Shown piece by piece: positions 1-64,000 of a DNA stretch of 64,000 nucleotides (the first letter of the stretch is position 1; each line of letters begins with the position of its first letter). Below the pieces are notes generated by a model, which was given only the letters and a program-made list of their open reading frames with translations, had not been told where the DNA came from and did no database searches. The DNA is from Artemia franciscana (Eukaryota > Arthropoda > Branchiopoda > Anostraca > Artemiidae). The DNA is taken from contig NC_088871.1 of assembly GCF_032884065.1 (NCBI RefSeq), positions 50,860,162-50,924,161 on the forward strand. The letters run 5' to 3'. Made by a program: the position numbers and the translations under genes.

Positions 1-336
1 AATAGTGAATCGACTGATCACTGAAAATCATCAGATATTTGGTTCATTAACCCAAAAAATAAAGCTATGAAAATCACAAAAATGATTCTTGTCTTTTTTC
101 TTGGTTTACCAAAAACAAAATGGTTGTGAATTTCTTTAAGAGTGACTTACAACAAGAAAAACTAGAAAAGTATAGTAAATTAAGTGTAGCATAAAACTGA
201 GGGCCTGGAGACAATCATCACTGCTTCTTAATAAGTCTCTGAAGCGTTGATACATGACAACGATTTCATCATCTCGCTATTCATGACAGGAGAAGATGAA
301 TCTACACACAACTATTTATTTCTCAATTTGACTTTT
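1..336. other. AT-rich sequence, nothing recognised
   Basis: No convincing open frame, splice signal, repeat or RNA gene was seen here. Confidence 0.5.
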
Positions 337-570
337 CTACTGGTAGATACTAATAGATACTACTGAAATTGTTGCCAAAGAGTTTGCTTTATCCATTTTC
401 GTGTTATCGAGAGTCCTGAACAAGCATTCTGCAGTCACGTTTGAGAATATTCCTTTATACATGTAATCCAGAACCTTTCTCAGATTTAAACAATAGCTTT
501 TTTTAAGGATAGGAATGTTTGAAAATAAGTTTTCAATCGTCACCGTACCAATGCCGATATCTTTGAACAA
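337..570 (-). pseudogene. possible remnant of hAT-type transposase C-terminus
   Basis: This is a 77-codon open frame. Its second half (VTAECLFRTLDNTK, then SLATISVVSI) resembles the hAT dimerisation region, where a T-A-E/S-C-x-x-F-S-x-L motif is followed by a helix and a leucine-rich end. The expected second Arg/Ser of that motif and the upstream catalytic domain are absent, and no terminal repeats are visible. The resemblance is short and could be chance. If real it is an old fragment with no function of its own. Confidence 0.2.
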
Positions 571-1020
571 AACTGTGCTTTTCTAGCACCACAGCCCAAA
601 AATAGATGTTCAATAGTAAAGTTAAGCCCACAACTTCAGAATGAAAATCAGATGGCTAACGGCTACTGTGTACCCACATTCGTCGGTTCAGATGTAATTA
701 TTATCCGATTTGTTCAACAATCTTTTCTCAAAATCAATCTTAAAAAAAAAACTTGCCAATACAATATATTTTTAGTAAGCCATAAGCTATCCCACAAGTA
801 GGTTTTTCAAATTCCAGAATAAGAAAATCCAGAATTATCTAAATCTCAAGAATTCTTTCTGTAGAGATAATGATTGCTACATTTAGATAGAATATTAAAT
901 TCTGAATAAAGTGCTATGTTTGTTTTTTAGCTGTCTACTCATGGTCCCTTATTCTAAATTTAACAAAAACTTTAACAGAAATAGGAGTTACCAGAAATAG
1001 AAGTTAACAGAAATAGAATA
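571..1020. other. no recognisable gene
   Basis: AT-rich sequence with only a short imperfect direct repeat of an 'acagaaatag'-like word near 975-1018, just before the hairpin that follows. Confidence 0.5.
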
Positions 1021-1162
1021 CAATTGTCACTACTTATCCACGTAGGGAGAAGAAGCTATTTGAGTTACTTCAATGAGAACATTGCTTTGATGTTGCTTTG
1101 ATGTTCTCATTGAAGTAATTCGAATAGCTTCTTTTCCCTACGTGGATTAGTAGCGACAATTG
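1021..1162. repeat. 142-bp near-perfect hairpin (inverted repeat)
   Basis: Two arms of about 60 bp face each other and both outer ends are CAATTG (1021-1026 and 1157-1162). The arms contain TATCCACGTAGGG and CCCTACGTGGATTA respectively and differ at only a few positions. The loop holds a tandem 11-bp word (TGCTTTGATGT twice). It sits immediately next to a possible minus-strand poly(A) signal. It could be a small MITE or foldback element, or a structured 3' end of the neighbouring exon. The length is also suitable for a small-RNA precursor, but nothing proves that. Confidence 0.9.
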
Positions 1163-1164
1163 TA

Positions 1165-1170
1165 TTTATT
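1165..1170 (-). terminator. possible poly(A) signal of the minus-strand exon
   Basis: TTTATT on the plus strand reads AATAAA on the minus strand, about 100 bp after the stop codon of the 1268-1993 frame. AATAAA is common by chance in AT-rich DNA, so this rests on position only. Confidence 0.35.
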
Positions 1171-1267
1171 ATTATTGGTGGTGGTTTTATTTGTTTTTAG
1201 ATTAGTTTTCTTTTTATCTTGTGCTGAGGACGCCATGTTTGGATACAAGCGAAATATCCACGTTGTT

Positions 1268-1993
1268 TTAGTCTTTCCTCTCTACTAGCCGTTGTCTCGT
1301 TTGAAGTTTTTTTTTGTAGAGTTTTATCTCTCTTTGTTGTTTATTGACATCAAAATGGGAAATAGATTTTTCTTCCCCCTCATGTAAAGCTTTTCTAACT
1401 GGAGTCTTGGTTTGCTCACTGATCAAGGCCATCGATGCATTAGATGGTTGAAGAACAAGTTTATTTGCAATTTTTGCTGATGAAGGTTTTGTGTCACTTT
1501 CTTTTTCTTCGTCCCTAGTGGTTTCTTCAACAGGTGATGTCGTTACATTTCTACTGTGTATGCCTTTATGAATCAGAATGGCATTGTCAAAATTAGCATC
1601 GCTTTGGTTTGTCATTTGTCTCTTCTGACCTTTATAGGAAGAGTGCTTATTTTCCGAACCTTCATTCTGACTTCCTGCTGGACTGCTTACTGATGAATTG
1701 GATGACCTTTTTTCACCTTTACTGGCGTTCTCTTCTAGTTTGGTCACAGGAGTATTGTCTTGACGCTGTTCTTTTCTGGTGGGGTTATTTCTTTTTCTTC
1801 CAGAAACTCCCAGTTCTCTTTTTTTCTTTGTTGTAGGCTCTGGAGTACAGTCATTGACTTTTACTTACTCTGCTGCCTCTTCTAGTTTTGTTTCAGCAAA
1901 AGGGGTCGACTCTTCTTCTTCAACAGGCGACGTGCTTAAATTCTTACTATCTTTCAGAATGGCATTGTCAAATATAATATGTTGTCCTGAGCA
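1268..1993 (-). CDS. terminal exon of an unrecognised Lys/Glu/Ser-rich protein (truncated)
   Basis: An open frame runs from about 1993 to the stop at 1268, interrupted only by TAA at 1865-1867. The product is highly charged and rich in Lys, Glu, Ser and Thr, so probably disordered. It contains an internal repeat: an FDNAIL block followed by T-S-P-V-E-E occurs twice, about 125 residues apart. The TAA lies inside GTAAGT, a perfect splice-donor consensus, so the apparent stop may mark an exon end. No ATG is seen for the downstream part. The 5' side is cut at about 2020 by a foldback element. I do not recognise the family. It could be a host gene's last exon or a transposon-derived repeat protein. 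Confidence 0.45.
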
Positions 1994-2019
1994 TGCCTTC
2001 ATTTCAGATTCTGTGTATC

Positions 2020-3745
2020 AAACAGTTCGTGGTAACGAACTGTAGTAAGGAGCGACCCGGCTCAATAGTAACCAAAACTCTAAAAAATGGAATTTTGGTA
2101 CCAATAGCTACATCAAAAGAATTGCATTTTAATGCTGATTTTAATTATATAAGTTTCATCAAGTTTAGTCTTACCCATCAAAAGTTACGAGCCTGAGAAA
2201 ATTTGCATTATTTTAGAAAATAGGGGGAAACACCCTCTAAAAGTCATAGAATCTGAACAAAAAACACACCATCAGATTCAGCGTATCAGAGAACCCTACT
2301 GTAGAAGTTTCAAGCTCCTATCTACAAAAATGTTTAATTTATATTTTTTGTCAGAAGGCAGATCATGGATGTGTGTTTATTTGTTTGTTTGTTTTTTTTT
2401 GGTTTTTGTGTTTGTTTTTTTTCCCAGGGGTGATCGTATCGACCCAGTTTTCCTAGAATGTTGCGAGAGGGCTCAATCTAACGGATTTGAAAAGTTCTAG
2501 TGCCCTTTTTAACTGACCAAAAAAATTGGAGGGCACCTAGGCCCCCTCCCACGCTAATTATTTTCCCAAAGTCAACGGATAAAAATTCTGAGATAGCCAT
2601 TTTATTGAACGTAGTCGAAAAACCTTATAACTATGTCTTTGGGGAAGACTTACTCCCCCACAGTCCCCATGGGAGGGGTCACAAGTTACAAACTTTGACC
2701 AGTGCTAACGTGTAGTAATGGTTATTGGGAAGTGTACAGGCGTTTTCAGGAGGATTTTCTGCTTGGAGGCAGGGATGGAGAAGAGGGGGATATGCTAGGG
2801 GAGCTTTCCATCGAGGAATTTTTCATGGGGGAAGAAAATTTCCATGAAGGGAGCGCAGGATTTACTAGCATTACTTAAAAAAAACAATGAAAAAATAAAT
2901 ATGAAATTTTTTTTTCAGCTGGAAGTAAGCAGCAGCATTAAAAAGTAAAACGAACATAAATTATTACCCATATGAGGGGCTCACCTCCTCCTAATACCTC
3001 GCTCTTTACGCTAAATATTTTTAGTAATTTCAACTATTTATTCTGCGGCTTTTGTGATTCAGGGGTCATTCTTAATGAATTGGGACAAAATTTAAGCTTT
3101 AGTGTAAAGAGCGAGGTACTGACGAGGGGGCGAACCTCCTCATATATGTAATAAAAACATGAGAATATAAAAGTTCTTTACGTAAGCTAATTTATAAGTT
3201 AAGTATATCTTTTACTTATAAAAAGATTCGTAAAAAATTAAAAGTTCTAGTTGCCTTTTTAATTAACCGGAAATCGGAGGGCAACTAGGCTTTCTCCCCC
3301 GCTCTTTTTTTCTTAAAATCATTCGATCAAAATTATGAGAAAGCCATTTAGCCAAAAAAAAAAAATAAATATACAAATTTCGTTTTAATTATTCCTCTGC
3401 GGAGAGCCAAAATCAAAACATGCATTGATTCAAAAACGTTCAGAAATTAAATAAAAAAAACAAGTTTTTTTTTTAAATGAAACTAAGGAGCGACATTAAA
3501 ACTTAAAACGAACAGAAATTACTCCGTATATGAAAGAGGCTTTCCCTTCTCAACGCCCCGCTCTTTACGCTAAAGTTTTTTACTGTTTAAAATGTAGAGT
3601 TAAGAGAAAGAGTCAAACTTTAGCGTAAAGAGTGGGGCGTTGAGAAGGGAAAGCCTCTTTCATATACGGAGTAATTTCTGTTCGTTTTAAGTTTTAATGT
3701 CGCTCCTTACTTTCATTTTAAAAAACTTGTTTTTTTTAATTTAAT
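2020..3745 (+). mobile_element. foldback/MITE-like repeat element, copy A
   Basis: The element starts TCAAACAG and at once forms a small palindrome (CAGTTCGT..ACGAACTG, 2022-2042). It ends in a T-rich tail after a large inverted repeat. A closely similar copy lies at 37220-38925 and a truncated one at 19766-21247. Inside are two nested inverted repeats (about 2955-3150 and 3446-3738). A recurrent module (AAGTAAGGAGCGACATTAAA or a variant) occurs at the left end, in the middle and, inverted, at the right end. No protein is encoded: a short frame near 2500-2715 is broken in copy B. It was presumably moved by another element's enzyme. Confidence 0.8.
3446..3738. repeat. about 125-bp-arm inverted repeat at the right end of foldback copy A
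   Basis: The left arm (about 3453-3575) and right arm (about 3615-3738) are near-perfect reverse complements around a spacer of about 40 bp. Both carry the CTCTTTACGCTAAAG word and the GTAATTTCTGTTCGTTTTAA / TTAAAACGAACAGAAATTAC pair. The equivalent hairpin is kept in copy C at about 38633-38918, so it belongs to the element. Confidence 0.9.
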
Positions 3746-3845
3746 TTTTTAAAAGCCCACCAGCAGGCTGATACTGTAGCAACGGAGATTGGAACTCCAA
3801 CAACAAGAACTTTAAAAATCGTCCTAAACATTGCAATATACTATG

Positions 3846-3995
3846 TCAAGTCCTGTGGTGGCGCAGTGGATTTGACCTTAGCTTGGTAATACGGGACCCA
3901 GAGATCGAATCACGCTGCAGGAATGCACTGCAGGGCCGACGCAGGGACCTTTGTAGTGAAGAAGCGTCGTTTATTCTTAAATAAATAAATATATT
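3846..3995 (+). mobile_element. tRNA-derived SINE-like unit
   Basis: The head contains an A-box-like TGGCGCAGTGG and, about 45 bp on, a B-box-like GATCGAATC, the spacing of an internal RNA polymerase III promoter. The tail ends in repeated AAATAAAT. The unit at 7257-7376 has the same order (GCGCAGTG, then a GATC-containing B box, then GCTGCAG), suggesting one family. No target-site duplication was defined. Confidence 0.55.
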
Positions 3996-5029
3996 TTGTC
4001 AAATACCAAGTAATAACTAACTACCAAACCACGTGAATTACAAAATATATGGTAAAGAGGACGTCATATTTATCACACTACTTTGATGCTCATACGATGA
4101 TGTCATACTTCGATGCTCATACAATGACGTCAACGTACAAATGTAGCTGTACCCTTAATGAAGTCATACTAAAAAACCCAAATTAATACTGAAATGAAGT
4201 CTTGTGGAGAATTAAGTGGTAAAAATATATTATTTGCTTATTTTACTAAGGCACTTACTTGCGGCAGCAAATTGCAATTCAGAGTAGATTCAGGAATAGT
4301 AACTTATTTTTGCGATTGATTTTGACGTTAAAGTTTATAGCGATAACAAATTAATGGGAATTTTGACAGCAATCTAAAAACCTTTAAAATAAGGCATCAG
4401 ATATAAATAAAAACTAAATCATTGGGATTGTCTTCCCCCTCCCCCTTCAACAGTAAGGAATATCACTTTTTACATGGGTGGCATTAACGTGTTTTCTTTT
4501 TTCCGTTTTTTATTGTCACTACTAGCAGGTCACTGGAAAAACCTAATTATCTGTTGAAGGGCCCATTTGAAACGGAATTGTTATACATCCTTTTGGTAAG
4601 TAAAAAAAAAAATGCCCATACGAGCATGTGTTGTTTTTCTTATTAGGGGGTCTCATTTCCTTGACCATCATCATCGTTGCGCTACCGTTTCACCGTCCAA
4701 GATTCTAAGCCTATTACAAACATCGTCTACTTATAAACTGAAACAAAACTCTTGACATAGATCAATTAGTCAAATAGTTACTACTTATAAAAAATAAAAA
4801 TAAAGAAAACACAAAATTAATGAGAAAAAGATGGTAGAACCGTAGAAATTATTTTTAAAAGTGTGGTGGAATCAAAACAATATTTTTCCATCATTTCTCT
4901 GTCACGCTTACCTTAAAATCATTTACACTTTCTATTGTCGTAACTTTCACTTTGATAATTTTTTCTCGATAAAGTTTCTTATACAAAATGTATTGGCTTC
5001 TTGGTTTCTTTTTAAAGTCTCATATAGAC
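3996..5029. other. no recognisable gene
   Basis: AT-rich sequence with a short duplicated motif near 4080-4130 (GATGCTCATAC twice). An open frame beginning at 4861 runs into the TATATG repeat and is not credible as a gene. Confidence 0.5.
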
Positions 5030-5235
5030 TTATGTCTATATCATATGTCTATATTATATGTAGATCTATATATAGATCACATATATCATATGTAGATCTA
5101 TATATAGATCTATATATATCATATGTAGATCTATATATATCATATGATATCTATATGATATGTCTATATCATGTGTATCATATGTCTATATCATATGTCA
5201 TATATGTCATATGTCTATATCATATGTATCTATAT
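5030..5235. repeat. TATATG/TAGATC minisatellite-like array
   Basis: Irregular repetition of words such as CATATGTCTATAT and GTAGATCTATATATA over about 200 bp. Many words are self-complementary (CATATG, AGATCT), so the array can form cruciforms. The apparent protein through it is a by-product of the repeat. Confidence 0.85.
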
Positions 5236-5636
5236 ATATGTAGCTTTTGCAGCTTTGTAGGTATTTGCAGCTTTAAATTTGCAGCTTTTGTAGGTAAACT
5301 TTTCTGTACTGACTTAGGAATTAAAAATCTCCCTCAAAATTTGGTATTTTTTTATTGTAAAAATTTTAATCAATGTGTAATTCCCCTACTGATTGTTGAT
5401 ACTCATGTTAACTCAATAGTACCACTTGCAGTAGGAAAAATGTAGAAAGGTAGATTTACCGACGCACCATTTTTATTAGATTTCTTCTGATCTTAAACTA
5501 GACTTGGTAAAGTGGACATATATTGAATGAGCGTTAAACGAAGAAATATCCTGACCGTTTAAGAAAAGAGAATATATTTATATATAATAATTCAATTAAT
5601 CGATTTATTTGACTTGATTGCTATCATTGACGGTTC

Positions 5637-6290
5637 TGGACTCTCTTAGGCCTGGGGCATAATCTTAATTAGTACCTCCGTCCCCATACCTATCATGAAA
5701 TTTTCTGGCCCAATTAAAAAAATCTTAACAAAATTTTATTTATTGAAAAATTTATTTGATTAAATTCTGAATCATAGTTCATAGAATCATATTTCTTAAT
5801 CATAATTCCAGAATTACTGGGCTATACAATAATTTTTACTCCAAATTATTGGGCGAGGGGTACCCCCTTCTTCCCCCTCCAATGGAATGACGCCCCTGCT
5901 CTAAGGTGTATGATTTCAACTGTTATTGTGTCAAACATTGATGACATATTGAAGCTAAAAGATGTCAAAAATCCGGATCTTTGGAACTGTTTCTTGTTTC
6001 GATCTTTTGGGATTTGATGCTATACACCTTTGATGTGGAGACTAAATTAAAATTAAACTCAAGTCAAATTCAAGATTTATTTGTGTAAAATAAGCAATTA
6101 GTTTCTCTGCGTAATTCTCAGCGTGGGGTGCTCGACTCTCTTACACCTGGGGCGCAACCTTAATTAGTACCTCTGTCATTTTACCTCTCAAAATTTTTTT
6201 GGACCAATTAAAAAAAAAAAAATCTTGACGAAATGTTATTTATCAAAAAATGTGTTTTATTCAATTCTGTTTTTCTCACTTTGGTCCCGT
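5637..6290. repeat. pair of direct repeats about 490 bp apart
   Basis: The segments near 5637-5775 and 6129-6280 are diverged copies: each has GACTCTCTTA, then CCTGGGGC, then CTTAATTAGTACCTC, then AATTAAAAAAATCTT. No coding capacity was seen. They look like two old insertions or an old duplication of a non-coding repeat. Confidence 0.7.
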
Positions 6291-7256
6291 GATTCCCAGC
6301 GTGGGATGCGGGTTCCATCGGTGGAGGATGGCAATATTTTGGTTGGTCATAGGAAGACGTCCACTCTTTAACACACTGTACTTTAGAGCCTTAATTTTGA
6401 AAAAAAAACTTTCATATTAGTTACCTAAAATCTTTTAATGTATGTCAAGAAAAAAAAAATCCATGATAGTATTGCAATAATGTCGTGTATTGCATAAAAG
6501 GTGTTAGATACAGACACTACTTTTAATTAGAATAAAATATGCCTAAAGGACAAACTGAAAAAATGTCAGTTTAGAGGCCTGTTAAGCTTCCCTCGCGTAA
6601 ATGCATTTAATATTTTATTTTTCACTAAAATAGATACAGATTGAAATACATATCAGAAAATTTTTTCTTGCAATAAGAAGAAAGATTATTCAGGCTTTGT
6701 CTAAATGAAGGAAGATGAGAAATAAATTCCAACCCCTTCCAAAATATGGATATAGAAAGGTATTTCAAATTTATCTTATTTTATGCTATAAAATTTTTAA
6801 TTGTACAATTTCTAATTCTGCTTTGACTTGCTTTTACTGAATTTTTAATTCATAACCCCACTTATTTTTAGTTCATTTTCCTCATTGACAATCCTTTCTA
6901 TTGACAGAATTTTTAAATTTATCAAACATTTTTTATTTTGTAGTTTTACTTAATATTATTTTCGTGTTTATTTTTATTTACTTTTCTTTTTGAATTGGCT
7001 TTTACGTTGGGTATATATTTAACAATTAGGGTTTGGGTTTTAAGATATTTCCACATTTTTAATAATAACTTATTTTTAGGCTTCTGGTGGCCAATAATAG
7101 GCTCCTTCTTTCCTCGTCTTCTTCTTGTCAAGGATTCATTTTATTATTCACTAATGTCACTTAGTAAAGGGTTTCTGTATAAAGAATTTGGAATATTTTT
7201 GTTTTTCCCGCAATAGGTATAAATGTTTTAATTAAGGTTTGTAAAGTTTTCCTAAC
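6291..7256. other. no recognisable gene
   Basis: AT-rich sequence with homopolymer runs; the short open frames are not protein-like. Confidence 0.5.
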
Positions 7257-7376
7257 CTATTGTAGCGCAGTGATCGATGCTCGGCCTGGCAATGCGGAGC
7301 ACCAGGGTTTGATCCCCGCTGCAGCAAGGTCGGGCGACAAGCTTAATACTTTTCCTATGTGTGAATAAAACCTGCC
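7257..7376 (+). mobile_element. tRNA-derived SINE-like unit
   Basis: A tRNA-like head with TAGCGCAGTGATC (A-box-like) and GGGTTTGATCCCC (B-box-like) about 50 bp later, followed by GCTGCAGCAAGGTCGGG and an AT-rich tail with TGAATAAA. It shares order and several words with the unit at 3846-3995. The A box is imperfect, so this is a SINE relic rather than a tRNA gene. Confidence 0.55.
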
Positions 7377-8616
7377 TAAATTATACTTTAAATCATTGTG
7401 TTTCAATTTTTTTGGGGGAAGGGTACTCAGAAACGAAGTTCTGTTCTATTCCTTCTCTTCACATACATTCGACAATTATATTTCTTTTCTTGGGAAATAG
7501 TTTTATCACAGACAACCATTGTGATTATTATTTATTTTGACTTGTGTCAACTATCCAGTGAAAGTACGCCATTTGCAAAAAAGAAAATCATAAAAAACGA
7601 TGGATTTACAGCAAATAAAATACAAAAGTTATACAAAAACGAAGGGTTTGGAATACATGTAAGTTTTTCCGAAAATAGGAATAAATGCTGTCTATTATAG
7701 TCGGCAAAATTTCTTGGATTTGATTGTTTTATTAAGGAAGGGTTAAACAATTGAACCTAAGACAAGAAGAAATAAACTTATCAACGATGAAAACTCATTG
7801 AGCGCCTGAAGCCAAGCGAGTATTTCTTATCATTTAATCAGTACCTTTCCCTTGTTATAGGAGATTAAGTGTTTTTTTCTTTTATTGACACATGTTTCGC
7901 ATATTCATCATATAACAAGTAAAACTTTTCACTAATCTGAAAATAATCACCCGGCGTTATATAGCAGGTGCCTAAAGCAAAGCGAGTATTTCTTTGTATC
8001 TAGTCAGTAGCTTTCCCTCTCGGAGGAGAGCATACGTTTCCTTTTATGCCCGTTCCGACAGTTTATGCCAGTTCCGATAGTTCCGTTCCGATATAACTTA
8101 GGCATTTGATTCTCTTCTGAAAAGACAATAATTTTTTAGTTTTTGGATTTTTATTAAAGTAAAGTAGAGGGTGCAGTTGGTTATGTCAGCAAATTGATTT
8201 CGACGTAATCATTATTCCCATATCTTCATCACCATTCCTTGGAAATAACTGAAAGTAGATCGAATATATGCAATTTTAAATTGAACTTCAAGTAAAACAT
8301 AAGTGGACCGATTTGAATAATTATAAGCAATCAATTGCGAGGAAATAATCAATGACTTTGCCGAGGCTAAAGTAAAAAAAGTCAGATTTAAATAAATCGA
8401 AAAATTCGTTGAAATTTGGCCTATAAGTTTTTGGTAGACGAGGTGGGAGCTAATCAATATTTTTTTACCCCGGATGCAAAAGGTCAGAGCTACCACTGGC
8501 ACCACCTTACCGATTCAGACAATCAAGTGTCATTTTCACTGGGTAAATATTTCAGAGCTCATATAATTGACATGCCAATAAAGTGAACGTACCACTTGAT
8601 GTCTTTTTTTTATGTT
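7377..8616. other. no recognisable gene
   Basis: Two diverged copies of a short segment (GAAGCCAAGCGAGTATTTCT near 7811 and AAAGCAAAGCGAGTATTTCT near 7975) indicate an old repeat. Open frames on both strands overlap and look random. Confidence 0.5.
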
Positions 8617-9112
8617 CTTTACGAATATAATAATCGCTTCTATCGCAAATTCAAATTTAAGCCCTTTTTGATCTATTCAAAATAAACAATTTTCAATTAA
8701 AGTATGAGTTATCGGTTTATTTTGCGGATGAAGGATGACAGATTGCCGAAGATTGTCGTTTTTGGCCAACCGTCTGGGGCTACACGGAAAGCAGGTCGTC
8801 CTCGTCTGGGTTGGGAGGATGTCATAAATAAAGATTAAAAGGAAATGGGAACTTCCTGTGAGGGTGTAAAGAGGGAGGCCTTAATAGATTATGTTGGAAG
8901 AAAAGCGTGCGTAGCTGTGTTGGCCTCAGGTGGCTTGGTGCTGCAGTGAGTCATTAGTAGTTCTAGTAATAGTATCGGTCGTTTCCGACAAAATAATACT
9001 ACGTTTTCTCAGTGCCAAAATTATTTATAGTTAGGTTAGGATAGGTTGGGTCAGGTAGAAAAAAGCACTTAAATTTGAATTTGCGATAAAAGCGACTATT
9101 ATATTCGTAAAG
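8617..9112. mobile_element. segment bounded by 45-bp inverted repeats
   Basis: 8617-8661 and 9068-9112 are reverse complements over about 45 bp with only two or three differences (both contain ACGAATATAATA and TATCGCAAATTC). Weaker similarity continues inward and outward. Between them lies the tail of a LINE reverse transcriptase protein. Either a small foldback transposon captured a LINE tail, or an inverted duplication flanks an old insertion. Confidence 0.8.
8714..8950 (+). pseudogene. C-terminal remnant of a non-LTR retrotransposon protein
   Basis: The frame reads LRMKDDRLPKIVVFG, then a GRPRLGWEDVINKD block, one stop, and a further about 33 codons to TGA at 8950. The R-M-x-D-x-R-L-P-K and G-R-P-x-x-x-W order is typical of the region after the reverse transcriptase domain in several LINE clades. 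Only the last about 75 residues are present, with an internal stop, so it is dead. Confidence 0.65.
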
Positions 9113-9979
9113 AGCCAGCAAAGCTTAAAAGAAAGTACAAAATACTTTTCTAAAAGAGCAAATTTAATTGCCCGATTCTCAATGCGCCTTCAGATAAATA
9201 TAGGAATATATTTATCCTAAATAAAGGAAAAACATAGAATATATTTGCAAATTCATGAATACAGCACCAAATAACACCTTACCCTGAAAAATATAAATGT
9301 CTATTTTAACCATTTTTTGTAGGACTAACAGTACTTTTAGAAACCAATAAGTACGTCATTACTGCCTCTGAAATACGAGGCTCAATACGCGTATATTTTT
9401 TTCGGTAATTCTAAATCAATTGACTATCTCAGAATTTTCACACAATAGCTTTTTGGCTTGAATCGTTGTTTTCTCCACAAAATGCCTGAAAAATGCCACT
9501 GCTACGGGACAGTCTTTTTGGCCAAAATAAATATCTATAATAACCGTTTATTTTGTAGGATTACCTGCACCCTTAGAAACGAATGTGTCACTGTAAAGCA
9601 TTATTGCCCCTTTTGCACCCCTCTTCACTCCTAAGATCTTTTTATATATATTTTTTTGAATATAATGATATCCAATTCCACTTCAACCACTTCTGACACT
9701 GGTTACAACGGTTCCACCTTCAATTCCACTGGCTTCCATCCCCGGTTCAACCAATTCCAGTTCCCACAATGCCCCTTCCGATACCAACTCCAAATCTGGC
9801 TCCGGTTGCATCAGTTCCAGATTTCCCACTTCTGCCCTCCGATTCCACAATTCTGATCCTGTCAATTCCACTCCAAATTCCAAGATTTTGTATGCGGCTG
9901 CCACCGTGGTAATCTATGGCTGACAAACGACACCCCTCTGCCCCACATTATCCCGTCTAAGGGTTTTCTGCAAAAAATT
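9113..9979. other. non-coding, with a C-rich low-complexity stretch
   Basis: 9655-9890 is rich in TTCCA/ATTCCA words (many TCCAATTCCA-like repeats) and gives spurious open frames on both strands. The remainder shows nothing recognisable. Confidence 0.55.
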
Positions 9980-10620
9980 AACGTGGGGGGAGGGAATTCG
10001 CCCTCCAATCACCTTCAACTACTAATAAGGGCACTAGCCTTCTCAATTTCCAATAAAATGAGCCCTTTTGAGGTTTCTACAACACTTTTTATAAAAAAAC
10101 ATTGTATGCCCCTAGGGCATATATTACAGCCTTTGTCGTTGAGGACTGTGGGAGGGGGGTTGTGAACCTCAAAGACCTAATTTCCAAACCTTTCAATTTC
10201 CATATATTACAGCCTTTGTCCTTGAGGACTGTGGGAGGGGGGTTGTGAACCTCAAAGACATAATTTCCAAACCTTTCAACAACGCTTAACAAAAGAATAT
10301 CTCAAAATTTTGATTGGATGTGTTTGGGGAAATGGTGGGTGGGGGATGGGGGTTCGTTTCCCATTAATTACTTATGACTATTAAAAAGGGCACTAGCCCT
10401 GTCAATTTCAAACTGAAGGCTCTAGGGGGGGGTGTCATCCTCAATGACATAATTCCAGATATTTCAACAATGTTGAATAAAATGGCTATCTCAAAATTTT
10501 GATTGAACGTGTTTAGAGAAATGGTGGGTGTGGGAGAGGGGTTAGTTGCCTTCTAAACACTTTGATAATATAAAAGGGTACTAGCCGTTTTAATTTCCAA
10601 ACGAATAAGTCTTTTTGAAG
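9980..10620. repeat. diverged tandem repeat region with one recent 83-bp duplication
   Basis: A unit containing AAGGGCACTAGCC, TCAATTTCC, and CTCAAAATTTTGATTG recurs three times in diverged form. Within it 10118-10200 is repeated almost exactly at 10201-10280 (CATATATTACAGCC through CAAAGACMTAATTTCC), an 83-bp tandem copy. No coding potential. Confidence 0.8.
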
Positions 10621-11159
10621 TTTCTGCAACAACTCCTGCATGTCTAAACAAAAAAAAAAAAATACATAGTGCCAATATCGTTTTTTCCTTAGACAGCGCT
10701 ATTGCGCTACCTATGACTAAGTTAAAGCTAAAATTTGGAGGAGGGTAGCTACCTTTCGGTTAGTTTTGACACTGATTAACTATAGATTGGGAATTCAAGC
10801 GGAGCTTTCCAAAAATAGTTGGATATAAAACCCCATATTTTAGAAACTTATATGTAGAAGACAGATAATAATTTAGATTTATGTAAGTAAAAAAAAAAAA
10901 AAATTCAATAAAATTCAAATTATGCAGTGTCGTATTTTTGACAAAATCCTGGGGAGGGGGGAAACTTAGAGGCAATTTTTCAACATCAAGTGAAAATGAC
11001 AGTGAAAACTAATAAATTATCCATTTATTATCATAAAGCCAAAGACATACCTGCTTCTCTGGATAGGTGAATTATACAAATTTATCTTAGTTTTGACAGG
11101 ATTTTTTTTTTTGCAGAAACTAAATTTCAGTTGAAGGAGTAGAGAAACTGAGGTCTGGA
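10621..11159. other. no recognisable gene
   Basis: AT-rich sequence with poly(A) runs and no feature I can support. Confidence 0.5.
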
Positions 11160-12010
11160 GATGGTAGTTTAACCTTTTTCATTAGTTAAAAAAAGAACAT
11201 AGCAAATCTTTTCAGTTTTCCTCTATAAGAACCAAGATTTTGGCTTACTATTTTCTGGACAGAATTTTTCAACAATTTTTAGTTGTATATGCCATTTCGA
11301 AAATATGGACACATGCAGTATATTTTGATTTATTTTCACAGGTCAATTTATCCTGAAAAATAAATTCTCTTTTCTGTTCCTAAGACATTGTGTCTATTTA
11401 TATTGGTAACCTGGATGCACTTACACCCTCTTGATTTAGTTCTATAGTAAGGGCAGAAGTAAAAATAGCTGTAGGCCTGAAAGTTTCAACTTAAACTTTT
11501 CAAGCAATCTTGAGATACTGCTGAGATGTCTTACTGACAACTAGCATACACATAGCGCCTTTTGATTCTGTTTTAAAGCAAAATAAATTAAATTCCGTTC
11601 GCTTTTAATCGCCAAGGTCTTTTCGGTAAAAAAAAAATATTTTAATCTTTTCAGTTTTTGTCTATATGAATCAAGATTTTGCTTTAGTATTTATATGCTG
11701 AACAAAATATTCAACAATTTTTAATTATAGACGCCCTTCTGAAAATCTGGATACATATGGTATATTTTCACAGCTCAGCTTATCCTGAAAAATAAAACTT
11801 AATCCTCATATCTGTTCCTAAGAAATTTCATCTGTTTTTTTTTTTTTTTTTTACAACCTGGATACACTTACAGCCTTTTGATTTAGTTCCATAATAATAG
11901 CACAAGTAGTTATAGCTGTAACCCCATAAGTTTCATTTTAATCCCCTCAGACGCTCTTCAGATACTGTTGAGACGTCTTATTGACATCTAATATGCACGT
12001 AGTGCCATTT
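11160..12010. repeat. two tandem diverged copies of a dispersed repeat of about 430 bp
   Basis: 11200-11580 and 11640-12010 share an ordered series of words: CTTTTCAGTTTT, CAACAATTTTTA, TTATCCTGAAAAATAAA, CTGTTCCTAAGA, CTTTTGATTTAGTTC, GAGATACTG/CAGATACTG, then GACATCTA or GACAACTA. A third copy lies at about 16370-16720. There is no open frame across them. It is an unclassified non-coding family. Confidence 0.75.
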
Positions 12011-12330
12011 GAGTCCATTTCGTATGTTGACTTTTTCCCGAGTTTCGACGTAACACTTTAAATTAGGTATCCTTTTTTCAGACCACACTGTCTTTATATG
12101 ACGAACAAATAAACGTTCCAATATAAATATTTCCATTTATTTAGACAGTTAAAGCGGGTACAAGACCTGTTCTCAAGACTTGTGATCAAAATATCCAGAC
12201 TTTTGTATCTAGATAAATATCTAGATTGTCTAAGCAAATGGATTATCCCAATTGATAATTGGAGGCGTATTTTTTTTATCTATATATATAAAAATAAGTT
12301 GTCTGTCTGTGTGTCTGTCTGTGGATCAGG

Positions 12331-12402
12331 TGACGTCATGTTTCTGTGTCCACTGACGTCATGAAATTAGTTGTCGTCATTTTTGCTTTGACGGTGACGT
12401 CA
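12331..12402 (+). promoter_or_regulatory. cluster of three TGACGTCA palindromes
   Basis: TGACGTCA occurs at 12331, 12354 and 12395, just upstream of the first Helitron ORF. This octamer is the classical CRE/ATF-type binding site. The same cluster precedes the ORF in the other long Helitrons here, so it is probably part of the Helitron promoter. Function is inferred from position only. Confidence 0.55.
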
Positions 12403-12443
12403 TTCAAGATATTTAAGACATATGTTCACGTAGAAATCTATTA

Positions 12444-12788
12444 ATGTTTACAATGACTGATGAACTTACCATGGCAAAAGCCGATGAAGATGCTCAAAGA
12501 GTCTATGCCAAAAAACTTGCTGCTGATAGAGAAAGTCAGAAAAGAAAGCGTGCCGAGGAATCAAAAGAACAGCAAGGAAACAGGCTTGAGGCTAAAGAAC
12601 GCAAAACCACGCAGTTAGATGAAGATCCACCTGGACAGCGAGAGTCAAAACATATCAAAACTGAAAATGATAGCGATGATGATTGGGTTTGGGATTTTGA
12701 CTTGGATAAGGTCATCAATGCCTACCAGATTTTAGTTAAAAAAACAAAGGTTCGGCGATATGTATTTCATAGTGAAGCTGAAAAATAA
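12444..12788 (+). CDS. Helitron N-terminal charged ORF (114 codons)
   Basis: The protein is rich in Lys, Arg, Glu and Asp and predicted helical, with a run of the type ADRESQKRKRAEESKEQQGN and an acidic DSDDDW patch. A nearly identical frame is at 25561-25911, and an expanded repeat version at 43901-44344. It precedes the Rep part in this family and may be the N-terminus of the Helitron protein or a separate ORF. Two ATGs lie close together (12444 and 12453). The frame stops before the minisatellite. Its role is unknown. Confidence 0.6.
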   Translation: MFTMTDELTMAKADEDAQRVYAKKLAADRESQKRKRAEESKEQQGNRLEAKERKTTQLDEDPPGQRESKHIKTENDSDDDWVWDFDLDKVINAYQILVKKTKVRRYVFHSEAEK

Positions 12789-12859
12789 AGAAGAAAAAGA
12801 AAACTGAAAAAAGAAAAAATGTAAAAAACTAAAAAATACTAAAAAGAAAAACACTCAAA

Positions 12860-13012
12860 GAGAAATTACAGACCGGGACACAAGTGACGACCAGGACAGA
12901 GGGAATATAAATAGCGATCGGGACACTCAAAGAGAAATTACAGACTGGGATACCGGGACACAAATGACGACCGGGACACAGGGAATATAAATGACGACCA
13001 GGACACAGGTAT
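12860..13012 (+). repeat. Helitron-internal minisatellite (GACCGGGACAC type)
   Basis: Units of the form GACGACCGGGACACAGGG plus AATATAAAT are repeated several times, alternating with CTCAAAGAGAAATTACAGAC. The same array occurs in the Helitrons at 22019 and 25401, always in the same internal position. Confidence 0.85.
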
Positions 13013-13109
13013 TTAAGAATATCGTTCAAAGACAAATTTTTAATTGTAAGAAGACCGTTGAAAGAGAAATTTCTAATTGTAAAATGACTGAAGAACCTAC
13101 AATGGCAAC

Positions 13110-14542
13110 GGTACCACCATCGAAGTAGATAACCAGTGGGTTGTTCCATATTCCCCATTATTATCAAAAACATTTAATGCACACATAAACGTTGAATACT
13201 GTAACTCCGTAAAGGCAATCAAATACATATGTAAATACGTCAACAAAGGCAGTGACATGGCAGGTTTTGGCTTGCAGCCCAAAATCAAAGATTTCGACAA
13301 AATCGTACAATATCAGGCTGGAAGATACATAAGCAGTAATGAAGCTGTTTGGCGAATTTTTTCATTTCCGATACATGAACGTAGTCCAGCTGTTGTTCAC
13401 TTAGCGGTACATTTACAGAATGGTCAACGTGTTTATTTCTCGGAAACCAACGTGCAACAAAGAGCCCTGAATCCACCGGATACAAAATTAACAGCTTTTT
13501 TTTTCGCTTTGCAAAAATGATTCTTTTGCAAAAAAACTGCTGTATACTGAAGTGCCTTCGTATTACACGTGGAATACTAAAAATAAAGTATTTGAACGTC
13601 GAAAACAGGGTAAGTCAGTCGACGGCCAACCTACCATCTTCAAAGATACCACGATAGGAAGACTCTACACCGGTCACCCCAATCAACATGAATGCTTCTT
13701 TCTACGCCTGCTTTTGGTGAATGTACCCGGTCCGACATCCTTTGAGTATTTGAGAACTGTAAACGGTACTATACATGACACTTACCGTAGTGCATGCCAA
13801 GCTCTGAATTTATTGGAAAATGACCAACACTGGGATAACTGCATCAATGACGCGTGCGAAACGTCAACCCCAAGTGAAATTCGTGCATTGTTTGGCATCA
13901 TTTTAACAACTTGCTCTCCATCAGCTCCTACAGAGTTATGGGGAAAATATAAGTCAAAAATGTCCGTAGATATACTCCATCGAAAACAGTTAGAGACGTC
14001 AGATATGACTTTTGATTTTACATCAGAAATTTATAACTACACTTTAGTTATTATAGAAGATTTGTGCGTACGTATGGCTAACAAACCTCTTCAGGATTTG
14101 GGAATGCCTTCATCTAACCGTATCGCTGGTGTTTCGACATGTGTAGAATTGGATCGTGAACAAAGTTACAGTACGAGTGATCTATTGTCGTATGTACAAA
14201 ATAACATTTCCAAGTTAACGTCGGAACAAAAAGACATTTATGATACGATACTCAATTTCAGGACGTATACAACTACCTGCTGATTTCTGTAATTTAGTGA
14301 CGTCCAAAAATGAATTGATTGAAAAAGTATTTCCGAATATTCTAAAAAATTATAAAAATAATAAATGGCTAAGTGAAAGAGCGATTCTCGCACCCAAAAA
14401 TATAGACGTCCACGAAATCAACAATATTGTTTTGACCAAGATTCGAGACCAGGCAGTCCTTTACAAGTCAATCGACACAGTTTTGGAACCAAATGAAGCG
14501 GTTAAGTATGCATGTTTGTTTGTTTGTAAAAAGAGCGTTTGC
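13110..14542 (+). pseudogene. Helitron Rep/helicase protein, internally deleted and frameshifted
   Basis: Three frames in series match the usual order of a Helitron protein. 13110-13517 includes KYICKYVNKG, the Rep two-tyrosine region, and a Y-Q-A-G-R-Y-I-S block. 13520-14283 begins with SYYTWN and contains HPNQHE and GPTSFEYLRTVNG, the Rep-helicase linker. 14262-14542 holds helicase C-terminal blocks (WLSERAILAPKN). A one-base shift near 13500 lies in a T run. Between LTSEQKDIYDTIL and the next block the Walker A and B helicase motifs are missing, and the HUH part of Rep is missing upstream. Confidence 0.85.
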
Positions 14543-15005
14543 ATATGACGTCATTATTAGTACATACGGCTTTGTATATGCACAGACAATGGGAAAGCCA
14601 AGAATGTTGTATATTCGCAATTTTTACGTAGTTTAACTCCTGCAGACGAAATGAATGCTTGACTGAAAAATTCTAATTTATGGGCACACGTAAAAATATT
14701 AAAATTAACTACAAATATGCGTGTCCGATTGCAAAACGATGACTCTGGTCAAACATTTTCAGATCAATTGCTGGCAATTGGAAACGGAAAGTTCCCAGTA
14801 GTGGGAAAGCCAAAAATGTTGTATATTCGCAATTTTTACGTAGTTTGAAACACATATATAAATCTATCTATATTCACAGGTGGGACACAGGGACACAACT
14901 ACAATGGCGCGTAACGACTTACGCGCGCTGGGGGGCTTGGGGGGGCGCGAAGCGCCCCACCAACTAGGTGTTTGGGGTGGCGCGAAGCGCCACCCCAACA
15001 GCTAA

Positions 15006-16956
15006 TTATGTATAAATAGAAAAAGAGAGATATTATTATTTTAGTCTCAGTGAAAAACCTTGTAGCACTTCATCACCCCTTTTCCCCATCTAAAGGAATT
15101 TCTTTGGCGATTCTAATTGCTAGCAAGGGGGTTGAAAAAAAGCAGTTTGTCTGCCAAATTTCCATTTTATGGTGAAGTTGCGTAAAGTAAGGGGATCTTC
15201 ACAGGACAATGTAAAGATTAAAGCTCTTAGCAGAATGAGATGACAGTAGTAGTTGGAATTGAAATAAGAATTTTTATTATTTAAGAATCTTCTTACGAGG
15301 TTTAAGCAAGCTTCAAATGGTTCTTAAAACAACAGATTATCTTAAGCTAAATAATATGTTCGATACTCTGAAATTTCAAACTGTTTAGCCATTTATAAAA
15401 AAAAAAATGTGTTTGAAGACCTTGGTCTGAATAACAAAACATTTTGCAGCATTAAAATAGCTTAATGCCAAAACCACCAATCATATACAAACTGATAATT
15501 TACACTGCAGAAGTTGAAAAAGAAAACAATTAAAAATTTTAGACAAATTTAAACTATGAATATCACTTGTTTGTTGTGGGTTTGAGCCGGACTCGCCAAG
15601 CTGAACATTTATAACCATGCCCGCGATTATACAAATCAAAAAATATACTTATAACTGTATGACTGTATGACTTATGACCGTTCTAATATACTGAACAAAA
15701 TGGCTTTCAAAGATTTTGACTGGATCTGTATGAAAAATGAATGGGTTTCTGAGGAAGGCTGCTTACCCTTCGATCTCTTTTGACTCTCAAAGAGTACTAA
15801 AATTTTTTAATTTCCAATCGAACTAATTCCTTCAAAAGTCAATGATATCTCTAGCTATTAAAGAGGGACACTGCCTTATGATACTGCTTTTACATATATG
15901 AGGGGGCTCGCCCCCTCGTCAATACCTTACTTTCAACCGATCAGAACTTTCAACCGATCAAAAAAGAAAAAAAAGTGAGTTATCAATTCAATATACATTT
16001 ACCGATATTTTTCCTTATAATTTTTATTTTATTAAGTTAACACAGTAAAAACATGTAAAATGTATTCCTTTTTTAGTAAAGTGCAAATTATCTCATTGTT
16101 TAGAGAAGTAATGGAGGTTTTCAGCCCTATTCAAGTTCATTTTTGCCGGTTTTGAGGTTGATTCGGCTATTTAATTTCTGTTAGTTCTGGGTTTCAATTA
16201 TTTATTGATGGCAATTTGAAGCAGTTTTACCCTGGGAAAAATTTTGACTTTAGTTTTTGTTTTAATGGATCTCTTTACTTTTCTTTGAAATACTTGTTTT
16301 TCGAAAAAAGATTTAGAATTAATTTCTGTTCCTTTTTATGGAAAGATAAATATTTTATATCTTTGTTTTTTTTTTTCTATAAGAACTCATAGTTTGCCTT
16401 GCTGTTTGTGTGTTGGAGAATGCTTTTCAACTATTTTTAATCCTGACAAAGATAGTATTGTGTCATCTAATTTTATGTCTCCTCAAGTTGACCTGAAAAA
16501 CAAAGCTTAATACCATTCCCAAAAAATTCTATCTATGCTCTTTGACAAACTGCATACAATTACATATTTTTAAATATTTGAATTGTAAGAGCAAGATTGG
16601 TAATAGCAGTAGCCCCGAAAGTTTCAACGTAAAAGTAATTTTCGATATATTGCTGTGGTGTCTTATTGGCAGCCATACATACAGTTCCTTTTGATTAATT
16701 TTTAAGCAACATTAATTTTAAAATATTATGGACTAATTGCTTAATTGTGGGGGTTGACACATTCAACATCTCTAGAGACATATTTACTGGACCGTTCTAC
16801 TATACTGAACAAAATGTATGCCTAAAACTTTTGACTGGATCTGCATGGATAATGAATGGGATTCAGAGGAAGGCTGCTTGCTCTTCAATCTCTTTTGACT
16901 CAATCTCTTTGCCAATATTATGCCGAAATCGACAGTAAAAAGTGTCAGCGCGTCTG
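15006..16956. repeat. intergenic, with members of dispersed repeats
   Basis: 16370-16720 is a third copy of the about 430-bp family at 11160-12010 (order CTATAAGAA, CAACTATTTTTAAT, GACCTGAAAAACAAA, AGTTTCAACGTAAAA, GGTGTCTTATTGGCAGC). 15685-15790 and 16780-16905 are diverged copies of each other (ATACTGAACAAAATG, TTTTGACTGGATCTG, GAGGAAGGCTGCTT). No gene was recognised in this stretch. Confidence 0.65.
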
Positions 16957-17307
16957 ATGAATCGGGAAAGACCCGAAAAGCGCGTTCGAGAAAGCCCCTC
17001 CAAATCAGACTGCTGTATGAAATGCCTAACAGGCCTTGACGAGAGTTCTAAATGTTTGCAGTGCGACTCTTGCAGCAAATGGACATGTGCTATTTGTTTA
17101 AATTTGAATGATGAAGAATTTGCTGCATTGAGCTCGGCTACAAGTCAGCTTGAGAGCGCTTGGAACTGTTCTAAATGCCTTAAAAGCCCACCAACTCATG
17201 CTTCCAGTGTAGCAGACATAACGTCTGCCGTTTCAGCCGCCATGTTCCCCTTCCAGACAACTATCACCCAGATGCTAACTGAACTGGTCAAAGTACCATG
17301 GATACGT
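16957..17307 (+). pseudogene. LINE ORF1 with PHD-type zinc finger
   Basis: The cysteine pattern is C-x2-C, C-x2-C, C-x2-C and a final W-N-C-S-K-C, with the usual PHD tryptophan. A threonine or tryptophan stands where many PHD fingers have histidine. PHD-like fingers are a known feature of ORF1 in CR1-type LINEs, where ORF1 binds nucleic acid. The frame stops at 17310. A further ORF1-like block (LNIVALGIPVSGD) continues in another frame at 17463-17714, so the ORF is broken. The ATG at 16957 is the first in frame. Confidence 0.7.
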
Positions 17308-18179
17308 TGAAAGCAGACTTCAAACTTTTAAACACTAAAATGGTTACTATTGAGCAAAACCTCTCCACAAAGTGTGATGCAAAGACTACTTGGTCGATTG
17401 CCCAAGAAGAAATCAAATCTGCTAACATCTCAGCCCTCAGTGCATCCAATATTATATGAATAATGCGAGCTGAAAAGAATCATGATAGTCAAAAATTAAA
17501 TATTGTTGCACTTGGAATACCAGTGTCTGGTGACCTATCTATTTTTATTCAAGATTATCTAGTGCAGCAGTATTGCATCAATCATGGCGAGCTAATTAAT
17601 GTTAGACGTTTGACGTCTTGTCCAAATTCAACCCCAAGCCAAAATCCTCCACCGGCACTTTTCACTGTGTCTGGTTTCGAGGTTAAGAAAAAAAATCCTT
17701 CAGAAATAATTTGAACTCATAGCGGAAATCCAGTTTCGATCCGACCAATCCAGGGAGGATCGCCTTAAACATAAGAGAGCTTGTTCAGCAACTGAAAGAG
17801 AGAACAGCGTCAGGTGAAAAAAAAATCTTGCAATCAGGAACTTAGAAATCGTCATAAAAGACGATGAAGACCTGCTGTAGACTGCAGTTCCACAGCAGGG
17901 GATGATTTTGGACTAAGCTGTAATGTTTCTCATCTGGACAGACTATTGTCACCAGATGAGAGTGTAAATAGTTTGTTTGTTTCAGTTGATGATGGTGTTT
18001 CATGTATTAATGAGTTGTCTTCAAGTAGTTCCTATTTTTTCAGCGCTAATTCAACGGTTTCTTCTGGTGCTTCATCAGCTGAGCCTCTTTCTGCTGTTGT
18101 ATGTTTTGCTAATAAATCATCTCTGCACAGTGCAACCAAAAGTGCAACTCGTCATGCAAATGATATTAGAAAATGAAGG

Positions 18180-19765
18180 ATTCTTAGTGTGAACGCTGAC
18201 GGCCTCTTCAACAAGGTTCCAGGGCTCCATCTCCGCCTACCAAAAGAAATAGTTGATATTGCAGCCATATCTGAGATATGCCCCAAAAATGTGAAACAGC
18301 CTCTTACAGCCCAAGCACTTGAAATCAGTGGATACCAACTCATATGTAACATTGAGTCCAATGCCTGCAGGAGAGGTGTTTGAATATATGTAAAAAGCAG
18401 TTTCAAGGTAAGCACTTTGATTCCTTCTTCCCATTGCTGTGTTGGGGTTGAGAATGTCTGGGTTAGACTACAGTGTGGTAATTCTACAATGGCGGTCGGA
18501 GTGGTTTATCGTAGTCCTAATACTCCCTTTTGCCTTGAATCTGAACAGTATCTTGCTAATATCATTTCTGATATTATCAAAGACTCTTGCAACCAACATG
18601 TGGTGATTCTTCGAGACTTCTATCTTCCCAATTATAATTGGGTTGATGGTTCTGGTTTTATAGCCAAAAACAGGAATCTCCATTTCTTACTTGCCTGTCT
18701 GAACATTTGCTGTTCCAAACTGTTGACCAACCTACACGGTACAGAGATGGTCAAGCATCCAACATACTGGACCTAGTTATTCTTAATAATCCAGATTTGT
18801 GGACTAAAAATGAATTTCTTGCTCCTATTGGTAACAGTGATCATGCTGCTATCCTCACAGAATTGCGCTTGTTTACTACTCAACCTCTTCCTAAACAACA
18901 CAAAGTTATTGATTACAAGCGTATCTCTGAAAGACTTGCTGACTTTGATTGGGATACCATATTCACTTGGCAGAAATTCAAAGCTGTATTGCTAGTTTTT
19001 GAAAAAGCTCACACTAGAACATTTTGGAGGAGACAGGCAAAAACACTACCCTTCATGACTTGTCTAACTAGCAAACTACTGAATAGGAAGAATCGAACCT
19101 GGAAAAACTTTAAAAAAAAAATAAAACAGCTGCAAACTATCAAAAGTATCGAAAGGCACGGAATGAGGCCACCAATTCTATCAAACAACTGAAGAAGAGT
19201 CATGAAGAAAGGTTAGCTGAAAATATAAAAAATAATCCCAAGCTGTTTTGGCAGTATGCTTCTGTTAAATGTGGAAATAGGCACTCTGTCCCTGATTTTT
19301 TGTCAACAAAGCAGTTATTGAGCATCTTGATCAGAATCATCTTCTTAACAGCTCTCAACATGGTTTCTGATGCAACAGATCAGTTGACACTAATCTGCTT
19401 GAGTCATATGACTATATTACAAAACTACTGGAGTTGGGAATCCCTGTTGCCATGATCCTTCTTGATTTTTCAAAAGCATTCAACAAAGTTTGTCATAGGA
19501 GACTTGAGCTTAAGCTACAATCTATTGGTTTGGAGGAATAAATTCTTGAATGGATTCTGGATTTCTTGAGGAATTGTGTTCAGCATGTAAGAGTATTTGA
19601 TGCAGATGGCAATCCTATTCTCTCCTCCTCTCAGAATGTTATCAGTGGGGTTCCACAGGGTAGTGTTCTTGGCCCTACCATGTTCAATATTTTCATAAAC
19701 GATGCTCCCCTAGCGCTTTTGCAAATTTTGTATTTTTTTGCCAGAAGCCGGATCAGGGATACGTT
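18180..19765 (+). pseudogene. LINE ORF2: endonuclease and partial reverse transcriptase
   Basis: The endonuclease begins with SVNADGLFNK and AAISEICPKN. After a TGA at 18381 it continues with GVVYRSPNTPF and, in another frame, GNSDHAAI, the SDH box. The usual G-D-F-N box is R-D-F-Y here, so catalysis would fail. RT blocks follow: AMILLDFSKAFNKV and, at 19640-19700, SGVPQGSVLGPTMFN. The following F-A-D-D box is absent because the foldback element begins at about 19766. Several stops and frameshifts confirm it is dead. Confidence 0.8.
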
Positions 19766-21247
19766 TTCAAACAGTTCGTGGTAACAAACTGCAGTAAGAA
19801 GCGACCCGGCTCAATAGTAACCAATACTCTAAAAAACAGAGCTTTGATACCAATAGTTACATCAAAGAATTGCATTTTAGTGCTGTTTTTATATATATAA
19901 GTTTCAACAAGTTTAGTCTTACCCATCAAAAGTTACAAGCCTGAGAAAATTTGTCTTATTTTAGAAAATAGGAGGTAACACCCCCTAAAAGTCATAAAAT
20001 ATTAACAAAAATCACATCATCAGATTCAGCGTGTCAGAAAACCCTAGTGAAGAAGTGTCAAGCTTGTATCAACGAAAATGTGGACTTTTTTGCTAGAAGA
20101 CATATCACGGATGCGTATTCATTTGTTTTTCGTTTTTTTCCAGGGGTGATCGACCCAGTTGTCCTAGAATGTCGCAAGAGGGCTCATTCTGACGGATATT
20201 GAAAGGTCTAGTGCCCTTTTTAAGTGACCAAAAAATTGGAGGTCACGTAGGCCCCTCCCATGCACAATTTTTTCCCCGAGTCACCGGATCAAAATTTTTA
20301 GATAGCCATTCTGTTCAACTTAGTCAAAAACCTAAAAAGTATGTATTTGAGGACGACTTAATCTCCCCAGTCCCCATGGGAGTGGTTGCAAGTTATAAAC
20401 TTTGACTATTGGTTTCATATAGTAATTGTTAATTATGAAGTGTCCAGACGTTTTCAGGGGGATTTTATCGCGCTGGAGTGGGTTGCAGGGAGGAGGTTAC
20501 ATGGGAGGATCTTTCCATGAAGGAATTTTTCATGAGGGAAGACAATTTCCATGAAGAGGGAACAGGATTTTCTATCATTATCTGAAAAAACAATGAGAAC
20601 GTAAATAATTTTTTCAACTGGAAGTAATGAGCAGTATTAAAACTTAAAACAAACATAAAATATTACGGATATATTGGGGTTCGTCTCTTCCACAATACTT
20701 TGCTCTTTGTTCTAAAGTGTTTTATTAATTTCAACTATTTATTCTAAGACCTTTGTGAATTGGGGGTCGTTCTTATAGATTTGGGAAAAAATTCAAGCTT
20801 TATTGTAAAGAACGAGGTATTGATGAGGGGGCGAATCTTCTCATATACGTAATAAAAAATATACAAATATAGAATTTCGTTACGTAAGTTAATTCGTAGG
20901 GTACGTATGTTTATTACTAAGAAAAACGTTCGTAAAAAAAAATAAAACAATCTAGTTGCATTTTTAAGCTGCCAAAAATTGGAGGGCAACTAGGCCTCCT
21001 TGCCCACCCCCTTTTTTATCAAAATCGTCCGATCAAAACTATGAGAAAGCCATTTAGCCAAAAAAAATTAATAATATGTAAATTTCATTTAATCATTCAT
21101 GTGCGGTGAGCCAAAATCAAAACATGCATTAATTAAAAAAAGTTCAGAAGTTAAATGAAAAAAACTAGTTTTTTAACTGCAAGTAAGGAGCGACATTAAA
21201 ACGTAAAACGAACAGAAATTGTCCCGTATATTAAAGGGGTTGACGCA
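19766..21247 (+). mobile_element. foldback repeat element, copy B (right end missing)
   Basis: It begins TCAAACAGTTCGTGG as in copies A and C and follows them through the internal modules to the rightmost AAGTAAGGAGCGACATTAAA unit. It stops just inside the left arm of the large terminal hairpin, where an A-rich CTAAAAA array begins. It interrupts the LINE ORF2. It is more diverged from A and C than they are from each other. Confidence 0.8.
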
Positions 21248-21249
21248 TC

Positions 21250-21537
21250 CTCACTAAAAAGAAAAAAAAATTAAAAAAACTAATAAAGCAAAAAAACTAA
21301 AAAAAAAGAAAACAAATAAAAAACAAAAAAACTAAAAATGAAAAACTAAAAAACTAAAAAAAAGAAAAAAATAAAAAAAGGTAAAAAAATAAAAAGAAAA
21401 AAGCTAAAAAAGCAAAAAAGCAAAAAAAAACCTAAAACGAAAAAAAATAAAAAACTAAAAAGAAAAAAAGCTAAATAAACTAAAAAGGCTGCAAAACTAA
21501 AAAATAAACTAAAAAAAAAACTAAAAAAGAAACTATA
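21250..21537. repeat. A-rich CTAAAAA-type simple repeat
   Basis: Nearly 290 bp of variations on AAAAACTAAAAA with occasional G. The same kind of array occurs inside the Helitrons at 12805-12850, 22078-22970 and 26030-26070, so this may be what is left of an older Helitron. Open frames in it are artefacts of composition. Confidence 0.85.
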
Positions 21538-22013
21538 TCTATATATAAAAAAATATGTTGTATGTATACATGTTTGTTTGTTTGTGGGTTTGCATATGAC
21601 GTCATTATAAGATGACACTACAGACAAGGACACCGGGACAAAAATGACGACGGGGAAACAGGGAATGTTCGATTAGCAATCATCATCAACAAAGCTCAAG
21701 GGCAATCATTAGAATAATGAGGTATAGATCTGAATACGGATTGTTTTTCCCATGGAAAATTATATGTTGCATGTTCAAGAGCCGGTAAACCTGACAATCT
21801 ATTTATATGCACAGACAATGGGACAGCGAAGAATGTTGTATATTCGCAAGTTTTACGCAGTTGAAAACATATATATATATCTATCTATATTCACAGATGG
21901 GACACAGGGACACAACTACAATGGCGCGTAAGGACTTACGCGCGCGGGGGGCTTACGCACACCCCAACACAACTAGGTGTTGGGGTGGCGCGAAGCACCA
22001 CCCCAACAGCTAG
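21538..22013 (+). mobile_element. short non-autonomous Helitron
   Basis: It starts TCTATATATAAAAAA and ends with the GC hairpin (about 21978-22007) plus CAGCTAG followed by T. Inside are a trace of the minisatellite (near 21630) and a remnant of the helicase C-terminus (near 21690-21870). At 476 bp with no full ORF, it depends on an autonomous partner. Confidence 0.85.
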
Positions 22014-22077
22014 TTATATCTATATATATAAAAATAAGTTGTCTGTCTGTCTGTGGATGGATCAGGTGACGTCATGG

Positions 22078-22970
22078 AAAAAACTAAAAAAAGGCAAAAA
22101 CTACAAAAAAACTAAAAACTAATAAAAAAAAATAAAAAGGCTAAAAAACTAAAAAAACTAAAAAAAACTAAAAAAAGGTAAAAAACTAAAAACTAAAAAA
22201 AAAACTAAAAAAAAGGAAAAAACTGAAAAATAGAAGAGAAAAAGAAAACTAATAAAATTTTAGGCTAAAAAAGGTAAAAAACTAAAAACTAAAAAAAAAA
22301 CTGAAAAAACTAAAAAAAGGCAAAAACTACAAAAAAACTAAAAACTAATAAAAAAAAATAAAAAGGCTAAAAAACTAAAAAAACTAAAAAAAACTAAAAA
22401 AAGGTAAAAAACTAAAAAAAACTAAAAACTAAAAAAAACTAAAAAAAGGAAAAAACTGAAAAATAGAAGAGAAAAAGAAAACTAATAAAATTAAGAATAA
22501 AAATAAAAAAAAAATTAAAAAGATAAAAACTAAAAAAAAAAGTAAAAAGAAGAAACGAAAAAAAACTAAAAAAGCTAAAAAAAAAGGTAAAAACCAATAA
22601 AAAACTAAAAAGAAAAAAAGAAAAAAACTAAAAAAAAATTTCATCTAAAAAACTAAAAAAAACTAAAAAAGGTAAGAACTAAAAAATAAAAAAATAAATG
22701 ACGACACTCAAAGAGAAAGCGACCGGGACAAAAGGAATGTTCGATTAGCAATCAACAAAGCACCGGGACACGGAGTATAAATGACGACCAGGACATAAGT
22801 AAAAAAAAAACTAAAAAAACTAAAAAGAAGGTAAAAACTACAAAAAAACTAAAAAAAAAAAAAAACCTAAAAACTAATAAAAAACTAAAAAATCTAAAAA
22901 TCTAAATAAACTAAAAAAGAAAAAAAATAAAAAAGGAAAAAAATAAAGGAGAAAAACAAAACTAAAAAAC
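22078..22970. repeat. CTAAAAA-type array inside a Helitron
   Basis: Very A-rich sequence made of AAAAACTAAAAA, GGTAAAAAC and similar words. One block of more than 100 bp (with GGCAAAAACTAC) is present twice, at about 22085 and 22317, showing recent tandem growth. It is interrupted at 22697-22797 by minisatellite units. Confidence 0.85.
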
Positions 22971-23162
22971 GAATGTATATACAGACCGGGACACCGGGAT
23001 ACAAATGACGACCGGGACACAGGGAATATAAATGACCATACATAAGCCATAATGACCAGGATATAAGTAAAAAATATAAATGACGACCGGGACACAGGGA
23101 CACAACTACAACGGGGACGCCGGGGGGGCACAGGGGGATATAAATGACGACCGGGACACCGG

Positions 23163-23368
23163 GACAGGGAATGTTCGATTAGCAATCACCATCAACAAAG
23201 CTCAAGGGTAATCATTAGAATCATGAGGTATAGATCTGAATACGGATTGTTTTCCCATGGACCATTATATGTTGCATGTTCAAGAGTCGGTAAACCTGAC
23301 AATCTATTTATATGCACAGACAATGGGACAGCAAAGAATGTTGTATATTCGCAAGTTTTACGTAGTTA
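23163..23368 (+). pseudogene. Helitron helicase C-terminal remnant
   Basis: The reading frame, with stops, carries the block INKAQG, then G-I-D-L-N-T-D-C-F-like sequence, then SRVGKPDNLFICTDNGTA, ending at the stop before the 3' non-coding end. The same block is in better condition at 45830-46045. It corresponds to the last helicase motif of Helitron proteins. Confidence 0.7.
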
Positions 23369-23532
23369 AAAACATATATATATAATATATCTATCTATAT
23401 TCACAGGTGGGACATAGGGACACAACTACAATGGCGCGTAACGACTTACGCGCGCGGGGGGGCTTGGGGGGGGCGCGAAGCGCCCCCACCAACTAGGTGT
23501 TGGGGTGGCGCGAAGCGCCACTCCAACAGCTA

Positions 23533-23533
<1 letters not shown>

Positions 23534-23620
<87 letters not shown>
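23534..23620. repeat. (AT)n microsatellite directly after a Helitron 3' end
   Basis: Pure AT dinucleotides beginning at the T that follows the Helitron CTAG. Confidence 0.95.
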
Positions 23621-23623
<3 letters not shown>

Positions 23624-23799
23624 AACTTAAATCAAAATGTGAAATTTAAAACTAAAAATGTTTTTAAAAACTTTTTAAAACAGCCCTAGCATCCTTACTT
23701 CAACGAAGTTCAACCAGGACTGATAAATAAAATGATGTGAGATGATAAATTCATTCAAACGAAATAAAATAAAATAATTAAATACAAGCTTTCAAAACT

Positions 23800-24510
23800 A
23801 ATCTTGCTTTTTTGGCAGCTAGCCTTAAATGTATCTTTGTAAAGTGGTTTAGTAAAATATTTTCTTAGATCATTTTTATTTAAATCTGAGTATAAAAAAA
23901 TTAGTGAATATTCCCCTCAGGCCCTATTTAAAGAAATAATACTGTTTATTTTGAGACTAATTTCGATTGATTTCTGAACCACCTGTTTTATCCCTAAATC
24001 ATTGCTAATGAGAGAAGATTCTTCAAAAAGTATTGTATGACTGGGATTAATAAACATATTGCAAGCTAAAGCAGAAACAAAGGAGTTATTATAATTATTA
24101 GAAATTAATGCTTTGTCTGTGTCTTGCTTATGCTGGTGTAGCCGTTTTTCTAGATTCTACTGAGTTCCGCCAACAAAAAATTGCCACAGTCGCATGGTAT
24201 TTGACAAACCCCTCTTTGAGGAGTAACTGGGATTTGATCTTTATCGGAGTTTAATAAATTTATGATTTTAAAATTATTTATGAAAACTACATACACTTTA
24301 TTTTTTGTGCAAGCACTTTTAATGTTTTTGTGGTTTTTGGGATGTATGAAGACAGATTATAGTTGAGGGCTTATCAGAAACCTCACAATTGTGAAATATA
24401 CTTGATTTTACGGGAACGACTTTTTAGTCTATGGTTAGTTGTATTATTGACAAAAGGAATGGCGTAAGACCTCCACGAGAGTCTTCTAGTCTTATTTAGA
24501 TTCACTGTCT
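23800..24510 (-). pseudogene. Penelope-like retroelement fragment (GIY-YIG-type C-terminus)
   Basis: Read on the minus strand, the frame gives CQIPCDCGNF, a shift, VGGTQ, a stop, then LEKRLHQHKQDTDKAL, a S-A-L-A block, NPSHTILFEESSLIS and IEISLKIN...LNR. The order C-x-C-G, then V-G-x-T, then L-x-x-R-L-x-x-H, then L-I-x-x-x-x...R/K...E-I is that of the GIY-YIG endonuclease region at the C-terminus of Penelope-like elements. Upstream, about 24400-24500, is an S-Y-A-I-P-F-V block. It has frameshifts and at least two stops and is dead. The RT domain was not identified. Confidence 0.7.
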
Positions 24511-25286
24511 GAAAGCCCCCTTCACCTAGAAACTTATTTGGTGCACAGCTTCAAGTTCCTAGAAACGCAATGGAAAATGACCAGTTATATGAAAAGTAGT
24601 GAAAAATATGGGACATCGAAAAAAAAAAAATCTTCTAGCTTCACGAAGAAACGGGCCCTGCCTCCACACTTTTTAGGTACAATGTTCGATTTCAAAGTCT
24701 TGCAGTAATGTTTGTTAGGATTCTGATTCTCCTGATATTTTTCCTTTGGAAGTTCCTCCCAGTAAAATTCTAATTTTTCTAGTTTACAACCCTAAGATTA
24801 CGGAACTGAGGATAGTTTCGACCTTCTGGGCTTAAACAATTTCACAATAAACATGAATAATTCCATTCAATTGGGATTTCCGACTGGAACGTGGAAAATC
24901 CTCGACATCCATAGTCTACCACCAGAATTTGAAATCAAAGGCGTCAGTCAGCTCCCATTAAGCATAATATTCAGTTCTAAGTTCTTAGAATATTTCGTTA
25001 TCAGCAAGATATTTCATGCATCTATTCGCTAATGAATATTCACTTCAAGTTCATTTCTATCTCTCTTTTCTTGGAATTGTATTAGAAATTTCCATAAGTA
25101 AGGGAATAGATATCATCTTCAAACCCAGTTCTTGAAGATCTATTCAGAAAATTAACTTACCTTTTTTATCCATTTCCAGAAAAAAAGACATCGCTCATAT
25201 TTTTTGTTCGTTTTTATCTTATGAATTTCTTGAATTGCAATTCTTACTTATGCTATTTAGAATTCTTACTAAAGCTCCTTAGCAGG
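24511..25286. other. no recognisable gene
   Basis: AT-rich sequence; the RT part of the Penelope-like element would be expected here on the minus strand, but I could not recognise its motifs. Confidence 0.45.
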
Positions 25287-25404
<118 letters not shown>

Positions 25405-25560
25405 ATATATATAAAAATAAGTTGTCTGTCTGTCTGTGGATCAGGTGACGTCATGTTTCTGTGTCGACTGACGTCATGAAGTTAGTTGTCGTCATTTTTG
25501 CTATGACGGTGAGGTCATTAAAGATATTTAAGACATATATGTTCACGTGGAAATCTTTTA

Positions 25561-25911
25561 ATGTTTAAGTTTAAAATGACTGATGAACTTACAATGGCAA
25601 AAGCCGATGAAGATGCTCAAAGAGTCTATGCCAAAAAACTTGCTGCTGATAGAGAAAGTCAGAAAAGAAAGCGTGCCGAGGAATCAAAAGAACAGCAAGG
25701 AAACAGGCTTGAGGCTAAAGAACGCAAAACCGCGCAGTTAGATGAAGATCCACCTGGACAGCGAGAGTCAAAACATATCAAAACTGAAAATGATAGCGAT
25801 GATGATTGGGTTTGGGATTTTGACTTGGATAAGGTCATCAATGCCTACCAGATTTTAGTTAAAAAAACGAAGGTTCGGCGATATGTATTTCATAGTGAAG
25901 CTGAAAAATAA
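25561..25911 (+). CDS. Helitron N-terminal charged ORF (116 codons)
   Basis: It is nearly identical to the 12444-12788 frame, with the same helical charged block and acidic DSDDDW patch and a slightly different start. Conservation between two copies shows they descend from one recent source; it does not by itself show selection. Rep and helicase regions are absent downstream. The ATG at 25576 matches the second ATG of the other copy and is the better candidate. Confidence 0.6.
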   Translation: MFKFKMTDELTMAKADEDAQRVYAKKLAADRESQKRKRAEESKEQQGNRLEAKERKTAQLDEDPPGQRESKHIKTENDSDDDWVWDFDLDKVINAYQILVKKTKVRRYVFHSEAEK

Positions 25912-25949
25912 AGAAGAAAAAGAAAACTGAAAAAAGAAAAAATGTAAAA

Positions 25950-26230
25950 AACATGACGACCGGGACACAGGGAATATAAATGACGACCAGGACACGCTGA
26001 AAAATAAAGAAGAAAAAGAAAACTGAAAAAAGAAAAAATGTAAAAAACTAAAAAATACTAAAAAGAAAAAACACTCAAAGAGAAATTACAAACCGGGACA
26101 CAAATGACGACCGGGACAGAGGGAATATAAATAACGACCGGGACACTCAAAGAGAAATTACAGACTGGGATACCGGGACACAAATGACGACCGGGACACA
26201 GGGAATATAAATGACGACCAGGACACAGGT
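25950..26230 (+). repeat. Helitron-internal minisatellite (GACCGGGACAC type)
   Basis: Several units of GACGACCGGGACACAGGG and AATATAAAT. A block of about 60 bp around the end of the upstream ORF (GCTGAAAAATAAAGAAGAAA) is itself duplicated at 25899 and 25997, so the array has grown by capturing flanking sequence. Confidence 0.85.
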
Positions 26231-26363
26231 ATTTAAGAATATCGTTCAAAGACAAATTTTTAATTGTAAGAAGACCGTTGAAAGAGAAATTTCTAATTGT
26301 AAAATGACTGAAGAACCTACAATGGCAACACCCGAGGAAGCTGCTCAAAACGAATGTATTCAA

Positions 26364-26443
26364 GCCGAAGTAGCTGAGTTGGTAAAGCGTTATGTTTCAG
26401 GTTTTAGGTCCGAGAGGCTCCAGGTTTGAACCTTGGCTTTAGC
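26364..26443 (+). tRNA. tRNA-like sequence (tRNA-derived SINE head or pseudo-tRNA, long variable arm)
   Basis: The ends GCCGAAG and CTTTAGC pair with one mismatch and one wobble. A D-arm-like GCTGAGTTGGTAAAGC and a T-arm (CCAGG-TTTGAAC-CTTGG) are well formed. The distance between D and T arms suits a long variable arm as in Leu or Ser tRNAs, with CAG in the anticodon-loop position. The anticodon stem does not pair, so a functional tRNA is unlikely. It lies inside a Helitron, immediately after a truncated coding frame. Confidence 0.4.
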
Positions 26444-26505
26444 ATTAATACAAAAGAAGAAAAAAACTAAAAAAGGTAAAAACTACAAAAACTAAAAAAG
26501 AAATA

Positions 26506-26614
<109 letters not shown>

Positions 26615-26934
26615 TCTATATATATATAAATAAGTTGTCTGTCTGTTTAACGATGACTCTGGTCAAACATTTTCATATCAATTGCTGGCAATTGGAAACG
26701 GAAAGCTCCCAGTAGTGGGAAAGCCAAGAATGTTGTATATTCGCAATTTTTACGTAGTTTGAAACACATATATAAATCTATCTATATTCACAGGTGGGAC
26801 ACAGGGATACAACTACAATGGCGCGTAACTAATATGGCGCGTAACGACTTACGCGCGCGGGGGGGCTTGGGGGGGCGCGAAGCGCCCCACCAACTAGGTG
26901 TTGGGGTGGCGCGAAGCGCCACCCCAACAGCTAG
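26615..26934 (+). mobile_element. 320-bp non-autonomous Helitron
   Basis: 5' TCTATATATATATAAA and 3' hairpin plus CAGCTAG followed by T. The inside is a helicase-derived stretch shared with 14740-15005 (AACGATGACTCTGGTCAAAC, then AATTGCTGGCAATTGGAAAC). It is a minimal derivative carrying both ends only. Confidence 0.85.
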
Positions 26935-27711
26935 TATATATATAATGCTTTCTTGTTAGATCAAGATCTGCCATAACTTAACAGAAGAAAAGTTGTCAGA
27001 GACCCCAGGATATCTCTTTAATATTAAATATATTAAACTGATATTTAATATTAATGTTTATATCAAAAGGCTTAAAAAAGGACTAAAATTGTCGTTCAAC
27101 TCATTAAAGAGTCTAAATGCTATCATTTAATTACATGACGTTCTGCACAGCGTTCTATAAATTGATTTTTATCAAAAATAATTACCATACTTTTTTCATC
27201 AAAATTGTTTATGCAAGTTCAAGAAAATGGATACGACCTTGTAAAGAGGTTTGCAGAATGAAAACCCTCTTTATGTAATAAAAACATATGCAACAAGACG
27301 AATGTTGCAGATGTTCGATATGTTAGAGATAAATACCTCTAACAAATAGAAATAAATACCTCTCTAGCAAACATGTTAGAGGTATAAAGTACACGGTAAA
27401 CCTACTTCTGGTCATTAAAGGTCATTCCTAGCAGTAAAAATTTTAATGCAACTGACAAGTTTGTAATGAACACAGAATATTGTTTAATAATTACCTGAGG
27501 CTTTGTAATAATAAACTAAAAAATTCTTATTTGGGCATAGTAAACCATAAAATTATGGTTAAATAACAATAGTAAATAAATGATAAATTACAGATATTTA
27601 TGTGTAAACAATCGTATTTGTGAATAAATTATTCATAGACTGTAAAAAACAGAATAACTATGAATATTTGCTGAAACTAGTTAGAGAAACTGAAAATCCT
27701 TTGCGCTTAGT
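26935..27711. other. intergenic or 3' flank of the RNF41-like gene
   Basis: AT-rich sequence with no ORF of note. It lies downstream of the last exon of the minus-strand gene and should include its 3' untranslated end. Confidence 0.45.
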
Positions 27712-27717
27712 TTTATT
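27712..27717 (-). terminator. AATAAA overlapping the stop codon of the RNF41-like gene
   Basis: On the minus strand the last codons read CAA-TAA followed by AAC, so AATAAA contains the stop codon. If used, the 3' untranslated region would be only 10-30 nt. Other signals further down are not excluded. Confidence 0.3.
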
Positions 27718-28033
27718 GGTTAGGACAATAAAATGCACGGAAGTCCAAGCTTAAGACTAAAAATCCAGGATTAATTACAAATAAGTCTTGGTCCATGTGA
27801 GCATTATCTGATGCCATTATAAGATTAATTGCTGCTTTCAGTTTACCATGAACACCGAGCACAGAAAAACTGCCATCAACACGACAACGATAGTCCTTTA
27901 ATCGATCCCAGTTTTCTCTTCTAGCTTCTTCGGAGCGTAGGCCAGGAGGCCATCGAGTTTCGTTTGAATTCTCAATCAGAATCTTAGCCATCTCCAAAGG
28001 ACATCCTAAACCGGATAGCTGCATTTCTGCTAT
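27713..28033 (-). CDS. RNF41/NRDP1-like E3 ubiquitin ligase, last exon (C-terminal domain)
   Basis: The exon starts after a good acceptor (pyrimidine-rich ...TTTTTTAAG) in phase 0 and encodes 106 residues. The motif L-G-C-P, L-I-E-N, E-x-x-W-P-x-G-L-x-x-x-E-x-R-x-x-N near the start and M-A-x-x-N-x-H-M near the end fits the C-terminal domain of RNF41 (NRDP1; elgi in flies), which in mammals contacts the deubiquitinase USP8. It has an insertion of about 20 residues and a different extreme C-terminus. With the RING exon it supports one gene. It should act in the cytoplasm as a ubiquitin ligase for receptors and signalling proteins. Confidence 0.75.
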   Translation of the reverse strand: MAEMQLSGLGCPLEMAKILIENSNETRWPPGLRSEEARRENWDRLKDYRCRVDGSFSVLGVHGKLKAAINLIMASDNAHMDQDLFVINPGFLVLSLDFRAFYCPNQ

Positions 28034-28407
28034 CTTAAAAAAGAAAAATCTGTTGAGATTCTTAGAACAATATTTAACAAAATAAAACTCGGCTGAAGCA
28101 AATCCCACTATTTGCAAAAAGCTCAGTCTAACCAACTTATACTTAAACCAAAGTCAGGGAGGGGCAGTTGTCTCTAAGTCCTCGTAAATCACGCCCCTGA
28201 CTAATTGGGATGAGTCCACTCAAAGACAAAAAAGACAGCATTAAAAATTGATAAAGAATAAATATAGTACAAAGAAACCGAACGTCGCTCTGTCCCTTGT
28301 ATTGTTGCAGAGTATGTTATAAAATAGTATCAAGCAGTTTTAAGGGATTTTTCTGGGTGAGGGAGGGGGGATTTTCTCAGTCCTGAAGTACTTCTTTTGG
28401 AAAAAAG
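28034..28407. other. intron of the RNF41-like gene
   Basis: Last intron, with G-rich runs near 28360 but no other feature. Confidence 0.5.
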
Positions 28408-30026
28408 GGGTTTGGATGGGGGGGGGAATGTAGTTGGCCTATAATATTTGTAAAGTTCTATATTATGCTGAAACTGTTAGTTATATTTTCATTGAGATCC
28501 CTCGAGTTTTTTTTTTGGGGGGGGGGGATAAGTAACATTTGATAGGTAACCTATAACCTAAGGAATTTTATATGTTTTAAATTAGCATCACTGAAGGTCA
28601 CTGGAGGAAAAAATCAATTTAATAGCGGAAAATTCTAACCTATACTCAAAAAGGTCTATATTTCATGAATCGTGAGTTCACAAAGGAAAGAAAAAAACAA
28701 TAATATTAAAAGGTATTTTTTTTCTTTGAGCTTTGTGGCACACTGTATTACAGGTCTTTCTCACCTCTAATAAACACTGTGGCATAAATTTCAATCATAG
28801 ATTCCCCTGATGTTAGTAGAAACATTTATGTAGGCATTTTTACGTAGGCCCTATATTTACTTGTTTGTTGCTCTTAAGGAGTGATTATTAAGCATCAATG
28901 TCTACACCATAGAACTTAAAGCTGTAATAAAATTTGAATACTTAAAGGTGAGCACGTAACTACCGAGGCTATCAAAATATAATACATTTTATTTTGTATA
29001 ATTTTGTTTAAATATGTTAAATATAAAGTATTATATACTCTATTCCTTAGGTATATTCACACATGAAAACTGCTATTTGCAACAATTTTTCTTTCAAGTT
29101 ATTGAAAAATACTAAATTTTAGGAGAGTGCTATACTTTTGTCATTGTTACCAGATTATGCCATGAAAATATGCAGCATTAATTACTCTACAACTCTACAA
29201 ACAGTTTATATACATTAAAGGGGTTTATATACAAAAGGGGTTCGGATAGGGGGCTCGTTGGCCTATAATATTTGTAAAGTTCTATATTATGCTGAAACTG
29301 TTAGTTATATTTTCATGAAGGTCCCTCGAGTTTTTTGGGGCGATAGGCAACATTTGATAGGTAACCTATAACCTAATGAATTTTATATGTTTTAAATTAA
29401 CATCACTGAACGAAAAAATCAATTTAATAGCGGAAAATTCTAACCCATACTCAAAAAGTTGTATATTTCATGAATCGTGAGTTAACAAATGAAAGATGAA
29501 AAATAATAATATTAAAAGGTATTTTTTTTCTCTAAGCTTTTTGGCCCACTGCATTACAGTTCTTTCTCACCTCTAATAAACACAGCGGCAGAAATTTCAA
29601 TCATAGATTCCCCTGATGTTAGCAGAAACATTTATGCAGGCATTTTTACGTAGGCCCTAAATTTACTTGTTTGTTGCTCCTATGGAGTCATTTATCAAGC
29701 ATCAATGTCTACACCATAGAACTCAAAGCTGTAATAAAATATGAATACTTAAAGGCGAGCACTGAACTACCGAGCCTATCAAAATACAATATAGTTTATT
29801 TTGTATAATTTTGTTTAAATATATTAAATATAAAGTATTATTTACTCTGTTCCTTAGGTATATTCACACATGAAAACTGCTATTTGCAACAATTTTTTTC
29901 TCAAGTTATTGAAAATTATTAAAATCTTAGGAGATGCCTATACGGTTGTCGGTGTTACCAGATTAGGCCAGGAAAATAAGCAAAATTAATCATTTAAACT
30001 CTACAACAGTTTATATAAATTAAAAA
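28408..30026. repeat. tandem duplication, about 824-bp period
   Basis: 28408-29220 and 29231-30026 are copies with many scattered differences, sharing for example GGCCTATAATATTTGTAAAG (28436 and 29260), ACATTTGATAGGTAACCTAT and ATTCACACATGAAAACTGCT. It lies wholly in the last intron of the RNF41-like gene. No coding frame is kept, so it is non-coding and old enough to have diverged by roughly a tenth by eye. Confidence 0.9.
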
Positions 30027-30980
30027 CTCAAATATTAACAGTCTCCCGATTCCCTTACAATCAAGAGGTGGGACTTTGCATTTATTTTGTGTTTTCTATT
30101 GACTCTTATTTAATATATCCAACTTTACAAGCTCTGCTCTCTGTTGGGGGTTAGTATTTAAAGACATCTATACTTCAAGGCAAAATTAGCCTTCTTGAGC
30201 TACTTGGTCCAATCATTTTTTGTTTTCACAGTCCTTGGTACTAGGAAAGAAACAATTAAAATTCAAAACATATGTTAACAGTAACAAGAAAATAATTAAA
30301 GAATAGCGGAATATATACAATATTAACCATGGGCTTACCTTATAAACTGCAAGGAACACAAACATAGTAACAACATACACAAACATAAATGGAGGAACAT
30401 AACAAGGAATATAAACATAAGGAACACAAACATAATTTGTGGATAGAGCACAAATTTGCCAGACTTTGGCCAGAGACTAATATAATGTGTGGTTGATTTT
30501 TCAATCCCTGTAACTTTTTGTTCAATGTCAAATTCTCATATTTAATTCGGCTGGTAGTTCAAAGTCATCATTATTGCTAGTACATTGCACTAATTCAAAA
30601 CAACTCAGATTAACATACCGAAAGGATATATCTTAATTCTCTAAACTTTTTGTTATGACAATATGTTATTGAGCAAAATAAATATGCTCTCATTTAAGCA
30701 CTTTAATTCAAGCTAATATCTAGACTTCAGTGCAATTAAAAAATTCAAATTTGCAAAATATATATGACTGTTGCATTTGGCTGAAGCTATTCATTCTGAG
30801 AGTTCTCAGGAATAATCAGACAGCTCTTTAGAGATTAAAGCCATCTTTGGGATAATAATCATCAAAATTGCATTTGTCGCCAGTTATTGCAATTGATATG
30901 TGAGTTTTGTATGTGAGATTTCTGAGGAAAATATGTTTGAGAATTTTGAAACAAGGCTGTCATATTCAAGAAATAAAATT
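30027..30980. other. intron of the RNF41-like gene
   Basis: No exon, repeat or RNA gene was recognised. The short frame at 30340-30531 has a repetitive, cysteine-rich look but no splice context. Confidence 0.45.
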
Positions 30981-30982
30981 AC

Positions 30983-31117
30983 CTTTCGTAATTTTAACAA
31001 ATCGTATTCCAATTCGAACCTATCGGAACGTTCGAAAACGAGAGGATTAAACAATTCCTGAACATTCTGAACAGTCTTAAATTTTGTTAACCAGATGCTA
31101 TCTGCAAGTACTGTGCC
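30983..31117 (-). CDS. RNF41-like gene, internal exon
   Basis: This 135-bp exon has an acceptor (TTTATGTTTCCAG) and a donor (AAG-GTAATT), both clean, and is open in only one frame, phase 0 at both ends. That matches the phase of the zinc-finger exon before it and the C-terminal exon after it. The 45 residues begin GTVLADSIWL and are not clearly alignable to RNF41. They occupy the place of the variable linker between coiled coil and C-terminal domain. An extra exon in the neighbouring introns is possible. Confidence 0.6.
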
Positions 31118-31180
31118 CTGGAAACATAAAAATATTCATTAGCTGCTTATTCGGTAATATTCGTTCACAAGTGTTTAGAA

Positions 31181-31181
<1 letters not shown>

Positions 31182-31252
<71 letters not shown>
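31182..31252. repeat. (AT)n microsatellite
   Basis: AT dinucleotides about 65 bp upstream, in gene sense, of the acceptor at 31118, within the intron. Confidence 0.95.
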
Positions 31253-31254
<2 letters not shown>

Positions 31255-33599
31255 ACAGACTGAGGCCCTCGCCACGCACAGATTTCAAACCTGTACACAC
31301 TCACAAGTCTCAGTGGTGGCAATTGTATTCATATTCATCATTCAGTACTCAGTATTCATATTCATCTCTTTGTTGAAGAAAACAAATTCGTTTTTAAAAT
31401 TAACTGGGCATGCAATTACTTAAACAAATTAACTGTTAGAAAAGAGAAATTACAACAATCTTTTTAGCAAGAATTATAAAAGGTGGATCAAAATTCCCGC
31501 ATGTTCAAGGGTGTTTAAAAGACAACGTCAGAATTACTTCAGCCAATAGAATTTTGTGATTAAAAATCCTCCAAAATTTGGACGGCGTGTTTCAATCCTG
31601 TTAAATATCCATGTCAGCAAAATTTATTTATTTATTTATTATTACGAATAGCGGTAAGCATCAATGCTTGTCGCAAAATTATTATGCCTTAATATTCTAA
31701 ATATTAATAATTACCTTGTAATTTATTGGACACAATTAAAGGCGATCAAACATTATGACAGAATATTAATTTTTTCCAAAAGCTGAAGAGCATAAAAATC
31801 TAAAAATGTTTTTATAGTTTAACAATAAAACAATAAAAGTAATTAAAAACAATAAAACAATAATAAAGAAATTAAAAACCATAAACAATAAAAGCAATTC
31901 AAAACCAAAGAGGATTTTATTTTCAAAATACATTTTCGTTTCATTAGATTTTATTCCAATCAAGCAAGTCAGCTAGGTGAAGTTCTTGTATGTACACCAT
32001 CAAAGCCTCTTGGCTCTGTAATTTTTCTTAATATGTCGTACATGTTCCATGTTGAATTCAATATTCATGACGTTTTTATATTGATATTTGTTTGAAGCAT
32101 GTATATATATTTGCTGCAATATTGAACAGCAGCACATCAAAAAACTGAGAAGATTTAATAATTAATTTAATAATTTATTGATTTAATTATTAATAAGACG
32201 TAATATATTAACTGATTTAATAATTGATTTAATAAGACATATTTATACAGAAGAACAAGCTATAAAACTATTTGCAGTTTTTTCTAGTTATCAATATCCT
32301 CCCTTTTCTGTCAAATAAGACCAAATCACATTCTAAAATAGATTTTTCGATCGTGATGATTTCTCATCTATTCACAAGTACTGCATCAAGGATGCCAGGA
32401 ATCTAAAACTTTTAACAAAACATTTCTTATATTTTCACTTTTTTTTCAAAAACCCTTATGTCCCTCATAGACCAGTGTCCACTCCTACGAACTTTAAAAT
32501 CAGTCCTTACATGCATTAATAAAGTATATTTACGAAATGCAGTTATTCATATATAATTTTATGATTTTCTTCTTGTAATGAATGTATACTAATTTTAGTG
32601 CAATTCCAACAGTGGTTTTGTTTGATAATGGTGCGGTTATTCCCCCTAATAAACCAGAAACTGCGAGATTCTTGCTTTATTACATTCGAGCAATTTTTGT
32701 CTATAAGACAAAAACTTTTAAGACAAAAAAAGATATAAAATTCCAGACAAGACATACTGATTCCAAATATTCTAAAAAAAAAAAAAGAAATCCAAAAGTG
32801 AACAGAAAAAAGTCGCTTTTGTATGGTCTAAATAAGAATTAACTGTAAAATAAAATCAAATGGTAGAGAAGGAAAAACAAATGCAGAGGGCGTGTGTGAT
32901 CAGCAAGAAGAAAACAATTCGAAGATAAATTTTACTTTAGAAATTGCAAACTTTCTAAAATAATTTTACCAACTTCGTCAAGGGGGGACTTTACTGTTGC
33001 CACCACTCAACGTCCCTGCATAGTGGGACTTCAAGATCCCAAAAATAGAGTCATCACAGGGGGTGGCCAAATAGCTTCATCAGATTTTTGTTTTTACCAA
33101 ACTGTTTATTACACATTGGCAATAGCTATTGTAGTTATTACATTACCACGCTATAACTTGCTATCACGAATAAAAAAAAACCTGACTTCTTACGTTTCTA
33201 AAAAAAAATTTATTAACAAAAATTTTGCTGTCAGCAAAATAACTCTAATTGAACTCAAAATTAAACTTGTCTTACATCATTGGATGTAGAAAGAAAGGCA
33301 CAACAAAGTCATCTTTTCATTTCAAATAACAGTGCTTGTTAATAAATAAAATAGTAAAATTGATTGCTTAAGGGTAGCTTTACTTTCTTATTAGGACAAA
33401 TGTTAGCTACTCTCCCATTTTAACCACTTCCAACTTTAGAATTTGTTGCTTTTAACCAGTAACAATAAACGAATTTGTTTCACCTATGCATTTTTTATTC
33501 TTGCAATTTCTCATAATAAGTATAGAAAAGATTACTCTTCAAAAGGGTTTCAGTTTCATGGCAATTATAAAAAGTAACTTAGTGTCCAATGGTAAACAG
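31253..33599. other. intron of the RNF41-like gene, no recognised feature
   Basis: Very AT-rich. Repeated AACAATAAAA words occur near 31815-31895 and ATTTAATAATT words near 32155-32240. Open frames on both strands lack any protein-like features. Confidence 0.5.
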
Positions 33600-36300
33600 T
33601 AACATTGAACTCAATTCAGGGGAACAAGGGTATTTAAACCTTTCAAAGATTTCGATAAGTAACTTTTTCCTTATTACTATTCATAAAGATATTTTTTATA
33701 TTTTCAGAAAAAAGAACAAAAAACCCCAACCCTAGAATTTGAAAAGCACATTTTGCCTCCCACCAAATTTCTATGAATTTACTCCACTCAATTCCACTAA
33801 AACTCCTTGAATCGAATGACCATTTCATTGCTGCTGAATTTTCGGACCAAATCTGTATAAAAGTTTACCAGCAAATTAATTACTGCTCTTTGGAATCAGA
33901 GAATAAGTTCATAAATGCTTGCAAAAGGCTAGCGAGTTTTGTCAAGAGAGTTTCAAAGCACCCAAACGCTCGAGTTTTGATCGCAGGAGACTTCAATTGT
34001 GACTTAAGATAGTTCATCGCAAATAAAAACACAACTCCTTCTGAATTCCCTCCTCCCTTCCTACTCAGTTATTGCCAAAACAGAAACTTTAACGTTTATA
34101 GGTGTCCTGTCAGCAACTTCTAACCTTGATCATTTTATTGCATCTTTCCCCTGTGAAACTGTCGAGGTAATTAGAGACGGCTTTTATTCGGTTCACCTTC
34201 GGATAAAGTTGAAAATAAATGCTTCGTTTAATGCCTCTAAACAGCCAGATAAAAAGTGGCTTTATATAAAAGACTGGAAAAAAGTTAACCGCGAGAGGTT
34301 TCATTTGAATGCGACAGAATATTAAATAAAAAAAAGTGTCTTTTCATTTGTTGTGCACACGGTGGGGCCTTAGTGAAAAAGAAATAGCCCTTGGACTTAC
34401 CACCTATCTTGCAGAAATTAACCATGCATTAAAGTGTGCTGAAGCTTCAGCTTTCCCGTGCAAGCGTGTTAGGAAAGGCTCTCAATTTCAGGGTTGGTCA
34501 AAAACCCTTCCCTTATGTCCACGTGCGAAAATTCTAAAATTTGGCTGAATATTTGGATGGATTGTGGCAGGCCGAAGTCTGGGACTGCTAATGGTTTGCG
34601 GCTACGTTCTAAATATTTTTTGCTAAAGTGTTAAGAAAACATAAGGCGGATCTTAATGAGAAATACGCATATAAAATTGCAAAAAACCCTTCAAAGCTCT
34701 GGAAAAAATTTGAACGCCCTTGTGAATACATTTGTGCCAATAATATTCCTGAGCCTGAGTGGATAAACTATTATAAGCATGAGTTTTTTTTTCTCCCGAT
34801 CCTGCCCTTGAATCAAAATTTGAAAAAGAATCAAGTACTTGAAAAAACGCGACAAAACTTTATAATTAAAACGCGACATTTATAATTAAGCCAAGTGATG
34901 TATTGTTTTATTGTAAAAAGCTGAAGAAAAGAAACTCCGCAGGAGTTGATAGAATTACTGCCAGACATTTTGATTATGCAAGTCCTTTTCTTTTTACCAT
35001 TTATCTCTACTTTTTCAAATGTATATTGAAAATGAAGCTGTTCCTTATCAATTTTTAGTTGGTCAAATAACCCCTCTCCCAAAAAACAGCAAAAAGGACC
35101 TTACAGCATGTAATTCGTTCTGAAAATAACAGTTTCTCGTACTATTTTTAAATTATTTGAGCCGGTAATTTTGGATGAAATTGTTTCTAAATGTTATGTC
35201 CAACCCCATCAGTTTGGTTACCAACAAGGTATTAGCCGGGACCATGCCCTTTTTGCTTTAATGAATGTTCTTGCTGATGAAGAAAGAAGTAGATCCTAAA
35301 TTATCCTTTGTGCTTTAGATATTGCTTGAGCTTTTGACTCTGGCATTTTTTCCCAAGTTTTACTTGAAGCGTATAAAAGAGGGGTAAATATTTGTATATT
35401 AAAATGCCTTCTGTACAAGTACCATCACCTTAAGTTAAAGGGGGGATCTTCTCTTTCTGATATTTTGAAAGAGTCCGTCAAGGTGGCCTTACCTCATCTT
35501 CTTTATTTAATAACTCTGTTTTACATGCCTAGAATTCTGTTAATTTTAGTTATATTTACCGTGGATTTAATTTGTCATTAATGACATTTGCAGATGACGT
35601 TTTGAACTTAAGTCGTACTTTTAGTGGACGTGAAAACACATTTCATCAGCTTTATAATGAATATAAGGATATTGGATTTTCTTTCAACATAGAAAAAACT
35701 GCCATTGTAGCTTTCAATTTTAAAGAGACAAATGGCCCCCACTTTTTTATCTTAAGCTAATGCTCAAGTCCCTTTTCTCAAAAATTAGTTTACCTTGGAA
35801 AAAATACGAAAGAAACAGTGAAACTATCCCTTGAAAATTTGAAGAAAAAACAGAGAATTGCTTATGCTTCAATTGTATATTATATTAGAACATAGTTAAA
35901 TTAAATCTCGCAAAGATTTATAATAGCCAAATTGTACCTTTCTCCTTTCTCTTTGTCCAGTTTGGCAGTGTGTAAGTGAACCTCAGAAACTATCTGTTTG
36001 TAGAATATTTTTTCGCTATGTTAAGTTCTTTTTCAGTTACCCTCCTTGGACTAGAAATAGTTACTTAATGAATAAAATCCGTCTAGTTTCGCCTATATTT
36101 GTTATTGATAAAAGACTGCCTTGTATTCGTTCTTCTATGTTGATAGTCTCTCATCCTTGGTCTGCGCTATTTATCTGATTGTCTCTTGGTGTTGATTTGT
36201 TTTGTATTCATTTATATTTTTTTTTATTACTCCATCTTAAGGGCGTTTCACCCTCTTTTTGTAAAAGGTGAGTTGTAAATAAACTAAATTGAATTGAAAA
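33600..36300 (+). mobile_element. LINE copy in an intron, opposite strand to the host gene
   Basis: Endonuclease block IAGDFNCDL (about 33983-34009), later linker blocks (NPSKLWKKFER, RNSAGVDRITARHF) and an RT active-site block MTFADDVLNLSRTF at 35580-35622. Then come PPWTRN near 36048 and a tail ending in TTGAATTGAAAAATAAA at 36289-36305. Many stops and frameshifts interrupt it. The start is uncertain: I place it before the first endonuclease block. Its 3' end abuts the donor site of the 36313-36694 exon. Confidence 0.75.
33773..35757 (+). pseudogene. decayed LINE endonuclease/reverse transcriptase
   Basis: The frame is split into at least six pieces. G-D-F-N of the endonuclease and F-A-D-D of the RT are both intact as motifs, but stops between them rule out a working protein. 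The C-terminal PPWTRN-containing region matches that of the fragment at 39640-39830, so the two belong to the same or closely related families. Confidence 0.75.
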
Positions 36301-36310
36301 ATAAAGAATC

Positions 36311-36312
36311 AC
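36311..36312 (-). other. splice donor of the zinc-finger exon, with a LINE 3' end just inside the intron
   Basis: The intron starts GTGATTCTTTATTTTTCAAT on the minus strand. The part after the first few bases is the reverse complement of the LINE's 3' tail, so the LINE inserted within about 10 bp of the donor. Confidence 0.6.
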
Positions 36313-36694
36313 CTGATTTACTGCTTGACTTTGTCCAACTGTTGATAACAGTTGCAAATCTGAACTGGCTGGCTGCTTCTCTTTGATAACTTTTTTTAAT
36401 GCATCAATTTCTGCTTTAAGTAAGTCCAATTCAGATTGCATCCTGGACATTTTTTCTTCCTGTTCTTCATTTTTTTCTTTATTTTCTTTTTGAACTATTG
36501 CCAATTCAATCTTCAGACTTTGTATACAGTTATGATTGCCATGTTCTTCAAAGAGTATTGTCATTCCACATCCAGATTGGCAAGTAACAGGTCTTTTAGG
36601 GTTAAAATTGCATTCAAGAAGATGTGCATCAAATCTTTCCAATGTCAATGAGGCAGGACATCCATGTGGCTGGTTGCTACAGCTCAAGGTTAAT
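36313..36694 (-). CDS. RNF41/NRDP1-like, exon with second zinc-binding region and coiled coil
   Basis: The acceptor (TTTACGTAG) leaves one base that completes the split codon from the RING exon, giving L-S-R-L as at the same place in RNF41 (L-S-K-L). Then come C-x6-C, E-C-N-F-NPKRPVTC and C-G-M...H-x-x-H/N-C, the conserved TRAF-type zinc region: the NPKRPVTC string is characteristic. A Glu/Lys-rich coiled coil with heptads (MSRMQSELDLLKAEIDALKK) follows. The donor is CAG-GTGATT in phase 0. Coiled coils of this family mediate oligomerisation. Confidence 0.8.
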
Positions 36695-37219
36695 CTACGT
36701 AAAAAGAAATATATGGTAAAAATATGAATGTTATTACGCAGGATAGCCAAGTTTAACTAGCTTAGAGCAATAATAACATTTTCTAACTTTGAGAGCCATC
36801 TATGACTGTTCAGCAGTAGCTCCAATCAGTGAAGCGTAAACTACATTCCAAAGTAACCAAAAATCCGAAATTGTATTTTGAAAATAACTGTCAAATGAGA
36901 TTTTTTTTTTTCAGTTATAAAGGACTGAAAAGTAAGTTATAAAGGAATGCATGTTCACTCAAACAGTAAAAGTTCATTGCAGAAACAAATTTTCACAAAT
37001 TCTTGAAAGAGCTCAAATCCCTTCAAACTAATGGCAGATCAAAATCAAAAGAACACTATTGGAATCTCCAATGTCAAAAACCCTAACTCTGAGTTTTTGG
37101 GCCTGAATGGAGTAAAAACAGAAAAATCTTCTTTTTTTTGCAGTGAGGTATTCGTTTTTTCGACTTTTCTTTCCACCAGGGCAAGCACGCTACCACAATC
37201 TCATAAGGAGATGTTGAAT
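36695..37219. other. intron of the RNF41-like gene
   Basis: No feature recognised apart from the acceptor's pyrimidine tract at the left edge. Confidence 0.5.
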
Positions 37220-38925
37220 CAAACAGTTCATGGTAACGAACTGTAGTAAGGAGCGACCCAGCTCAATAGTAACCAAAACTCTAAAAAATGGAATTTTGAT
37301 ACCAATACCTACATCAAAAGAATTGAATTTTAATACTGATTTTAAATATATAAGTTTCATCAAGTTTAGTCTTACCCATCAGAAGTTACGAGCCTGAGAA
37401 AATTTGCGTTATTTTAGAAAATAGGGGGAAACGCCCCCTAGAAGTCACAGAATCTTGACGAAAATCACACCATCAGATTCAGCGTATCAGAGAACCCTAC
37501 TGTAGAAGTTTCAAGCTCCTATCTACATAAATGTGGAATTTTGTATTTTTTGACAGAAGGCAGATCACGGATGCGTGTTTATTTGTTTTTTTGTTTTTTT
37601 TTGTTTTTTTTCCCAGGGGTGATCTTATCGACCCAGTTGTCCTAGAATGTTGCAAGAGGGCTCATTCTAACGGAAATGAAAAGTTCTAGTGCCCTTTTTA
37701 AGTGACCAAAAAAATTGGAGGGCACCTAGGCCCCCTCCCACGCTAATTATTTTACCAAAGTCAACGGATCAAAATTCTGAGATTGCCATTTTATTCAACG
37801 TAGTCGGAAAACCTTGTAACTATGTCTTTGGGGACGACTTACTCCCCCACAGTCCCCGTGGGAGGGGCAACAAGTTACAAACTTTGACCTGTGCTTACAT
37901 ATAGTAATGGTTATTGGGAAGTGTACAGGTGTTTTCAGGAGGATTTTTTTTTGGTTTGAGTGAGGGGTTGAGAAGAGGGGGATATGCTGGGGGAACTTTC
38001 CATTGATAATTTGTCATGGGGGAAGAAAATCTCCATGTAGGGAGCGCAGGATTTACTAGCACTATTTAAAAAAAAACAATGAAAAAATAAATATGAAAAG
38101 GCTCTTTCAGCTGGAAGTAAGGAACAGCATTAAAACTTAAAACGAACAGAAATTATTACCCATATGAGGGGCTCACCTCCTCCTAATACCTCACTCTTTA
38201 CGCTAAAGCATTTTTAGTAATTTCAACTATTTATTCTACGGCTTTTGTGATTCTGGGGTCATTCTTAATGAATTGGGACAAAATTTAAGCTTTAGTGTAA
38301 AGAGCGAGGATCTGACAAGGGGGCGAACCCCCTCATATATGTAATGAAAATATGAGAATACAAAAGTTCTTTACGTAAGCTAATTTATAAGTTACGTAAA
38401 TCTTTTACTAATAAAAATATTCGTAAAAAATTAAAAGTTCTAGTTGCCTTTTTAATTAAGCAAAAAATTGGAGGGCAACTAGGCTTTCTCCCCCACTCTT
38501 TTTTCTCAAAATCATTCGATCAAAATTATGAGAAAGCCATTTAGCCAAAAAAAATACAAATTTCGTTTTAATTATTCCTCTGCGGAGAGCTAAAATCAAA
38601 ACATGCATTGATTCAAAAACGTTCAGAAATTAAATAAAAAAAACAAGTTTTTTTAACTGAAAGTAAGGAGCGCCATAAAAACTTAAAACGAACAGAAATT
38701 ACTTCGTATATGAAAGAGGCTGCTTCCTCATCAACGCCCCACTCTTTACGCTAAAGTTTTTTACTGTTTTAAAAAGAAGAATTGAGAGAAAGAGTCAAAC
38801 TTTAGCGTAAAGAGCGGGGCGTTGATGAGGAAGCAGCCTCTTTCATATACGAAGTAATTTCTGTTCGTTTTAAGTTTTAATATCGCTCCTTACTTTCAGT
38901 TAAAAAAACTTGTTTTTTTATTTAA
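37220..38925 (+). mobile_element. foldback/MITE-like repeat element, copy C
   Basis: It is full length and highly similar to copy A (2020-3745): same TCAAACAG start, terminal palindrome, inner inverted repeat (about 38150-38345) and large hairpin (about 38633-38918). It lies in the intron between the RING and zinc-finger exons of the RNF41-like gene. No protein is encoded. Confidence 0.85.
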
Positions 38926-39546
38926 TGGCTCACTTAAAGCCATTCATCATATCTGCGTGTTTTTTGTAAGTTCTTCTTGATAATACCATTGCAAAGCACC
39001 ATACAGGTTACTAAAAACCAACGTTTTGGTTCCATTTCTGGAGTTGAAAGGCTAGGAAGAGCAACAAGGGTACCATAATAAAAACTAAGACTCAAAACAC
39101 ATTGTCCGTAATTCTACAATACCCCTCTTATAAACAACTCCTATAAACCCCCTTATTAGGCCAAAAACTACAAAAAAATTTCAAGAAAACTGCCAAATGA
39201 AATACCAAAATTCAATCCAGAAGACTTGCAATATTGAATTTTTTTGCTTTTTTTTCTACAGCAGCCTGTAAATTACAGCATGTAAAGGACAAACTACAGT
39301 CTCTTGTTGATGATTTAACGTGTATACTAATATTAATCAACATCAATAAATGTTCAGGGATGGCAAGAGACTGCAAATTTGTCTTATCTTTTTGAAAGCT
39401 ACGTTGAGGCTTTTCTGCTGCTAAGAAAAAATTATGCTTTTTTCCCATTTAAAGAAAGCCCCAATTTCACAATTAAAGCTTGGACACACAATTATCATCT
39501 GGATTTAAAATCATATATTCATTGTTTATCTATATACACAAACACA
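38926..39546. other. intron, no recognised feature
   Basis: Nothing supported. The minus-strand frame at 39212-39448 is not bordered by splice sites and is not protein-like. Confidence 0.45.
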
Positions 39547-39548
39547 TA

Positions 39549-40690
<1,142 letters not shown>

Positions 40691-40693
40691 ATT

Positions 40694-41785
<1,092 letters not shown>

Positions 41786-42015
41786 ACGGCATTAGACTTT
41801 ACAGTCCCTACTGGCGGTACTTATCTCTGTTTCTTGGCCCTTCAGCCATAAAGCGCTATGGGGGGTTGGGGGCCAACCATCCTGTGCTTTCGCATATCCT
41901 TCCCCAGATTTCTCCAGGAGCCCATTTAGAGCTGGGTTGACTCTGGCTGAGCTTACAGAGTCACGCCACTGAACCCATCCCAAACGAAATAATTGGGTAC
42001 ACCAGGGTATTTCTG
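41786..42015. repeat. GC-richer block, possible SINE-like element
   Basis: This block stands out from its AT-rich intron by composition. It carries internal complementarity (CAGAGTCACGCCACTG and GACTCTGGCTGAG; GAGCTGGGTTGACTC). The style is that of a retroposed short element, but I do not recognise A or B boxes and see no second copy here. Confidence 0.3.
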
Positions 42016-42494
42016 TAATACCCCCAAATAGAAATCCGTTTCAACTCAAAATGCCTGAGTATGGGTTGTTTCAGACCTTGTTAAAGTGGCTGATGTCCAT
42101 TCTATTGATTTACTGAATATAATCAGTATCACAAGAAAATAGGGTGGTCTAAGTTTCCTATTATATTTCTTACTGTGTATGAACAATGTATTTGCACAAA
42201 ACTTTCTAAAGCACATTTTCGAAACAATTTATAAACAGAAAAAGCCTATTTTCACAGGAATACATTCAATCTTTTGCAAAACAAGCTGATATACAGAAAT
42301 CAGCATGAAAAACTGATTGAGAAGTACTATTCATTTACATTTTTTGAAGTATGGTTGCAAGGACAAAAGAATAAACTTTATTTAAACATTGATAAAAATA
42401 AATAAACCTTAATACACTAAATAAAGGTAAAAATAAACTTCACAAAACTCATCTAGCCTTTGTATATATCTGCAATATATAGAATTAAATAAAT

Positions 42495-42496
42495 AC
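42495..42496 (-). other. splice donor of the RING exon
   Basis: The minus strand reads TCTAG-GTATTT, phase 2. The codon is completed by the exon starting at 36694, so this intron is about 5.8 kb. Confidence 0.7.
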
Positions 42497-42639
42497 CTAG
42501 ACAGAAAATTTCTCAAGATCCTTGGAGCAGGCTTCAGAGCATCAATAGTTAAATTGGTTCTGTCTATAGGACAAGTCTGGTTTGAGGTTAACCACTCAGT
42601 AATGCAAGTATTACAAAACACATGTTCACATATTGGAGC
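42497..42639 (-). CDS. RNF41/NRDP1-like E3 ubiquitin ligase, RING-finger exon
   Basis: The exon encodes APICEHVFCNTCITEWL, then a TCPIDR block and PAPRILRNFLS. This is the second half of a C3HC4 RING (C-x-H-x-x-C-x-x-C ... C-P-x-D) followed by the R-I-L/M-R-N stretch seen in RNF41. The acceptor reads TTATATTCAAG and the exon starts in phase 0 at the equivalent of human residue about 31. The RING binds two zinc ions and the ubiquitin-conjugating enzyme. The first zinc-ligand pair (C-P-I-C) must be encoded by an upstream exon that I could not find between here and 47.8 kb. Confidence 0.8.
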
Positions 42640-43289
42640 CTTGAATATAAATATATTAATTATAAAGAGGCTTATGAAAAACATTAAGAATTCATGCAAA
42701 GTTAATGAAATCTCCCAGTAACAAAACAAAAAATATAGATAAGTACACCCCGAAATGCATTGAGGTATATTAGTCTGGTGAAACTCCAATTTGTTTTTGT
42801 GACCAACACAGTAAATAAAAAAACATGATAAATTGACTATCAAATTTTTGATAGGATGTTGCAGCAATGGGATCAGTGTGACCCATTTCATATGTAGGTG
42901 GATATGAGTTTAACTTCGACCAATTGCCCATTTCTTATTTTAAGTTTCAATACTTGCCAAGAAAGCAGTAATTATCCAAAGAATCCTTCCCACATTCAAG
43001 CAAAAAGTTGGGATAAAAAAACTTGTCTTTTTTTTATCTGCTGTTGTTGACAAGCTTCAACCTCTAAGAGTTGATTCTTGTGTACTTAATTTTTGTCATG
43101 TAAACTGCAAATTTTTATGAAGAATATTTAACTTAGCGATCGGACAATGATAAAAATTTTCTTGATTCTGGATATTTTCTCTGAACAGAGGAGCAAAAGG
43201 TCAATTTGCCCTCTCCCAGTTCAAATCCCTTTTGATTTTTTTTTTTTTTTTTGTTATTAACAGGCATTTGAACCAGTAAAAAAAATTAT
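42640..43289. other. intron of the RNF41-like gene
   Basis: Nothing recognised. The long minus-strand frame running through the RING exon into this region is intron read-through. Confidence 0.5.
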
Positions 43290-43634
43290 TTAGGGAAGAC
43301 TGAAATATAAGCACATTAGAAGATAAGAGGAGAATAGAAGAGAACCTCTAAAATTTCATTGAATTTTGTTCACACCATCATCTAAAATTCTTAAATCATA
43401 AGCATAATCTAAGTCCACAAAGTTTTCCTCCCAGTTCAATTCTGTTCTCCCAATGCTTATCCTGTGCTCCTTAAGACAAAATCCATCAAAGTGACCTATA
43501 TAAAGGGGGATAGAACACAACCTGGCTTAACTCCTGATTTAATACAAAATCAGCAACTAACCTCATTTCCTACCTTTACTATAACAGGACTATTTTCATA
43601 CACATCACTAATCACTTTAATGTATATATATATA
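43290..43634 (-). pseudogene. LINE reverse transcriptase, downstream half (split by a Helitron)
   Basis: On the minus strand it reads YIKVISDVYENSPVIVKVGN, then GVKPGCVLSPF (RT thumb/palm entry), MDFVLRSTG, and L-D-Y-A-Y-D-L where the catalytic Y/F-A-D-D is expected (one Asp changed to Tyr). It has stops. The upstream half lies at 46458-47100, and the Helitron 43635-46388 sits exactly between. Confidence 0.8.
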
Positions 43635-43685
43635 TCTATATATATAAAAATAAGTTGTCTGTGTGTGGATCTGTGGATGGATCAG

Positions 43686-43850
43686 GTGACGTCATGTTTC
43701 GGCTGACGTCATGAAATTAGTTGCCATCATTTTTGCTTTGAAGATGACGTCATTCAAGTTATATAAGACATATGTTCGCCGTCATGTTTCGGCTGACGTC
43801 ATGAAATTAGTTGCCATCATTTTTGCTTTGAAGGCGTGACGTCATTCAAG
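43686..43850 (+). promoter_or_regulatory. duplicated CRE-like (TGACGTCA) block upstream of a Helitron ORF
   Basis: TGACGTCA occurs at about 43687, 43704, 43745, 43795 and 43838. A segment of about 98 bp (from TCATGTTTCGGC) is present twice in tandem, at 43693 and 43791. Equivalent single blocks lie before the ORFs at 12444 and 25561. Confidence 0.55.
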
Positions 43851-43900
43851 TCATATAAGACGTATGTTCGCGTAGAATTCTATTAATGCTTAAGTTTATA

Positions 43901-44344
43901 ATGACTGATGAAGATGCTCAAAGAGTCTATGCCAAAAAACTTGCTGCTGATAGAGAAAGTCAGAAAAGAAAGCGTGCCGAGGAACTACCAGAGCAACGCG
44001 AAAGCAGACTTGCTGCTAAAAGAGAAAGTGAAAAAAGAAGGCGTGCCGAGGAACTACTAGAGCAACGCAGAAGCAGACTTGCTGCTAAAAGAGAAAGTGA
44101 AAAAAGAAGGCGTGCCGAGGAATCAAAAGACCAGCAGGGAAACAGGCTTGAGGCTGATAGAGAAAGAAAGAACAGAAAGCATGCCGAGGAACTACCAGAG
44201 CAACGCAGAAGCAGACTTGCTGCTAAAAGAGAAAGTGAAAAAAGAAGGCGTGCCGAGGAACTACTAGAGCAACGCAGAAGCAGACTTGCTGCTAAAAGAG
44301 AAAGTGAAAAAAGAAGGCGTGCCGAGGAATCAAAAGACCAGTAG
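43901..44344 (+). CDS. Helitron N-terminal ORF with 23-residue repeats
   Basis: Starting at ATG 43901, the protein consists of tandem 23-codon units of the type RAEELLEQRRSRLAAKRESEKRR, about six copies, predicted as a continuous charged helix or coiled coil. TAG at 44342 replaces a Gln codon found at this place in the sister ORFs. Beyond it the same frame stays open to about 44512 (YRLAFRYNPVDDYSL). The ORFs at 12444 and 25561 have one unit only, so the array has expanded here. Function unknown. Confidence 0.65.
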   Translation: MTDEDAQRVYAKKLAADRESQKRKRAEELPEQRESRLAAKRESEKRRRAEELLEQRRSRLAAKRESEKRRRAEESKDQQGNRLEADRERKNRKHAEELPEQRRSRLAAKRESEKRRRAEELLEQRRSRLAAKRESEKRRRAEESKDQ

Positions 44345-44484
44345 GGAAACAGGCTTGCTGCTGATAGAGAAAGTAAGAAAAGAAAGCGTGCCGAGGAATC
44401 AGAGCAATCTGAAAGTTATCGCCTGGCATTCAGGTACAACCCAGTCGATGATTATAGCTTGGTAGATGTGTTCAAATCGGACCA

Positions 44485-45770
44485 ATGTCTAAAATTTGTC
44501 CCTATTGCAAGGCCTTGAAATTCAATGGTGAAACAATGGGAATGTGTTGCGCCTCAGGAAAAGTTAAACTTCCTCTATTGGCTGCACCACCAGAGCCATT
44601 GAAGACTTTCCTTACTGGAACTACGTCAGAATCTAAGCGTTTTTTGTCAAAAATCAGACAATACAACTCATGTTTCCAAATGACGTCGTTTGGAGCCCAA
44701 ATCGAAAATCCAGATCAATTTATGTCTACTTTCAAAGTAAAAGGGCAAATTTATCATAAAGCAGGGTCCCTTCTACCATTCTCAGGCGAGAATCATAAAT
44801 TTTTACAATTGTACTTCATCAGTGATAGAAATTCTGAATTGAATGCACGTTGCGAAATTTCTCCCAACGTTGAAAGGACAATCGTTTCCCAATTGCAACA
44901 TCTTTTCCACGAAAATAATAAGTTAGTGCGTCTGTTCAAAACAGCCATCGATTTGATGCCTACTGATACTCATAAAATTGTTATTTCCGCTGACAAAACG
45001 CCTCCTGGCCAACATGTGCGTAGATACAATGCTCCGACTATCGACGAAGTGGCAATCTTTATGGTCGGTGATCAGTTTTTACCTCGAGATATTATTCTGC
45101 ATAAGCGAAACGCTCAGTTGTTAAGAATTGCTGAAACTCATCGATGCTACGATGCCCTACAATATCCTATCATTTTTTGGGATGGAGCCGACGGCTATCA
45201 CTTTAATATTAAATTGATGAATCCAGCCACTAACAAAGAAATTAATAAGAAATGCAGTGCAATGCATTATTATTCCTATAGACTAATGATTCGGCAGGAT
45301 GAAGAAAATTATATTTTAAAATGCCGTGAATTGTTTCACCAATTTATGGTTGATATGTATGCTAAAATTGAATCAGAACGTTTGCTATATATCCGCCTGA
45401 ATCAGACCAAGCTCCGCTCTGAACAATACATTCATTTGCGAGATGCAGTTATAAATGACGGTAATACCACAAACGTTGGAAGATTAACAATTTTACCTTC
45501 GTCATATGTTGGCAGTCCCCGTCATATGCATGAATATGCTCAAGATGCTATTGCGTATGTTCGTCTCTATGGTCGTCCAGATTTATTTAGTACATTTACA
45601 TGTAATCAATCTTGGGACGAGATACTGCAGCTTTTACTTCAAGGACAATCGGCGGTTCATAGGCATGACATTACGGCACGTGTCTTCCGGCAAAAGTTGA
45701 AATCACTGATAAACTACCTTGTAAAACATGAAGTGTTTGGGTCAGTGCGATGCTGGATGTACTCAGTGGA
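44485..45770 (+). pseudogene. Helitron Rep protein, N-terminal half (truncated before the HUH motif)
   Basis: The frame begins at SKICPYCKALKF, a Cys-type zinc element (C-x2-C...C-C), and runs through blocks found in Helitron-like N domains: RRYNAPTIDEVA, QYPIIFWDGADGYH, SAMHYYSYRLMIR, LPSSYVGSPRHM, LYGRPDLFSTFTCN and HDITARVFRQKL. It ends at CWMYSVEW, just before the place where H-A-H (HUH) should follow. There a deletion joins it, out of frame, to the helicase end. A one-base shift near 44470 separates it from the repeat ORF. Confidence 0.85.
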
Positions 45771-46048
45771 ATGGCAATCTTATTCCTCGCATTCCCATGA
45801 TTCCAACGGATCTGCTTTTTCAATTTAAAAGATTGCAATTCCCAATTCGATTAGCATTTGCAACCACCATCAACAAAGCTCAAGGGCAATCACTAGAAAA
45901 ATGCGGTATAGATCTTAATACAGATTGCTTTACCAATGTACAATTGTATGTTGCATCTTTGAGGGTCGGTAAACCTGACAATCTATTTATACGCACAGAC
46001 AATGGGACAGCGAAGACTGTTGTATATTCACAAGTTTTACGTAGTTAA
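45771..46048 (+). pseudogene. Helitron helicase C-terminal block
   Basis: It encodes IPRIPMIPTD, then FPIRLAFATTINKAQGQSLE, then GIDLNTDC and VGKPDNLFIRTDNGTAKTV, ending at a stop (46046). INKAQGQ is the last helicase motif (VI) of Pif1-type Helitron helicases. All earlier helicase motifs are gone because of the deletion at about 45770. Confidence 0.85.
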
Positions 46049-46075
46049 TTTGTATTGTATCTATCTATCTATCTA

Positions 46076-46387
46076 TCTATATAAAAACGAGTTGTGTGTA
46101 TGCATGTTTGTTTGTTTGTAAAAAGAGCGTTTGCATATGACGTCATTATTAGTACATACGGCTTTGTATATGGACAGACAATGGGAAAGCCAAGAATGTT
46201 GTATATTCGCAATTTTTACGTAGTTTGAAACACATATATAAATCTATCTATATTCACAGGTGGGACACAGGGACACAACTACAATGGCGCGTAACTAATA
46301 TGGCGCGTAACTAATATGGCATGTAACGACTTACGCGCGCAGGGGGGCTTGGGGGGGGGGGCGCGCGAAGCGCCACCCCAACAGCTA

Positions 46388-46388
<1 letters not shown>
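46076..46388 (+). mobile_element. possible nested short Helitron sharing the outer 3' end
   Basis: After the helicase stop there is (ATCT)n, then TCTATATAAAAACGAGTTGT and TGCATGTTTGTTTG, a second Helitron-type left end. The following segment to the hairpin matches 14511-15005. Either a 313-bp non-autonomous Helitron inserted at the end of the larger one, or this is a replacement of the original 3' part. Confidence 0.6.

Positions 46389-46457
<69 letters not shown>
46389..46457. repeat. (AT)n microsatellite at a Helitron 3' junction
   Basis: About 34 AT units between the Helitron CTAG and the LINE coding sequence. Comparison with the expected LINE reading frame indicates that it expanded after insertion. 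Confidence 0.95.
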
Positions 46458-46459
<2 letters not shown>

Positions 46460-47100
46460 GGTATATCAAACAATAATAAGACAATCACTAAGGCTCTTCT
46501 AATGTTTGCTCATAATTTATAAAAATGGGGACTAAAGGTGTTTGATAAATCAGGCACTTCTTAATTATTAGCCTTAAAATGAAATTTTGATCAAACTATC
46601 CTCTACCATTTCTTAAACTGCACTGTTCTTTTCTTTAGAATTTGCCTACACTATGTCTCAGTCTGAAAAGTATCATACTACTAAGAAATTTGCTACCCAC
46701 TGAGACCAGGCTAATGCCTCAATAATTACACCATATTCAATTGTATCACCTTTCTTAGAGTTGATTAATTAGTGTTTTTTTTAAATTATTAGGTGCTTCA
46801 TCATTTTCAAAAATCATAATCTTTAGCAACTATTCCTAACCTTACAGCAACTATACTTAAGAAACTCATTTACCATACAATCAGTATCTAGGGCCTTATA
46901 ATACTTTAATCCTTTTAGTACTGTTTCTGATTCTTCCTTGCCAAACTTATCTTCCTTCATATCAAAGGAATTATGAACTTTTTCATTTTCCTCTACATCT
47001 TTTCCTCCAGCTTTAACTTGGTTCAGTACATTCTCAAAAGGTTCTGCCTATGTCTATACCTCTTGTAATTAATACCTCACTTTCTACTATCTTTTTTGCT
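46458..47100 (-). pseudogene. LINE reverse transcriptase, upstream half (split by a Helitron)
   Basis: On the minus strand: a frame of about 70 codons (46857-47065) with ENVLNQVKAGGKDVEEN and KALDTDCMVNEFLKY, the latter a form of the G-K-A-P-G-x-D-x-I block that starts many LINE RT domains. Then KKGDTIEYG, a S-Q-W-V-A-N-F-L stretch, and, up to the Helitron, TPLVPIFINYEQ (the palm A box with its first Asp changed to Asn) and VLLLFDIPD. Stops and shifts are present. Confidence 0.75.
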
Positions 47101-47869
47101 AGTTTTAATTTTTCAAATGCACATCATATTTTCTGAATATTAATGGGTCATATCATGTCCATGGATTTTCTAAAGTTAGGAAATATATTGTGAAGATATT
47201 TGAATCATAATATACTGAGATTGAGCAAAGTTGTGAAGCTGAAAAAACTTTGTCATAAAATTTAATCTAAGGATTTAAGTACCTCATTTAAGTAGAAGAT
47301 CTAGTAGCTTAAATTAGCTAAGTGGATTTAGTAAGATTTAAGTTACTAATGCAAGTTGAATGTTGTCAGATCTACAAATATGATAATTAAAATGATCAGG
47401 CAAAAGATGGACTAGTTCTGAGGGCCAAAGGAGTGCCACAATGGGGTTGAAGAAAACAAAATACACATATGAGAGAATACAAAAGGACTTATAATCAAGA
47501 AGCTGCTTATTTACAGAAATATTTGTTTCAAGGATAAGGTTCCTTGCTTTGTCATGTATCTTAGAGAGCAGTACCAGAGACAAAGAAATGTTTAACACCC
47601 ACAAAAAGTACAATAAAAGATGAATTACTGAAATAAACAAATGAATCCGAAGTTTTACAATCAAACCAGGAAAAAGTGCAAAAATTCTGAAATTCTTCAA
47701 TATGTTTATCTTAATTAGGTTAATAAAATGTACAAAGGAGCGAAACTCATAATATACCAGAACTGAATATACCAACCTCTAGGTATACTGACAGAACCCT
47801 TTGAAAGAGAGGTTTCAGATAGCAGAGAGCAAACCTAAGAAATTCCTATACTAGTGCTATGTTGAATAC
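47101..47869. other. no recognised gene
   Basis: A 145-codon minus-strand frame (47338-47775) is hydrophobic and AT-driven. No family is recognised and it may be continuous with the LINE relic, so I do not call it a gene. Confidence 0.4.
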
Positions 47870-48750
47870 TGTTACGGGGGGGGGGTCTCTTATAAAGTTT
47901 GTTCGATTTCTTATCTAGTTTTCTGATTGCTTATAAAGTTTACTTGATTTCTTATATAGTTTAAGTTGTTTGTGGTATGGGAGCTTTATAGTTAATGGAT
48001 ATAGATTGGGAGGGTTCTATTGACCAATCTCTATAACCTTGGAGACGAATTCATTATCATGACGTTTAGGTTTGCCGAGATGGGCAGATTCCCTTGGGAA
48101 CGTACCAGTAGACAATAGGAACTGTACCTGTACCTTGACTCAAAGACAAACACAATTATTGACAATAATTTTATTTTCTTACTTCATATACAACTTCAGG
48201 TAAAACGGCTCCAATAAATGATAGTAGTATAAAGTGCATCAAAGAGTGACTACCAAAAAACTGAATTACACTCCTAACTTTTAGTTCACCTTATATATCC
48301 CGAATCAACCCGGATTTCTAAATTAAGCACTGGGTAGACTGACCTCAGAAATGTTGCAACACAACTCTTTTTTTGATTATACAACATATGGCTTAACCTC
48401 CTTGCAAAGATTTATTATAACGAGGGTTTTCACCTTCAGTTTGTTGACCAGACCAGATGTAGAAATCTGGTTTCTAATTGGCTTATTCAAAAGTTTGAAT
48501 CTAATTTTGGTAGTCAAAAAAGTATCGTTTTTTGCTTGAAGGAAGATTTGTACCAAAGGTAAAAAGCATCATTTTCGCCCTGTTATAAAACTTGTACTAA
48601 AAAAGCACAAATCCTATGAGATAATTAACTTGCACTTTAAAATCTTTATATGTATAAGAGATTCTTATTTTAAAACTTTCTAAAGTAAATGAATGAGATT
48701 TGGTTTTGAGTTCTGAAAGGGGGAGGGGGTTTGCTGGTCCATATGTTACA
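47870..48750 (-). repeat. 3' LTR (left copy)
   Basis: The left boundary is set by identity with the right LTR (TGTTACGG). The right boundary is inferred at ATGTTACA, which pairs imperfectly with the other end (TGTTAC versus TGTAAC when inverted) and is followed by a polypyrimidine stretch as expected for a minus-strand element. Length is then 881 bp. Over the about 518 bases shared with the right LTR there are three substitutions and a G-run length difference. Confidence 0.8.
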
Positions 48751-48766
48751 TATCCCCTATCCCGCT
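48751..48766 (-). promoter_or_regulatory. candidate polypurine tract
   Basis: Read on the minus strand, GCGGGATAGGGGATA precedes the LTR start. It is purine-rich but not perfect, and this decides the inferred LTR edge. Confidence 0.45.
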
Positions 48767-50423
48767 GTAGATTGACGCCCTCGTCAATCAGAACATTCCC
48801 TGTCCTTAAGTTTTATCTTTCTTACAGTTTTTTATTGTCAAAATATTTTTATTTTAATTCTTTCACCACAGAAATGATTATTTAAAGAAAACGTATATAT
48901 TCCTACACCTTCAATTAACCTACACCTTACGCTTGAATTACATTAATACATCACTTGACATGAATAAGGTTTATACGTGAATACCTGGTTTCACAAAAAA
49001 AAAATTGTATTTATTTATTTTTCAATTGATCCCAGGTATTCTTACAATAAAATGTAAAATATACAACGTTACATAAAAAGAATTTCCACTTGCACTTATA
49101 TTAAGTTTCAACTACTCACTACTTGGCACTTTTTAATTGTTCACCATTTAGTATTTTTGGAATATTATACACCGATCACAATTCTCGTGTCCTTGCCCTA
49201 TCCACTGATTGAACTAATATAATGTCATTCTTTAATTTATCACCCTTAAGTTTTTTTTTTGTTTCTTGAAAATTTAGCAACCGTACAGTCTGTCTTTTTA
49301 TTACGCTTTTACAAAATGGGAAGTGCAGGACTAGGAATACCTATCCCCTAGGAGTTTAAGTACAAAAGTACACCTGGTACTACGGTTCTTCCGTTCCTTT
49401 CCCGCTCCCTTCTGCATTTTAAGCGTTATTCGTATTGTCTTTAATTTATTTGACTGTGGTAGTATTTAAAACCTTACTTTGTGGTTGATTCCAAAGTTTA
49501 TAAGATTAGAATGTTCTGTTTTAAATCTTCATGTGGGTCTGATGTTGTTGATATCGGGTCTTAATGTTGTATTTCGTTACCATCTATGGTGCCTTCGCGG
49601 GTATGCTGTGGTTGTATTTTGGCTGGATGTTACGCCTTCTCTATCTTACGGTGTCCCGTCAGAAGATGAAAATGATAGTATGGTAGATGGCGTTATCTGA
49701 GGTGTTATGTGGGTGATAGCTTTCTGGTTGAATCAGGTGTTTTCGGGCATTCCTTGGCGGTTGACGAATCATGATAAGTGTTTTCCAGTTTTCGACCATT
49801 ACGTAATGTCGGCCAATTGCCAATTTCTGTAATGAAAAAATTTCCAGGCAGAATCATATGGTTATTAAATAGAATAGTAACAATAGTATATAATTATAAA
49901 AGCGATGGTTGTGATTAACATTAATTATTGTGACATTTATATGATAAGCATATGATTATATGATTAAACAAGTAACACTGTTTAAAGGCGTTGATTAAGC
50001 ACATGATTAATTTGGAGGTTTTTTTTTGTATATTTCTAATTCTTTATACTCCCAACGCAAGACTTTGTAGAAAAGTAACGTCTATTTATAGCGTCATAGC
50101 CTTTCTATTGCCATGCGTTAGGAATATTTAGTTTAGGAACACAATATCGAAAATTACAAGAGACAACCTCCATTCTCTTGTTTATATTAAGAAGGGACAA
50201 GTGATTAAACTTGTCAGAGGTCTAGATTTTACAAAAAAATTTTTTGCCAAATATTCATATTACTGATGTAATTCCGCCAAAAAGAAATACAATTAAATCG
50301 TATCTTAGCCTCTTAGCTGTAATACACCAACAATATTTATTAAAGTAGGGACTGGATATATGAATATATATGGGAAAAAGACCTCGATTTTCCTATACTG
50401 TTATATCCTCCCTTTATTATGGC
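48767..50423 (-). other. 3' non-coding region of the LTR element
   Basis: About 1.65 kb between the envelope-like frame and the polypurine tract. Open frames on either strand are short and unconvincing. Long 3' non-coding regions are unusual in gypsy elements. Confidence 0.5.
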
Positions 50424-50900
50424 TTAAATATCATCCGGGGCTGTAGGGTTTAGTTGATGCATTTCTTGAGCATCAATCGCATCGTTTTTTATCGTTTTTC
50501 GTCTCAAGAGCTTTCCATAATTTACTGTGAGTAGCGCTCTTATTGTTAGAGATATAAAAAATACCAAAAATATGGTTATTATTATATTGTACCAGGAATT
50601 TGGTGAGAATAATCCATATTGACTTTCTACGTATTTTAGTCTTTGGTCTTCAGTCGTGAACAACGGTATTTGTAGGTGAATATTTCTCTTTCTGTGCTTC
50701 CTACTAAAACATCACATGAGTTGGGAATATCTTGCTGTTGCGATTCCTTTAGGAAAAGATCTAATATGCAAGATCCGATTTTTACATTATATATAGGTAG
50801 CGCTAGTTGGCAGATTAAATTTTTAAAAGAGACGCATTCTTTTCAATCCTGTGAATTGGCTAGTGCATATTTTCTTCTGTCTTAATCAATTAGCATATAT
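50424..50900 (-). pseudogene. envelope-like protein, C-terminal part with membrane anchor
   Basis: 50424-50663 ends in a hydrophobic stretch of about 23 residues (IIITIFLVFFISLTIRALL) followed by a basic stop-transfer and a polar tail of about 30 residues, the layout of a type I envelope anchor. Upstream, in a frame shifted by one near 50655, about 45 codons with spaced cysteines (GSCILDLFLKE, SCDVLVGSTE) continue to 50850 and beyond through a TGA. The position just before the 3' end of the element is where env lies in errantivirus-like elements. The receptor-binding part is not recognised and the frame is broken. Confidence 0.5.
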
Positions 50901-51881
50901 TCTGCTTCAGGCGTATTGCTCATGAATCAATATTGTTATCAACCTATTCCTAGGAAAGTAATTTCAGTGATTAGTATAAATAAGATCCGTAGTTTGTGCC
51001 AAACCTTTATTATTCTCATATATATAGCCTTGTTGGTTACAGGGCGGTAGGCAAAATTTTCAGATGCATAGTTGCACCTGGCCTAATGCTTAAGTTACTA
51101 ATTTCTTATGGAGTAGAAATTTATTGCCCTATTTTGTTACCAAAATTTTTGATTTATGGTTTAAATTTGAATTTAGTTTAAATCCAACTACAGATGGCTT
51201 AATATAGTCTGAAGCTTAAAACGAGGGTTTGTTATTACATAACAAGATTATAAGGCCTAGTAACTTTATCTCAAAGATCACAGCTTTCTTGGTATGCACT
51301 TTGAGAAATAAATAGCACTATTGGCTGAGGGTGTCATATTGAGGTATAATGTTACCTCCGATAAGTTAGCGTTCTTTTGTATTTTTAACTCCTTCCAGCT
51401 CAAAATTGAGTAGCCTAATTGGTAAAAATAAAAAAAATTTAACCATTAATTTAAATTCGGTCGAGTTTTAGCCTAGTTTCAATGATAAAGTCGTAGGTTA
51501 TTAGTTTCTTTATATATATGGTCTTATTGTCTTATAATTGAGAAGTGATTGTATCTAAATCATTTAAGAAGAGCTAAATTATTAGAAAAAATTTCAAAAA
51601 AAAAAAAATTTTTGTTTATTATGGCCTATGGTTTAAAATAATAGCATTTTTGTTTCATTTAGGTTGTATCTATTCCGTCGAAGATTATTGGGAAACATAT
51701 GGCATTAATTTGTTTAGGTTAAAAGGAAATTAAATTAAATTACTTTATTACTATATGCACAGGTTTTTGGTGCATAGTGTAGTTTTGTGTAGTGTAAACA
51801 CAAATTTATTAAAAAATCTAATTTTTGCAGCGCATTTGATTTTAGTCTTATGCGGCACATAGCGCAGCGCGTAGTGGCGCA
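50901..51881 (-). other. probable decayed upstream part of the envelope-like ORF
   Basis: Short minus-strand open stretches are separated by stops. I cannot identify motifs or decide whether it was ever one frame. Confidence 0.3.
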
Positions 51882-52118
51882 TTAAGTATTTTCCCCTTGA
51901 GCTTGTCTTTTACGGAACACAGTGCATCGGATTGCGGCGCTTTTGTCAACGGCGCATAAAATACTTGTTCTTATTAAGTTTTCCCCTATACAAAATTTTA
52001 GGTTAGTCAACAAATAGGTAAGCGTTTCATTTTCAATTCGATTGAACAAAGAAAGAAAATACGTTTTTCCATTAGGTAGAAACACATTCATAACGCAATC
52101 ATCTTGTCTGTTGAACAT
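51882..52118 (-). CDS. small unrecognised ORF of the LTR element (78 codons)
   Basis: It has an ATG start and a stop at 51882. The composition is protein-like, with DCVMNVFLPNGKTYFLSLF and then a leucine-rich helix-like stretch. It lies on the coding strand between the duplicated non-coding block and the envelope-like region. No family is recognised. It may be an exon of a spliced sub-genomic product. Confidence 0.35.
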   Translation of the reverse strand: MFNRQDDCVMNVFLPNGKTYFLSLFNRIENETLTYLLTNLKFCIGENLIRTSILCAVDKSAAIRCTVFRKRQAQGENT

Positions 52119-52231
52119 TATTCCAGTTTTTTTTTGTTAATTACGTGGATGTCATGTTACAGACGAGTATGGATGTGACTAGTCTTCCGGGTTTTTTTTT
52201 CTCTCGTTGGCAATGACTTATATAAGAAAAC

Positions 52232-53097
52232 TAGATTTTGATCCTTGACTGTATATATAAATATTTTGTATGGTCACGTTTAATTATCAGATACAATTCT
52301 TAGATATGAATATTAGATTCTTTAGATGAATCTAAAGAAATCTTAGATATGACATAGCGTAAGTTTTTTATTCTTATTCTGATTTAAATTTTTGTTTTTT
52401 AATTTTACCCTTTATTATCTCGCCATAAAGTAGAATTTAGTTTTTTAAGGTACACTGAATTATCTCGTGGGGGGGGGGGGTTTGTGGAAGGTTTTATTTA
52501 TTTACGTCATGACATTCCACCTTGTTATAGAAGTGGCTATTTTGCTCATATTTATAGGTCTTTTTTGGATTCTGAAATAATTAGGAATATTCTATTTTAC
52601 TGTTTATCGCAAGAGTCGTTAAATTTATTTATTTATATATATATATATATATTTTTTTTTTAAAAGGGTATGCAGGAACTATGGTTAATTTATTTGCTTA
52701 GATTTTGATCCTTGACTGTATATATAAATATTTTGTATGGTCACGTTTAATTATCAGATACAATTCTTAGATATGAATATTAGATTCTTTAGATGAATCT
52801 AAAGAAATCTTAGATATGACAGCGTCAGTTTTTTATTCTTATTCTGATTTAAATTTTTGTTTTTTAATTTTACCCTTTATTATCTCGCCATAAAGTAGAA
52901 TTTAGTTTTTTAAGGTACACTGAATTATCTCGTGGGGGGGGGGGGTTGTGGAAGGTTTTATTTATTTACGTCATGACATTCCACCTTGTTATAGAAGTGG
53001 CTATTTTGCTCATATTTATAGGTCTTTTTTGGATTCTGAAATAATTAGGAATATTCTATTTTACTGTTTATCGCAAGAGTCGTTAAATTTATTTATT

Positions 53098-53128
<31 letters not shown>

Positions 53129-53164
53129 AGGGTATGCAGGAACTATGGTTAATTTATTTGCTTA
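52232..53164. repeat. 467-bp tandem duplication inside the LTR element
   Basis: 52232-52698 and 52699-53164 are almost identical, including a G-run, the word TATCTCGCCATAAAGTAG and a TATATA run. Differences are limited to a few bases and run lengths. The unit is not protein-coding on the minus strand. An inverted word (TTAGATTCTTTAGATGAATC) in each unit can form a small hairpin. Confidence 0.95.
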
Positions 53165-53438
53165 AGATTATGCACGTGAAATATAATCACAGTTAAAAAT
53201 AATTAACCTCGATTATTTCCACCTGCATTGCTTTATGCTTTTGCCAAGCTTGCTTAGGTATTGGGCCAATGATATGCTATAAAACAGAGGAAATAAGCAG
53301 ATGTATGTATAGTTACTGCATTTTATATATATATATTTTTTTTTATATTAATGAATTTTTACTTTTTTTTTCTTTTCATATTATAGAATTCTTATTATTA
53401 TTATTTTTTTGAGAAAGTTAGAGTACTACAGCCAATTT
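53165..53438. other. AT-rich spacer in the LTR element
   Basis: Runs of T and TTATTA repeats; nothing coding. Confidence 0.5.
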
Positions 53439-53744
53439 TTAGTTTTCTTTTCTTATCTTGCGTGTAAATGAACAAAATAACAAGATGAACAAAATCCTTG
53501 TTATTAACTTATTAGTGATGCTTACGGGAATTTCGAGAAGGAGGTAGAGAGTTTGGTATTGTAATTCTCTTGTTGCCTTCTTAACGGAATTTTCTAAATC
53601 TTGGTCTAATAATTTGTGTTCAATTTTTGACAAATTTGGCAAACTTTGGGTTTTACAAGGTAACCAAGCTGTTCGGTTTTTCAGGTATCTAGTGGGAGTT
53701 TTTATGGTTCTAGTTTTTATATCAAAACTTTCCCCATTCCTCAA
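53439..53744 (-). CDS. partial paralogue of the SOCS-box ORF (N-terminal part only)
   Basis: The 101 codons carry KTQSLPNLS, then a helical block (D-L-E-N-S-V-K-K-A-T-R-E-L-Q-Y-Q-T-L) and LLLEIP. In the SOCS-box ORF upstream the same order occurs: KTQSLPNLS, then E-S-A-I-T-N-A-V-R-N-L-E-Y-N-T-L, then LLQVP. The frame stops at 53439 without the middle part and the SOCS box. It indicates an old duplication of the accessory gene followed by truncation, or a short product kept in its own right. Confidence 0.6.
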   Translation of the reverse strand: MRNGESFDIKTRTIKTPTRYLKNRTAWLPCKTQSLPNLSKIEHKLLDQDLENSVKKATRELQYQTLYLLLEIPVSITNKLITRILFILLFCSFTRKIRKEN

Positions 53745-53953
53745 CTTGGTAAGGTTGGGATAACTTAGGGTTCATTTTAATGGCATGATATTTCTTTTTC
53801 AATTTTTGTTAGTTATAAGCAGGTTAGTTAGCTAATTGGCGGTTATCTTGACACTGGTTTCTTCTAGAATCACGTATGACGTGTGTATTAAGGTATTGAT
53901 TTCTATTTGTTGCCAACCAAATTTTTCTTTTATTTTAAACAGTTCTTCCTTGT

Positions 53954-55048
53954 CTACAAATTAGAAAAATTACATAAAGGGGGAGGAGAAAAAAGGGTAA
54001 AGGGTAAAAGAGGACCGTCAATTTCATAATTTTCCGTAATTCTCAAAATTGAGCCACTATTGGCCAGTAAATTGTACTCTGACTTTAAAAGGTAGGGGGT
54101 TTTGAATGTTAATTGGAAGTCCTTGTCGGTGATCTCGGGGCCGTTTTCCATGTACATTATATATTTCTTCAGGAAAGTGGGAATTTGGAGGCTTCGTATG
54201 GAATAATTAATGTCCCTTTTCCTTAATATTTGCCGTATTTGTTTCCTGCATAGATCTTTTAGACTGAATTTATTTGAGGTCGTGTGAATTATTTTATAAA
54301 TCAATTCCTTACGGAAGCATAGCGGGCTAGCTATGTCTAGGAATCTTTCATACACAATGATGTCTTTATCTGGCAAAATTTTTGATCCAAAATTTTCATC
54401 ATTCAAGTAGAATTTTATTGTCACGTTTCTTAACTCCATATATTGTTCATCATAAATATTATGGGTTGAATTTCTTACGGTTATTGGGTCAAAATTGGCA
54501 TTGTACCATAAATAGTTTTCATATATTCCCAACAATATATTTTCATTTTCCACTATTTTGTAATTCAAATCTAGTAGTAATTCCAGAAACTTTAAGGAAC
54601 ATAGTATTTTGAAACCTGATTCAAAATACTGCGTGTGCCAAAAATTTTCGCGTATTAAAGATGCTATTAAAGGATACATAGCGGGGGGCATTGCTTTGAG
54701 TAGGGCTGCGAAGGTGTATGAAGCATTTTTATGCCTATAATCGTAATCTTTGCTCAATATATCTAGCGAAAAAGAACCGTATAATAGGATTATCATTCCG
54801 TGTATAACGAAATCCTGTTTAAGAATGAGGGGAACTTGTAATAAAGAGCTTAAGGTATTATATTCTAAGTTTCTTACTGCATTAGTTATTGCGGATTCAA
54901 GGATTGTTTCACGTTATTCATAATCTATTACTGAGAGGTTTGGTAAACTTTGAGTTTTATTTGAAATCCAAAATACTGGTCTCGCAAATCTCAGGTCTTG
55001 GTTGGGTTCTAAGGTATCGGTATTACTTAAGGTTCTTCGTCGCGACAT
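53954..55048 (-). CDS. accessory ORF ending in a SOCS box (one in-frame stop)
   Basis: From ATG 55048 the frame is open for 364 codons except for TAA at 54914-54916; without that, translation could start at 54796. The N-terminal two thirds looks helical with leucine pairs (FLELLLDLNYKIV) and may be degenerate ankyrin-type repeats. At 54150-54266 it reads SLKDLCRKQI, an exact (S/T/P)-L-x3-C-x3-(I/L/V/A) Elongin-BC box, then IRSLQIPTFLKKYI, which fits a Cullin-5 box. Such boxes recruit Elongin B/C and Cullin-5 to ubiquitinate a target bound by the N-terminal part, as in ASB and SOCS proteins. About 50 residues follow the box. The target is unknown. Confidence 0.65.
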
Positions 55049-55159
55049 TATCCCGGTTAGTACCAGTCACACGTATAAGCAGGCTAACTATCTAATGAGT
55101 AATTACCTTTTCAGCCTTGAGTCCTTTTGGTGTTTCGTCTAAAAAATTGTAGATTTTGT

Positions 55160-55766
55160 TTATTGTTTGAATTTTTTTGTTTTTAATTTACCTTTAAATG
55201 CGTCTTTTTTTGCTTCTACCGATTTTTTTCTCTTTAAGAAAATGTTATTTCCCCTTACCGCGTATTCTTGGGACGTTGGATCATACATAAATTTGGCGTA
55301 ATGTCGGATTTCATCTAGAGGGTGGTGAATTCATTCGTACTTAATACAATTTTAATTTTTTTTCGATCTTATAACGAATTTTAGGTGGCCTACATTTATC
55401 AATTAAAAGTAGATTAGTTTGATTTGGGCCCTTGCAAAACCAATAGCTTATATTAAATTTTTGTTGTAATTTTCTTATTAATAGTTGAAGGCTTGTCAAG
55501 TTTTTTCCTTTCTTGCTTTTATTTGAATATTTTATTTTTACTTCTCCTCTTGCTGGTTGATATTTAGGGGTATTCGCTAATTTTAAGCCAAATCTATATG
55601 TATGAGGTTCAAATTTTGTTAAATCGTAATTGAGGTACCATGTTTCAGCATACACCTCTTTACCATCATTATCTTGAACTAAGATGGCGGCCACGTATAT
55701 AATGTTTTCCTTGGCATGGATAATTGAAATAAATTCTGTATCTATAATTCCCTTTATCATAGTCAA
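55160..55766 (-). pseudogene. accessory ORF with 3'-5' exonuclease-like features
   Basis: It begins at ATG 55766 with IIDTEFISI, then a strand-rich region with YVAAILV, resembling the D-x-E start (motif I) of DEDD exonucleases. Later comes YWFCKGPNQTN. The frame ends at 55341 in a poly(A) run. In another frame, after a stop, HHPLDEIRHYAKFMYD and about 35 residues continue to 55160, a possible last motif with a conserved His. A DEDDh fold is my inference and the middle Asp was not identified. It lies between pol and the SOCS-box ORF. Confidence 0.35.
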
Positions 55767-57123
55767 ATAATATTTTTAAAAAAATATTTAAGTGCGATCT
55801 TGATACCGCAGGGAGGATAAAGTAGATTTGATGCCAAGTATGAATGTCTGTCAGATATTGCAAGTTATGGCTATATTAATGTCGTTTTTTAGCTATGAGT
55901 TAAATTTATTTGAAGTTACTAAATTTATATGATAGTAGGGAGACGAACCAAGAATATGCCTGAAAGGAGTATGACAATTATAAAGTAAATTTGAACAAGT
56001 TTGGCTATGACTACAATTTACGAAGACGCTTGTTGTCACCTGACTATTTGTAATAATTTTTTTTTTTATTAAGGTTACTAATGAGTTTTAATTTACTATT
56101 ATTTGATGGTTGTCTGTATAAGCTTTATGTTTTGTAATATTTTAGTTTTTACGGTAGATAAGGGGACAGCGATTCCTATAGGGCAGGTGTTAGTTATAGT
56201 TGTGTTAATAAGCTTTTGCTTTAAAGAATTATTATTATAGTAATAAATTAGTTTTGGGATCTATCACAATACTGAGCCCTTTTTGATGGAGAAGGCCAAT
56301 TTTTCAATCGGAGTTTATCAAACTTTTCTGAAAGGTATCCTTTTTTATTTATGGATTCTTATTACGGAGTGGTCACTTGGCGAGGAGCAAAAAAAATTAA
56401 GTCAACTTTCTTTGAGTCATAACCCGACGCTATCAATAAATACATCGAGCTAAGCCCCAAAAAAAATTGAATCAACTCTCTATTAATCATAACTCAATTT
56501 TATCAACAAATAATTATTTTTCTTATACCCTAGGATGATGTTTGCCTATTAACAGTCAACTAAAAAACTTCTGGTTTTCTTTGTATTCTTGATTTTGTAG
56601 TAGTCCTGAAGCGTTGATTCCTGGTCGTTATTCTGGTATTGTTTTACGTGTATATTAAATATTTCTTTAAACTTCTGGGGAGTTGGAGATTATCAAGGGT
56701 ACGGAGAATATTTATTTTTCGAAATAATAGTTAAGCATTAGGAGCTGTTTTTCCAACCCATCTAGCGTTATGTGGCTCTAGCCGCTAACGTTAGTTTATC
56801 GGATCAATTCGTAATAAGAAAATGGCAATAAGGAAATTATGGATGACAAACTGGGACACGTTTGTTTCTCGATTACGAATATACAATACTCACACATTTT
56901 TTTTTTGTGCGACTACCAACTATTGGCTCACAGGGAATTTTGGATTATAACTTAATTTAGTTTGTTCACTTTTTCACTGGTTGTAACACTGAAGAAGTAG
57001 CTTCAAGGAGTCCTCTCAAATAATTACGGAATGGTTTCTTAGCGAAACCAATTAACGATTAGTAAAAAAAAATGACTATTTTATATTTTTTTTCATTTTA
57101 CACAAGGCTGATAGATTCTTTTA
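55767..57123. other. non-coding spacer in the LTR element
   Basis: About 1.35 kb with no frame over 60 codons that looks real. It may contain splice or promoter signals for the downstream ORFs. Two short similar segments near 56390-56420 and 56460-56490 (AAAAAAATTRAGTCAACT-like) are present. Confidence 0.45.
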
Positions 57124-58527
57124 TTAAAAATCTAATTTATCTGGTTTTTTGACAACCCGGCCGGATCTTGTTGTTACCTGTTCTTCTTTAGGCTCAGTTT
57201 TTTTCTTTGGTTTTGCTAATGATATTAAGTCAAATTTTTTATACTGTTTTTTCAGAAATTTTTGACCTTTTAATTGTGCTTTTTTTGCCTGGGCCGCTGC
57301 ACTGGGGGGTTTCATTTCTTTTGATTCCTTGAACTTATCTGCGTCAGATTCACTATCCGTATCTGAGGAACTAGTACTTGTTGATTTATCGCCTGGTTCT
57401 TTTGAAGAAGAAGAAGTTTGAGACTTTGGCGTTGATCCTGCTTGTGCTTCATAAATTTCTTCTCCTCGCGAAGTAGAGGGTCTACTAATAGATTCGTCCT
57501 GTTGATTTCTGGGCTCGGGAGAATTGAAGGATTCTTGAGAGCTTTGGGAAGATTCAAATGTCTTCTTGGGGTACCTCCATTGCTTGAAAGCCATGTCTTC
57601 CGGGGGGTGAGGAATTGTTTGCATTAAGGTTTCCTTCCAAGATACCCAGTCCTTTGGTTTTGCCTTTGAGACGGTTATATTGTGATACTGTTGTTCATCA
57701 GTAGGTGGATTAGTATAAAATGTACTCTGTCTAGTCTTAATGGGGTAATTAATGATATCCATTGCTTCTCTCAATGTTTGTTTTTGGGGTTGATTGTCCC
57801 TTTGTGACTCTATGTCCCCAGGAGTCTGTATAGCCTTATTTAATTCATCGTGTAACGATAAGGGTCTGTCTATTGGTGAAATAGGTTTCACCAAATTGTC
57901 GGGGAAACGTTTTGGGGGGTAAGGGGTTGAAATTTTATCTGGAAAAAATTGTGACTTTGCAGAAATCGTATAGTCCAATGGTTCTGACTCCTCACTGGAA
58001 GATGAGTCGCCCTTTTTCCGTCTCTGCGTGACGGGGGTACTTTTTGGGGGGAGTAACCATATTCGTCATGGTTAGAAATTCATTAAATTTTTCTTCGTCA
58101 CTACTGTTTTCAAAATACCCTTGTTTAAAATTAAAAGGTTTAAGCTCACTTAGTCTAGAGCGAGGTGGTTCATTTTCGTCCTCCGAGGTATTTGATGTTG
58201 AAGGTTGAGGGGTCCATGTTTCTGTGAATTTTGCCCTTTTTATACGACTAACATGGGTTTTATAGGTTTTTCCCGTTTGTGGTTTTAATAGTTTGAATGT
58301 AACGTCATTATCATATTTCTTAATTATTCTATAAGGGCCAGCGTACCTATTAGAAAGCTTCTTGCCTTCCAATTTGGTTTCATTTTTTAAATAAACGCAA
58401 TCTCCTACTTGAAAATTGAGTTCTCCTTTAACATTTGGGATATTTTTGGCCTCTTGTTGTCTTTTTGAATTTTCTATTTCTTGTTTTACAAGTTTGTAAG
58501 TTTTCTTGCCTATAATCTCGAGAATCA
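57124..58527 (-). CDS. pol C-terminus: integrase GPY/F region and long disordered tail (frameshifted)
   Basis: The first part (58140-58500) has VGDCVYLKN and RYAGPYRIIKKY, the GPY/F module that follows the integrase core. A Ser/Pro/Glu-rich tail follows, interrupted by a one-base shift in a C/A run near 58035. After it the frame continues for 285 codons from 57978. The end, TTRSGRVVKKPDKLDF, is the type of basic C-terminus seen in many gypsy pol proteins. The tail of about 350 residues is much longer than usual. A further one-base shift near 58515 separates this part from the integrase core. Confidence 0.75.
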
Positions 58528-59600
58528 TTATAATATTGCCTCGATTCTATAATTTCCTTATAAGGGATTCTAAAGTCTCGTCCGAATAATATGTAGAATG
58601 GGTTATCACGAATGACCTGGGAGTAAGCGGTATTAATTAGATTTGTTAAATAAGGTAAGGTTTCGTGCCAATCTCTGCGAAATTCTTTCGTATAAATGCT
58701 TAAAATATTAGAGAATAGTTTGTGTCTGTTCTCGATCTTCCCGTTGGCCTGGGGGTGATAGGGGGTCGATACCAATTTACTTATTTGAAGAAAAGACATT
58801 AAATCCTTAGTTACTTTCGATACGAAATTAGGGCCGTTATCGCTTAATACTGTATTAGGAATACCAAAATTAAGGAATATTTTAGCGAGAGCTTTCGACG
58901 TTGTATAGGCGCTTTGATTTTTTAATGGTTTAGCAAAAGTGAAACCAGAAAAGTGATCTATCACTGATAGTACACAGGTGTGTCCTTCATTAGACATGGG
59001 TAGTCCTCCGCTAGTACCATATAAATCAAAAGAAACTATATCAAAGGGGAACCGGGCCGTAGGCGTTCTTCCTGTCCCTGGATTAGGGTAGACTTGAGGA
59101 TTTTTTCTTAAATTACATGTCTCACAACTATTAACGTAATTTTTTAACTTTGTTAAGGCTGAAGCAACGAAATAGTATTGTTTTAATCTATGGGAGGTCT
59201 TCTCTATTCCCAAGTGACCTCCTACTTCAGAATGAAAAAATTCAAAAGCGGGTTTTTCCAAAATTTGGGGTAACACTGGTATAATGGTCGTTTGATTTCT
59301 TTTATCGTTATCGGTCATTATTTTACATAGTATGTGTTCATCTAAATCGTAATAATAATTATCAATTTCTTTTTTAAAGGATTTCATTTCATTTGGTAGG
59401 TCTCTATCATATAAGAAATATTCTATTAGAGCAGCACAAATATTATCTTTCTTTTGATGTATTTTTATATTATTTAAAGATAGTGGGCTGTCTTTGTGTT
59501 CTTCTTCTACCAAATTATTGGTCTGCATTTTTAAATTTTTATTTTTCGGAGCATGTTTTTCTTTTATCGTGTTAATTTCTTCATTTTCATTTTCTAAGGG
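58428..59600 (-). CDS. pol: integrase
   Basis: The zinc-binding HHCC module reads HSEVGGHLGIEK ... SCETCNLR. The catalytic core has FDIVSFDLYG (first Asp), LSDNGPNFVS (second Asp) and PYHPQANGKIEN (Glu of the D,D-35-E triad). All key residues are present. It inserts the double-stranded DNA copy into the host genome. The order RT - RNase H - integrase classes the element as Ty3/gypsy. The frame shifts after YYNDSRDY at about 58515. Confidence 0.9.
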   Translation of the reverse strand, partial: PLENENEEINTIKEKHAPKNKNLKMQTNNLVEEEHKDSPLSLNNIKIHQKKDNICAALIEYFLYDRDLPNEMKSFKKEIDNYYYDLDEHILCKIMTDNDKRNQTTIIPVLPQILEKPAFEFFHSEVGGHLGIEKTSHRLKQYYFVASALTKLKNYVNSCETCNLRKNPQVYPNPGTGRTPTARFPFDIVSFDLYGTSGGLPMSNEGHTCVLSVIDHFSGFTFAKPLKNQSAYTTSKALAKIFLNFGIPNTVLSDNGPNFVSKVTKDLMSFLQISKLVSTPYHPQANGKIENRHKLFSNILSIYTKEFRRDWHETLPYLTNLINTAYSQVIRDNPFYILFGRDFRIPYKEIIESRQYYNDSRDYRQENLQTCKTRNRKFKKTTRGQKYPKC

Positions 59601-60775
59601 AGCATTATCTGGAAACCTACTAAGATAGTCGCATGGGGCGTTTTGTTTTCCTTTAAGATGTTCAAATTCATAATCTAAATCTTGAATTTTTAATAACCAT
59701 ATCGCGAGGATTCCGGACGGTTTTTTGAAAGTCTGTAGGTATTGAAGACTTTTATGATCGGAACATAGTTTAAATTTTCGTCCAACCAAGTAATGTTTAA
59801 ATTTTTCTAAATGGTGGATAATCGATAATAATTCAAGTTGTGTCGCAGAATAATTACTTTCTCCAGGTGTAAGAGTACACGAAGCATATGCTATAACTTT
59901 TTCTTCCCCGTTTATTATTTGGGAGAGAATCGCCCCAATCCCCTTGGTTGAGGCATCCGTAGTAACAACGAATTGTCCTGTTTAGAAGTCGGGTAAACAT
60001 AAGATAGGTTCTGAAGTCAAAGCCTTTTTTAAATGATCTAATGAATTTTGAGCTAATTTAGACCACGTGATTTTTTGGGGGTTCCCTCTAGTGAGGTCCG
60101 TGAGAGGTTTTGCTACTTGTGCGTAATTTCTTATAAATTTTCGAAAGTAGCTCATTAATCCTAAGATTCCTCGTAATTGTTTAATTGTTTGAGGGGGTTT
60201 TATATTTTTAAATGATTCTATCTTTTCAGGGTCTGGGGAAATTTGTCCTTGTGTTACAACTACTCCTAAAAATTTTAGTTTGGTTTGAAAAAGATTTACT
60301 TTTTCAGGTCTACATTTTAAATTGCCTTCTCTAAATTTCTCAAACACATTTGCTAGGGTCATCAGATGGCCTTCCGTATCTTTGTCCATGGCTATGACGT
60401 CATCAACAAAATGAATTATGTTATTTAGACCTCTTAATAAATGAAGGAGGGGTCTACACAATGCACTTGAACTGGTTTTTAGTCCAAATGGTACTCTTAA
60501 GTATTCATAAGAACCACATTCTGATGTTGAAAAAGCTGTTTTAAAAATATCGGCCCCTTTTATTTTTACTTGATGATAACCTTGTGTCAAATCTAGGGAA
60601 GTAAATATTTTATTTTTATTTGATATTGAGTCTAGAATTTCGTCTATTCTAGGTAGGGGAAATTTGTCACTTACTACCTGTTTATTTAAAGCTCTATAAT
60701 CTACCACTAATCTAAGGTCATTATTCTTTTTCGGGACTAAAATAACGGGGGCAGAGTATGGGCTTATGCTTGGCC
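59600..60775 (-). CDS. pol: reverse transcriptase and RNase H (one in-frame stop)
   Basis: The RT shows VVDYRALNKQ, FTSLDLTQGYHQV (first catalytic Asp), VPFGLK, and HFVDDVIAM (catalytic Asp pair in F-V-D-D form), then KFLGVVV and GLMSYFRKFI. Directly after LPDF there is TAA at 59982-59984. The same frame continues at once into RNase H, with V-T-T-D-A-S-T-K-G-I-G-A, YSATQLELLSI and CSDHKSLQYL. One nonsense change therefore separates an otherwise intact RT-RNase H. The protein copies the genomic RNA into DNA in the particle. Confidence 0.9.
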
Positions 60776-61990
60776 TTATGATTTGATTTTTTCAAGTTCA
60801 TGTATTTTGTTTATTAGCCATTCTTTATGTTTATAAGGAATTCTGTATGGTTGTTTTGCAACTGGCGGCCCCGTGGTTTGTATTGCGTGTTCATAAAATG
60901 GGATAAGTCCTATGTCGTCTTCAGATGTCGAAAAGACATCTTTATATTCCCATAATAAGTCACATAATTTTTGTTTTAATGATACATCGGTTATGTGACT
61001 TAGTTCGAATTTTTCAAGAAATTGGGATCGCGTCAGTGGATATTCTTTGTCAACGTGAACATTGATATTATTCACTAAGTTTTTTTCCAATTTTTTCCAA
61101 TTATTAATATCGGATTCCGATACTATTTGTATCTCTACTAAACATGTACCTTTTCTTAGGGTAATTAGGTTGTTTTCGTGGGTGTTCGTTACCCAAATAT
61201 AACCTTCATCCTTTTCGTAATTTATAATTTGTTCTTCGCAAACTGCATTTTTCGGGAGATCTTCCGACGGCGATGCTACCCAAATTTCATTTTTATCATT
61301 AACTGGTTCTAACATTTGTGACATTTGGACCCTCTGCATTGATTTAGGGGGAATTTTAGTTTTTCTCACTACGAATCCATAATATTTTTCGTTATGACTT
61401 TCTTTTATTGAGTTTAGGATATTATCTTCTGGTTTTTTTCTGGGAGTTTCTATATTCGCTAGTATTTTCCATAAATATGAAATTTCTTGAATTTGTTTTT
61501 CTCTATACTCTTCCATGTGGCCTATGTTTTCCTTTACCTTGTTTGCTTGTATGTTATTTATTTCTGATTTGGTTTTTGTCGGATATATAAACTTTGAATT
61601 TGCTACATCTAATAATATTTTATTGGCTTTTAAAAAGTTAGCGCCTATTATCGCTTCGTATGGAAAATTTTTACAAACTATAAATCGAGTATAGAAATTT
61701 CTGTCATCTTTGCGCAAGGTTAGGTACACAGTGCCTTTTACATCCAGGTCGTGTCCCGTCACACTTGATAAATTGGGACATATATTGCTCATTCGTCGTT
61801 TAATATAATTGGGTAATTTGTTAAATACGGATGTATTTATCACATTTACTGTTGCCCCTGAATCTATAAGGGCTGAGAAATAAATATTTCCTGCATTAAA
61901 ATTTTCAAATACTGGTAACATATTATTATTATTTGCACTTAAAAATGGTATAATCACTGGCAGGGACCTATATATTATTTTGCCACCAAA
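60776..61990 (-). CDS. pol: aspartic protease and RT N-terminus (frameshift at the end)
   Basis: FSALIDSGATVNVIN is the retropepsin active site (D-S-G), and AIIGANFL is the later protease motif. A linker of about 200 residues leads to the start of the RT (QPYRIPYKHKEWL). The frame ends at a stop just after an A run (six T on the plus strand, 60787-60792) where one base appears to be missing; the RT proper continues in the next frame. The protease frame is -1 relative to gag and overlaps it by about 65 nt (61999-62065), so expression as Gag-Pol by -1 frameshifting is likely. I see no clear canonical slippery heptamer. Confidence 0.85.
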   Translation of the reverse strand, partial: FGGKIIYRSLPVIIPFLSANNNNMLPVFENFNAGNIYFSALIDSGATVNVINTSVFNKLPNYIKRRMSNICPNLSSVTGHDLDVKGTVYLTLRKDDRNFYTRFIVCKNFPYEAIIGANFLKANKILLDVANSKFIYPTKTKSEINNIQANKVKENIGHMEEYREKQIQEISYLWKILANIETPRKKPEDNILNSIKESHNEKYYGFVVRKTKIPPKSMQRVQMSQMLEPVNDKNEIWVASPSEDLPKNAVCEEQIINYEKDEGYIWVTNTHENNLITLRKGTCLVEIQIVSESDINNWKKLEKNLVNNINVHVDKEYPLTRSQFLEKFELSHITDVSLKQKLCDLLWEYKDVFSTSEDDIGLIPFYEHAIQTTGPPVAKQPYRIPYKHKEWLINKIHELEKIKS

Positions 61991-61998
61991 TTTTGGTC

Positions 61999-63186
61999 CT
62001 ATGAATTTTGGGGGCTTGAGTCGTTTCCCTGGGGTTCCCAGATTTCGGGTGTAGAGTTTTCATTAGTTCTATTTTGGTTTTCTTGATCATTAATTGAAGT
62101 TGAGTTGTTATATGGGTTCCGTCGGCTGATAAAGTTACCTCTTGTATTTCTATTCCAACCATTGTTAGGTTGGTTTGTCCTTCCGCGATACTGATTCGTA
62201 CTGCGTTGGAAATTTCGGGTTGGATAATTACCTCTTGTTAAAAAGGTGTTCCCTCGATTGCCTCTAGGGGCGTACCCATTATAGTTTGTCCCCCTGGACA
62301 AATGGTTGCTCGATCCCCTAAAATTCGGGCGATAATTATTGTTTGTAAAACAATTTCTTGCGATGTGACCTAACCGGTTACAGGTGTAGCACCTTAGTGG
62401 TTCGCCATTGGCTTGTGCCAATAACGAACCACCAAGGTTCGAACCACTAAGATTATTGGGGGCAAAGCGTACTTGTCTCGGAGGTGTGGTGGTTCGAACT
62501 TGATTTCGAAGCGGTTTAGGCGATGATTCTCTAGAGAAAAATCGCGGAGAGGGATCTCTTGATTTTATAGCTGTTTTACTTTCTACCGCATTTATTGATA
62601 GTTTTTGATGCTGCAGGACTATGGAATCAATTTCCACGGCTGTCTCTATCTCCTGAACTGCCAGTTCTAAGTCGTCGATTTTTTTGGAAATTAAGAGACG
62701 ATACAGTTTTGGGTTGAGTCCCTGTTTAAATGCGTTTAGTATTATTTTTTCATACAATTCCCCTTCACCAGGACCGTATCGCGCTTCTGTTGCGATTCTA
62801 ATTTTATTTAAATATTCTCTTACGTTCTGGGTCTGTTCGAATTTTACTAACCCATGTTTTAGTTTGTTCAATGAACTAGTATCGATAAATCTTTTTTGAA
62901 AAGCCTGTTGCAATAACTTTATTGAGTTAATTGTTGAGGTGGTTTCAGTTCCTACGATATTTTCAATTTGTTTCAAAAATGTCAGAGCCTGTCCTTTTAG
63001 TCTTAAGAGTAGCATGTTTTTTAATGCATTTAAGTCAATTTTTGTCATTTCAACAAATTGTCCTAAATGGATGTTGAATTGATCTACATCTGTATCCCCT
63101 TCATAATCAGGTAATGATTTTGCAATTTCTACCGAAGTTGCAATAATTTGTTGCGCTTTTAATAATTCATCTTGTTCCTGAGCCAT
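61999..63186 (-). CDS. gag polyprotein
   Basis: A 395-codon intact ORF. The N-terminal about 210 residues are helical capsid-like sequence (FNIHLGQFVEM, EYLNKIRIATEARYGPG). One zinc knuckle, CYTCNRLGHIARNC (C-x2-C-x4-H-x4-C), lies near residue 275, followed by an Arg/Gly/Asn-rich tail of about 120 residues typical of nucleocapsid RNA binding. The protein forms the particle and packages RNA. The ATG at 63186 is the first in frame, about 280 bp from the primer-binding site. It is the only large ORF of the element without a break. Confidence 0.9.
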   Translation of the reverse strand: MAQEQDELLKAQQIIATSVEIAKSLPDYEGDTDVDQFNIHLGQFVEMTKIDLNALKNMLLLRLKGQALTFLKQIENIVGTETTSTINSIKLLQQAFQKRFIDTSSLNKLKHGLVKFEQTQNVREYLNKIRIATEARYGPGEGELYEKIILNAFKQGLNPKLYRLLISKKIDDLELAVQEIETAVEIDSIVLQHQKLSINAVESKTAIKSRDPSPRFFSRESSPKPLRNQVRTTTPPRQVRFAPNNLSGSNLGGSLLAQANGEPLRCYTCNRLGHIARNCFTNNNYRPNFRGSSNHLSRGTNYNGYAPRGNRGNTFLTRGNYPTRNFQRSTNQYRGRTNQPNNGWNRNTRGNFISRRNPYNNSTSINDQENQNRTNENSTPEIWEPQGNDSSPQNS

Positions 63187-63462
63187 ATTTGTTATTTTAA
63201 TTCATTTTTTTTTTCTTGAAGTTATGCGGCATATAAAATTTTATTTTTCATTTAACATTTATTTATATTTAACTACTGAAGATTTTAATTATTTTAAGAT
63301 GGGGTACACACAAAAAATACATAAGTAGAAGTAAAATTATACTATACTTAAATAATGTAAAATTAAATGCACTAAAAATAAAAAAATAATTTGTGAATAA
63401 TCAAATTTGTCTAGGGTAGCAGGTAGTCATGTTGTTAGACATATACAGTTCCTTCAGTGTCT

Positions 63463-63480
63463 TTTTTGACGACCGCGCCA
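63463..63480 (-). promoter_or_regulatory. primer-binding site
   Basis: On the minus strand, two bases after the LTR end (...GTAACA), the sequence reads TGGCGCGGTCGTC. A TGG start next to the LTR is the mark of a tRNA 3' end complement. The sequence is closest, from memory, to the Ser-tRNA type used by the 17.6/297 group, but the primer identity is not settled. Confidence 0.7.
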
Positions 63481-63482
63481 AA

Positions 63483-64000
63483 TGTTACGGGGGGGTTTCT
63501 TATAAAGTTTGTTCGATTTCTTATCTAGTTTTCTGATTGCTTATAAAGTTTACTTGATTTCTTATATAGTTTAAGTTGTTTGTGGTATGGGAGCTTTATA
63601 GTTAATGGATATAGATTGGGAGGGTTCTATTGACCAGTCTCTATAACCTTGGAGACGAATTCATTATCATGACGTTTAGGTTTGCCGAGATGGGCAGATT
63701 CCCTTGGGAACGTACCAGTAGACAATAGGAACTGTACCTGTACCTTGACTCAAAGACAAACACAATTATTGACAATAATTTTATTTTCTTACTTCATATA
63801 CAACTTCAGGTAAAACGGCTCCAATAAATGATAGTAGTATAAAGTGCATCAAAGAGTGACTACCAAAAAACTGAATTACACTCCTAACTTTTAGTTCACC
63901 TTATATATCCCGAATCAACCCAGATTTCTAAATTAAGCACTGGGTAGACTGACCTCAGAAATGTTGCAACACAACTCTTTTTTTGATTATACAACATATG
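63483..64000 (-). repeat. 5' LTR (right copy, cut by the window edge)
   Basis: It begins TGTTACGG and matches the left LTR to the end of the window (64000 corresponds to 48390). Differences: three substitutions (near 63496, 63637 and 63922) and seven instead of ten G in the first run. It should continue for about 360 bp beyond the window. Confidence 0.9.

What the first reader, a model, noticed from the sequence alone, without database searches (positions are those of the whole stretch)
54150..54266. SOCS-box (Elongin-BC plus Cullin-5 box) encoded by an LTR retroelement
The accessory ORF at 53954-55048, between pol and the envelope-like region on the element's coding strand, reads SLKDLCRKQI, an exact BC-box pattern, followed at normal spacing by IRSLQIPTFLKKYI, fitting a Cul5 box (hydrophobic-x-Ile-Pro-x-x-Leu-x-x-Tyr-Ile). 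Known SOCS-box proteins are substrate receptors of Cullin-5 ubiquitin ligases, and some exogenous viruses are known to recruit the same complex. A SOCS-box ORF in a gypsy-type element would imply that the element redirects host ubiquitination, perhaps against a restriction factor. The last step is inference; the target is unknown.
Basis: partly seen in the sequence, partly recalled or inferred. Interest (0 to 1): 0.9.

Follow-up and report, generated by a model that had tools for sequence, protein, structure and literature searches.

The report
Brine-shrimp retroelement with SOCS-box genes
A virus-like mobile element in the brine shrimp genome carries genes for proteins with a SOCS box, the part cells use to mark chosen proteins for destruction, and related copies also carry two captured enzyme genes, which suggests that the element evolved tools to disarm its host.

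Summary
Confirmed and extended. The minus-strand ORF 55048-53954 has a significant Pfam SOCS_box (E 3.4e-8, 54268-54158). It lies in an Artemia franciscana Ty3/Gypsy-type element: LTRs of 881 and 878 bp, 98.75% identical, ATAC duplication. The window copy is broken: one in-frame stop, a second SOCS gene truncated, env decayed.

The gene is multicopy: 127 listed matches, 64 with same-strand gag upstream, median 6.8 kb. dN/dS is 0.19-0.66 over 66 pairs; shifted frames give 0.62-1.56. Four divergent types (A, B, D, E) keep the key box residues; B and E score below Pfam's cut-off.

Related copies show a cassette between pol and env: an unknown ORF, one or two SOCS genes, an AKAP7-like phosphodiesterase (1.6e-37) and, in D-type copies, an ANGEL2-like enzyme (7.8e-60).

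Best reading: accessory genes, the SOCS proteins being Elongin-BC/Cullin-5 substrate receptors against host factors. Binding, degradation and target are inferred, not shown. No ankyrin or SH2 domain was found. The papers searched listed no such gene in a retroelement other than lentiviral Vif.

The parts
47870..48750 (-). 3' LTR of the element (881 bp)
   Evidence: 98.75% identical to the other LTR (878 bp) over 881 columns, 8 mismatches and one 3-base gap; TG...CA ends and flanks
63483..64000 (-). 5' LTR; runs off the window (it ends 360 bases beyond)
   Evidence: L070
47866..47869 (.). 4-bp target-site duplication ATAC, left side
   Evidence: same ATAC directly after the other LTR
61999..63201 (-). 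gag ORF (stop to stop) with one CCHC zinc knuckle
   Evidence: Pfam zf-CCHC 3.4e-5 (above cut-off), Retrotrans_gag 2.2e-4 (below cut-off); 106 genomic matches listed, 105 of 814 candidates scored
57124..62059 (-). pol region in several ORFs: protease, RT, RNase H, integrase, C-terminal tail
   Evidence: RVP 0.0014 (below cut-off), RVT_1 2.5e-26, RT_RNaseH 1.5e-30, Integrase_H2C2 1.1e-12, rve 3e-11
56566..56781 (-). decayed fragment resembling the SOCS-box end of the family (weak)
   Evidence: tblastn, best E 7.9e-5 without composition correction (also 81), 0.002-0.008 with it; 31-50% identity, stops inside
55163..55760 (-). broken copy of an accessory ORF of unknown function (199 aa where open, e.g. 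L018:651-1250)
   Evidence: tblastn 92.5% over 134 aa, then 82% over 73 aa in another frame; no Pfam family above its cut-off
53954..55048 (-). SOCS gene type A, 364 codons plus stop, interrupted by one stop at codon 45 (54914-54916)
   Evidence: 82% identical over the full length to P0001, LOC136028777 of Artemia franciscana
54158..54268 (-). SOCS box
   Evidence: Pfam PF07525 3.4e-8
54236..54265 (-). BC box SLKDLCRKQI
   Evidence: L218, C222, I226 in 30 of 30 copies, S217 in 28 of 30
54158..54190 (-). Cul5 box core LQIPTFLKKYI
   Evidence: L242, I244, P245, L248, Y251 in 30 of 30 copies, I252 in 29 of 30
53442..53786 (-). SOCS gene type B, first 115 codons only, stop at codon 5; the part with the SOCS box is missing
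   Evidence: 91% identical to residues 1-115 of P0009; P0009 has a SOCS_box match, 6.2e-4, below cut-off
52232..53164 (.). tandem duplication of about 465 bp, lying where the rest of type B and the AKAP7-like gene stand in related copies
   Evidence: repeats D3-D5; no AKAP7-like match in the window
50678..50923 (-). env remnant (Baculo_F-like part)
   Evidence: 78% identical to L041:6223-6501, which matches Baculo_F at 2.3e-5, just below cut-off
50424..50711 (-). ORF with a hydrophobic stretch, read by me as the env membrane anchor
   Evidence: sequence; no informative Pfam match

Best explanation
The SOCS ORF is an accessory gene of a multicopy Ty3/Gypsy-type retroelement of the brine shrimp Artemia franciscana whose copies also carry an env-like region. 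Its protein has an N-terminal, apparently helical domain and a SOCS box towards the C-terminus. The box would recruit host Elongin B/C and Cullin 5, and the N-terminal domain would hold a host protein for ubiquitination. The element family has duplicated and diversified this gene (types A, B, D, E), with two per copy in several copies, as expected if the types hold different or moving targets. It sits in a cassette with an AKAP7-like phosphodiesterase and, in one lineage, an ANGEL2-like enzyme. The cassette as a whole most likely counters host defence, as Vif and captured AKAP7-type enzymes do in exogenous viruses. Shown here: the box, its conservation, the link to gag, the cassette, purifying selection. 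Inferred: Elongin and Cullin 5 binding, degradation of a host protein, counter-defence. Unknown: the target.
For: SOCS_box E 3.4e-8 in the window piece, 2.2e-6 in type D, 6.2e-4 in B, 1.2e-3 in E; B and E lie below the cut-off. Over the six pairs of types the box has the highest mean identity (0.45, against 0.35 N-terminal, 0.40 for the stretch before the box, 0.29 tail). Ten motif positions show 3 departures in 300 cells, the other 32 box positions 113 in 960 (30 related copies). dN/dS 0.19-0.66 over 66 pairs; Fisher p 1e-13 to 2e-7 on 6 pairs, shifted frames 0.62-1.56. 64 of 127 SOCS matches have same-strand gag within 20 kb upstream (about 0.1 expected by simple arithmetic). 81 of 127 have AKAP7-like downstream within 8 kb, 48 have both. 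LTR pair and TSD. AKAP7_NLS 1.6e-37 and 4.9e-37; ANGEL2 7.8e-60.
Against: No binding test or complex model could be made. The box helices have pLDDT below 50 and the model is weak (mean 53.1; 37.3 in the first try). Within type A the 42-codon box has a higher pooled pN/pS (0.61) than the whole gene (0.36). Between types the box is not the best-conserved stretch in every pair: it is in 4 of 6, ties in A-B, and is lower in A-D. The Cul5 box lacks the second proline of LP-phi-P and reads L-x-I-P-x-x-L. No known substrate-binding domain was recognised. Types B and E miss Pfam's cut-off. 63 of 127 matches had no listed gag nearby. The window's own copies are broken.
Confidence: 0.62

Rival explanations
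1. The SOCS proteins form a Cullin-5 ligase, but act on the element's own proteins or on host proteins that help its life cycle, not on a defence factor.
For: No result here points to a particular substrate. The N-terminal domain is conserved and could bind an element protein.
Against: Four divergent types and the company of AKAP7-like and ANGEL2-like genes fit an arms race better than self-regulation.
Confidence: 0.2
2. The box is a leftover of a captured host SOCS-box gene and now serves only as part of the fold; the protein acts by binding alone.
For: Pooled pN/pS of the box region is 0.61 within type A; types B and E score below Pfam's cut-off.
Against: The box has the highest mean identity between types and its motif positions are almost unchanged in 30 copies.
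Confidence: 0.12
3. The SOCS gene is a host gene that happened to be caught in one or a few element copies.
For: The domain is a cellular one; the search for host SOCS-box genes did not complete.
Against: 64 of 127 matches lie downstream of gag on the same strand, 58 of them at 6.4-7.5 kb, in subfamilies whose gag is 80-100% identical to the window's. A gag and a SOCS protein also come from contigs of the same length, 34890, probably one contig.
Confidence: 0.03
4. Chance resemblance in a drifting ORF.
For: BC-box patterns alone are common (83 in the window, 78 expected).
Against: Pfam E 3.4e-8, four divergent types keep the key box residues, dN/dS below 1 in 66 of 66 pairs with shifted-frame controls at 0.62-1.56.
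Confidence: 0.01

Closest known systems
Lentiviral Vif (HIV-1 and relatives)
   Same: An accessory protein of an LTR retroelement with a SOCS-box-like motif; it recruits Elongin B/C and Cullin 5 to degrade APOBEC3 proteins (passages of PMC4812663; abstracts in the listing). The gene order, between pol and env, is recalled.
   Different: No comparison with Vif sequences was run. The Artemia type A and D proteins have a SOCS box that Pfam detects above its cut-off, lie in a Ty3/Gypsy-type element of a crustacean, come in four types, and have no known target or tested binding.
African swine fever virus MGF505 family
   Same: Multigene viral family whose member MGF505-1R has a SOCS/VHL-box-like motif, recruits Elongin B and Cullin 5 and dampens innate signalling (passages of PMC13342108).
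   Different: In MGF505 the motif is at the N-terminus and ankyrin repeats are predicted; here the box is towards the C-terminus and no ankyrin profile was listed. DNA virus, not a retroelement.
Cellular SOCS-box proteins (CIS/SOCS, ASB, SPSB, WSB)
   Same: BC box followed by a Cul5 box (passages of PMC4812663).
   Different: No SH2, ankyrin, SPRY or WD40 domain was listed in the Pfam scans; encoded by a retroelement; multicopy.
Virus-captured AKAP7-like phosphodiesterases of nidoviruses and rotaviruses
   Same: The companion gene has the AKAP7_NLS domain and two H-x-T motifs, the features named for the viral enzymes (passages of PMC10835031).
   Different: The words retrovirus, retrotransposon, arthropod and invertebrate do not occur in the main text of PMC10835031; here the gene is in a gypsy-type element of a crustacean. 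Activity untested.
Env-bearing Ty3/Gypsy elements (errantiviruses such as gypsy)
   Same: LTRs, gag, PR-RT-RH-IN order, 4-bp TSD and Baculo_F-like env pieces (below cut-off).
   Different: About 16.5 kb with a multi-gene accessory cassette; gag has a CCHC knuckle, whereas several errantiviruses have none according to a passage of PMC2774666.

Membership tests
[quoted passage not shown]
   SLKDLCRKQI; Pfam 3.4e-8; L and C in 30 of 30 copies, first residue S in 28 of 30; consensus as in PMC13342108
SOCS-box protein (Cullin-5 substrate receptor) | Cul5 box phi-xx-LP-phi-P-xx-phi-xxx-phi downstream | tested here: inconclusive
   Type A reads L-Q-I-P-T-F-L-K-K-Y-I: one proline kept, LP-phi-P not complete; type D reads L-A-L-P-E-T-L-K-R-Y-L
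SOCS-box protein (Cullin-5 substrate receptor) | Binds Elongin B/C and Cullin 5, supports ubiquitination | not testable with these tools
   needs protein binding assays
SOCS-box protein (Cullin-5 substrate receptor) | A substrate-binding domain besides the box | tested here: inconclusive
   helical region 43-181 of P0001, block pLDDT 53-87; no Foldseek match at E <= 0.001 in PDB or BFVD
CIS/SOCS family proper | central SH2 domain | tested here: not met
   no SH2 match listed in Pfam scans
ASB (ankyrin plus SOCS box) | ankyrin repeats | tested here: not met
   no ankyrin match listed in Pfam scans with E up to 10
Vif | sequence relation to Vif; APOBEC3 as target | not tested
   works-like comparison only; membership not claimed
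Ty3/Gypsy (Metaviridae) element | PR-RT-RH-IN order, LTRs, short TSD | tested here: met
   the protease match is below Pfam's cut-off
Errantivirus | env of baculovirus F type | tested here: inconclusive
   Baculo_F 2.3e-5 and 1.1e-3 in two ORF pieces of L041, both below the cut-off; none in the longer ORFs L041:3965-5593 and L042:4745-6499
Errantivirus | gag without CCHC array | tested here: not met
   zf-CCHC 24.2 bits against cut-off 20.8; the criterion, stated for several errantiviruses, from a passage of PMC2774666
AKAP7-type 2H phosphodiesterase (companion gene) | AKAP7_NLS domain with two H-x-[ST] motifs | tested here: met
   1.6e-37 and 4.9e-37; both motifs in 17 of 18 copies, most of them picked for open frames
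AKAP7-type 2H phosphodiesterase (companion gene) | cleaves 2',5'-linked oligoadenylate | not testable with these tools
   needs an enzyme assay

The most novel reading that the evidence does not exclude
Brine shrimp carry a lineage of complex, enveloped gypsy-type retroviruses whose accessory cassette pairs Vif-like degraders (four SOCS-box protein types) with two nucleotide-cleaving enzymes (AKAP7-like and ANGEL2-like). This would mean that a crustacean restricts retroelements with a protein factor worth destroying and with a 2',5' or cyclic-phosphate RNA signal worth erasing, and that accessory genes of the Vif logic arose independently outside vertebrates.
Probability: 0.35. Interest if true: 0.93.

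Novelty: new variant of a known kind. Interest (0 to 1): 0.83.

Why it matters
Accessory genes that redirect a Cullin-5 ligase are known among retroelements from lentiviral Vif. A gypsy-type element of a crustacean with SOCS-box genes in four types would be an independent origin of the same strategy. AKAP7-like and ANGEL2-like genes in the same cassette point at a nucleotide-signal defence in an animal group for which my searches found no such antagonist. The proteins are also handles for finding unknown arthropod restriction factors: whatever they bind is a candidate.

Tried and rejected
Ankyrin repeats: no profile listed in the scans. Sprouty similarity was listed weakly for several SOCS proteins (E 0.014 to 0.19, below cut-off): taken as noise. 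PDB sequence searches with the SOCS piece, its box and two alignments gave nothing significant (one chain at E 1.9, one at E 1, none), so the box was recognised by Pfam alone. PHROGs and NCBIfam gave nothing for the SOCS protein. IMG/VR scans with type A found no pattern match; with type D and the AKAP7-like protein 3 and 4 stretches matched a pattern but none encoded a relative. Protein searches found 7 and then 23 relatives, only one with an organism name, A. franciscana. Papers: ten searches were answered. The rows listed (20 of 42, 15 of 45, 8 of 14, 3 of 4, all in the others) show no SOCS-box or AKAP7-like gene in a retroelement other than lentiviral Vif; most subscription journals are not held. 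The 199-aa ORF has a DTEF start and an HHPLDE stretch that reminded me, from memory, of DEDDh exonucleases; no library supports it. Not done: host SOCS-box genes as possible ancestors, genome-wide counts for types B and E (requests did not complete), LTR counts, host Elongin and Cullin genes, gene trees, expression, a comparison with Vif sequences.

Full report
What was claimed.

The observation. On the minus strand the open piece 54913-53957 (319 aa) matches Pfam SOCS_box at E 3.4e-8, 34 bits against a cut-off of 23.5, over residues 216-252, window 54268-54158; the only other family listed was RAD24_helical at E 3.4. A combined BC-plus-Cul5 pattern, written after seeing the sequence, is found once in the six frames of the window and 0 times in 50 first-order Markov resamples, while the BC pattern alone is as common as chance (83 against 78).

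The host and the element. The best protein match is LOC136028777 of Artemia franciscana, 82% identical over the whole length (P0001). Its contig length, 64,441,807, equals that of contig C7 of the window's assembly, and the gag match P0024 lies on a contig as long as C5, so the window is from that A. franciscana assembly, 1.27 Gb in 6468 contigs. The element runs on the minus strand between LTRs of 881 and 878 bp that are 98.75% identical (8 mismatches, one 3-base gap), flanked by ATAC on both sides. The left LTR is 47870-48750; the right begins at 63483 and runs 360 bases past the window. Gag with a zinc knuckle, protease (below cut-off), RT, RNase H and integrase domains follow in Ty3/Gypsy order. 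A remnant at 50923-50678 is 78% identical to an ORF of the relative L041. That ORF and its neighbour match Baculo_F at 2.3e-5 and 1.1e-3, both below the cut-off; the longer ORFs before them (543 aa in L041, 585 aa in L042) match no env family. I call the region env on this evidence and its place.

Other copies. A genome search with the open piece gave 127 matches; 125 of 791 first-look candidates were scored, so counts are lower bounds. Gag gave 106, with 105 of 814 candidates scored. Of the 127, 64 have a gag on the same strand within 20 kb upstream, median 6.8 kb, and 58 of these lie at 6.4-7.5 kb (105 of the 106 gag rows entered). About 0.1 would be expected by simple arithmetic. The other 63 had no listed gag nearby; they may lie on short contigs, in decayed copies or beside gag genes not scored, and were not examined one by one. 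The gene is therefore a standing part of this element family.

Selection. Of the 30 best copies (L001-L030), 21 have no stop in the matched stretch, the window's own among them, whose stop lies just before it. Among 12 representatives all 66 pairs give dN/dS of 0.19 to 0.66, 65 of them at most 0.46. Six pairs tested further give Fisher p between 1e-13 and 2e-7, while the same pairs read in shifted frames give 0.62 to 1.56, with p below 0.05 in 1 of 12. Against a simple story, the box region alone has pooled pN/pS of 0.61 within type A, higher than the whole gene at 0.36 (13 copies below 97% identity). The copies are related, so I give no p-value for this.

A family of SOCS genes. Four types were seen. 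A is the window's. B (P0009, P0010; L018:2625-3731) follows A in 8 of the 10 type A loci whose ORFs were printed, as a full 368-aa ORF in 3; the window keeps only its first 115 codons. D (L031:223-1257) makes up 25 of the 127 rows, at 44-47% identity; the 14 with a listed gag lie 6.5-7.1 kb from it, where A lies in other copies. E (L042:3618-4604, L069:2632-3618) follows the ANGEL2-like gene; in L042, the one D-type copy read that far, env comes next. SOCS_box E-values are 3.4e-8 (A), 6.2e-4 (B), 2.2e-6 (D) and 1.2e-3 (E); B and E are below Pfam's cut-off. Between one member of each type the N-terminal part is 27-46% identical, mean 0.35; the stretch before the box 0.40; the box 0.45; the tail 0.29. 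The box is the best-conserved stretch in 4 of 6 pairs, ties in A-B and is lower in A-D. Leu and Cys of the BC box and Pro, Leu and Tyr of the Cul5 box are the same in all eight sequences aligned there.

The cassette. Next to D lies an ORF of 209 aa with AKAP7_NLS at 1.6e-37, best solved relative AKAP7 at 8.1e-24. A relative stands after B in A-type copies (L041:282-914, 4.9e-37). The genome search listed 150 places, 150 of 334 candidates being scored. Of these, 80 have a SOCS match upstream within 8 kb; 81 of 127 SOCS matches have it downstream, and 48 have both gag and AKAP7-like neighbours. Its two H-x-T motifs are present in 17 of 18 copies, most of them picked for open frames; dN/dS is 0.14-0.54 in the 9 of 11 pairs where it can be computed, and one close pair is not significant. 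D-type copies L068 and L069 have a 372-aa ORF; that of L069 matches Exo_endo_phos at 7.4e-16, with ANGEL2 as best solved relative at 7.8e-60, ahead of CNOT6L and PDE12. In L042 this ORF is split in two. Before the SOCS genes lies a 197-199-aa ORF of unknown kind. The window's own copy has no match to the AKAP7-like or ANGEL2-like genes, and type E matches there only the type A gene; a tandem duplication of about 465 bp (52232-53164) follows the truncated B.

Structure. With 19 sequences the model has mean pLDDT 53.1 and pTM 0.55; the helical part 43-181 has block means of 53-87, and the box helices 262-276 and 290-298 are below 50. Foldseek finds no match at E 0.001 or better; several of the top rows are designed proteins and helical repeats. 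I read the N-terminal part as a helical, perhaps solenoid-like domain, with low confidence.

How it probably works. A SOCS box couples a substrate to Elongin B/C, Cullin 5 and Rbx2 (PMC4812663 passages). The proteins here have the box towards the C-terminus, a conserved body before it, and several divergent versions, as receptors with different or moving targets would. AKAP7-type enzymes were captured by nidoviruses and rotaviruses and antagonise OAS-RNase L (PMC10835031, abstract in the listing and passages); the action of ANGEL2 on 2',3'-cyclic phosphates is recalled. The simplest joint reading is a counter-defence cassette. Binding, degradation and targets are inference.

What is known. Vif is the nearest in logic, MGF505 of African swine fever virus in design (PMC13342108 passages). 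A passage of PMC2774666, cut off in the output, speaks of additional genes in Ty3/Gypsy elements of the Tat clade. The rows listed by searches show no SOCS-box or AKAP7-like gene in a retroelement other than Vif, and no account of this Artemia element.

Verdict. Observation confirmed, interpretation supported in its main line, function and target untested, window copy broken. New variant of a known kind: an LTR retroelement with accessory genes that look built to use a Cullin-5 ligase, in a host group new to this and with unexpected companions.

Noticed in passing
L031:1554-2183, L041:282-914; 150 genomic places listed: AKAP7-like two-histidine phosphodiesterase gene carried by the same element family, with dN/dS well below 1 in most pairs tested.
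   Followed up: partly
L068:1398-2516, L069:1340-2458: ANGEL2-like endonuclease/exonuclease/phosphatase ORF of 372 aa in D-type copies.
   Followed up: partly
window 55163-55760; L018:651-1250: Conserved 199-aa ORF of unknown function before the SOCS genes; a faint DEDDh-exonuclease-like look, recalled and supported by no library.
   Followed up: partly
L034 (C7:29592000-29596400): Two nearly identical type D SOCS genes with a 197-aa ORF copy between them: looks like a recent tandem duplication.
   Followed up: no
L031 (C3:4729700-4734900): Type D, AKAP7-like and type A genes within 4.4 kb on one strand, one gag 7 kb upstream: a composite copy or two neighbouring insertions.
   Followed up: no
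contig C3608, 246451-314530: Ten AKAP7-like matches on one stretch with a single SOCS match: nested elements or an amplified gene.
   Followed up: no
window 45725-46048: ORF resembling the end of a Helitron-type PIF1-like helicase, recalled from its sequence, not tested.
   Followed up: no
window 56566-56781: Decayed fragment resembling the SOCS-box end, between pol and the 199-aa ORF: possible relic of a further SOCS gene.
   Followed up: partly
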